A stretch of DNA of 38,436 nucleotides from an uncultured Opitutia bacterium (GTDB lineage: Bacteria; Verrucomicrobiota; Verrucomicrobiia; Opitutales; Opitutaceae). The notes below the pieces were generated by a model that had not been told where the DNA came from, made no database searches, and saw only the letters and a list, made by a program, of their open reading frames with translations. Position 1 is the stretch's first letter; every line of letters starts with the position of its first letter. The DNA is taken from the NCBI GenBank assembly GCA_903896015.1, contig CAITWF010000096.1, positions 1-38,436 on the forward strand, given 5' to 3'. Shown one piece after another: positions 1 to 38,436 of this stretch. The translations under genes were made by a program, and so were the position numbers.

Positions 1-270
1 AGATCTTGTTTCGTTACGTTGATCACTGCATCGTTTCGCTTCGGGCGGTTCATGGTTTTCCTTTGTTGGTGGTTTTTGGCTTTAGCACCAAACCACTTAC
101 CATGTTCCGCCTTTTTGCTGAACTCTCCGGACACTACCCCCAAAGCATGGTTCCTTGCGCAGGGCCTGCCTCCGTTCCATGTCTCACACTGACCCAACTG
201 CACCGAACCGCCGGATGCGGACCCGCATGTCCGGTGGTGTTACAGGGACGGCCCGCGAGGGCCTACCTAT
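1..270 (+). mobile_element. 3' part of a group II intron (left end cut by window)
   Basis: No convincing gene is present in the first 330 bases. Positions 207-270 fold into two adjacent hairpins with the architecture of group II intron domains V and VI, and the segment ends in AT at 269-270, fitting the 3' AY rule for these introns. The translated phrase HRTAGCGPACPVV over domain V resembles the spurious peptides often annotated downstream of intron-encoded reverse transcriptases, which is recalled knowledge. A maturase gene would lie upstream, outside the window. Positions 1-200 are less GC-rich than the genes that follow, but I cannot fold them into a specific domain, so the extent to the left is inferred. 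A 114-codon open frame here (6-350) has no recognisable protein features and I do not call it a gene. Confidence 0.62.
207..270 (+). ncRNA. Group II intron domains V and VI
   Basis: Domain V: 207-215 pairs with 230-238 (nine pairs, one G-U), followed by a two-base bulge at 228-229, an upper stem 216-219/224-227 and a GACC tetraloop at 220-223. The two-base bulge between a 9-bp and a 4-bp helix is the hallmark of domain V. The triad at the base reads CGC (209-211). Domain VI: AGG 244-246 pairs with CCT 266-268, and GGCCC 250-254 pairs with GGGCC 259-263 around a GCGA loop of GNRA type. A265 is unpaired and could be the branch point, although it lies closer to the 3' end than usual. The intron would end at 270. 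Confidence 0.65.
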
Positions 271-330
271 GTAAATTTCGGCCGCGCGCGTTGACCTCCG
301 CGGGCTTTCACCTTGCGCTCGTCCAGTCAC

Positions 331-2070
331 ATGAACCCTGCCCAGACTGATTCCACGCCCGCCCCAGCGCGCGCTTTCGGCTTCGGCGCACTCGTGTTCG
401 GACTCACGTTGCTCGCGTATCTTCCGGCCGTGCGGGCTGGATTCATATGGAACGACAGCGACTATGTGACGGCCCCTGAGTTACAATCGCTCCACGGACT
501 CGGCCGCATTTGGACCGAGGTTGGCGCCACAGAGCAATACTACCCGCTACTCCACAGCGCATTTTGGGTCGAACATCATCTTTGGGGCGACGCTCCGATC
601 GGGTATCACCTCGTAAATATTCTGCTTCACGCCGGTGCGGCGTGCCTCTTTGGAGCAGTCCTGAAAAAACTAGCCGTTCCTGGTGCGTGGCTGGCCGCAC
701 TGCTCTTTGCCCTTCATCCGGTGTGCGTCGAGTCGGTCGCTTGGGTTTCCGAGCAGAAGAACACTCTCTCGCTTGTGCTCTATCTGGCAGCCGCGCTGTA
801 CTATTTGCGCTTCGATGCCTCGCGGGCCCGCCGCGACTATCTCGCGGGTTTTGGCTGGTTTGTTGCGGCACTGCTGGCGAAGACCACGACGGCTACTTTG
901 CCCGCGGCCTTGCTCGTGGTGTTCTGGTGGCGGCGCGGCCGGATCGAGTGGCGGCGCGATGTTGTGCCGCTGCTGCCATGGTTCGTGCTCGGCGCGGTGC
1001 TCGGGCTGTTTTCCGCTTGGGTCGAGAAGACCTACATCGGCGCCGAGGGCAGTGAGTTTACGCTTTCGGTGCTTGAGCGTGGTCTGCTGGCTGGACGCAT
1101 CGCGTGGTTTTATTTTGGGAAACTGCTCTTCCCGTTTTACCTCATCTTCATCTATCCCCGATGGACGATCGATGCGGGTGTGCCGTGGCAGTGGCTTTTT
1201 CCCCTTGGGCTAGTCGTGGCAGTGACCGCGCTGTGGCTATGGCGCGATCGGGCGCGGGCGCCGCTCGCGGTGCTGCTCCTGTTCGTCGGCGCGCTCTTTC
1301 CCACCCTTGGATTCTTCAATGTTTTTGCGTTCATGTTTTCCTATGTTGCGGATCACTGGCAGTATTTGCCGTGCCTGGCGGTGCTGGCAGGCGGGGCGAC
1401 ACTGCTCATGCGTGCGACGCGACTCATTCGTGTGCTGCTGCTCGGTGGGCTCGGTGTGCTCACGTGGCAGCAGAGCCGGATGTATGCTGACATGGACACG
1501 TTCTATCGCACGACGCTCGCCCGCAATCCCGCCTGTTGGATGGCCCACAATAATCTTGCGAGCCTCCTGCACGAAGCCGGCCGCGATGACGAAGCGATGG
1601 CGCATTACGAGGCGGCGCTGCAGGCCAAGCCTGACTCCGACAAGGCTCACACCAATCTCGGTGTCATCTTGCGCGCGCGACACCAGTTGTCCGCGGCTAT
1701 CGGTCACTTTGAGGCGGCGCTTCGGCTGATGCCTGATGAGGGCGTGTATCAGGATAACCTCGCCGGTGCGTTGCGCGAGGCGGGCCGCGCGCGCGAGGCT
1801 CTCCCGCACCACCGCGCGACGGTGCGCCTCCTGCCGAACTACGCGGCCGGGCACAACGACTACGGCGTCACGTTGCGCGAGCTCGGCCGCGCCGACGAAG
1901 CGCTGATGCAATTCGAGGAGGCGGTACGGCTCGATCCCAACTCGGCGCCGGCGCACTTGAATCTCTCGCTGTCTTACTCGCTCGTCGGTCGCGAAGTCGA
2001 CGCGCGGATGCAATACGCTGAGGCGCGCCGCCTCAATCCCGCGCTACCTGATCTCGGAATTTCCCGTTAG
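331..2070 (+). CDS. TMTC-like GT-C glycosyltransferase/TPR membrane protein (paralogue 1)
   Basis: This 579-residue integral membrane protein has about 370 residues of hydrophobic segments followed by roughly five TPRs (residues about 390-575). The first luminal/periplasmic loop after TM1 holds GFIWNDSDYV, then YYPLLHSAFW and GYHLVNILLHAG. The last two resemble the conserved YRPL and GYHLVNVLLH stretches of eukaryotic TMTC O-mannosyltransferases. LHPVCVESVAW and the FYFGKLLFPFYLIFIYPRW block (DUF1736-like) support the same family. The likely role is transfer of a lipid-linked sugar to an exported acceptor, with TPRs binding the partner; this is inference. The acidic motif is N41-D42-S43-D44 where its two neighbours have DDD. 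I chose ATG at 331; an in-frame TTG at 313 adds six unlikely residues. It faces paralogue 2 tail to tail with 96 bp between stops and no clear terminator. Confidence 0.82.
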   Translation: MNPAQTDSTPAPARAFGFGALVFGLTLLAYLPAVRAGFIWNDSDYVTAPELQSLHGLGRIWTEVGATEQYYPLLHSAFWVEHHLWGDAPIGYHLVNILLHAGAACLFGAVLKKLAVPGAWLAALLFALHPVCVESVAWVSEQKNTLSLVLYLAAALYYLRFDASRARRDYLAGFGWFVAALLAKTTTATLPAALLVVFWWRRGRIEWRRDVVPLLPWFVLGAVLGLFSAWVEKTYIGAEGSEFTLSVLERGLLAGRIAWFYFGKLLFPFYLIFIYPRWTIDAGVPWQWLFPLGLVVAVTALWLWRDRARAPLAVLLLFVGALFPTLGFFNVFAFMFSYVADHWQYLPCLAVLAGGATLLMRATRLIRVLLLGGLGVLTWQQSRMYADMDTFYRTTLARNPACWMAHNNLASLLHEAGRDDEAMAHYEAALQAKPDSDKAHTNLGVILRARHQLSAAIGHFEAALRLMPDEGVYQDNLAGALREAGRAREALPHHRATVRLLPNYAAGHNDYGVTLRELGRADEALMQFEEAVRLDPNSAPAHLNLSLSYSLVGREVDARMQYAEARRLNPALPDLGISR

Positions 2071-2166
2071 GAATTCGCCGCACGGCAATCGTCCGAAGAA
2101 AAGATTCCCGCGCACTGGGCCGTGAGTTCGGGTGCCGATGATCAGTGGGATTCCCGCAGACGAAAT

Positions 2167-4131
2167 TCAGGGGGCGCGTCGGCGCGCGGCCTGAAAATGC
2201 TCTTGCGCTTCGTCATCACGTCCGAGTTGGCGGAGGGCGAGCGCGAGTTGATAGTGCGCATCAGCAAAATTGGGATTTAGCTCGAGCGCGCGGCGAAAGC
2301 GCGCCAGCGCCTCGTCCGTTCGGCCTGCCTGCAGGAGCGCTTGGCCGTAGATAAAAGGATGCAGTGGCTGTTGCGGTTCGAGCTGCATGGCGCGCTCAAA
2401 ATGAAGCACGGCTTCGGTGAAGTGACCGGCGACCGTCAGGCTTGCGGCCCAGTTCGACTCGGCCGTCGCATAGGCCGGGCGAAAATGAACCGCCTGCGCA
2501 AATTGGGCGATCGCTTCGTCGATTCGGCCGCAACGTTGGAAGGCGAGTCCGAGGTTGGAGTGCGCGACGGAATAGTCCGGTCGAAGCCGCGTGGCCGCTT
2601 CGAATCGTGCGATCGCTTCATCGATGCGGTCGAGATCCATGAGCGCGAGGCCGGTGTTGTTGAGCGCTTCCAGGTAGCCGGGGCGCAACTGCAGGGCTCG
2701 CTCAAAATGCGGCAAGGCTTCCAACGATCGTCCCAGCCGGCGCAGGCAGGTGCCAAAATTGTTTTCGGCCTCGGGCAGGTTCGGATTGATCTTCAGCGCG
2801 GCCTCGAGGTGCGGCACCGCTTCGTCGACACGTCCGGATTGCAGGAGCGCACCGGCAAGGTTCGTTTGGGCCATCCACGCAGTTCGATTTACCTGCAGCG
2901 TCGCCTCGTAGAGTGCGATCGGAGTGCGGTAGGTTTGAGCTTGGCGCCACGTGAGCACACCAAGACCCGTGAGGACCGCGAAGGAACTCGCACGCATGGC
3001 GCGGGGCCAGTGCGCGGAGGCCGCCGAGCCACCCGCCGCGATCAGCGCGAAGATGCCGAGACTTGCAAGGTATTGGAAGTGATCGGCGACGAAGGAAAAG
3101 ATGAACGGGTAAACGTTCACGAAGCCGAGCGCAGGAAACAGCGTGCCGATGAAGAACAGCGCTCCCGCGAGCGGACCACGTCGCGCTCGCAGCCACAGCG
3201 CGACCAACACGGCGGCGGCACCGAGCGGAAAGAGGTATTGCGCCGCCGACGAAGGGTCGATTACCCATCGCGGATAGATAAACGCGAGGTCCGCCGGCCA
3301 AAGCAGTTTGCCGAGATAGAACCACACGACCCGGCCGGCGAGCAGGCTTCGTTGCAACGGATCGAGCGCGAAGTCGCGTCCGCTCGCGCCTATCAGTGTA
3401 CGCTCAATCCATGCGGTGACGACGCCCCCCGTGATAGCCAACGCGAACCACGGCAGCAACGGCGCGACATCGCGCTTCGGGTCGAGCCGGCCGCGTCGCC
3501 ACCAAAACACGAGCAGCAGCGCCGCCGGCAACGTGGCGGTGACGGTTTTGGTCATGAGCGCGAGGACGAAGAGTCCTGTGGCGAGTGCATAGGCCTGCCG
3601 GCGGCGGTTGTCTTCGAAGCGCAGGTAGGCCAGGGCGGCGCAGAAATAGAGCACGGCTGAGAGCGTGTTTTTCTGCTCCGAAATCCACGCGACCGATTCG
3701 ACGCCGACGGGATGAAGCGCGAACAGAAGTGCGGCGAACCATGCGCCGCGAACGCCAAGGCGGCGAAGCGTCAGGCCCGCGAGGCACGCGGCGGTCGCAT
3801 GCAACAGTACATTGATGAGGTGATAGCCAAAGACAGCGTCACCCCACAATTGATGCTCCAACCAGAAGGCCGAGTGCAGGAGGGGGTAATACTGCTGGGT
3901 GGCGCCGGGCTCAAACCAGATGCGGCTGAGGCCCGCCAGCGATTGAAGTTCTGGCTTGGTCAGATGGGCGTCATCGTCCCACAGCCAGCCGCCGTGGAGC
4001 GAGGGCGCGTAAACCGCGAGCACGAGGACAAAAATCAGTCCGTAGATCCAAAAGGTCGGCCACGCCAGCAGGTCGTCGGAGGGGGTGATTCCGGTCGCGA
4101 CAGGCGGTGGGGGTGCGGGACGTTTCGTCAT
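2167..4131 (-). CDS. TMTC-like GT-C glycosyltransferase/TPR membrane protein (paralogue 2)
   Basis: This protein has 654 residues from ATG 4131. A frame extending to 4275 would overlap the divergent gene and adds a hydrophilic, low-complexity leader, so I reject that start. TM1 is at about residues 24-45, followed by the loop motif WDDDAH with D52, D53 and D54, then YYPLLHSAFW, GYHLINVLLHAT, LHPVGVESVAW and the DUF1736-like WFYLGKLLWPADLAFIYPRW. About ten membrane segments precede seven TPRs (residues about 415-650). Paired acidic residues in the first extracytoplasmic loop are typical of GT-C enzymes and are intact here. It is closer in sequence to paralogue 1 than to paralogue 3, sharing the PELQSL, SEQKNTLS and LLHSAFW stretches. 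It is transcribed divergently from paralogue 3 across 134 bp. Acceptor and sugar donor are unknown. Confidence 0.83.
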   Translation of the reverse strand: MTKRPAPPPPVATGITPSDDLLAWPTFWIYGLIFVLVLAVYAPSLHGGWLWDDDAHLTKPELQSLAGLSRIWFEPGATQQYYPLLHSAFWLEHQLWGDAVFGYHLINVLLHATAACLAGLTLRRLGVRGAWFAALLFALHPVGVESVAWISEQKNTLSAVLYFCAALAYLRFEDNRRRQAYALATGLFVLALMTKTVTATLPAALLLVFWWRRGRLDPKRDVAPLLPWFALAITGGVVTAWIERTLIGASGRDFALDPLQRSLLAGRVVWFYLGKLLWPADLAFIYPRWVIDPSSAAQYLFPLGAAAVLVALWLRARRGPLAGALFFIGTLFPALGFVNVYPFIFSFVADHFQYLASLGIFALIAAGGSAASAHWPRAMRASSFAVLTGLGVLTWRQAQTYRTPIALYEATLQVNRTAWMAQTNLAGALLQSGRVDEAVPHLEAALKINPNLPEAENNFGTCLRRLGRSLEALPHFERALQLRPGYLEALNNTGLALMDLDRIDEAIARFEAATRLRPDYSVAHSNLGLAFQRCGRIDEAIAQFAQAVHFRPAYATAESNWAASLTVAGHFTEAVLHFERAMQLEPQQPLHPFIYGQALLQAGRTDEALARFRRALELNPNFADAHYQLALALRQLGRDDEAQEHFQAARRRAP

Positions 4132-4265
4132 GCGGGATGCGGACGCTTTGGTATCAGACGGCGAGGGCGGAGACCGGGAAAGGAAAAAGGATGAAGCATC
4201 GCGCGGATTTGCCGACAGCGGCGCGTTGACATCATGGGGTTTGTCGGTGCGCTCAAATTTGCCCC

Positions 4266-6620
4266 ATGCTTCCATCCTCCGATCCAGCGACCAGATCGAT
4301 TTTCACGCGCCCGGGTCGGGTATGGTGGGAGGGGGCGGTGCTCGCCGTTGCGGTTGTCCTGGTCTATTTGGGGACGTTGTCGCACGGCTTCATCTGGGAC
4401 GACGATCTCCACGTTTACACAAACCCGCGCATCATTGGGCCCGACGGATTGCGGGAAATCTGGACGACGGCGGCAGCGAATTATTTTCCGCTCGTGCTGA
4501 CGAATTTCTGGGCGCAGCACGCGCTGTGGGGCTTGGCGCCGTTCGGTTACCACGCGGTTACGATCGCGTGTCACATGCTGTGCGCGGTGTTGCTCTGGCG
4601 TGTGTTGCTCGCGCTGCGGGTGCCCGGTGCGTGGCTCGGCGCTGCGCTTTGGGCGCTGCACCCGGTGCAGGTGGAGTCGGTCGCGTGGATTTCCGAACTG
4701 AAGAACACGCAGTCGGGAGTTTTCTTCCTGCTTTCGATTTTATTTTTCGTGCGGTGGATTGATGCCGCGCCGACGGACGGCCCGAAAAAACGCTACGCGT
4801 TCGCGCTCGTCGCTGCCGTGCTCGCGCTCCTCAGCAAGCCTTCGACCGTCACGCTGCCGGTCGCGCTCGCCCTGATCACGTGGTGGCGGCGGGGCGGGCT
4901 GCGCGCGAGCGATCTGGTCGCACTCGCCCCTTTCTTTCTGCTCTCGGCGATCGCGAGTGGCTGGACGATTTGGGAGCAGCGCGTGCACTCGGGCGCGCAG
5001 GGTGCGGAATGGAACGAGACTCTCGTTGAGCGCCTCGCGATTGCCGGCAAGACCGGGTGGTTTTACCTCGGAAAACTGGTGTGGCCGAGGCCGCTCATTT
5101 TCATCTATCCACGCTGGGAAGTGGCCGCGCGGGCGCTCGATTTGGTTCCGGCGGCCGGGGCGCTGGTGGTGCTCGTCGTGTTATGGTGGCGGCGAGTGCC
5201 ATGGCGGGCGGGCTTTGTGGCGGCGGTTTATTTTGTCGCCCTGCTTTTTCCTGTGCTCGGCTTCTTAGACGTCTTCTTTTTCCGCTATTCGTTTGTCGGA
5301 GATCATTTCCAATATCTTGCGAGCATGGGGCCGCTGGCGCTTGCCGGTGCTGCGATTGCGCGATGGCCGAGGCGTGTCGGACTCATATCGGCGGGGGCTT
5401 TGCTGCTGACCGTGGGGTTCCTTTCGGCCCGCCAAAGCCGGATTTATGCGAGCAACATTGCTCTGTGGCGGGCGACCGTCACCGACAATCCCGCCGCGCA
5501 CATGGCGTGGATGAATCTCGCCGACTCGCTTTCGAAGGAAGGCCGCCATGATGAGGCGATCGCCACCTTTCACCAGGCGAATGCGCTGCGGTCCGATGAT
5601 CCCGATGGGCACGCCGATCTCGGCTGTGAGTTGGTGCTGGTGGGCCGCTCCGTAGAGGCGCTGCCCGAATTTGAAACGGCGCTGCATTTGCGGCCGAATA
5701 ATCCCGAGACGCACTCCAACTTCGCTAATGCATTATGGTTTCTCGGGCGACATGAGGAAAGCCTCGTTGAGTATCAACGCGCGCTCGACCAGCGGCCCGA
5801 TTTCGGCGCGGCACATAACGGTCTCGGTGCAGCACTGGCGCAGCTTGGGCGCGCGAACGAAGCGCTGCCCCATTTTGCCGCGGCCCTTAAGGCCAATCCG
5901 CGGCACGTCGAAGCACACGACAATCTTGGCAACGCCCTGCGCGCGCTGGGCCGCTTGCCCGAGGCAATCGTGGAACACCAAACGGCGGTGAAACTGCGGC
6001 CCGGATTCGCCGAGGCCGAAAACAGCCTCGCGCTCGATTTCGAGGCGAGCGGCCGCGCGGCGGAGGCGATCGCGCACTTTGAGCGCGCGCTGGAATTGCG
6101 CCCCGATTTCGTCGGGGCTGCCGGCGGTCTGGCGATAGTGCTTTCCTCGGTTGGTCGCGCCGACGAGGCCCGCCGCCGGCTCGAGATCGCTGTGCGCCTC
6201 GCACCGAACTCTGCCGCCGCACACAACAACCTCGGTTCATTTTTTGCGGAGACCGGCCGCCCGACGGAAGCGATCGCGGAATTCGAGCAGACCGTCCGGA
6301 TCGAGCCCAACTGGGTACGGGCGCGGATGAATCTCGGCGGAGCCTTCGCCGCTGCGCAGCGCTGGCTCGACGCCGCGAAACAATTCGAGGCGGCCGCGAA
6401 ACTTTCACCCGATTCCACCCAGGCTTTCGCGGGCCTCGGCGTCGCGCTGGTCAACGCCGATCGACTGGAGGCGGGCGCGCGGAGTTTTGTTCGCGCACTT
6501 CAACTCAACCCGAAGTCCGCCGAACTCCACGCGCAGCTCGCCCAAGTACTGCACGCGCTCGGCCGCGATCGCGAGGCACAGTCGCACCTCGACGAGGCCG
6601 CCCGACTCCGGCGCGAGTGA
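4266..6620 (+). CDS. TMTC-like GT-C glycosyltransferase with long TPR tail (paralogue 3)
   Basis: This 784-residue protein starts at ATG 4266. A multi-pass membrane region (about residues 18-390) carries the loop motif GFIWDDDLHV (D45-D47), then NYFPLVLTNFW, GYHAVTIACH, LHPVQVESVAW, ELKNTQSG and FYLGKLVWPRPLIFIYPRW, all equivalent to motifs in the two neighbouring paralogues. Eleven TPRs follow (about residues 410-780), twice the number in paralogue 1, with the usual W/L-G-Y/A-F-A-P spacing of 34 residues. The membrane part is the most diverged of the three. The stop codon TGA sits in the palindrome TGATCA (6618-6623), which also supplies the stop of the convergent gene, so there is no spacer. 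The TMTC-like O-glycosyltransferase role is inferred from architecture; a TPR membrane scaffold without enzyme activity is the alternative. Confidence 0.82.
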   Translation: MLPSSDPATRSIFTRPGRVWWEGAVLAVAVVLVYLGTLSHGFIWDDDLHVYTNPRIIGPDGLREIWTTAAANYFPLVLTNFWAQHALWGLAPFGYHAVTIACHMLCAVLLWRVLLALRVPGAWLGAALWALHPVQVESVAWISELKNTQSGVFFLLSILFFVRWIDAAPTDGPKKRYAFALVAAVLALLSKPSTVTLPVALALITWWRRGGLRASDLVALAPFFLLSAIASGWTIWEQRVHSGAQGAEWNETLVERLAIAGKTGWFYLGKLVWPRPLIFIYPRWEVAARALDLVPAAGALVVLVVLWWRRVPWRAGFVAAVYFVALLFPVLGFLDVFFFRYSFVGDHFQYLASMGPLALAGAAIARWPRRVGLISAGALLLTVGFLSARQSRIYASNIALWRATVTDNPAAHMAWMNLADSLSKEGRHDEAIATFHQANALRSDDPDGHADLGCELVLVGRSVEALPEFETALHLRPNNPETHSNFANALWFLGRHEESLVEYQRALDQRPDFGAAHNGLGAALAQLGRANEALPHFAAALKANPRHVEAHDNLGNALRALGRLPEAIVEHQTAVKLRPGFAEAENSLALDFEASGRAAEAIAHFERALELRPDFVGAAGGLAIVLSSVGRADEARRRLEIAVRLAPNSAAAHNNLGSFFAETGRPTEAIAEFEQTVRIEPNWVRARMNLGGAFAAAQRWLDAAKQFEAAAKLSPDSTQAFAGLGVALVNADRLEAGARSFVRALQLNPKSAELHAQLAQVLHALGRDREAQSHLDEAARLRRE

Positions 6621-7658
6621 TCAGCGCATTAGCTCCTGAGCCTCATCGCGGCCCGGCTCATCGAGAAGTTGGATGCACGACGCCGGCCCGAGATCAGGAT
6701 TCGTCCATGAGTTAAACGCCCAGACGGCTTTCTTGTCCGGTGTGACCTCGATCACTTGCACGATCTTCGGCCAGTCCTCACGCTTCACGCCGGCGGTCCA
6801 GTTGCAGAGCACCGTGTTGCCGTTCGCGAGGCGCGTGACCTGATGGACGCCGTTGAGCGTGATGCCCGGCAGATCGCCGTTCTTCACTTCCCAGACGATC
6901 GCGCCGCTCGGATTGATTTCGCGGACAAACGCGTGCTGGTTGCCCGCGATCATCGTGTTGCCGTTGGCGAGCCGCACGGCGTCCCAGACGGACGGTGCGT
7001 CGCACGACCAGACCTCGTTGAAGTTTTTGTCGTATTCGATGACGCGGCCGAGGTTCATGTGGGCGATGAGATAGGTGCCGGCACGCGTGAGGCGGACGTT
7101 GCGAAACTGTCCGTGAATCGACTTCGCGTCGACGGGCTCCTTGGTCGTCATCGCGTGCTCCATCGCGATTTTCCCGGTCGCGAGGTTGAAGAGCATCAGC
7201 TTTGCCGGAAGGCCGTTTTGCATGAACAGCACTTGGTCGTTTCCGACTGGAATCACCGCGTGACACTCCGCCCAAATCGCCTTGCCGTCTGGGCCGGCGC
7301 CGACCTGCGGGCACTTGTAGTCGTGGATCGTTTTTCCGTCGGCGGTGATTTTGCGCCAGCCGGTTTTGTAGGCGAAGAGAATGTCGCCGTTGGAGAGCCG
7401 ATGGATGTCGGAGAATTCGCTGAGTTGGCCGTTGCTCTCGTCCTTCGTGGGAATCTGGTAAGTCCACGCGACCTCGCCGCCGCGGATGAGAAACAGCGTT
7501 GCGAGCGGCTTCCGCGTGTCCCACTCGCCGGTGTAGAGAAAATCGTGCTGCGCAAGCCCGCGGCCCGGCAAGACCGGTGGTGGAGCAGGATAGGGCGCGG
7601 CTGGAGTTTGCGCGTTGGCGGCTGCAGCGAGACAGAAAAACAGGGTAAAAATTTTCAT
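6621..7658 (-). CDS. Exported beta-propeller protein (PQQ/ASST-like repeats)
   Basis: Starting at ATG 7658 the protein has 345 residues and a clear Sec signal peptide, MKIFTLFFCLAAAANAQ. An in-frame GTG at 7709 would place 17 residues ahead of the signal, so I reject it. The mature part is built of repeated blades with the pattern RLxNGDxLFAY...G or RLANGNTMIAGN...EINPSGAIVWEV, typical of eight-bladed PQQ-like or arylsulfotransferase-like propellers. Repeats are visible at about residues 85-110, 130-150, 195-225, 235-260 and 280-300. No arylsulfotransferase active-site His block is evident, so I assign no enzyme role; binding or sensing in the periplasm is plausible. The gene ends convergently against paralogue 3 with no intergenic base. 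It is divergent from the TIR gene across about 160 bp. Confidence 0.72.
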   Translation of the reverse strand: MKIFTLFFCLAAAANAQTPAAPYPAPPPVLPGRGLAQHDFLYTGEWDTRKPLATLFLIRGGEVAWTYQIPTKDESNGQLSEFSDIHRLSNGDILFAYKTGWRKITADGKTIHDYKCPQVGAGPDGKAIWAECHAVIPVGNDQVLFMQNGLPAKLMLFNLATGKIAMEHAMTTKEPVDAKSIHGQFRNVRLTRAGTYLIAHMNLGRVIEYDKNFNEVWSCDAPSVWDAVRLANGNTMIAGNQHAFVREINPSGAIVWEVKNGDLPGITLNGVHQVTRLANGNTVLCNWTAGVKREDWPKIVQVIEVTPDKKAVWAFNSWTNPDLGPASCIQLLDEPGRDEAQELMR

Positions 7659-7816
7659 CGGGGAGGGGTAGATGGGCCGCAGTAAAAACGATCGCGCGGG
7701 TCGGCGCACGCCAAAGCTGCGGGCGGTGGGTGGCGCGCACCCCGTGAAATCCGCTCGCCACTCCGCCGTCGGGTGCGCAGAAACGGCGGCAGATTTGCTG
7801 CTGGACTTTCCCCATC

Positions 7817-7897
7817 ATGACCGACCGTGCACCCGCTGCCGTCTTCCTCAGTTACGCGCGCTAGGATACTGAGGCCGCCCGGCGCATTGCCGACGCC
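7817..7897 (+). pseudogene. 5' end of the TIR gene, cut off by an in-frame amber codon
   Basis: Translation from ATG 7817 reads MTDRAPAAVFLSYAR, then TAG (7862-7864), then DTEAARRIADALRGF, which runs directly into the frame below. VFLSYARxD is the first beta strand and box 1 of a TIR domain, so this is certainly the original start of that gene. The TAG replaces a residue that is usually Glu, Gln or Ser in TIR proteins; one base change from GAG, CAG or TCG would produce it. The rest of the gene is intact, so the stop is recent, a sequencing error, or read through. Confidence 0.8.
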
Positions 7898-10225
7898 TTG
7901 CGCGGCTTCGGCATCGAAGTCTGGTTCGATCAGGATGCCTTGCGCGGGGGCGACGCGTGGGATCAGAAAATCCGCCGCCAGATCAAGGACTGCACGCTGT
8001 TCCTCCCGGTCATTTCGCAGCACACGCAGACGCGCACCGAGGGCTATTTCCGGCTCGAATGGAAGCTCGCCGTCGAGCGCTCGCACCTCATGGCCGAGGG
8101 TAAGCCGTTCCTCGCGCCCGTCGCGATCGACCGCGCGCACGAGGAGGACGCCGTCGTGCCGCCGGAGTTCATGCGCGTGCAATGGACCCGCCTGCCGCAG
8201 GGCCTGCCCACGCCGGAATTTGTCGAGCAAATCAAGCGCCTCCTCGAAACCCGCGGCAAAGTCGCGCCGGCCCCGGGCCGCGAACCCCTCACGACGACCT
8301 CGCTGCCAATGGCGCCCGCGGGGCTTGCGCCGAAATTTGGGGTGTTCGCCGGCTTCGTGATCCTGCTCCTGATGGGCGGTGGCCTTTATTTTTTGCTGCG
8401 ACCCTCCGCGAAAGAGTCGTCCGCTCCGCCGAAGATCGCCGCGGAATCGAAAATCACTTCGGTCCCTCCCGCCGCCAACCTCCCGCCGCCGACCTCTCTC
8501 GCGTCGGCCGCTGCTTTGCTCGGTGAGAAATCTATCGCGGTCCTCCCTTTCGCCAATCTCAGCTCGGAAAAGGAAAACGAATTCTTCGCCGACGGCGTGC
8601 AGGACGATGTCATCACCAACCTCGCGAAAATCCGCGACCTCACCGTCATCTCGCGAACGTCCACGCTCGCGTATCGCGACGCCGCCTCGCGCAACCTGAA
8701 AAAAATCGCCGGTGAACTCGGCGTCGCGACCGTGCTCGAAGGAAGCGTGCGCCGCGTCGGAACCAAGGTGCACATGAACGCGCAGCTCATCGACGCGCGC
8801 ACCGACGCCCACCTCTGGGCCGAGACCTTCGACGGCGACGCCGGCGACATCTTCGCGTTGCAAGCCAGTCTCGCGCAAAAAATCGCCGCCTCGCTCAAGG
8901 CCACGCTCACCCCCGGCGAGCGCACGCTCATCGAGCGCCGGCCGACCCAAAATCAGGAAGCCTACGAACTCTTCTCGCGCGCCGAGCTTCTCAATGAAGC
9001 GCTGAGCCCGGTATCGCCTCGGTCGGCCTACGAACCGATTGTCGCGCTCTACGAGCAGGCGGTCGCCAAGGATCCGGCATTCGCGCTCGCGTTCGCTCAT
9101 TTGTCAGCACTCCACGGTTTGATGTATTGGTTTCCGGGCGTTGATGCCACCGCCGATCGTCGCGCGCGCGCCGAAGCCACGCTCGCGGCGGCGCGGCTGC
9201 TCGCGCCCGATGCGCCCGAAACCCATTTTGCGCAGGGTGAGTTTGCCTATCGGTGCAACGACGACTGGCAGGGAGCGTTGGCGGAATACGCGGTGGCCGA
9301 GCCAAGCATGCCCAATGATGCCGCACTACAATATGAGATCGGCACTGCACATCGGCGCCTGCTGAATTTTACGGAGGCAGTGCGGCGCTTTGAGCGAGCC
9401 GTGGCGCTGAATCCGCGCGATCTCAATGCTGTCATTGCACTGGCCGAAACACCGCTAGCGATGCGTCGGTATGCCCAAGCCAGGACGCTCGCAGCGCAAC
9501 ATCTCGCCATCTTCCCCGGCGATCGGCGCCTTCGCAGCGTGCTCGTTGCCGCCCAATACGAGTTGGACGGCGATTTTCCTGCCTTTAACCAGGCTCGCGC
9601 CGAAATGGGCGTGGGTAGCATCGATCCCTTTGCGCTAGGGCTCGCCTATCGGACGGCGCTCTTGGCGCGCGACTTTTCGGCGGCGGAGCGCATCCTGGCC
9701 GATTCGCGCCTCGATCCGAATGTTTTGCTGGAAGCCACGGTTCTCCTGTTTCCCGGATGGGGCGGTTCCACAGGTGCAGTCGGCGGAGGCCTCAATTCCA
9801 GGGCGCGCCATCATGCGCTGGTGGCGTTCCTAGTCGGAAAGCGGGAGGCGGCCGCGAAGTTTGCTGATGAGCTGATTGCATCTTATCGCCAAGACAGCCA
9901 GACGCCGCGCCAGAAACCCAACGTGTTGCTGGTGATCGCCGAAGCCGAAGCCGAAGCCGGTCGGGTCGACGATGCGATTCGCGATGGCCAAGCGGCGCTC
10001 GCCCTTTATCACTCCGATGATGAGTATGCGGCGCTCAGAAGTGAAATGCGCTTTGCCACGATTCAACTCATTCTCGATCGGCGCGACGACGCGCTGGCAT
10101 CGCTGCGCCGATTAATGAGCCAGCCGGGAACTCTCCCGCAGGCGCTCCGCACCGACCCAATCTGGTCGCGGCTAAAGGACGACCCGCGGTTCGAGGAAAT
10201 CCTGAAATCTGCGAAGGTGTTTTGA
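7898..10225 (+). CDS. TIR-domain / TM / TolB(FlgO)-like / TPR protein
   Basis: The open frame from TTG 7898 gives 775 residues. The original start is probably ATG 7817, separated by an amber codon. Order of parts: remainder of a TIR domain (GIEVWFDQDALRGGDAW, LFLPVIS, FRLEWKLAVERS; residues 1-125), a linker rich in Pro, one membrane helix (about 148-167), and a TolB/FlgO-like domain (about 210-345) with SIAVLPFANLSSEKENEFFADG, VISRTSTLAYR, VLEGSVRR and HLWAETFDGD. TPR-like helices fill the rest. This arrangement recurs in bacterial proteins related to CadC/adenylate-cyclase-type sensors and suggests an inner-membrane signalling protein with a cytoplasmic TIR and a periplasmic sensor. Without the first strand, the TIR fold made from 7898 would be incomplete. 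The stop lies 7 bp from the stop of the convergent GH2 gene. Confidence 0.8.
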   Translation: MRGFGIEVWFDQDALRGGDAWDQKIRRQIKDCTLFLPVISQHTQTRTEGYFRLEWKLAVERSHLMAEGKPFLAPVAIDRAHEEDAVVPPEFMRVQWTRLPQGLPTPEFVEQIKRLLETRGKVAPAPGREPLTTTSLPMAPAGLAPKFGVFAGFVILLLMGGGLYFLLRPSAKESSAPPKIAAESKITSVPPAANLPPPTSLASAAALLGEKSIAVLPFANLSSEKENEFFADGVQDDVITNLAKIRDLTVISRTSTLAYRDAASRNLKKIAGELGVATVLEGSVRRVGTKVHMNAQLIDARTDAHLWAETFDGDAGDIFALQASLAQKIAASLKATLTPGERTLIERRPTQNQEAYELFSRAELLNEALSPVSPRSAYEPIVALYEQAVAKDPAFALAFAHLSALHGLMYWFPGVDATADRRARAEATLAAARLLAPDAPETHFAQGEFAYRCNDDWQGALAEYAVAEPSMPNDAALQYEIGTAHRRLLNFTEAVRRFERAVALNPRDLNAVIALAETPLAMRRYAQARTLAAQHLAIFPGDRRLRSVLVAAQYELDGDFPAFNQARAEMGVGSIDPFALGLAYRTALLARDFSAAERILADSRLDPNVLLEATVLLFPGWGGSTGAVGGGLNSRARHHALVAFLVGKREAAAKFADELIASYRQDSQTPRQKPNVLLVIAEAEAEAGRVDDAIRDGQAALALYHSDDEYAALRSEMRFATIQLILDRRDDALASLRRLMSQPGTLPQALRTDPIWSRLKDDPRFEEILKSAKVF

Positions 10226-10232
10226 GCGGTGC

Positions 10233-13200
10233 TCAGGGCGCGGCGTTCACGAGCACGACGTATTGGTTTGCGCGCACGGGGGCGCCGTCGGTGTTGGAGC
10301 CGAAGGTGAGGCTTTCGTCTTTCGCTGCGCGGCGGGAAAAAAGTTTCATTGGCTGGCCGTTGACCGTGACTGATTGCTCTGTCGGCTGAAATTGCTTGGT
10401 GAGCCACGCGGGCAGCGGCGCGCGTCCATCGTGTGCAATCGTGACCACGGAGCCTGCGGGCACGGCCAGTTCGATTAGATCGACGGCGCTGTAGCGTTGA
10501 TCGGCGTCGGCGACTTGCAGCCAGTCGGCGCCGACCAGAGTCGCGGGGAGATTCGCGAACGTGTAATCGCGATCGATATAGATATTGCGGCCGTCACGGG
10601 CGCCGAGCTCGACGTGCACGATGGCGGACTCGGGGCCGGTGTAGCTGAAGGTCTTGATGAACTTGCCGAGCGAAGTGGCGGCTTTGGCGGCCGACTTCGG
10701 TGTGGTCGCGGTGGAGGCAAAGGCAGCATTCGCCGGCGCTGCCGCCGGCAACTTCACCGCTGGCGCAACCGGCGCGATGGTGGTGTAGCCGCCCTCGGCA
10801 GAGAACGGTCGTGACTCGATCATGACCGTGGCATCGCGCAGGCCGGCGCTGTTCGCGACGACGGTGATTTTCCCGGCGGTGCGCGTGGCGCGCACGGCTA
10901 CACGGTTGATGCCCGCCTCGAGATCGAGAAACGCGTTGTTGGTGGAATTGATTTTGCCGCTGTTGTAGCCGCCGCGCCAGACAGCCGGGCCGGCCGTCTC
11001 AAAGTCGGCGCGCTGCTGAAACGTCGGGCAGCGCTCGCCGTTGGCGTCGACCGCCTCGACGTCGATCAGCGCGATGTCTTCGCCGTCGGCACGTAGACCG
11101 CCGGGTGCCGTGATCGGTGTGAGCTTCAGCGCGATCGGCGCGCCGACGGTGTGCAGCACATGCATTGCGATGACTTTGCCGCCGGTTGAGGCGACGGCCT
11201 TGAGTTCGCCCGGCGCGAACGCGACCTCTTTAAACGTGAAAAGATATTTGTCCGAAACCTTGCCATGACCGAGCGACGCGCCGTTGAGGAAGAGTTCGAC
11301 GTCTTCGGCATTCGACGCGACGAAGACGTTTTTCGTCGTGCCGGTGGGATAGGTCCAATGCCCGATGATGTGCACTTGCGGATCGGGGCGCCACATCGCG
11401 GCGCAGACGTAGTAGGCTTCCTTCGGCAGGCGCACGCCATCGACTTCGCCGCCCGCGCGCGCGACTTCAGCCGGCACCCGGCCACCGCTGGTCGAATCGG
11501 AAAAAATCCAGTTGCCGCCGCCGGCGTGTTCGGGCGCGCCGAGTTTCTTCATGTATTGGTTCACTTGGTTGGCAGCATATTGCTCGCTCGTGAGCTGGTA
11601 GGTCATGCCTTTCGCCTCGGGATAACCGAAGTTCGGCGGCGAGGCATCGTCCCACACGCGGCGCGGCGACTCCTCCCGATCATACTCGCCCTCGACGACG
11701 GGCAGACGCGCGATTTCGCGGCCGCCCTCGGTCCCGATACCGACGTCCATGAACTCCGCTGTAACCGCGTCGGCGCGACGGTGCGCGTAGGCGCGGCCGC
11801 CGTGCGGGTCGTATTTGTCCATGAGTCCGCGTAACTCGGCCGCGTGCTCGCGCGTGACCTTTTGGTTGCCGCCCTCGTAGATGAGCACCGAGGGGTTGTT
11901 GCGAAAATAGATCACCATGTCGCGAAACGCGATCGTGCGAAGCTTCCACGCGGCCCGCACCGTGTCGGACTCGCCATCGGTGCCGGGCTGGAGCGCGATG
12001 ATGCCGAGCCGATCTCCGGCGTTGATCTGCGCGGGGCCGCTGGCGGCGTGACCCCAGCGCACGAAATTTCCGCCTGCCTGCTTCATCAGATCGAGCGTCG
12101 TGAAATGCAGCCAATCGGGCTGCGCAGCGCCAAGGCCCGGCCACTCGTCGGTCGGCTTCTGGCCCCAGCCGTGGAGTTTGAGGTGGGAGCCATTGATGAA
12201 AAATCCGGCGCTGGCGTCCCAGCGCACCGCGCGGATGCCGAGGGGAATCTCGGTGGTGTCGATCGTTTGGCCGCCGACGCGCAGCGAGCAGACGACGCGA
12301 TAGAGGTGAGGATAGGCGGGCTCCCACAGGCGCGGTGACGGGATGACGGCGGCGAGTTTAATCGTGTGCTCCACGCCCGCCGCGATCGTTTCGGTCGTCT
12401 TCATCGCGAAGACGGACCTGCCGTCGGCATCGAACATTTCGTTTAGCAATTCAACGGTGGCGCCCGCGGCGCGATCGTTTTTCACCGGCACCTCGACGCC
12501 GACCTTGGCGGACGCATTGGAAATCTCAGTCGCGTAAACGTAAGGTCCCGTCGTCTGGAGAAACGAATAGAGCGGCAGCGTGATGTGCAGCGGATCGGTC
12601 ACGATGAGCCGGACGTTGCGGTAGAGCCCACCGTGTGCGGGATGCCAGTGTGGGTTATTCCACGGGATCTGATCGGCCTGCAAGTCGTCGAGGTTTTCGG
12701 GGATCGTCTCGTTCACTTTCTTTGAGAGTTCGCCGAGATTCGGATTCGCGATCGAGGAGAGCGGAGCGGCGGCCTCGCCGTTGCGCTTCGCGAGCTCCGC
12801 GATCGTCGCGGGATCGAGCGGGTCCTTCATGAAGCGGTTGTCGACCATCACGGCGAGGACGTTGGGTGCGCCGACTTTCAGGTGAGGCGTAAGGTCGAAG
12901 CCGAAGGGGGTGAAGCCGGTTTTCGCGACGCCGAGCTTTTCACCATTGAGGTAAACCTCGGCGATTTGGCGCGCGGCCTCGAACTCGATGAAAACTTTTT
13001 TCCCGTTCCACGCCGCCGGCGCGGAAAACGTCTTCCGATACCACGTGCGGCCGCTCCATTGAATCTGCTCGCCGCGGTGGCCGGGCGTGGACCAGTTGTC
13101 GAACGTGTCCACGTCGTTGAACGTGTGCGGGGTCGAGACGACGCTCCAGTTGCTGTCGTCGAAAGCGGGGGCCGACGCGCCGGCCGGATCCTCCTTAACA

Positions 13201-13331
13201 AAGCGCCAGTCCGGATTGAAATTCAGTGTGAGTCGGCCGTTGGCATCGGCAGCACGGAGGGCCGAGGAAAACGCGACGACAACACAAGCGAGGAAAGCGC
13301 CCGCGCGGCGGGCGAACGTGGGGTGAAGCAT
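10233..13331 (-). CDS. Exported glycoside hydrolase family 2-like protein
   Basis: This 1032-residue protein has a signal peptide ending at about residue 27 (SSALRA). A sugar-binding jelly roll (about 35-260; WSVVSTPHTFNDVD, WYRKTFSAP, VYLNGEKLG, GGLYRNVRLIV) is followed by an Ig-like domain and a TIM barrel (about 380-600; RAVRWDASAGFFINGSHLKL). Beyond that are DUF4982/Ig-like domains (FVASNAEDVELFLNGASLG) and a C-terminal beta domain. This is the layout of GH2 beta-galactosidase or beta-glucuronidase-type enzymes. The acid/base region reads NNPSVLIYEGGNQ, with Gln490 where the classical motif has Glu (GNE). The nucleophile region is probably VVEGEYDRE (Glu547 or Glu549). Exact substrate is unknown. 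Neighbouring lyase-like and esterase genes suggest attack on a complex plant or algal polysaccharide. Confidence 0.85.
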   Translation of the reverse strand: MLHPTFARRAGAFLACVVVAFSSALRAADANGRLTLNFNPDWRFVKEDPAGASAPAFDDSNWSVVSTPHTFNDVDTFDNWSTPGHRGEQIQWSGRTWYRKTFSAPAAWNGKKVFIEFEAARQIAEVYLNGEKLGVAKTGFTPFGFDLTPHLKVGAPNVLAVMVDNRFMKDPLDPATIAELAKRNGEAAAPLSSIANPNLGELSKKVNETIPENLDDLQADQIPWNNPHWHPAHGGLYRNVRLIVTDPLHITLPLYSFLQTTGPYVYATEISNASAKVGVEVPVKNDRAAGATVELLNEMFDADGRSVFAMKTTETIAAGVEHTIKLAAVIPSPRLWEPAYPHLYRVVCSLRVGGQTIDTTEIPLGIRAVRWDASAGFFINGSHLKLHGWGQKPTDEWPGLGAAQPDWLHFTTLDLMKQAGGNFVRWGHAASGPAQINAGDRLGIIALQPGTDGESDTVRAAWKLRTIAFRDMVIYFRNNPSVLIYEGGNQKVTREHAAELRGLMDKYDPHGGRAYAHRRADAVTAEFMDVGIGTEGGREIARLPVVEGEYDREESPRRVWDDASPPNFGYPEAKGMTYQLTSEQYAANQVNQYMKKLGAPEHAGGGNWIFSDSTSGGRVPAEVARAGGEVDGVRLPKEAYYVCAAMWRPDPQVHIIGHWTYPTGTTKNVFVASNAEDVELFLNGASLGHGKVSDKYLFTFKEVAFAPGELKAVASTGGKVIAMHVLHTVGAPIALKLTPITAPGGLRADGEDIALIDVEAVDANGERCPTFQQRADFETAGPAVWRGGYNSGKINSTNNAFLDLEAGINRVAVRATRTAGKITVVANSAGLRDATVMIESRPFSAEGGYTTIAPVAPAVKLPAAAPANAAFASTATTPKSAAKAATSLGKFIKTFSYTGPESAIVHVELGARDGRNIYIDRDYTFANLPATLVGADWLQVADADQRYSAVDLIELAVPAGSVVTIAHDGRAPLPAWLTKQFQPTEQSVTVNGQPMKLFSRRAAKDESLTFGSNTDGAPVRANQYVVLVNAAP

Positions 13332-13437
13332 GGGGCGAAGTTAGCGCGGGGTGGTGCGCCTCGGCCAGCGCTTTGATGTTTATCGCGTTAAGCCGCCGGC
13401 GCGTCACCCACGGGCGTTTGGCTCGTCTTGCGGTGCG

Positions 13438-14753
13438 ATGACAAAACTCGCCTTCGTCCTATTAGTGTTGGGCCTCGCGCCGCGACCGCCACCGGCCTCA
13501 GCAGCTTCGAGGCGATCGAGGAGCCGCTGGTGAAATTTTTTCCCGCGGCGAAGACATTCACGCCGGACGATTTCGTCAATATCACCGATCGCGGCGACGG
13601 CGTTTTCCGCATGACCGATCGCTACAATGCCACGTGGTGGGACGGCGATCGGGACACGACCAACAGCGATCGCCAGCGTGCCGAGGTGAAGGGGCTCGGG
13701 CCGCACCAGCACGACGGCGAGACGTTTTTCTACACGACCACCTGGCGCACGAACCCGGAGTTTCGCGGCACGGCGGGATTCTGCCACGTGTTTCAACTGA
13801 AGGCGACGAACGGCGACAACGCCGCGCCGCTCGTGACGATTTCCATTCATGGCGGCAAAGCGACCGTCGAGGCGAATCCGGTGGGAAAGAAAATCATCGC
13901 TCGCGAATTTTCGTGGAAGCCCGGCATTTGGCTGACCGTGCGCCTCATCATCAAAACCTCCCGCGCAGCTGACGGTGCGCTCCTCGCCTCGGTGGATGGC
14001 GATGCGTTTCAGGGCGCGAGGGGCGTCGAACTTTCACGGCCGGGAGCCGACGAGTATCGCCCGAAATGGGGGCTTTATCGCAAGGCCACGGTCGGCGCGC
14101 CGATGGGTGACGACTATGTCGAGCACAGCCAGGTGCGGGCGCTCGGACTCCCCGCCGACTTCGACGCGACCGCTGCGAAGCCGCTGCAGATTCTCGCGCC
14201 GGATGACAATGCCGCCCTCGAGCGTGGGGCGCGTGCGAAGGCGCGGGCTGCATCGCCGGCCGTTGCGCTCGCGTGGCTGCGAACGCTGCCCGACGCTGAT
14301 TCGTGCAATTTCTCCCTCGCCTCGATCGCCGCGCTCTGGGCCGAGACCGATCCGGCAGCGGCGATGGCGTGGGCGGAAAAGTTTCCCCGTCGCGCCGTGC
14401 GACTCGACGCAATGACGCGCATCTTCGCCCGTTGGGCCGATCGTGACGTGGGGGCCGCCACGACCTGGCTCAGCCACCACGCGCCCGACGCCGCTCTGGA
14501 TTCGATCGCGTGGCTGTTTGCGACCGACACGACTTACCGCTACGTCAACCGCCACTACGCGCTCGACGGCGCCGCGTTGATCAAAGATCCGGCTTTGCGC
14601 GGCGCGGCGTTTGAGCACGTCGTGCTGATTTGGGCGCGGCAGGATGCGAACGCCGCCGCGGCTTTCGTTGCGGAAACGCCTTCACTTGAACCGGCACAAA
14701 AGGCCAGCCTCCTGAAAAAGATCAGCTCCCGTTCCACGCCGGCGAGTGGCTGA
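13438..14753 (+). CDS. Exported polysaccharide lyase-like protein, frameshifted after signal peptide
   Basis: ATG 13438 begins a good signal peptide, MTKLAFVLLVLGLA, but that frame stops at 13533. The rest of the protein continues in the frame one base earlier, which is open from upstream of 13428 but starts there with unsuitable residues. A single missing base near 13475-13495 would restore one protein of about 440 residues. The mature N-terminal half (ATWWDGDRD, RQRAEVKGLG, FCHVFQLKA, YRPKWGLYRKA) resembles the heparin lyase I-like jelly roll (PF14099-type polysaccharide lyases). The C-terminal half (about 280-440) is alpha-helical, with repeats of the form W(A)xxDxxAAxxW, for instance ALWAETDPAAAMAWAEKFP. 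Lyase activity is inferred and the uronic-acid substrate is unknown. It ends 13 bp from the convergent esterase gene. Confidence 0.7.
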
Positions 14754-14766
14754 CCACGTTTCGGGC

Positions 14767-16716
14767 TTACTTCCAGTTTTCGTCGAAAAACCCGGCATCG
14801 ACAATCTTGCCGGGCCATTTTGGGCCGGGCGGTGTGTCGAGATCGACGATGGCGTAGTCGGGGAGTTTCGGTGTCTGAACGGCGTTGGAACCGTAGGCGT
14901 CATCGCGCAAATCCATTCCGCTGTTCAGGACGACGTAGTGCTCCGGGTGGAGCGGATTCGGGAAAATGAGGATCGGCGCGTAGTGTGAAGCGTCGTAAGT
15001 TTTTCCGCGGAAAACTATTTTGTCGGCGGTCCACGTGAGCGGAAGTTGCGGCAGCAACTTCGCGAGAATTTCGTTGGACGAAGGATCGCCCCAGAGGACT
15101 AAGTTATTATTGTCGATTTCCTGCGGCGTAAGCGCGGTATCGTCTTTCACGGGCGCGTCGCCGCGGAAGACGTCACGCCACATCTTGGTCGCGTGCGCCA
15201 ACTCGCGGCTTGTCCACGCGCCGGCCTTTTCGTTGAGCGGCTTCCCCGTCGGCCGGACGTATACGAATGATTCCATGAAGGCATCGTCGATCGCGCCGCT
15301 CAGGCCGGCTTTTTTGTGCAGGCGGGATGAGTCTTGTTGCGTCGCATAGCGCCAGCTCCCGGATTCCTTCCAGAGCATGCGCCCGGATTGGGACGAAGGA
15401 TTGGTGGGCAGCTTTTGACCGTCGATCGTGATTTCGAACGGCGTGCTCAAGAGCTGGAGCTCGCGCACGTTCTTGGTTTCGACGATGACCGCGTTGGTAT
15501 CGAGCGCCTGAACGTGGGCGTCCGCCCGCTCCCATTCTTTTTCCAAGGCGAGGATCGCAACGCAGCGCTCGCCCGGGTAGCGCGCCGTATAAGTCGTGAG
15601 TCGCACTTCGCGCGGCTGCGCTTCGCGTCCTTGGGCGGCGATCTGCTCAAGCCGAGCGGTGAGTTTTTCTTTCGTGGCGGGTTCGTATTTGTGCGCGGTT
15701 TGCGGACCGATGAAGCGTTCGAGCTTCAGGCCTTCCTTCGCCATCGCGGCCTCCATGAGATCGGCGGATTGTTTCTGGGGATCGATCTCGCCGCTGTAGG
15801 CGATCGTCGGGCAGTTGAACAAATTTCCGGCGACGTCAGTCGCGTTGTACCAGTGCCAAAGTTTTTGCTCCCACCACGGCGGCGGTTCTTTGCCGGGCGC
15901 GAGCGCTTTCGTGTAGATGGCGGTTTCGGCGAAACCGGCGCCGGGCGACGCCGAACTCCACAGGCCCGAGTGATGCACCGCGAGATGCCACACGCTCGCG
16001 CCGCCCATCGAAAAACCAGCGACGCTCGTCCGCAGCGGATCGATCGCGTAGTCGCGGCGCACAGCGTCCATCGCCTCGAATACGTCGACTTCGCCGGCAA
16101 ATTTCGTCGCATTGCAGAACCGGCCATACGGGATGAGGACGAGCGTGTCGGCAGGAGCGATCTCGGGGGCGTGGGCCTCGCGCTCGGCGAGAAAGGCGAG
16201 TTCGGTGCGTTTTTCGCCGCGGCCGAGCAGCCATACTTGGAGCCGACCCGGCTGATCGCGTTTCCAGTTCTTCGGGACGACGAGGCCGTAGGGTTGCACG
16301 GAGCCGTCGAGCTTCGAGCGGTAGCCGCGCACGATGAGGCCAGTCGAGATGAGCCACGGTTTTTCGGCGGCGGAAAATTGCTGCACGCGCTCGTGACCTT
16401 CGACGAGCAGATGGCGGGCGAAGGCGATTTCCTTCGGTGCGAAGAACTCGTCGTAACGCAGCGCCCAGTCGACGGCTTTGTGGAAAATCTCCACGTCCGC
16501 GAGCTGTGCCAGCGCGCGCTCGTTGTCGGCAGTAATTGCGCGGCTCAGCGCGTCGATCTCGGCGCGCAGTGCGGCCGCGCCGGTGGTCAGCTCGGCGCGA
16601 TCTTTTTCGGTGATCGCGATGCCGGCGGGTGGGAGGCGTTTCGCGGCGGGTGGGGGACTTTGGGCGGGCGCGAGCGGGGCGAGAAGCAGCGCGGCGAGAA
16701 GGAGGGTAGAGCGCAT
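14767..16716 (-). CDS. Exported alpha/beta-hydrolase (prolyl oligopeptidase-type esterase)
   Basis: ATG 16716 gives 649 residues with a signal peptide, MRSTLLLAALLLAPLAPAQ. The frame continues upstream to 17076, but that part only shadows the next gene. An N-terminal helical region (about 35-110) precedes an alpha/beta-hydrolase domain (about 115-340) with YGLVVPKNW, the nucleophile elbow AGFSMGGASVWH (Ser236), a probable acid in SGEIDPQ and a probable His in TAHKYEP. A long C-terminal part (about 350-640) continues into a second all-beta/alpha region with NNLVLWGDPSSNEILAKLLP, seen in exported PHB-depolymerase/esterase-like proteins of this phylum. Carbohydrate esterase or peptidase activity is possible. 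It lies 50 bp downstream of the dienelactone hydrolase gene on the same strand, probably one transcript. Confidence 0.75.
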   Translation of the reverse strand: MRSTLLLAALLLAPLAPAQSPPPAAKRLPPAGIAITEKDRAELTTGAAALRAEIDALSRAITADNERALAQLADVEIFHKAVDWALRYDEFFAPKEIAFARHLLVEGHERVQQFSAAEKPWLISTGLIVRGYRSKLDGSVQPYGLVVPKNWKRDQPGRLQVWLLGRGEKRTELAFLAEREAHAPEIAPADTLVLIPYGRFCNATKFAGEVDVFEAMDAVRRDYAIDPLRTSVAGFSMGGASVWHLAVHHSGLWSSASPGAGFAETAIYTKALAPGKEPPPWWEQKLWHWYNATDVAGNLFNCPTIAYSGEIDPQKQSADLMEAAMAKEGLKLERFIGPQTAHKYEPATKEKLTARLEQIAAQGREAQPREVRLTTYTARYPGERCVAILALEKEWERADAHVQALDTNAVIVETKNVRELQLLSTPFEITIDGQKLPTNPSSQSGRMLWKESGSWRYATQQDSSRLHKKAGLSGAIDDAFMESFVYVRPTGKPLNEKAGAWTSRELAHATKMWRDVFRGDAPVKDDTALTPQEIDNNNLVLWGDPSSNEILAKLLPQLPLTWTADKIVFRGKTYDASHYAPILIFPNPLHPEHYVVLNSGMDLRDDAYGSNAVQTPKLPDYAIVDLDTPPGPKWPGKIVDAGFFDENWK

Positions 16717-16766
16717 GGGGAAAAGAAAACGACGTGCGTCCGAGGAGCGCACGCCGCGAAAGCGAA

Positions 16767-17594
16767 TCAGAGTTTGCCGAGAACTTCCTTCACCCGCGCC
16801 CACGCGGCGTCGTGGGCCTTTTTGTTGGCGGCGTAGGCGTCGACGGATTTTTGCTCGGCGCCAGCTTCGGGTGGCGGTGCTTCGCCGGCGCGCATGAAGC
16901 CGTGGCCGGCGCCATCGTAGACGTTGACCTCGTAGGTTTTTCCCGCGGCTTTCATGAGCTCCGTGGATTTCGCGGTGGTGGACGTGACACGCGCGTCGTT
17001 GCCGCCGTAGAAGCCGTAGACGGGGCACGCGATGCGCGGGATGTCGTCGGCTTCCTTTGCGTTGTTGCCGTAGCACACAAAGGCGGCCTTCAGATCTTGG
17101 TTGTTCGAGGCGAAGCGGAAACTCTGGCCACCGCCGTAGCAGAAGCCGATGACAGCGATCTTGCCATTGCAGGCGTCGAGTTTTTTCACGTAGTCGGCGG
17201 CGGCGTTGAGATCGGCGGTGATTTGATCGGCGGGGAGCGCGCGGATTTTCAGGCCGATTTGATCGGCGGCGAGTTCGGAGGTGCCGCCGCCTTTCGGGCC
17301 GGCGCCCCAGAGCAAGTCGGGCGCGATGGCGATGTAGCCGGCCTCGGCGAGTTCATCAACGACGCTGCGGGCCCAGTCGGAGAGTCCGAAGATCTCGTGG
17401 ATGACGACGACGGCGGTGGCCTTTTTGCTGACTTCGGGATAGCCAATGTAGCAACCGACCTCGCGGTCGCCCTGCTTCACGGTGATCCATTCGAGGTGGC
17501 GCGGAGATTTTTCGATGCGGGCCTTGGCCCAGTCTTGGGCGGAGGCGGCGGAGGTCGCACAAGCGACAACGAGAAGCAGGAGCAAGCGTTTCAT
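16767..17594 (-). CDS. Exported dienelactone hydrolase family protein
   Basis: This 275-residue protein starts with the signal peptide MKRLLLLLVVACATSAASAQ. The mature part is a complete dienelactone hydrolase fold: HEIFGLSDWARS carries the conserved Glu, GFCYGGGQSF the nucleophilic Cys, GGNDARV the Asp and GAGHGF the His, so the Cys-Asp-His triad is intact. Dienelactone hydrolases open lactone rings in the cytoplasm in aromatic degradation. Exported members like this one have unknown substrates and may act as general esterases. It is the first gene of a probable two-gene unit with the esterase just downstream. It is divergent from the cytochrome b562-like gene, across a 238-bp gap that contains a nested inverted repeat. 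Confidence 0.86.
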   Translation of the reverse strand: MKRLLLLLVVACATSAASAQDWAKARIEKSPRHLEWITVKQGDREVGCYIGYPEVSKKATAVVVIHEIFGLSDWARSVVDELAEAGYIAIAPDLLWGAGPKGGGTSELAADQIGLKIRALPADQITADLNAAADYVKKLDACNGKIAVIGFCYGGGQSFRFASNNQDLKAAFVCYGNNAKEADDIPRIACPVYGFYGGNDARVTSTTAKSTELMKAAGKTYEVNVYDGAGHGFMRAGEAPPPEAGAEQKSVDAYAANKKAHDAAWARVKEVLGKL

Positions 17595-17669
17595 GGCGTG
17601 GGGAGGTTGGGTTGGATCAAACGACCGATGCGGGACAACCGGGGAGAACGACGAAGGAAGCTATGACCC

Positions 17670-17715
17670 GGTTGCTCGCAAGCGACGGAAAAGTGGGTTT
17701 CCCTCGCGAGCAACC
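17670..17715. repeat. Nested inverted repeat in divergent intergenic region
   Basis: A perfect 10-bp inverted repeat, GGTTGCTCGC at 17670-17679 and GCGAGCAACC at 17706-17715, encloses a second one, GGAAA 17687-17691 with TTTCC 17698-17702. It sits 76 bp upstream of the dienelactone hydrolase start and 118 bp upstream of the b562-like start. No T-run follows on either strand, so it is not an intrinsic terminator. It could be an operator, a 5'-leader RNA structure or a dispersed palindromic repeat; I cannot decide among these. Confidence 0.55.
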
Positions 17716-17832
17716 TTTCGGGCCGCGGCGCGTCATGTTGGTCTGCCGGTGCACGAATCCGGTTGCGCTTTGCGTGCCGCTCTCGTGCATTTCCGTCCGG
17801 CAAAAACGCCAAATAACACCCACCTCAACGCA

Positions 17833-18288
17833 ATGAAACTCCGCTTCCTCACTGTCAGCCTCCTCTCCGCCCTGCTCGCCTCGTCCTTCGTCTTCGCCCA
17901 GGAAAAAAAGGGCCCGAAGGAAGATCAGACGCCGCTCGGTGAACAAATGGAAAAAATCGGTGGCGCCTATCGCAAGCTTGGCCGTCAGATCAACGACGCC
18001 ACCAAGAACGCCGATTCGCTCGCGCTCGTCGCGACGATCAAGACCGCCGCCGCCGCCGCGCTCAAGTTCGAGCCCGCCAAGAAAGCCGACATTCCCGCCG
18101 CCGACCAGGCGAAGTTCGTTGCCGACTTCCAAGCCAAGCTCAAGGACTTCGCCGCGACTGTTGACAAGCTCGAGGCCGCGCTCAAGGCGAACGACAACGC
18201 GACTGCTGCCAAGCTCGTCGATGAAATGAAGACGGAGCGTAGCGACGGCCACAAGGCGTTCGAAAAGAAGAAGGACAAGAAGGGCTGA
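17833..18288 (+). CDS. Cytochrome b562-family periplasmic four-helix protein
   Basis: ATG 17833 gives 151 residues starting with a signal peptide, MKLRFLTVSLLSALLASSFVFAQ. The mature protein is highly charged and helical with no beta signature, consistent with a four-helix bundle. Two positions match the heme ligands of E. coli cytochrome b562: a Met near the start of helix 1 (GEQMEKIGGAYRKL) and a His near the end of helix 4 (MKTERSDGHKAFEKK, compare LKTTRNAYHQKYR in E. coli as I recall it). A soluble electron carrier, or a heme-free relative with a stress role, is plausible. A longer open frame from 17482 only runs through the intergenic region. A strong terminator follows at 18320. Confidence 0.75.
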   Translation: MKLRFLTVSLLSALLASSFVFAQEKKGPKEDQTPLGEQMEKIGGAYRKLGRQINDATKNADSLALVATIKTAAAAALKFEPAKKADIPAADQAKFVADFQAKLKDFAATVDKLEAALKANDNATAAKLVDEMKTERSDGHKAFEKKKDKKG

Positions 18289-18319
18289 GCCCCGGTTTTC
18301 CGTATCTCCTTTCATCTTC

Positions 18320-18349
18320 GCCGCGGAAAAATTTTCCGCGGCTTTTTTT
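18320..18349 (+). terminator. Intrinsic terminator after the b562-like gene
   Basis: GCCGCGGAAAA (18320-18330) pairs with TTTTCCGCGGC (18332-18342), leaving one unpaired base between the perfect arms (a loop of a few bases once the inner A-T pairs open), followed by seven T. It lies 31 bp after the stop codon at 18288. Confidence 0.88.
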
Positions 18350-18394
18350 CGCCCGCACTGAAATCGCTGCCGATTTTGACTCGCCGCGCCGCCC

Positions 18395-18422
18395 GCCACT
18401 TGCAAAGTGGCTTTTCTGTTTT
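18395..18422 (+). terminator. Second weaker terminator-like hairpin
   Basis: GCCACTT (18395-18401) and AAGTGGC (18405-18411) form a 7-bp stem with a GCA loop, followed by TTTTCTGTTTT. It may back up the strong terminator at 18320, or act as an attenuator in the leader of the DUF2911 gene if that promoter lies upstream of it. Confidence 0.45.
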
Positions 18423-18470
18423 CCCGTTCCTGACCCGCGCGATTCGCGCACTTCATACCCCGCTCAACCA

Positions 18471-18475
18471 GAGGA
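18471..18475 (+). promoter_or_regulatory. Shine-Dalgarno sequence of the DUF2911 gene
   Basis: GAGGA lies seven bases before ATG 18483. It is one of few clear ribosome-binding sequences in the window, and it confirms the start of this gene. Confidence 0.7.
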
Positions 18476-18482
18476 ATCGATC

Positions 18483-19079
18483 ATGACCAAACTCGTCTCC
18501 GCCGCCTTGTTCTCTCTCACGCTCGCCTCGGCCGCCGCGCTCTTTGCGCAGGCGCCCGCCGCGCCGACCGGTGTGCCGCCCGCGCCTCGCGCGCGGGTCA
18601 GCCCGCACGAAACCATCAGCGCAACGATCGGCGGCCGCAACGGACCGCGTGTCACGCTGACCTACGGCCGGCCCTACTCGAAAGATCCGAAGACGGGCGA
18701 GATTCGCAAAATCTGGGGCGGCCTCGTGCCGTGGGGCAAGGCCGACCGCCTCGGTTCGGATGAGGCGACGCTCCTTCTCACGCAACAACCGCTCGTGATC
18801 GGCGCGACGACGATTCCCGCCGGAGCTTATACGCTCTACATCGTGCCGGCCGAAGCGGGCTCGAAGCTCGCCTTCAGCTCCAACCTCGGCAAGTGGGGCA
18901 TTCCCGTCGACGAGACGCACGACGTCGCGCGCGTCGATCTCGTAAAGAGTCTGCTCGAAAAGTCCGTTGATCAACTCACGATTACGATTGAGCAGGACGC
19001 TGCGACCGGGGGCGGCTCGCTCAACATCTGGTGGGAGACCACAAAACTTTCGCTGCCTTTTACCCTCAAGAAGGGCTGA
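18483..19079 (+). CDS. Exported DUF2911 protein
   Basis: This 198-residue protein has a signal peptide (about 1-23, ending ALFAQ). The mature part carries the DUF2911 pattern: RVSPHETISATIGGRNGPRV, TYGRPYSKDP, IWGGLVPWGKADRLGSDEAT, and PAGAYTLYIVPAE, ending with a beta-rich part SLNIWWETTKLSLPF. DUF2911 proteins are common in Bacteroidota and Verrucomicrobiota, with no established function that I know of. The start is fixed by a Shine-Dalgarno GAGGA at the right spacing. It is followed by a terminator that overlaps the stop of the opposing rhomboid-like gene. Confidence 0.88.
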   Translation: MTKLVSAALFSLTLASAAALFAQAPAAPTGVPPAPRARVSPHETISATIGGRNGPRVTLTYGRPYSKDPKTGEIRKIWGGLVPWGKADRLGSDEATLLLTQQPLVIGATTIPAGAYTLYIVPAEAGSKLAFSSNLGKWGIPVDETHDVARVDLVKSLLEKSVDQLTITIEQDAATGGGSLNIWWETTKLSLPFTLKKG

Positions 19080-19109
19080 GCGCGCGGCTTGCGCCGCGAA
19101 CCCATTCGT

Positions 19110-19147
19110 CCGGCCGTGCGCCTCAGCGCCGGCCGGATTCTTTTTTC
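19110..19147 (+). terminator. Intrinsic terminator after DUF2911 gene, overlapping opposite stop codon
   Basis: CCGGCCG (19110-19116) pairs with CGGCCGG (19130-19136). An inner GCGC/GCGC stem (118-121 with 126-129 of this block) closes a CTCA loop. ATTCTTTTTT follows. The stop codon of the minus-strand rhomboid-like gene (19123-19125) lies inside the hairpin. Confidence 0.75.
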
Positions 19148-20010
19148 AGCAGGCGCGCGCGACCCTCTTCGAGCCTCGCCCGTTCCTTCGCTGTGAGACT
19201 GCCGATGCCCGACTTCGCGATCTTGTCGAGCAGCGCGTCGACCTCGCTCATCGACATTTCCTCGGACGACTGGGACGATTTTTCCGCGCCACGTTTCACG
19301 GGCAGATCGGGGAGGACGCGGAGGTTGGGCCGGCGTTTCGGCCAAAGCCGCAACGAGGGAAGCGTGAGTAACCCCTGCTGGTAGCGCACGAAAGTATAGG
19401 CAAACCCGCAGGTCGCCGCGATCGAGAGCAGCGTCGGCAGGTCGTGATAGGCGACCGCGTAGAGCGTGAAGATGCCCACGATCGCGAGCGCGGCCCACTT
19501 GGCGAGAATGTCGAACATCAGCACCGCGTTCGGATAAAGGGTGGCGAACGCGATGAACAACGCCAGTGCCCCGGTTTCGCCCGAGCGCGAAAGGGGCCAC
19601 CACGAACCGAGCGCAGTGAAGAGCAGCGGCGTTGCGAGATAAATGCCCGCGTAGAGGGTGAAGAATTTCCGGCGTCCGAAAAATTTCTCCACCTCGCGCC
19701 CGAACCACAGCATCATTAGCAGATCGATCGGGAACTGGAAATCGAGACTCGGCGGGTTGACGAGGCCGTAGGTCAGCACGCGCCACACCTGGCCGTGCAG
19801 CACGAGTGGGCTGTGAAACACCAGCCAGTCGAGTGCGCCGCCGAGGCGGAACGCGAGCGCCAGCGTCGTCGCCAGCAGCGAAGCGACATAAATCCCCACG
19901 AGAAAATGCGTGGCGTAGACAGGATGGCCGCGCCACCACGTCACTGGCTGATGCTCTTCCGACTGGCCGTAAAGACTCATGAGGGTTTGCCGCGCACCTT
20001 GATCGTTCAT
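19123..20010 (-). CDS. Rhomboid-family membrane protein, probable pseudoprotease
   Basis: ATG 20010 gives 295 residues; the frame extends to a TTG at 20076, which I do not favour. About six hydrophobic segments cover residues 30-240, followed by a charged cytoplasmic tail (about 250-295) rich in Glu, Arg and Lys. WRVLTYGLVNP and LWFGREVEKFFGRRKF match the rhomboid WRxxTY...NP and G..LE...G landmarks. The segment aligned with the catalytic GxSG reads GETG (Thr146), and the helix that should carry the active His reads ATCGFAYTF, so both catalytic residues appear absent. Inactive rhomboids in eukaryotes bind and route membrane clients; a similar scaffold role here is inference. It converges on the DUF2911 gene and is divergent from the TonB receptor gene. 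Confidence 0.75.
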   Translation of the reverse strand: MNDQGARQTLMSLYGQSEEHQPVTWWRGHPVYATHFLVGIYVASLLATTLALAFRLGGALDWLVFHSPLVLHGQVWRVLTYGLVNPPSLDFQFPIDLLMMLWFGREVEKFFGRRKFFTLYAGIYLATPLLFTALGSWWPLSRSGETGALALFIAFATLYPNAVLMFDILAKWAALAIVGIFTLYAVAYHDLPTLLSIAATCGFAYTFVRYQQGLLTLPSLRLWPKRRPNLRVLPDLPVKRGAEKSSQSSEEMSMSEVDALLDKIAKSGIGSLTAKERARLEEGRARLLKKESGRR

Positions 20011-20171
20011 CGCGCTGCCCGCAAGCAGCGATCGAACTGTGCGGCCGACGGTTCTTGCAATTCTTGCGCTGGACAATCGCGCGACCGTCGTTTGATTTTT
20101 ATTAGCTTTAGTTTCCCACCCGCGTCGCGTGCCACTGACCGGTCGCGCGTTTTTTTACCACCCAAGCGCCC

Positions 20172-22925
20172 ATGAAAATGCGTTCCCTGATCGTTGTCTC
20201 ATCACTCGCGTTGGCGAGTCACCTGTGGAGCCAGACCGCCTCCACCGCGAAAGAAGATCCGTCTGCCAACGACGTCGTCAACCTCTCTCCCTTCACCGTC
20301 AATGCCGACGAGGACAACTCATGGACGGCGAGCACGACGCTCGCTGGCACGCGCACCAAGCAGGAACTCGCCAAAGTTCCCGCCGCCGTCGACGTCATCA
20401 CGGCCGAGTTTATCAAGGACCTCGGGCTCGGCTCGCTGGAAGACGCCGGCAACTACGTCGCGGGCGTCACCGTGCAGCCTCGCTTCGAGTCGCGCAACGA
20501 CGACGGCCGCATCAACTACCGCGGCCTCGTCAGTGGCGCCACCTCGCGCAATTTCTACATGTGGTATGTGCCGGCTGACACTTACAACGTCGAGCGCTTC
20601 GACTTCAGCAAGGGCTCGAACTCCGTCATGTTCGGTGACTCCACGCCCGGCGGTCAGGCGATTATTTACACGAAGCGCCCCCGTCAGAGGGACCTCACGG
20701 AAGTGTTTGCGAGCTACCAGAGCTTCGATACCTCGCGCCTCCAACTCGACGTGAACCGGGTCGTCAACAAGCAGTTCGCCATCCGTTTTAACGCCGTCGA
20801 CCGCACCGACCGCACCTACGTGCACCACAATTTCCAGCGCCTCGAGGGCGCGGATCTCGCGGTCTCCTACTCGCCGTTCAAACATACGACGATCATCATC
20901 GAGGGTGAACGCGGCCGCTATGTGCGCCGCCGTGCGGACAATGCGCTTACGATACTTGATGTCGCCGCGGCGGGCAAAGGCTACAACGCGAACAACCGCT
21001 GGTTTTACACCTCCGACGGCACAATCATTCAAAGGCCCAACGCCGCGATTCCGACTTCTGACACCACTGCGGCGAGTGGCAACACGCTCTCGCTTCTCTC
21101 CGGCCAGTCGGCGGTCGTCACGCTCCCGGGCGGCGTGAAGCGCACGTTCTACGGCTACAGCCGCTACCTCGATGTGCTCGGCAGTAACGATTACCTGGAC
21201 CGCCCCTACAATGTTTTCACCGCCACGATCGACCAGTCGATCGGGAAGCTTGAACTCGAGTTTTCCTACAATCAGCAATTTCAGCATCAGGACCGCAACG
21301 ACAACTCCTTCGGCACCTCGCAGTCGCCTCCGGTAATCAGCGTCGATGGCAGCGGCCGGCCCTACGTCGATGAAACCGGCTCGGTGCCGTTCAAGATTTT
21401 CGGCAACATCGTGAAAGCGGGCCGCGTTTCCGCGGCCTACTCGTTCGAATTCGGCAAGTGGATGAAGCAATACCTCGTCGTCTCTGCGCTCCGGCAGAAG
21501 GACTACGCGTTCAACAAGCGCTACTTCATCGCGAACAACGCCGGCACCGGCTCGATCATGAACAACATCATCACGTTTCGCGCCTATCTCGACGATCCGC
21601 GCGTCGATACGGATGCTTACTGGAATCAATTCATCCTGAAGAATCTGCCGCAGACCCCGACCTTTCAGCCGCAGCTCTTTGAAACCTACGTTAACACCGG
21701 CCCCTACGTCGACATCCGCTACAATCGCAACGCCTCCGCCTCGCTCTCCGGTGAATATTTCAAAGGCCGGCTCAACTCCATCGTCGGCCTGAGTTGGAGC
21801 CGCATCAGCCGCAAGATTCCCGCCGCTTACACCTACACGCTGGATGCGCGCGGCCTCATCACGCCGCCCGGCACGCCCGATCAAAATCCAACCGCCTACA
21901 CTTACGATCCGAACTACGATCTTGGCGCCCGCAGCACGATGCTCGGTCTCTCCGGGGAAATCTACCGAGGCGAAAATCTCGGCGTGAACCTCTATGGCGT
22001 CTACTCGCAGTCGTTCAACTGGCAGTCCGCGCAGACGTTTTTCGGCCAGGCGCTCGGCCCGATCCTCGGGCAGACCCATGAGATCGGCCTCAAGGGCGAC
22101 CTCTTCCAGAAAAAGATTGTCTACACCTTCGCCGCCTTCGACATCAAGCGCCAGAACGTCGCCTACAACTGGACCCCGGACAATCTGCCCGCGACCAATC
22201 TTGAGGACCTGATCAATCCCAACAACCTGAAGCCCGGCGACGCGGGCTATGTCTCCGTGGTCAACGGCCTCAACAACGAGCGCCGCACAGTCAACTCCAG
22301 TGAGGAGTCGAAGGGCATGGAGCTCACGTTACAGGGCCGTCGTGTCATGGGCCTTCAGGCCCGCCTCACCGGCTCGGTCTCGCGCGTCGAGGCTACGCCC
22401 GATTTCACCGTCTTCCAAAAATTTCTCGACGACGCGATCGCCCGGACGACAGCCGCCAACGCCCTCGGCGGAAACAAGGCTATGGCCGAAACTGCGGCCA
22501 ACATCGCCAACGCGCAAACGATCATCGGCTCGAACACGCTCACGAAGGCCACGACAGGTCGCCGCACGGCTCCATTCCTCGCGAGTTTCGTGCTCGACTA
22601 TGAGGTGCCGCGAGTGGCCGGCCTCCGCGTCGGCTTGAACGGTGTGCTTACGCCGAACTACAACATCGCAATCTTCAACGGCCGGCCCTATCGCGCCGGC
22701 GCTCAGTTTCCCCTCGGAGCCTACGCGATCTACGACACGCGGATTGCGAAGCGGCATTTCACTCTGCGTGGCAGCGTACAGAATTTCTACGATGTCGCGA
22801 ACGGCAGCAGCGAATACCGCAAGACCGGCGCAAGTGCCCTCAATACCGTCTCTCAGACGCCAAACTGGATCTACCGCTACGTTGATCCCGTCACCTATTC
22901 GATTTCGATCAACGCGCAGCTTTGA
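20172..22925 (+). CDS. TonB-dependent outer-membrane receptor
   Basis: This 917-residue receptor has signal peptide MKMRSLIVVSSLALASHLWSQ. The mature start LSPFTVNADED is typical of TonB-dependent receptors of Opitutaceae. The plug domain (about 45-165) includes TTLAGTRTKQELAKVPAAVDV, FIKDLG, INYRGLVSG, VERFDFSKGSNSVMFGD and GGQAIIYTKRP. A beta barrel follows to the C-terminus (YVDPVTYSISINAQL), ending in Leu rather than the usual Phe. No carboxypeptidase-like N-terminal domain is present. It imports an unknown ligand using TonB energy; in this phylum the ligand could be an oligosaccharide or a siderophore. The next gene, 84 bp downstream, encodes a metal-binding type periplasmic protein, which may hint at a metal-linked substrate. 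Confidence 0.92.
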   Translation: MKMRSLIVVSSLALASHLWSQTASTAKEDPSANDVVNLSPFTVNADEDNSWTASTTLAGTRTKQELAKVPAAVDVITAEFIKDLGLGSLEDAGNYVAGVTVQPRFESRNDDGRINYRGLVSGATSRNFYMWYVPADTYNVERFDFSKGSNSVMFGDSTPGGQAIIYTKRPRQRDLTEVFASYQSFDTSRLQLDVNRVVNKQFAIRFNAVDRTDRTYVHHNFQRLEGADLAVSYSPFKHTTIIIEGERGRYVRRRADNALTILDVAAAGKGYNANNRWFYTSDGTIIQRPNAAIPTSDTTAASGNTLSLLSGQSAVVTLPGGVKRTFYGYSRYLDVLGSNDYLDRPYNVFTATIDQSIGKLELEFSYNQQFQHQDRNDNSFGTSQSPPVISVDGSGRPYVDETGSVPFKIFGNIVKAGRVSAAYSFEFGKWMKQYLVVSALRQKDYAFNKRYFIANNAGTGSIMNNIITFRAYLDDPRVDTDAYWNQFILKNLPQTPTFQPQLFETYVNTGPYVDIRYNRNASASLSGEYFKGRLNSIVGLSWSRISRKIPAAYTYTLDARGLITPPGTPDQNPTAYTYDPNYDLGARSTMLGLSGEIYRGENLGVNLYGVYSQSFNWQSAQTFFGQALGPILGQTHEIGLKGDLFQKKIVYTFAAFDIKRQNVAYNWTPDNLPATNLEDLINPNNLKPGDAGYVSVVNGLNNERRTVNSSEESKGMELTLQGRRVMGLQARLTGSVSRVEATPDFTVFQKFLDDAIARTTAANALGGNKAMAETAANIANAQTIIGSNTLTKATTGRRTAPFLASFVLDYEVPRVAGLRVGLNGVLTPNYNIAIFNGRPYRAGAQFPLGAYAIYDTRIAKRHFTLRGSVQNFYDVANGSSEYRKTGASALNTVSQTPNWIYRYVDPVTYSISINAQL

Positions 22926-23009
22926 ACGCGGACGCTGAGCGGCGGAAACCCACCGATTCGTTACGGATTTCCGTTTGCGCCCGCGGGCGTTTCGCGCACC
23001 TTTTTGTCC

Positions 23010-23531
23010 ATGAACCTGAAGTTCCCCGCCCTCTTGTTTTCGATCGCGCTCGCTCCGGCGGCGCTGGCTGATGTCTCCGTCACCCTTTCGAACGTTCACC
23101 TGTGCTGCAATAGCTGCGTGAAGGGCGTGGACAAGGCGACCGCGACCGTTGTGGGTGCCGCCGCCCAATCCGATCGCAAGGCCGATACCGTGACGATCAC
23201 GGCGCCCGACAAGGCAACGGCGCAAAAGGCGGTCGATGCTCTCGTCGCCGCCGGCTACTTTGGGGTCTCCAGCGATCCTTCGATTAAGGTCGATGCTTCG
23301 AGCGGTGCGAAGGATGGCATGATCGAGTCGCTCACGGTAACGGGCGTGCACCTGTGCTGCGCCAAATGCGTCGATGCGGTGAGCGATGCGCTGGAGAAAG
23401 TCCCCGGCGTGAAGGCCAACACCGCTACGAAATCCGCGGTCTCGTTTGAGGTCACGGGCAACTTCGATGCGAAGGCCGTCTTCGCCGCGTTGCACGACGC
23501 CGGTCTCACTGGCAAGGCAGCCGCTAAATAA
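23010..23531 (+). CDS. Periplasmic protein with two heavy-metal-associated domains
   Basis: ATG 23010 gives 173 residues; a TTG two codons earlier is less likely. Signal peptide is about 1-20 (ALAPAALA). Two ferredoxin-like HMA domains follow, at about 22-92 and 105-170. Each has a modified metal loop, VHLCCNSCV and VHLCCAKCV, with the usual second Cys pair (CxxC) preceded by another Cys and a His. Domain 2 keeps the normal helix VDAVSDALEKVPGVKAN. The tandem arrangement resembles copper or mercury chaperones, but with an exported location. Metal and partner are unknown. It may share the transcript of the TonB receptor gene, and a bidirectional terminator follows. Confidence 0.78.
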   Translation: MNLKFPALLFSIALAPAALADVSVTLSNVHLCCNSCVKGVDKATATVVGAAAQSDRKADTVTITAPDKATAQKAVDALVAAGYFGVSSDPSIKVDASSGAKDGMIESLTVTGVHLCCAKCVDAVSDALEKVPGVKANTATKSAVSFEVTGNFDAKAVFAALHDAGLTGKAAAK

Positions 23532-23573
23532 TCGCGGGACTCCACGCTGACTTACGCTTCCCTCTCAAAAATC

Positions 23574-23598
23574 AGGCGCGCCATGGGCGCGCCTTTTT
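23574..23598. terminator. Bidirectional intrinsic terminator between convergent genes
   Basis: AGGCGCGCC (23574-23582) and GGCGCGCCT (23586-23594) form a perfect 9-bp stem with an ATG loop. T-runs follow it on the plus strand (23594-23598), and AAAAA precedes it, giving a T-run on the minus strand. It can end the HMA gene from the left and the DUF1080 gene from the right. Confidence 0.85.
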
Positions 23599-23643
23599 GC
23601 TTTCCAGCGGCGTGCGCGAAAACCTAGTCGCGCTCGGCTGCAC

Positions 23644-24342
23644 TCACTTCAGCTCACGGATCTTCACGTTGCGATACCAGCACTCGTCCTCATGATAGGT
23701 CAGCATGATGTGGCCGGTAATCTTGTCGCCGAAGCCGGGCTGCTTGGCGAATTTGCTGGCCGCCACGCCGGCTTTGACGGCCTCGCTACCGAGGTCGTAG
23801 GCAAGCGCGAGCCGGCCGTTAAGCCAGTGCTCGACATGGTTGCCCTTGATCACGACCCGCGACTGGTTCCATTCGCCCGCCTCGCGGTAGGCTTTGTCGG
23901 CCGCCGGCGGGAGCACGAAGTAAAACGACGCCGTCTGGCGAATCGGCCCGTGCTGCGCATCGGGATGCCGCTTGTCGTCGAGCATCTGGTATTCGTAACC
24001 CGGCGCGCCCGGCCGCTCCTCGGTGACGCAGTATTTGATTCCGTTGTTCGCGCCGGGCGCGAGGCGCCACTCCCAACTGAATTCAAAGTCGGTAAACTTT
24101 TTTTCCGTGATCAACTCCGGCCCCTTCACCTTCGGGATCGTCTTGAGGAGGCCATCCTTGATTTCCCAGCCGACGGTCGGCGGGCCTTTTTGCCGGTAGG
24201 CGCGCAGACCGGCGAAGGAGTGGCCGTCGAACACGAGTTCCCAGCCGGCGGCTTTTTCCGCAGCGGTGAGTTCATTGTCGGCGGCCCGTCCGACGGCGAT
24301 AGAGACCATGGCGACACAGGCGAGCAATCGGAGTAGTTTCAT
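23644..24342 (-). CDS. Exported DUF1080 (3-keto-disaccharide hydrolase domain) protein
   Basis: ATG 24342 gives 232 residues with signal peptide MKLLRLLACVAMVSIAVGRA; upstream in-frame codons to 24405 are not needed. The single domain matches DUF1080, a concanavalin-like jelly roll: GWELVFDGHSFAGLRAY, WEIKDGLLKT, DFEFSWEWRLAPGANNGIKY, YEYQMLDDKRHPDA, VEHWLNGRLALAYDL and ITGHIMLTYHEDECWYRNVKI. Members have been reported to cleave 3-keto-glucosides, usually near Gfo/Idh/MocA dehydrogenases that make the 3-keto sugar. Two such dehydrogenase-like genes lie about 4-6 kb away at 28495 and 29922, so a shared pathway is plausible. It is the last gene of the minus-strand cluster that begins at 28282. 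Confidence 0.87.
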   Translation of the reverse strand: MKLLRLLACVAMVSIAVGRAADNELTAAEKAAGWELVFDGHSFAGLRAYRQKGPPTVGWEIKDGLLKTIPKVKGPELITEKKFTDFEFSWEWRLAPGANNGIKYCVTEERPGAPGYEYQMLDDKRHPDAQHGPIRQTASFYFVLPPAADKAYREAGEWNQSRVVIKGNHVEHWLNGRLALAYDLGSEAVKAGVAASKFAKQPGFGDKITGHIMLTYHEDECWYRNVKIRELK

Positions 24343-24401
24343 GGGGTGCGGGTATTGACGCAGCGCGGTGGGTGAGGTGACAAAGAAAAATTGCCCGTTG
24401 C

Positions 24402-26060
24402 TCACGGCGCCGGCGCCAGCGCGGACCGCAACTGCGCAAAGCGTGCCCGCATCGGGTCGTCGGTCGCATATTCAATTCCAGTCTCCAGCAGTTCGCCGGC
24501 CTCGGCGCGACGCCCCGCGCGCACCAGCACGAGCGCGATCCGGTAACTTACAACGGGATCCATTGCGAAAAGCTTTCCACCGCGCGCGAGTGCGACGAGG
24601 TCAGCGGGCGGGATCGGCCCGCGGGTTTGCAGCCAAGCGTCGGCGAGCAGGCTGAAGACTTCCGGCAGCGGCGGCGCTAGCTGCACCGCGATCCGCAAGG
24701 GCTCGACGATCGGCGCGATCTCGGCGGCGGAGAAAAACCGGTCCGGGGGCTGGTCGCGCCGCAGTTGTGCGAAGCGCAGCCGCGCGAGCGCGTAGGCAGC
24801 CTGCGGTCGCGGCGCACCCGCGGCCAGAGCGTCATCCAGCAATGGTTGGCCGGCCGCCAGATCGCCGGCGTCGAATTCGCAGAGACCAAGCTCGGCGAGG
24901 AGCCACGCGTTTTTCTCTCCCCGTTCGTAGGGCTCGCGCAGCGTGCGCCGGGCTTGGATGATGTAGCTCTCCACGAATTCCGGGTGCGTGCGCCGCACGT
25001 AGCTGATTTCGAGTCGCTCCCACGTGCCGCGCAGCCGCGCGATTGCGAGCGGGGTCGCGTCAAGCAGTTCGGGCGCGGCAAACTGTGGGACGGGGTCTTC
25101 CGCGAGGCGCAACGGGTCCTTGATCGCCAACGGGAGGTAGTCGTTGAGCCGGTCGCGGAGGTCTGAGAAACCGAAGCCGAAGCACTGTGCGAACAATTCC
25201 TCTGTCACGCGTTGCTCGCTCGCGAGCCGCGCGAATTTCCAGAACGCCGCACGTGCCCCGTTCCGCGGATCGAGCGCCCAGCGGGCGAAGAGCCCGACTT
25301 GTGCGCGCAAGGTGAGCACGCGCCGTGGCTGGCTGTTTTCGGCGCCGCGCAAAGCGTCGGGCGCGAACATTTCGCCGGCCGGCAGGAGCGCGCGCGGCCG
25401 CGCCGGATCGCGGAGGAGAGCGCGGCTCTCCTCGGGCGACATCCAGAGGAACGGGCGCAGCGTGACGCCGGTCTCGTTCGGGGAAATTTGGCTGCGTAAG
25501 ACGAGCAGGCCTGCGGTCAGCCACGGCGGCAGCATTGGCGTGCGCCGCTCGAGCAACGAGCGCAGGTAGTCCGCGGTGATCGCGAGTTCCATCTGAGCCA
25601 GCTCGGTGTCGTCCAGATAGGAAAAGAAACCGGCCTGATCGCGATCGTCGATGCGGAGGTTGGGCAGATAGTGCACCGCGACGGCGCGGCCTGGAGTCTG
25701 CAGGGGTGTCGGGCGCAACACGTCTTGGGCTACCATGTCGCCGGCCTTGGGCGCGACGGCTGCGTCCGCCAAAATCGTGATCGAGGACAGGTGGGCGAGA
25801 AATTCGTCCGGCACGAGCGCGTGGAGCCGCTGCCACGCGCGTTCGCGTTTCGCAATAAACTCGAGGGTGAGCTTCGGTGGGCAGCGCGAGAGGTATTCGT
25901 CGCCGTGCACCTCAGTATAGAGCCAGTGCGCCGAACCGATCGTTTCGTTCACGATCATCGGTGGCAACTCGACAACGGGCCCGGGCGGCTGCGCCACCAG
26001 CGGCGTCGACGCGCCGCCGACGAGGAGGGCGCAGCGCCATGTGACGGCCCGGCCGATCAT
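24402..26060 (-). CDS. Exported TPR-containing protein of unknown function
   Basis: This 552-residue protein begins MIGRAVTWRCALLVGGASTPLVAQ, a signal peptide of modest quality. The N-terminal half (about 30-330) looks like the peptidase-like proteins found in this phylum: MLPPWLTAGLLVLRSQI occupies the place where zinc peptidase-like relatives have a conserved segment, but there is no HExxH motif anywhere. The C-terminal half (about 355-550) is helical with TPR-like repeats (NAWLLAELGLCEFDAGDLAAGQPLLDDALAAG). Its ATG overlaps the stop of the upstream gene in ATGA (26057-26060), so translation is coupled with the S9-like protein. I do not recognise a named family. A joint complex with that protein is inferred from the coupling. 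Confidence 0.6.
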   Translation of the reverse strand: MIGRAVTWRCALLVGGASTPLVAQPPGPVVELPPMIVNETIGSAHWLYTEVHGDEYLSRCPPKLTLEFIAKRERAWQRLHALVPDEFLAHLSSITILADAAVAPKAGDMVAQDVLRPTPLQTPGRAVAVHYLPNLRIDDRDQAGFFSYLDDTELAQMELAITADYLRSLLERRTPMLPPWLTAGLLVLRSQISPNETGVTLRPFLWMSPEESRALLRDPARPRALLPAGEMFAPDALRGAENSQPRRVLTLRAQVGLFARWALDPRNGARAAFWKFARLASEQRVTEELFAQCFGFGFSDLRDRLNDYLPLAIKDPLRLAEDPVPQFAAPELLDATPLAIARLRGTWERLEISYVRRTHPEFVESYIIQARRTLREPYERGEKNAWLLAELGLCEFDAGDLAAGQPLLDDALAAGAPRPQAAYALARLRFAQLRRDQPPDRFFSAAEIAPIVEPLRIAVQLAPPLPEVFSLLADAWLQTRGPIPPADLVALARGGKLFAMDPVVSYRIALVLVRAGRRAEAGELLETGIEYATDDPMRARFAQLRSALAPAP

Positions 26061-28282
26061 TTGATCTCCTTCGTCTCGCCGACTTTCACTTGGTAGTCGT
26101 AGAGGTTGAGGTTGAAAAAAACTTCTAGTCGCGCGTAAAGCTGCATCCGCGCCTCCGGCAGGCCGGCAGTGTAGGCGGCGTTGACTTCGACGTAGTCGGA
26201 GTCGGTCGCGATTTTTTTGAGGTGGCTGCGCACTTCGCGATTCGTAGTTTCAATCGCATCGGAACGGCCAGCGTTTACTATTTGAAAGACGGCGTGCGTG
26301 AGCGTGTCCGGCTGTGCGAGGACCGCGAGCGCCGCGAGATCGGCGCCGCTGCGCTGGAGAAATGCGCGGTTTGCCTCGAGCGTGAAATCCACTTGTTGAC
26401 CCATGTCGGTCGTGGGCGGCACCTGGAGCCAGCGACCGGGAGCGAGCGGGGCGTTGTCCGCGACCGCGCAGCGAAACGCGTCTGGGCGCAATTCTAGCGC
26501 GCGCACCGCAAGGTAGCCGCCAAAGCCGTGACCGAGTGTGGCAACGCGCTTGCGATCGATCGAATGACGCGCGGCGATCCAGTCGAGTGTGGCGAGCGCG
26601 TCGTCAATCGGCGCGCGATCGAGACCGGCGAGGATCGCGTCGCGGTGCGCGCGGCCGAAACCGCCGACGCCACGGTGATTGAGCCGGATGACGATGAGGC
26701 CCATCTCCGCGAGCACCTGCGCCTCGCGATCGAACTCGGCGTGTGGGCGAGCCGGAAAGCCGTCGGCAAAACAAATCACTGCGGGTGGCGGGTTGAGCCG
26801 CGTGGTGCGAGGGAGCGTGACGTAGCCGGTCAGGTGGATGCCGTCCGCGGTGTCGAAGGCAAACGATTCCGTCATGTGCAGGTTCGAAGCATCAAGCCAC
26901 GGCGCACTGCGCAAAATTTCGAGGACAAGATTGTCGGGCTTTTGCCACACGAAATACCGGCCTGGCTCCGTGCCACCCGTTACCCGCAAGAGGAACGCCG
27001 CGCGATCGTCGCTCCATTCGAGCAGTTCGACGGTGCGCTGGGGAAATTTTTTCTCGAGCGTGCGCTGTGCCGCCGCGAGTTCGGGGTCGCGCCAGACTGC
27101 GATGGGTTGCGGTCCCGGGCTGCGCACGCCGGCGAGCTGACCGCGTGCCTCGTCGAAGACGAGCTGACGCGACGGATAGTCCGGTTCAAGCGGTGTGAGA
27201 TCGACGTGCGCCAACTCCAGCGCGAGGTCGGTGCGTTGCCTTGTTATCAGGTTGAGCGCGTAAACGCCAAATGTGTCGCGCCCCACATTCGAGGCGAAGT
27301 AGAGCACGTTGGGATCGGGATCGAAGCCAAGGGGAAAGGCGCGCTCGCCGAAATAATTCTGCGGAGTGGTCGTGAAATGGCCGGCAAGCGGGCCCAGCCA
27401 GGGCTCGTCGAATTTCAGCTCCGGACTGCCGACGATCGCGAACGGGCGCTCGAGTGAAAAGAACGGCTTCGCATAGCTGATGCGCGAGCGGCCCTGCCAG
27501 TCGTAGCCGAGTTCGCCGTTCAGGAATTCGTCGCCGAGTGGATCGAGTTTGCCGGTGCGCACATCGACTTTGAAGAGCGTGGTCGGTAGCATCACGGGCA
27601 CGGCGATGGATGGGGCGTGCGGGCCGCCGGTTTCCGCCACACCGAGTGATGGAGGCTGCATCATGAGCGTGTCGCCGAGCGCCTGCACGAGCAGGTGATC
27701 GCGAGCCCCGGCGGGAAAGCCGACGATGCGGCTGAAGCGCGGGCGATCGTCGGTTTCGAAGGTTGCGGGATTGTTGATCTGCCCGACCAAATCGGGGCCG
27801 TTGAGCAAGGTGCGGGGGTTTTTCCCATCGGCATCGATCGCGAAGATGGGGGCGAAATGTTTTTGCCTCGGACCGGCGGGGCCGACGAGTTCCTCGCGCG
27901 GGGCGAAGACGAGGCGGTTCGGGCCGGCCCAGCGGAGAAAGCGCAGCGTGGAGCGTCGCTTCTCTTGCGAGAAACGCACGTCCGTGTCGTCTTCGACGGC
28001 GATGCGCACCTTCGCGTAGGGCTCGGCGAGCGCCAGGATGACGACGTCGAGTTCGTCCTTCACGTGCTCGGTGTAGGCCACATGGCTTCCGTCGGGCGAG
28101 AGCGTCACCTGCTCGGCTAGAAACGGCTTGAAGAGCATGACGACCTGCTCGCGCGTTGTCGCCCGGGCGGCAGTCATCAGCACTGCCGTGACCAAGCAAT
28201 TAGACAAGTGGGCGAAGGGGCGTCGCACGCTCCGAAAGCGTCCGCGTTGCGCCAGCGAAGGCAAGACACCGATCTGGCGCAA
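26057..28282 (-). CDS. S9 (prolyl oligopeptidase)-like protein without nucleophilic Ser
   Basis: The frame from TTG 28282 has 741 residues; ATG 28177 (36th codon) is the first ATG. The stretch before it contains a possible signal sequence, so the start is open. A seven-bladed propeller (about 60-480; LSPDGSHVAYTEHV, LFKVDVRTGKLDPL, VLYFASNVGRDTFGVYALNL) precedes an alpha/beta-hydrolase domain (about 490-735; GIHLTGYVTLPR, VIRLNHRGVGGFGRAHRDAI, IDDALATLDWIAARHSIDRKRV). The nucleophile elbow reads GHGFGG, with Gly586 (GGC) in place of Ser, and the C-terminal region where the catalytic His should be reads NAAYTAGLPEARM. It therefore looks catalytically dead. AGC to GGC is a single base change. 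It is followed directly by a coupled gene of unknown function. Confidence 0.8.
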   Translation of the reverse strand: MRQIGVLPSLAQRGRFRSVRRPFAHLSNCLVTAVLMTAARATTREQVVMLFKPFLAEQVTLSPDGSHVAYTEHVKDELDVVILALAEPYAKVRIAVEDDTDVRFSQEKRRSTLRFLRWAGPNRLVFAPREELVGPAGPRQKHFAPIFAIDADGKNPRTLLNGPDLVGQINNPATFETDDRPRFSRIVGFPAGARDHLLVQALGDTLMMQPPSLGVAETGGPHAPSIAVPVMLPTTLFKVDVRTGKLDPLGDEFLNGELGYDWQGRSRISYAKPFFSLERPFAIVGSPELKFDEPWLGPLAGHFTTTPQNYFGERAFPLGFDPDPNVLYFASNVGRDTFGVYALNLITRQRTDLALELAHVDLTPLEPDYPSRQLVFDEARGQLAGVRSPGPQPIAVWRDPELAAAQRTLEKKFPQRTVELLEWSDDRAAFLLRVTGGTEPGRYFVWQKPDNLVLEILRSAPWLDASNLHMTESFAFDTADGIHLTGYVTLPRTTRLNPPPAVICFADGFPARPHAEFDREAQVLAEMGLIVIRLNHRGVGGFGRAHRDAILAGLDRAPIDDALATLDWIAARHSIDRKRVATLGHGFGGYLAVRALELRPDAFRCAVADNAPLAPGRWLQVPPTTDMGQQVDFTLEANRAFLQRSGADLAALAVLAQPDTLTHAVFQIVNAGRSDAIETTNREVRSHLKKIATDSDYVEVNAAYTAGLPEARMQLYARLEVFFNLNLYDYQVKVGETKEIK

Positions 28283-28494
28283 AGCCGACTTTAGTTTGTG
28301 CGGTTTTCTCTTCTATGCCGGTGACGAAGGATCCGCCATGACGGGGAAACCATCATCGTCAGCGCGGCTGCGACTCCGAGGCAGTCAACAGTTGAGCCGA
28401 AAGTGCTTTGTGATGCGTTGATTTTGGCGGCGCACTGGTCTTGTGTTCGCCGTCTGCCACCCCGCAGCTTCTGCTGCACCATCCGCCTGACCCC

Positions 28495-29925
28495 ATGAAA
28501 ATGCGCCCCTCTTTCCCCGATTCTTTCACGCGCCGAGACTTTGTTCGCACCGCCGCTGTTACCGCCGCCGTCGCTCCGCTCATCGTGCCCTCGCGGTTTT
28601 TCGGCGCCGAAGCGCCGAGCAATCGCATTCGCGTTGGCCACATCGGCTGCGGTCGCATTGGCCAGAGCCATGACATGCCCGGCGTCGCCAATGCGAAACT
28701 CGCCGATGTCGTCGCCGTGTGCGATCTCGACTCGCGCCGGCTCGCAAGCGGCAAGGCGAACGTCGAGCGCCTCTTCCGCGCCGCCCAGCTCGCGGTGCCG
28801 ACGATCGATACCTACGCCGACTACCACGAATTGCTCGCGCGCAAAGACATCGACGCCGTCGTCATCAGTCTGCCCGATCACCAACACGCCGAGGTCGCCA
28901 TCGCGGCGTTGCGCGCGGGTAAGGATATTTATCTCCAGAAGCCGTTCACGCTGACGCATGCTGAGGGTGTGCTGCTCCGCGCGGAGGTCGCGAAGTCTGG
29001 CCGGATCCTCCAGGTTGGCAGTCAGCAGCGTTCGTGGGGCCCGAACGAACAATTCCGCAGGGCGTGCGAGTTCGTCCGCAGCGGCCGCGTTGGCAACCTT
29101 CGCAAGGTCGAAATCGGTCTCCCCATCGATCCGACGAAGCCCGACGATCCGGAACAACCGGTGCCGGCGAATCTCGATTATGAAAAGTGGCTCGGGCCCA
29201 CGCCAAAGGTTTACTACACCGAGCAGCGCGTGCATCCGCAGGGCGTCGATCGCCGCGGCAATCCCGACGTTGCATCGCGCCCGGGTTGGCTGCGCAACGA
29301 GTCCTACACCCTCGGCATGATCACCGGCTGGGGCGCGCACCATTTCGACACCGCCCACTGGGGCATGGGCATGGAACTTGGCGCGCCGCTCACGATCGAA
29401 GGCAAGGGTGAGTTTCCGACGAACAGGATTTGGAACGTCCACGGCGCCTATCACATCGAGCTCACTTATCCGGGTGATGTGCACATGACTGTGTCCGACG
29501 ACCTCCAGAACGGGATTAAATTCATCGGTGACGAGGGTTGGATTTTTGTGACGCGCGACGGTTCCGCCACTGCCAGCGATCCGACCGGCACGGGCGGCAA
29601 GTTGAAGTGGCTCGACGCTAGCAACCCCAAGTTGATCGAACCGAGCGACAAGCTCGCCGTGCAGTTTCCGCACAGCCTCTCGCACCACAAGAACTGGCTC
29701 GAGTGCGTGAAATCGCGATCACAGCCCCTCGCGCCCGCGCCGGTCGCCCACTGCGCGAACAGCGCGTGCATCGTGAGCTGGATATCGATGAAGCTCGGCC
29801 GCCGGCTCACTTGGGACGGCAAGGCTGAACGCTTCGTGAACGACGACGCAGCCAACGCGATGCTCTCCCGCGAGGAGCGCGCCCCCTACGGCGCCGCGCG
29901 CCTTGTGAAAAGTATGCCCGCGTGA
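28495..29925 (+). CDS. Tat-exported Gfo/Idh/MocA oxidoreductase
   Basis: ATG 28495 gives 476 residues; an in-frame TTG at 28441 would precede the signal. The N-terminus has a twin-arginine signal, TRRDFVRTAAVTAAVAP, so it is folded with its cofactor before export. A Rossmann fold follows (VGHIGCGRIGQSHDMP, VVAVCDLDSRRLA, DIDAVVISLPDHQHAEVAI). The family EKP motif appears as YLQKPFT with the Lys kept. The C-terminal substrate domain includes YEKWLGPTPKVYYT, GMITGWGAHHFDTAHWGMG and a LSHHKNWLECVKSR closing stretch. Such proteins oxidise sugars or sugar alcohols, or use bound NAD as catalyst. Its stop overlaps the next start by four bases (GTGA), so the pair is translationally coupled. Substrate is unknown. 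Confidence 0.9.
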   Translation: MKMRPSFPDSFTRRDFVRTAAVTAAVAPLIVPSRFFGAEAPSNRIRVGHIGCGRIGQSHDMPGVANAKLADVVAVCDLDSRRLASGKANVERLFRAAQLAVPTIDTYADYHELLARKDIDAVVISLPDHQHAEVAIAALRAGKDIYLQKPFTLTHAEGVLLRAEVAKSGRILQVGSQQRSWGPNEQFRRACEFVRSGRVGNLRKVEIGLPIDPTKPDDPEQPVPANLDYEKWLGPTPKVYYTEQRVHPQGVDRRGNPDVASRPGWLRNESYTLGMITGWGAHHFDTAHWGMGMELGAPLTIEGKGEFPTNRIWNVHGAYHIELTYPGDVHMTVSDDLQNGIKFIGDEGWIFVTRDGSATASDPTGTGGKLKWLDASNPKLIEPSDKLAVQFPHSLSHHKNWLECVKSRSQPLAPAPVAHCANSACIVSWISMKLGRRLTWDGKAERFVNDDAANAMLSREERAPYGAARLVKSMPA

Positions 29926-31283
29926 AACGGCTGGTCGTTTTTTTGCTGATCGCGCTTTCGACGGCGGCGGTTCGGGCGCAAGCCGGCCCGGCGCCGGCGC
30001 GCTTCCGGCTCGTCACGCTCGATCCGGGGCATTTTCACGCATCGCTCGTGCAGAAGTTCATGTATGCCGACGTCGATCCCGACGTGCACGTTTACGCGCC
30101 GCCGGGTGACGACGTCGCGGAGCATCTGAAACGCGTGGACAGTTTCAACCACCGCGCTGACTCGCCGACGCACTGGCACGAGGAGGTCTACACGGGCGCC
30201 GATTTTTTTGAGAAGATGCTCGCCGAGAAAGCCGGCAACGTCGTCGTCATCTCCGGCAACAACGCCCGCAAGACCGACTACATCGTCCGCGCGCTCGAAG
30301 CCGGCCTTCACGTGCTCGCCGACAAACCGATGGCAATCAACGCAGCGGATTTCGCGCGGCTGCAAACGGCGTTTGCCACGGCGGCGGCGAAGCACGTGCT
30401 GCTTTACGACATCATGACCGAGCGCTTCGAGATTGCGACGATCCTGCAGCGGGAGTTGTCGCGGCAATCTGCGCTCTTCGGCGAAGTTGTGCCTGGCACA
30501 CCCGACGATCCGGCGATCGTGATGGAGAGCGTGCATTATTTCTCGAAGGTCGTGGCGGGCTTGCCGCTCAAGCGGCCGCAGTGGTTTTTCGACGTGAGGC
30601 AGGAAGGCGAAGCGATCACAGATGTCGGCACGCATGTCGTCGATCTCGTGCAGTGGGAACTCTTCCCGGATAAACTGCTGAGCCCGGCCGACGTCGAGAT
30701 GCTGCGCGCGCGCCGCTGGGCCACGCCGATCACCCGCGCCCAATTTCAGCGCGTGACGGGCGCGGCGGATTTTCCCGAGTTTCTGCGCGCCGACGTGAAG
30801 AACGGCGTGCTGCAGGAATTTTCGAACACGGAGTGCACCTACCGGCTCCGCGGCGTATGCGCGCGCGTCGTGGCCGAATGGCGCTTCGAGGCGGCGGCCG
30901 GCGGCGACTCCCATCACTCGATCCTGCGTGGCACCAACGGAAAACTCGAAATTCGCCAATCCGCGGCGGAGAATTTCAAACCCGTGCTCTATATCGCACA
31001 GGGCGATCGCGCGGAGCGGACCGTCCCAGAACCGATCGTCGCGGCGGCGATCGCGTCGTTGCAGGCGAAATTTCCCGGCGTCGGTTTCCGGCGCGCTGGC
31101 GCGGAGTGGGCGGTTACCGTGCCAGACAAATACGATGTTGGCCACGAGGCGCATTTCGCTCAGGTGACCGAGGATTTTCTGCGCTATCTTCATGAAGGTA
31201 GCGTGCCCGAGTGGGAAATCGCTGCCATGCTCACGAAATACGCGACCACGACCCGCGCCTACGAACTCAGTCATCGGCCGTGA
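29922..31283 (+). CDS. Exported Gfo/Idh/MocA-like oxidoreductase (putative oxidoreductase C-terminal type)
   Basis: GTG 29922 overlaps the upstream stop (GTGA) and gives 453 residues beginning with a Sec signal, MKRLVVFLLIALSTAAVRAQ. The Rossmann part is divergent: LVTLDPGHFHASLVQKF replaces a glycine-rich loop, and NVVVISGNNARKTDYIVRALEAGLHVLADKPMAIN carries the Lys-Pro pair in the place of EKP. The C-terminal half has ITDVGTHVVDLVQWELF and later VVAEWRFEAAAGGDSHHSILRG, typical of proteins annotated as putative oxidoreductase, C-terminal domain. Because it lacks a standard dinucleotide loop, cofactor binding is uncertain. Tight coupling with the previous gene suggests a two-protein complex or successive steps on the same sugar. 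Confidence 0.82.
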   Translation: MKRLVVFLLIALSTAAVRAQAGPAPARFRLVTLDPGHFHASLVQKFMYADVDPDVHVYAPPGDDVAEHLKRVDSFNHRADSPTHWHEEVYTGADFFEKMLAEKAGNVVVISGNNARKTDYIVRALEAGLHVLADKPMAINAADFARLQTAFATAAAKHVLLYDIMTERFEIATILQRELSRQSALFGEVVPGTPDDPAIVMESVHYFSKVVAGLPLKRPQWFFDVRQEGEAITDVGTHVVDLVQWELFPDKLLSPADVEMLRARRWATPITRAQFQRVTGAADFPEFLRADVKNGVLQEFSNTECTYRLRGVCARVVAEWRFEAAAGGDSHHSILRGTNGKLEIRQSAAENFKPVLYIAQGDRAERTVPEPIVAAAIASLQAKFPGVGFRRAGAEWAVTVPDKYDVGHEAHFAQVTEDFLRYLHEGSVPEWEIAAMLTKYATTTRAYELSHRP

Positions 31284-31354
31284 GACATTGACCGTCCGAC
31301 AGCCACGGTGCTCGGCTTTCGTCGAGAGAGGGGATTTTGTTTTCCGATTACCCC

Positions 31355-32638
31355 ATGAATGCCGAAAACCTGTCCTCCCGGATCGCCACGATTTTCTTGC
31401 TGACGCTGGTCGCCCTTTCAGCGCGGGCCGTTGAACCGGCCGCCGCCGAGCCGCCGAAATCGTGGATTGATCCGGACACGGGTCACCGCGTGATTCGCCT
31501 CACGCGCGAGCCGGGCTCCGATAGTTTTTATTTTAACTACAACGCGTTCACACCCGACGGGAAAAAGATGGCTCTCATCACGCCGGGCAGCGGCATCGGT
31601 GTGATTGATCTCACGACGCTGGAGGAGAAGACGCTCGTGAAGGGCCCGGCCAAGACGATCGTCGTTGGCTCAAAGACGCCCACACTCTACTACACCCGCA
31701 ACACCAAGGAGCCGTTTTTCTCCGAGCTTTGGGCGGTCAATCTCGATACCAGCGAATCCAAAAAACTCGCCGATCTGCCGCGCCGCGCGAGCGTCGTGAC
31801 AATCAATGCCGATGAAACGCTCGGCGCGGGGACGTTTATTGAAGGCGATGCGAACGTGGGCGGCGCCTACGACGGCACACCGCAGCAGCAGGCCGGGCGC
31901 ATGTCATCCGTCAATATGGGTGAACCGGCGAACAAGGGCGAAATGATGGCCCGCCGCCTCGCGGCGAAGCTGCCGATGACGATGTTCACCATCGATCTGC
32001 GGACGGGAAAAATCTTTCCGTTGCTCGAACACAGCACCGACTGGCTGAACCACCTGCAATTTTCGCCCGCCGATCCGACGCTGCTGATGTATTGCCACGA
32101 AGGCTCGTGGGAAAAAGTCGATCGCATCTGGACGATTCGCGCTGACGGCACGCAAAATCAACTCATTCACAAACGAACGTTGGAGATGGAAATCGCGGGC
32201 CATGAGTGGTGGGGCGCCGACGGCCAAACGATCTTTTATCAGCTCCACTTCCCTCGCGGCGGGCGCGTGTCCTTCATTGCGAGCTACAACATCGCGACGC
32301 AGCAGCGCACGTGGCTGCAATACAGCGCGGAGGACCAATCCTCGATTCACGACAACTCGTCGCCCGATGGAAAATTATTCTGCGGCGACGGCGACAACCG
32401 TTCGCCTTGGATTTTTCTCTTCCGCCCGAAGCTGATTCAGGATCGCGGCACGATCGGCGAACATCTCATCAAAGGTGGCTATCTTGAGTCGGAAAAGCTG
32501 GTGAACATGGCGAAGCAGAACTACCGGCTCGAACCGAATCCGATGTTCACGCCCGACATGAAATACGTCATCTTTCGTTCGAATGTGTTTGGCCCGGACT
32601 ACGCGTTTGCGGTCGAGGTTGCGAAGGCGACGAAGTAG
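31355..32638 (+). CDS. Oligogalacturonate lyase-like (PL22) beta-propeller protein
   Basis: ATG 31355 gives 427 residues; an upstream in-frame TTG at 31337 is not favoured. A signal peptide (about 1-25, ALSARA) is present, unlike the cytoplasmic Ogl enzymes of enterobacteria. Propeller landmarks match PL22: SWIDPDTGHRVIRLTREPGSD, FTPDGKKMALITPG, HLQFSPADPTLLMYCHEG, RIWTIRADGTQN, GHEWWGADGQTIFYQLHFPRGG, and NSSPDGKLFCGDGDN. Several conserved His/Gln positions for the metal site seem present (H in CHEG, H in GHEWW, Q in FYQLHF), but I cannot number them against a structure. It would cleave short oligogalacturonides from pectin by beta-elimination. It lies 72 bp after the Gfo/Idh/MocA pair, likely in the same unit. 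Confidence 0.85.
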   Translation: MNAENLSSRIATIFLLTLVALSARAVEPAAAEPPKSWIDPDTGHRVIRLTREPGSDSFYFNYNAFTPDGKKMALITPGSGIGVIDLTTLEEKTLVKGPAKTIVVGSKTPTLYYTRNTKEPFFSELWAVNLDTSESKKLADLPRRASVVTINADETLGAGTFIEGDANVGGAYDGTPQQQAGRMSSVNMGEPANKGEMMARRLAAKLPMTMFTIDLRTGKIFPLLEHSTDWLNHLQFSPADPTLLMYCHEGSWEKVDRIWTIRADGTQNQLIHKRTLEMEIAGHEWWGADGQTIFYQLHFPRGGRVSFIASYNIATQQRTWLQYSAEDQSSIHDNSSPDGKLFCGDGDNRSPWIFLFRPKLIQDRGTIGEHLIKGGYLESEKLVNMAKQNYRLEPNPMFTPDMKYVIFRSNVFGPDYAFAVEVAKATK

Positions 32639-32649
32639 CGCGGCGCGGA

Positions 32650-33591
32650 TCATCTGGCCGGCGCGGGTGCGGTCGTTTCGGCGGGCAATCGTTGCAGGGC
32701 GTCGCGGACATCCGCGAGCGTTCCGACCGCGACAAAGAGTCGGAAGGGATAGCGGCCCGGCGCGATGCGTTGTCCCGGCCCGCCTTGGCGGAAGACGCAG
32801 TTCCATTTCACGACTTGCTCGCGGGCGAAGCGGAAGCGGCCGTAGCGCGCGTCCGCTTCCGGCGACCAGATTCCCATGGCGTAACCGCCGCCGGACGTGG
32901 CGAGCACGACGGGCTCGGATTGTTCGCCCGGGCCGTCGCTGAGGGGCGCCAGTTCGCCGCGCGCGCGATCGAATTTCCAAAACTGAGAGAACTCCGCCGG
33001 CATGTAGCCCGTCAGCGCCTCAAACACGGCTTGCTGGTGCGGCTCGCCCTCCGGCACGGTGAAGACGACGTTGTAGGCGATAACATGACCCAGACCATGC
33101 CAGCCGAGTTGCACCCGCTTCTCGAGGAGGTGGTTTGAGAGCACCGTCGTGTTGCACGCGGGGTAAGCTCCGGATTTTTCTCCGGGCGCGAGCCAGAACG
33201 CCATTTGCGTTTTGGTTTCGAGCTGGCCGGGCTTCGTGGTGAGCGCGATCAGACGGCTCGTAGACGTGGGCCCGATATGATCGCGGCGCGAGCCGGCCTC
33301 GGTGGGGTTGAAGGTTTCGCTCCGCATGGGCAGTTGCCCGGCATCGAAATTCGAAGCGGACTGCAACTGGCGTCCGTGATCGGTTGAGTTGATGAACTCC
33401 TTGCCGCCCCACGTGAGCGAGTGGAATGCTCCTGCGACGCGCGAAGTCGTCGTAAGGACGATTTCGGAGTCGCCGGCGGGTGCGCGAATTACCGCATCGC
33501 CGCTGACGGGCGAATGAATCGCGCCGGCACATCCACCGAGGAACGCGCAAGCGGCGAGGCCGAAGATGGGCACCAGAGATAGGCTTCGCAT
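32650..33591 (-). CDS. Lipoprotein with predicted carbohydrate-binding beta fold
   Basis: ATG 33591 gives 313 residues with a lipoprotein signal: MRSLSLVPIFGLAACAFLGGC with the lipobox LGGC (Cys21). The frame runs upstream to 33720 without a sensible start. The mature part is beta-rich and resembles galactose-mutarotase-like supersandwich proteins: AFHSLTWGGKEFINSTDHGRQLQSASNFD, then TKTQMAFWLAPGE, HVIAYNVVFTVPEG and YGRFRFAREQVVKWNCVF. I do not recognise a named family. A surface or periplasmic role in binding an oligosaccharide is inference. It converges on the PL22 gene with 11 bp between stops and is divergent from the ABC operon. Confidence 0.68.
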   Translation of the reverse strand: MRSLSLVPIFGLAACAFLGGCAGAIHSPVSGDAVIRAPAGDSEIVLTTTSRVAGAFHSLTWGGKEFINSTDHGRQLQSASNFDAGQLPMRSETFNPTEAGSRRDHIGPTSTSRLIALTTKPGQLETKTQMAFWLAPGEKSGAYPACNTTVLSNHLLEKRVQLGWHGLGHVIAYNVVFTVPEGEPHQQAVFEALTGYMPAEFSQFWKFDRARGELAPLSDGPGEQSEPVVLATSGGGYAMGIWSPEADARYGRFRFAREQVVKWNCVFRQGGPGQRIAPGRYPFRLFVAVGTLADVRDALQRLPAETTAPAPAR

Positions 33592-33722
33592 GGAGCGATA
33601 TTTGCGGATCGCTGCGGCTGCGTGTCGAGATTCCGATGATTTCGCAACGTGAGCCCAACGCGGGCTTCGCGATCTATGGGCGGCGGCTGGCGTTTGGCGG
33701 TAATTGCTGTTGCGTGGCAATC

Positions 33723-34400
33723 ATGGTCCTTGTGCATGACAAACCCGTCTTGGCGGTCACCGCTGTGGGCAAGAGCTACGGCGAGCGCGCGGTGCTCGCC
33801 GGCGTGTCGTTTTCCATCGCCGCAGGCGAACGCATCGCGCTCACCGGGCCCTCAGGCAGCGGCAAGACGACGCTCCTGAACTGTCTCGGTGGCGTCGATC
33901 GCCCGGATGCGGGCGAGATCGCGCTGCTCGGCGAGCGCATCGATCAGCTTTCGAGTGACGGCCTCGCCCGACTGCGGCGCGAGCGCGTCGGCACGGTCTT
34001 TCAGTTTTTCCACCTGCTGCCCACGCTGACCGCAGCGGAGAATATCGAGCTCCCGCTCCAACTCACGGGCGTGCCCCCTGTCGAGCGCGCGGAGCGTGTA
34101 GCGGCGGCGCTGGGTCGCGTGGGGCTGACGGCGCGCGGCGCGGCCCTGCCGTCGCAACTCTCCGGCGGCGAGCAGCAACGCGTGGCAATCGCGCGTGCAC
34201 TCGTGCATCGGCCGGCCCTGATTCTGGCGGACGAGCCGACCGGCAATCTCGATTCCGCCAACGGGGAAAATATCCTGCGCCTCCTGCGCGAGTTGACGGA
34301 CGAGACGCGCACCGCGCTCGTGCTGGTCACGCACAGCGAGGAGGCGGCGGCGATCTGCCACCGCAACATTCACCTCCGCGATGGCCGCATCGTCGGCTGA
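33723..34400 (+). CDS. ABC transporter ATPase (MacB/LolD type)
   Basis: ATG 33723 gives 225 residues, the usual length for LolD/MacB-type ATPases; the frame extends to 33636 but that part is not conserved. Walker A is GPSGSGKT (residues 42-49), the Q-loop is VFQFFHLLP, the signature is LSGGEQQR, Walker B is LILADEPTGNLD and the switch His is in VTHSEEAA. It powers the FtsX-type permease encoded immediately downstream (the stop is 7 bp before its probable start). In such systems ATP drives periplasmic mechanotransmission or lipoprotein movement, not classical import. It begins the operon that ends with the AttH-like gene at 38189. Confidence 0.93.
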   Translation: MVLVHDKPVLAVTAVGKSYGERAVLAGVSFSIAAGERIALTGPSGSGKTTLLNCLGGVDRPDAGEIALLGERIDQLSSDGLARLRRERVGTVFQFFHLLPTLTAAENIELPLQLTGVPPVERAERVAAALGRVGLTARGAALPSQLSGGEQQRVAIARALVHRPALILADEPTGNLDSANGENILRLLRELTDETRTALVLVTHSEEAAAICHRNIHLRDGRIVG

Positions 34401-34407
34401 ATCCGCG

Positions 34408-37056
34408 ATGGCCGCCATCCAGAGCCTGTTGCTGCGCCGCTTTGCGCTCCGCCACGCGCGGATCGCGCCGCGGCAGTCGCTGCTGCTCGTGGGGATTTTG
34501 GCGCTGGGCGTCGCGGTGTTTGTCGCCGTGCGCCTCGCCAACCGCGCGGCGGTCGCAAGCTTCACCCACTTCACGGACACGCTCACCGGCCAGAGCGATT
34601 GGATCGTCCAGCCGGCGGCCGGCACCCTGCCGGAAAGCGTGTTGCCGGAGTTGCGCGCGGCGCTGGGCGCGCGGCCCGTGCAGATTTTTCCGGTGGTCGA
34701 GTCGACGGGATCGCGCCCGCCGAAAAGTGACACCGCCGCGAAATTCGGCCGCACCACCTACACGCTGCTCGGTGTCGATCTGATTGCGGTCGCCAACCTC
34801 GCGCAGCAACAGGCGGCCGGCCGCTCCTATTTCACGTCGACGCGTTCCGCCGATCCGCGCGGCCGCGGTACGGACGCGCCGGACGATTTCTGGGGAGCGT
34901 TGCGCGCCGGCCCGCGCGTCTGGATCAGCGCGGCGCTGGCGGCGGAAATCGGTGACCTGCGCTCTCTCGATCTCGTAATCAACGAACAGGTCCGCGCGTT
35001 GCCGATTGCCGGCACAATCCCGAGTTCGGCGGATGCGCCACGGGTGCCGGCGTCGCTGATCGTTTTGGATCTGCCACAACTGCAGGCACTCGCGGGCAAG
35101 GTGGGTCGGCTCGATCGCGTAGAGTTCATCGTCGAGCCGGGGCCGCGCGCCGACGAACGTCGGGCAGAATTGCGCGCGCTGCTCACGCACCTCGGACGCG
35201 ACGGCGAGCGCTGGACCGTGACGTCGCCTGGCGAGCGCCGCGAAACTGCGGCGACGATGACCCAAGCGTTTCGGCTCAATCTCACCGTGCTTTCGTTGAT
35301 CGCGCTGCTCGTGGGTCTTTACCTCATTTTTGAAGCGCTCGATGGCGCGGTGGTGCGGCGCCGAGGCGAGATTGCGATTTTGCGCGCGCTCGGGGTGGAG
35401 GAGCGCGCGGTGCGACGGGCCTGGCTCATCGAAGCCGCTGTGCTTGGGCTCGCCGGCGGTGCGCTCGGCGTGCTGCTCGGTTGGGCCGGCGCGCAGCTTT
35501 CCGTGCGCGCCGTCGGCCAGACCGTAAACGCACTCTACTACGCGACCACCGTCGAATCCGCCGGACTCGATCCGGGCGAGATCGCGATCGGTGTGCTTCT
35601 CGGTTTGATCGCGAGCCTCGCGGCGGGTTGGTGGCCGGCGCGTGAGGCGGCGCGAACGCCGCCGGCGCAAGTGTTGGTGCGACACGCCACGGCGGCGGCG
35701 GGTCATGGCGTGCTGCGCCGTGCCGGACTGGCAACGATCCTCGTCGTTGCCGGGGCCCTCGCGGCGCAACTTCCGCCGCTGCGTCTCTCTGCCGGCGTGC
35801 GTTTTCCGCTGGCGGGTTATCTGGCGGCGTTTCTGTGGATCTTCGGCGGGGGAATTCTTTGTGGGTTTCTGCTCCCGATTCTGGCACGACTCGCCCGGCC
35901 CGTGCGCGAACACTCCGCGGCCGCGCGCATCGCGCTCAGCCATCTGGCGGCGCCGTCGGGCCGGCATCGCCTCGCGGTGGCGGCGTTGCTCTGCGCGATC
36001 GGCATGACGGCCGGCATGGCGATCCTCGTGGCGAGCTTTGATGCCACGGTGCGCAACTGGGTGCAGCGTGCGTTGCAGGCGGATTTGTATATCTCGAGCA
36101 ACGGCGCGCAAAGCGCGTCTTCGCAAAACCGCATCTCGCCTGAGACGTGGCGCGCACTGGCAGCGGAGCCCGCCGCGATCGCTTCGAGCGTGTTGTCGGC
36201 CTATCCGATCGAACTCGACGGTTTGCCGACACTCATCACCGGCTCCGATCTCAGCGTGGTGCTGGCGCGCGCGGCGCTGCCGTGGGTGCAAGCGCCGACC
36301 GACGACGCCATCTTCGATCCGGCGCGGAACGGTGCACTGGTGCTCGCGAGCGAGAGTTTCGGCGAACGATTCCACGTGCGGCGCGGCGATCGGGTGCGCG
36401 TGCCGACACCGGCAGGATGGCAAACGTTGACGGTTGCCGGCGTGTTCGCCGACTACGGCAACGAGCGTGGCTCGCTCCTCGTCGAGCGCCGTCAGCTCGC
36501 GACGTGGTTTGCCGATGACTATGCGGCGAACATTTCGCTCTTCCTGCGACCCGGCGCCGACGCGGAGGCGATCCGCGCGCGACTGCTGACGCGCCACCCG
36601 GGCTTGGCGATCTACACCAACGCCACGCTGCGCACGGAGATCCTGCGGATTTTCCGCCAGACTTTTTCCATCACCTATGCGCTCGAGGTGATCGGTGTGG
36701 CGGTGGCGGTGATCGGGCTGGCGCTCTCGCTGGTGAGCGTACTGCTCGATCGGCGCGACGAACTCACGACGTTGCGCGCGCTCGGCTTCGATCGCCGCGA
36801 GATTGCGTGGGCCACCGCATTCGAAGGGGCGGTGGTCGCGGCGTGCGCGGTGACGGGCGGACTCGTGCTGAGTCTGGCGCTGGGCTGGCTGCTGATTCAC
36901 GTGATCAACAAGCAGTCCTTCGGCTGGACGCTCGGCTTCACGGTGCCGTGGGTGCAACTCGCTGCGCTCGCATTCACCGTGGTCGTGACGGGTGGAACCG
37001 TGAGCTATCTGGTTGGCCGCTGGGGTGCTGATCTGCCGGCGGATCGCGAGGAATGA
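34408..37056 (+). CDS. FtsX-family ABC transporter permease with two FtsX cores
   Basis: I chose ATG 34408 (882 residues), directly after the ATPase stop; an ATG at 34381 overlaps the ATPase by 20 bases and adds nine residues. TM1 is at residues 25-48, then a large periplasmic domain, a first FtsX core (about 288-425; GEIAILRALGVEERAVRRAW), two helices around 467-494, a second periplasmic part, and a second FtsX core (about 751-876; DELTTLRALGFDRREIAWAT). This is the fused, roughly ten-helix permease seen with AttE-type ATPases. Its stop overlaps the start of the AttH-like gene (ATGA, 37053-37056). Likely role: extrusion or reorganisation of a lipid or lipoprotein substrate across the envelope; substrate unknown. 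A long antisense open frame covers it but is a GC artefact. Confidence 0.9.
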   Translation: MAAIQSLLLRRFALRHARIAPRQSLLLVGILALGVAVFVAVRLANRAAVASFTHFTDTLTGQSDWIVQPAAGTLPESVLPELRAALGARPVQIFPVVESTGSRPPKSDTAAKFGRTTYTLLGVDLIAVANLAQQQAAGRSYFTSTRSADPRGRGTDAPDDFWGALRAGPRVWISAALAAEIGDLRSLDLVINEQVRALPIAGTIPSSADAPRVPASLIVLDLPQLQALAGKVGRLDRVEFIVEPGPRADERRAELRALLTHLGRDGERWTVTSPGERRETAATMTQAFRLNLTVLSLIALLVGLYLIFEALDGAVVRRRGEIAILRALGVEERAVRRAWLIEAAVLGLAGGALGVLLGWAGAQLSVRAVGQTVNALYYATTVESAGLDPGEIAIGVLLGLIASLAAGWWPAREAARTPPAQVLVRHATAAAGHGVLRRAGLATILVVAGALAAQLPPLRLSAGVRFPLAGYLAAFLWIFGGGILCGFLLPILARLARPVREHSAAARIALSHLAAPSGRHRLAVAALLCAIGMTAGMAILVASFDATVRNWVQRALQADLYISSNGAQSASSQNRISPETWRALAAEPAAIASSVLSAYPIELDGLPTLITGSDLSVVLARAALPWVQAPTDDAIFDPARNGALVLASESFGERFHVRRGDRVRVPTPAGWQTLTVAGVFADYGNERGSLLVERRQLATWFADDYAANISLFLRPGADAEAIRARLLTRHPGLAIYTNATLRTEILRIFRQTFSITYALEVIGVAVAVIGLALSLVSVLLDRRDELTTLRALGFDRREIAWATAFEGAVVAACAVTGGLVLSLALGWLLIHVINKQSFGWTLGFTVPWVQLAALAFTVVVTGGTVSYLVGRWGADLPADREE

Positions 37057-38189
37057 AAACGATGGAAACACCGTTGAAGAAGATTCTGCGCGTCGCCGCC
37101 GCCCTCGGAGCGGGAGGTCTCGCGCTGTCGCGGGCGCAGACTCCGCCGCTCACGACGGCGGACGGCTTCGCAGTGCCGCAGCCGGGACACCGCTTCGAGT
37201 TTCCCCGAGATCACGGGAGTCACGCCGACTTCAAGATCGAGTGGTGGTATGTCACGGGTCACTTGTTTGCCGACGGCGATCGACGCTTTGGTTTTCAGGC
37301 GACGTTTTTCCGCCAGGCGGGACCGGGCGGAAACGAGGACAGCGCCGAGCCCTTCGGCTCGCGAAATATCTTTCTCGCGCACATGGCGCTGCTCGATGTG
37401 AAGACGGGAAAGTTCATCCATCAGGAACGCCTCAACCGCGCGGGCTGGGATGCCGCGGCATCGGGCACGACGCTCGACGTGAGCAACGGCGGCTGGTCAC
37501 TGCGCCTCAGCGATCCGGCGGCGTCGCAGATCGAGTTGCTCGGCGGAGTGCGCGCGGAGGCGGCGTTTGCGCTCACGCTCACTCCGAAGAAACCGCTCGT
37601 GGTGTTTGGCGACGACAGCGTCTCCCGCAAAGGCGCCGACCCAACGGCGTCGAGTTACTACCTCACGTTTTCCCGGTTGCGTGCGACGGGCGAACTCACG
37701 CTTGGCGACTCGACGCTGCGCGTCGCTGGCGAAGCGTGGATGGATCACGAGATCAGCAGCAGCCAGTTGAGCCGCGGCCAGGTGGGCTGGGATTGGGTCA
37801 GCGTGCAACTGCGCGATGGACGCGAACTGATGCTATACCGCCTGCGCCTCGCGGAGGGCACGGCCGATTCAGCCTCGGCGCTGAATTGGGTCGATGCCAC
37901 CGGAGCCACGAAGCGCGAGCCCTTCGAATGGGAAGTGCTGGACCGTTGGACGAGTCCGACCACGGGCGCGAGCTACCCCTCGCGTGTGCGGCTGCGTACG
38001 ACCGATCCGGCGACAGGTGCGGCGGTGCGGTTGACGATCGAGCCGCTGGCGAAGAACCAAGAGCTCACGGGCAACCTCGGTGGAATCCCGTATTGGGAAG
38101 GCGCCTGTCGCGTGCGCGATGACGCGGGCCGGGAAATCGGCTCCGCCTATCTCGAACTCACGGGCTACGCTCAGGCGCTGAAACTCTGA
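37053..38189 (+). CDS. AttH/CrtC-like exported lipocalin-type protein
   Basis: This 378-residue protein starts at ATG 37053 overlapping the permease stop, so it is translationally coupled. Signal peptide is about 1-28 (ALSRAQ). The domain matches the hydroxyneurosporene synthase/AttH family (double lipocalin fold): KIEWWYVTGHLFADGDRRFGF, FRQAGPGG, FLAHMALLD, YYLTFSRLRATGEL, and AGEAWMDHEISSSQL. Genes of this type commonly follow an ABC ATPase and FtsX permease, as in the AttEFGH set of Agrobacterium. A periplasmic carrier for a hydrophobic molecule is the usual proposal. Here the two permeases are fused into one gene. Carotenoid hydration is an alternative suggested by homology only. Confidence 0.88.
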   Translation: MKTMETPLKKILRVAAALGAGGLALSRAQTPPLTTADGFAVPQPGHRFEFPRDHGSHADFKIEWWYVTGHLFADGDRRFGFQATFFRQAGPGGNEDSAEPFGSRNIFLAHMALLDVKTGKFIHQERLNRAGWDAAASGTTLDVSNGGWSLRLSDPAASQIELLGGVRAEAAFALTLTPKKPLVVFGDDSVSRKGADPTASSYYLTFSRLRATGELTLGDSTLRVAGEAWMDHEISSSQLSRGQVGWDWVSVQLRDGRELMLYRLRLAEGTADSASALNWVDATGATKREPFEWEVLDRWTSPTTGASYPSRVRLRTTDPATGAAVRLTIEPLAKNQELTGNLGGIPYWEGACRVRDDAGREIGSAYLELTGYAQALKL

Positions 38190-38207
38190 CGCTGCCGGCG
38201 AAAAAAA

Positions 38208-38231
38208 GGCCGCCGCATGAGTGCGGCGGCC
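38208..38231 (-). terminator. Strong terminator on minus strand, weak on plus
   Basis: GGCCGCCGCA (38208-38217) pairs perfectly with TGCGGCGGCC (38222-38231) around a TGAG loop. The run of seven A at 38201-38207 makes a T-run after the stem on the minus strand, so it would stop transcripts coming from the IS element. On the plus strand, only GGTGTTT follows, so termination of the AttH operon there would be weak. Confidence 0.7.
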
Positions 38232-38295
38232 GGTGTTTCAGTAGATTTTCTCCTCTCTGGTCGAAAAGATTATTCCTGTTGGTGGCGGCTATGTA

Positions 38296-38436
38296 AGAGC
38301 GCGTCCAAAAAGTCATCGAACGAGGCGGCGGAGCATGAGTCTGACCATGGATAAGTAGATGAAAGACTCCGAAGAGGAGACGGTATGTTCGTAGTCTTTG
38401 CTGAGCCGGCGAGAACGCCCCAGCCAAGCGAAGGTG
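38296..38436 (-). mobile_element. IS5-family insertion sequence, right end only (cut by window)
   Basis: AGAGCGCGTCCAAAAAGTCA from about 38296 looks like a terminal inverted repeat of IS5-family (IS427-like) elements, next to the transposase C-terminus. The opposite end and target duplication are outside the window. The short TA-containing sequence before it (GTAAGAG) could include the duplicated target. Confidence 0.65.
38313..38436 (-). CDS. IS5-family transposase, C-terminal fragment
   Basis: Reading the minus strand from the window edge gives 40 residues ending at TGA 38315-38313: FAWLGRSRRLSKDYEHTVSS, then SESFIYLSMVRLMLRRLVR. The phrase WLGRSRRLSKDYE followed by a SESFIYLSMVRLMLRRL-type helix is the standard C-terminus of IS5-family DDE transposases, with the Glu of the active site in an upstream part not seen here. 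The gene is cut by the end of the window, not by a mutation. Confidence 0.85.
   Translation of the reverse strand, partial: TFAWLGRSRRLSKDYEHTVSSSESFIYLSMVRLMLRRLVR

Follow-up and report, generated by a model that had tools for sequence, protein, structure and literature searches.

Three neighbouring genes of an uncultured Opitutia bacterium encode predicted GT-C/TPR proteins of a TMTC-like branch with an altered active site

TMTC enzymes matter in animals, where TMTC1-4, the O-mannosyltransferases that we take to make up CAZy family GT105, consist of a GT-C membrane domain followed by TPRs, with 11 transmembrane helices and the repeats on the far (trans) side of the membrane. This architecture is not new in bacteria, since full-length prokaryotic TMTC-like proteins such as AMJ42_05695 (Deltaproteobacteria DG_8) are already in print (PMC7801869); they likewise have a bacterial sugar-transferase part and then TPRs, and are likened here to our proteins by architecture alone. 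We found in the literature no account of what the bacterial TMTC relatives do. Within the same fold, PIG-U keeps the GT-C shell for the binding of a lipid-linked sugar without catalysis (PMC7801869). The PMT_2 protein PgfM1 of Streptococcus mutans has 16 putative transmembrane domains, and the portion of its description available to us mentions no TPRs (PMC5856776).

The window analysed here, a stretch of 38,436 nucleotides, carries three neighbouring genes, each encoding an 11-helix membrane domain and then TPRs. P0001 (331..2070, + strand, 579 aa) comprises a GT-C membrane domain (about aa 1-401) and five TPRs (aa 403-572), the repeats and their tail lying at 1537..2067. P0002 (2167..4275, - strand, 702 aa) has, in its AlphaFold2 model, a low-confidence N-terminus (about aa 1-61), a GT-C membrane domain (aa 74-448) and seven TPRs (aa 467-702; 2170..2877, located by TPR profile and model). 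P0003 (4266..6620, + strand, 784 aa) has a membrane domain placed at about aa 1-400 by identity to the modelled copies, as well as 11 TPRs (aa 412-784; 5499..6617). The starts of P0002 and P0003 overlap head-to-head by 10 bases (4266..4275). Because P0002 lies on the opposite strand, a single three-gene operon was ruled out. The membrane domains were 59% identical between P0001 and P0002, 42% between P0001 and P0003 and 44% between P0002 and P0003; the ORFs, these identities and the TPR profile bear out the original prediction of side-by-side paralogues with a shared two-part architecture.

The repeat numbers of 5, 7 and 11, which had also been foreseen, were recovered with a TPR profile seeded with six P0002 repeats and extended by matches in P0001, P0002 and P0003; the count leaves out two weak matches within the membrane domains (P0003 residue 118 and P0002 residue 400) and includes a weak last repeat of P0003 (7.4 bits). 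All seven P0002 repeats were helix pairs in the AlphaFold2 model. The best Pfam TPR E-values (2.9e-17 for P0001, 4.3e-39 for P0002 and 2.4e-49 for P0003), together with membrane-domain relatives in 32 of the 57 genomes searched (the own genome counted), place the architecture beyond chance.

The AlphaFold2 models had pLDDT values of 92 for P0002 and 93.5 for the membrane domain of P0001. The latter was folded alone because the Foldseek search with the whole P0002 model was swamped by TPR proteins, which made up all of its best 50 matches; the PDB sequence search with P0002 also gave TPR matches in the best 60 of 195. With the P0001 domain, Foldseek against the PDB returned GT-C enzymes at ranks 1-19 (best E 1.1e-3, none under 0.001). 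In VIA-align 2, STT3 headed the list (8agb_A, Z 21.1, 311 residues aligned, 4.7 A), and Pmt4 (9i5k_A, Z 19.1, 329 aligned, 4.8 A), Pmt1-Pmt2 and ArnT (5f15, Z 18.7, 313 aligned, 4.8 A) were close behind; matches to ArnT, AftD and ALG12 indicated that the fold over the membrane domain also covers lipid- and glycan-acting enzymes. STT3, Pmt1/2/4 and ArnT shared the fold at 8-14% identity in the rows listed, and differed in their C-terminal domains. No TMTC structure was among the PDB matches listed by sequence, Foldseek or VIA-align 2. The models and their OST, PMT and ArnT matches thus supported a GT-C fold for P0001 and P0002, as had been anticipated, and the assignment of P0003 follows its 42-44% identity to these two copies. 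When the P0002 model, read as 11 helices, was used to place loops inside or outside, Lys plus Arg numbered 13 in 40 inside residues versus 7 in 157 outside for P0001, 14 in 49 versus 8 in 157 for P0002 and 13 in 45 versus 10 in 155 for P0003. Both the TPR superhelix and the conserved loops are therefore predicted to face the periplasm.

In the alignment, D101, P131, H159, H188, P189, K243, Y320, P327 and Y334 (P0002 numbering) were invariant in 121 of 121 domains, D101 being the acidic residue characteristic of GT-C enzymes in the first periplasmic loop and K243 the Lys of loop 3. The DD expected in this loop was found in P0002 (D100-D101; 3973..3978, - strand) and P0003 (D45-D46; 4398..4403, + strand), whereas P0001 has ND (N41-D42; 451..456, + strand), with Asn for the first Asp of most relatives; one PF08409-matching protein (L162:3564-5243) has SD there. 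The YxPL motif was confirmed in all three copies (YYPL in P0001 and P0002, YFPL in P0003), and GYHxxNxLLH held for P0001 and P0002 but not for P0003, which reads GYHAVTIACH.

Besides the loop-1 DD of two copies, the triplet shares with animal TMTC1-4 the Lys of KE(T/Q)xxT, the Pro of YRP and the final Tyr of ERxxY; most other motif residues differed. Where TMTC M2 ends in YRP, the three copies have YYP or YFP, and the Arg was present in none of 92 domains of the class to which they belong, here named class O, versus 19 of 19 domains with Glu244. RxD of M3 (EL2) is replaced by QKN or LKN (within EQKN or ELKN), the class T rows listed having QRxE and L160-L162 GRxD or GRxE. In M4 (EL3) the Lys was kept in 111 of 111 domains and the Glu was absent from 92, including P0001, P0002 and P0003, so that KT or KP stands in place of KE. 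DW of M5 (EL4) reads IY(PRW); a single class O domain out of 92 has an acidic residue there. ERxxY of M7 (EL5) reads DHFQY or DHWQY, without Glu and Arg. In the triplet, other residues thereby replace the acidic ones put forward as the metal site of animal TMTCs. TMTC-like motifs did occur in another paralogue class of the same genome, and the closest fit was given by PF08409-matching proteins elsewhere in the phylum, which keep most of them; a protein of G093 (L163), with a PF08409 score below the cut-off, fitted partially, lacking the Asp of M5 and the Tyr of M7. The motif-class split offers a simple rule for separating animal-like from other bacterial copies.

None of 55 family members matched PF08409 (DUF1736) at E up to 1, though beyond about 0.1 most matches are lost to the filters of HMMER. 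The own genome gave no match, and neither did the control genomes in that search; the model can match in the phylum, as it did in 4 of 194 genomes, in 2 of them with scores above the cut-off. PMT_2 (PF13231) was matched by P0002 over the cut-off (26.7 vs 26.1 bits), P0001 and P0003 being unlisted at E up to 0.1, and, with E allowed up to 1, by 29 of the 55 family members. The TMTC-like reading was supported as regards the two-part architecture and the GT-C fold, and the assignment to the TMTC/GT105 type was not, because PF08409 was not matched and the published pocket residues (M2 Arg, M3 RxD, M4 Glu, M5 Asp and M7 ER) were missing; for the same reasons an assignment from architecture alone was ruled out. 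Judged by its sequences, the triplet belongs to a separate bacterial TMTC-like branch, class O, with an altered active site.

The profile matched 22 proteins in the own genome, the triplet being 3 of them, and clusters of family genes recurred elsewhere in the phylum. The tree, a quick one of bacterial sequences, was rooted at the midpoint, left 28 of its 71 inner branches open and had several long branches flagged; in it class O, class T and the PF08409-matching proteins formed separate branches, P0001 and P0002 each sat nearer to proteins of other genomes, and P0003 stood alone. The proposed membrane-domain phylogeny thus separated the classes and did not unite the triplet, and recent tandem duplication in place was ruled out by the nearer relatives of P0001 and P0002 in other genomes and by the isolated position of P0003. 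The view of the three adjacent copies as a special module was not sustained: the genome holds 22 matches, such clusters recur, the copies are not mutual closest relatives, and a scan of 19 other window ORFs, picked by length to the exclusion of shorter ones and some perhaps on the wrong strand, found no Pgf-like donor-synthase gene. In a genome of the same genus (G001), an apparent P0003 orthologue (85% over 54 aa) lies 61 bases behind a TonB receptor; the contig ends within it, so P0001 and P0002 may lie beside it. Within G001, the protein closest to P0001 (L138) is encoded in a stretch of 18 kb in which 0 of 12 other window proteins tested scored above 90 bits.

A TonB-receptor-like gene adjoined 22 of 114 family genes versus 30 of 742 background genes of the same loci (Fisher p 7.5e-8); in 19 of these 22 cases the receptor gene directly preceded the family gene in the same orientation. 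Merging the family genes at 70% identity gave 55 groups, of which 8 had a receptor-adjacent member (p 0.003; scoring a group by any one member favours enrichment). Of 8 adjoining receptor-like genes scanned with Pfam, 7 had a receptor or outer-membrane-barrel domain. A GT2 gene adjoined 8 of 114 family genes (L098, L109, L113, L137 and two each in L134 and L145; five loci with orthologous pairs counted once) versus 6 of 754 background genes. In L137 the GT2 gene adjoins one of two outlier relatives and was found independently at C111:35408-36031, its ORF start being over-extended. All seven GT2 genes scanned matched Glycos_transf_2 and, below cut-offs, polyprenyl-phosphate-sugar-synthase models, the best being L098 on PgfS (248 bits vs 500). 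The neighbour genes were mechanical ORF calls, the TonB and GT2 sets were seeded from genes seen in the family loci, and orthologous loci were counted more than once (L126/L141, L134/L145). These data support a link between some relatives and two kinds of gene, those for outer-membrane receptors and those similar to polyprenyl-phosphate-sugar synthases. Such GT2 neighbours resemble the Pgf system, from which the triplet differs in that no PgfS-like neighbour was found in the window and in having 11 helices plus TPRs instead of the 16 putative transmembrane domains given for PgfM1 (PMC5856776). Among the window ORFs scanned, none directly beside the triplet encoded a TonB receptor or a GT2 protein; the triplet's surroundings hold genes for polysaccharide breakdown, receptors and hydrolases, and the exported proteins around it, regarded earlier as possible acceptors, are a general feature of the region.

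We see about an even chance that the triplet encodes inner-membrane, periplasm-facing polyprenyl-phosphate-sugar transferases which probably modify envelope proteins. On the periplasmic side, the membrane domain would take one sugar residue from its polyprenyl-phosphate-linked donor, Lys243 might hold the phosphate and a loop-1 Asp might act as the base. Binding of the acceptor may fall to the TPRs, and the likeliest acceptor would be an exported protein of the envelope, for example a TonB-dependent receptor of the outer membrane; the differing TPR lengths could fit the paralogues to different acceptors. No known activity for any class O enzyme was found in the literature. Against this reading stand the place of the triplet beside neither receptor nor GT2 gene, the 92 of 114 family genes without an adjoining receptor gene, the missing TMTC-proposed metal ligands with the Asn of P0001, and a fold shared with ArnT, AftD and ALG12. 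That sharing also suits GT-C enzymes decorating an envelope glycan or lipid, like ArnT and GtrII, with TPRs binding a partner protein and not the acceptor: ArnT came close to the PMTs in its match (Z 18.7 vs 19.1 for Pmt4), AftD and ALG12 reached 16, and 9 of the 55 members gave a GtrII (PF14264) match with E allowed up to 1, the best being 5.8e-5. We hold this to be unlikely, though worth serious consideration, as the top structural matches were protein-modifying STT3 (Z does not separate the functions) and the enriched neighbours were receptor genes, in a comparison of TonB and GT2 sets.

The altered pocket could also mean that some or all class O proteins are catalytically dead scaffolds or sensors whose GT-C shell is kept to bind a lipid-linked sugar. 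The absence of Glu after the loop-3 Lys in all 92 class O domains, the near absence of acidic residues at the DW position, the Asn of the P0001 subgroup and the appearance among the fold matches of GPI transamidase chain U (8imx_U, Z 14.6), presumably PIG-U, speak for it; we think it improbable, given that D101 and K243 are invariant and that a GT2 gene similar to PgfS and ArnC ends 60 bases before L098, a member of the Asn subgroup. The TMTC metal ligands, moreover, are themselves modelling-based predictions (PMC7801869). If, as originally proposed, the three were genuine bacterial orthologues of TMTC with protein O-mannosylation as their function, this would explain the domain order, the predicted 11 helices and periplasmic TPRs, the DD of two copies and the loop-3 Lys, but the missing PF08409 matches, the absence of pocket motifs that the PF08409-matching proteins of the phylum mostly keep and the separate branches in the tree make it very improbable. 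As an extension of the preferred reading of envelope-protein modification, class O might be a distinct bacterial family of TPR-bearing protein glycosyltransferases whose pocket does without the metal site proposed for TMTCs, many members being dedicated to the TonB-dependent receptor of the gene directly upstream, so that a genome with twenty-odd copies would run receptor-by-receptor glycosylation; we regard this as speculative and rather improbable. The receptor and GT2 neighbours name directly testable candidate acceptors and donors, and the own genome encodes a homologue of the L098 GT2 protein (77% identity) and has one GtrA/DPMS-TM match.

The genes coding for P0001 (331-2070, + strand, 579 residues), P0002 (2167-4275, - strand, 702 residues) and P0003 (4266-6620, + strand, 784 residues) share a common plan, in which a polytopic membrane domain is followed by tetratricopeptide repeats (TPRs), 5, 7 and 11 in number, respectively; the GT-C-like and TPR architecture that the original prediction had described in these three adjacent genes was therefore real. 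Pairwise identity of the membrane domains was 59% (P0001 vs P0002), 42% (P0001 vs P0003) and 44% (P0002 vs P0003). The P0002 gene is reversed relative to its neighbours, and the starts of the P0002 and P0003 genes overlap by ten bases, indicating that the triplet is not one transcription unit.

AlphaFold2 models were obtained from 69 aligned sequences for P0002 (mean pLDDT 92, pTM 0.87) and from 55 for the P0001 membrane domain (mean pLDDT 93.5, pTM 0.92). When the latter was compared with the PDB using Foldseek, ranks 1-19 were all occupied by GT-C enzymes, none of them passing E 0.001, and VIA-align 2 aligned it with yeast STT3 (8agb_A; Z 21.1, 311 residues, 4.7 Å), Pmt4 (9i5k_A; Z 19.1, 329 residues, 4.8 Å), Pmt1-Pmt2 (6p25_B; Z 18.8, 326 residues, 4.6 Å) and ArnT (5f15; Z 18.7, 313 residues, 4.8 Å), values that leave protein and lipid acceptors undistinguished. 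The proposed GT-C fold was thus predicted for the P0001 domain, and the GT-C assignment of the triplet is well supported by prediction, P0003 probably sharing the fold in view of its 42-44% identity to the modelled P0001 and P0002. Eleven membrane helices read off the P0002 model were used to sort the loops into cytoplasmic and periplasmic ones. Lys and Arg amounted to 13 in 40 residues of the putative cytoplasmic loops versus 7 in 157 on the other side in P0001, 14 in 49 versus 8 in 157 in P0002 and 13 in 45 versus 10 in 155 in P0003, a concentration that gives the TPRs and the conserved loops a periplasmic location. This predicted topology, with 11 helices and the TPRs on the far side, matches the one published for TMTCs, which have 11 helices and luminal TPRs (PMC7801869; PMC6801728).

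The TMTC family corresponds to GT105 (PMC8476585; PMC6801728), and seven motifs are listed around its modelled donor site (PMC7801869). Among 111 near-complete membrane domains of the bacterial family, Glu followed the loop-3 Lys in 19, all of which had Arg before the loop-1 Pro; 18 of them also had an acidic residue at the DW position and a Glu opening the last motif, and only the outlier L137 lacked these two features. In the 92 domains lacking this Glu the corresponding counts were 0, 1 and 0. The Glu-bearing set was named class T (typically GRP, QRxE, KE, D/EY and EHRMY) and the remaining set class O (typically YYP, EQKN, K[T/S], IYPRW and DHFQY). As a check on the motif test, we considered PF08409-matching proteins from three other genomes of the phylum (L160 and L161 above the Pfam cut-off, two L162 genes below it), which had a near-TMTC set (LYRP, GRxD or GRxE, KE, HDYS and GERLxY), one of the L162 genes having SD in place of DD; in a fourth such genome (L163, below the cut-off) the TMTC motifs were only partly present. 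Since the triplet has class O motifs and the TMTC-like sets are found in class T and in the PF08409-matching proteins, it falls in the class less like TMTC, and the proposal that these proteins are of TMTC type did not hold: judged by motif sequence, the triplet would lie outside that family. The TMTC metal ligands derive from modelling (PMC7801869), so their absence in class O is no proof of inactivity. A tree built quickly from 75 domains, with most motif columns omitted, set off the four PF08409-matching rows on one side of a branch, and class T likewise, both branches having support 100; for class O two changes are needed, as two outliers share the same unresolved fork. A second divergent relative lacking the loop-3 Lys (L159, G000:C101:5622-6194) was on a very long branch.

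The DD expected in the first loop of all three proteins was not found in P0001, which has ND. In 121 domains the first position was Asp in 112, Asn in 8 and Glu in 1, and the second was always Asp. The five Asn rows of the tree formed one branch (SH-aLRT 83), which takes in a relative from the same-genus genome, and the Asn variant appears to be a subgroup that has been retained, not a product of decay.

The same tree placed a domain from the same-genus genome nearest to P0001, domains from two fen Opitutia genomes nearest to P0002, and P0003 by itself close to the base of its class, so the triplet does not have the appearance of a recent on-the-spot duplication. A single-sequence search of its own genome gave 16 family matches and the family profile A3 gave 22 (2 partial), comprising 9 of class O, the triplet among them, 11 of class T and 2 outliers. 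With these matches, the tree and the clusters found elsewhere, the triplet could not be sustained as a special side-by-side module. Matches were found in 32/57 genomes in the search for relatives and in 70/145 genomes drawn from the phylum, scoring at most 12 candidates per genome (own genome counted in both). In the named-genome collection 531 stretches fitted a sequence pattern and 508 encoded a relative; the 79 loci retained were mostly from Opitutae, with others from Acidobacteriota, Planctomycetota, Rokubacteria, Gemmatimonadetes and records titled Betaproteobacteria, and 8 of them had two or more family genes by ORF calls. In the phylum search, arrays also came up in other families of the phylum: G145:C29 has eight or more copies within 26 kb, G110:C1 eight or more within 32 kb and G173:C64 five or more. 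Three consecutive copies were found in G016:C23. Two members, G031:C76:8561-9769 and G024:C93:36853-37536, had one in-frame TGA each in the matched stretch and are possibly broken copies.

The comparison of gene neighbourhoods covered 102 loci: the 79 named ones, 22 belonging to the own or the same-genus genome, and the initial 16 kb of the window. A TonB-receptor-like gene adjoined 22/114 family genes compared with 30/742 background genes of the same loci (Fisher p 7.5e-8), lying directly upstream on the same strand in 19 of the 22; by class, these were 17/92 in class O, 4/19 with Glu244 and 1/3 unclassed. After merging at 70% and 60% identity, 8/55 (p 0.003) and 6/28 groups (p 0.001) had a receptor-adjoining member, any member being counted, a choice that favours this result. 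Receptor or outer-membrane-barrel domains were present in 7 of 8 such neighbours scanned. GT2 genes adjoined 8/114 family genes compared with 6/754 background genes, at five loci if the orthologous L134 and L145 are counted once. These two, in the own genome (L134:3676-12156, contig 24) and the same-genus genome (L145:3964-12458), had the same order of TonB receptor, class T, convergent GT2 and class T, and L134 is the best candidate for a donor-synthase and transferase unit seen in the own genome. L098, of the Asn subgroup, lies 60 bases behind a GT2 gene resembling PgfS and ArnC, a homologue of which (77% identical) is found on contig 43 of the own genome, some 5 kb away from the single GtrA/DPMS-TM match of that genome. 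A GT2 gene was also directly downstream, on the same strand, of the divergent GT-C relative of neither motif class in contig 111 of the own genome (L137:5337-7633). The triplet itself is adjoined by neither a TonB-receptor-like nor a GT2 gene, and no donor synthase was detected in the 19 other window ORFs scanned, which included hydrolases, lyases, a TonB receptor, a TIR-TPR protein and an ABC ATPase.

According to PMC7801869, which gives one example, full-length TMTC homologues with TPRs are present in many prokaryotes; in the literature searched, from which most subscription journals were absent, no paper was found on what GT-C proteins with TPRs do in bacteria. The pgf operon of Streptococcus mutans (PMC5856776) offers a precedent among bacteria, with a GT2 and a PMT_2 protein that act on surface proteins. 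The most likely role of the triplet is periplasmic sugar transfer to envelope proteins, the chances for and against it being about equally balanced.

In the same-genus locus L142, a GtrA/DPMS-TM gene (4543-5010) was found between a GH2 orthologue and a TonB receptor, the latter upstream of an apparent P0003 orthologue. The window protein next to P0003 (6621-7709) gave a Mala_s_1-like match and a sub-threshold arylsulfotransferase match, and has a 71% identical relative in G024. Two genes away from the triplet, a TIR-domain protein with TPRs is encoded at 7898-10225; a similar TIR domain (47% over 116 aa) was located at 10383-10721 of L129, near another class O paralogue.
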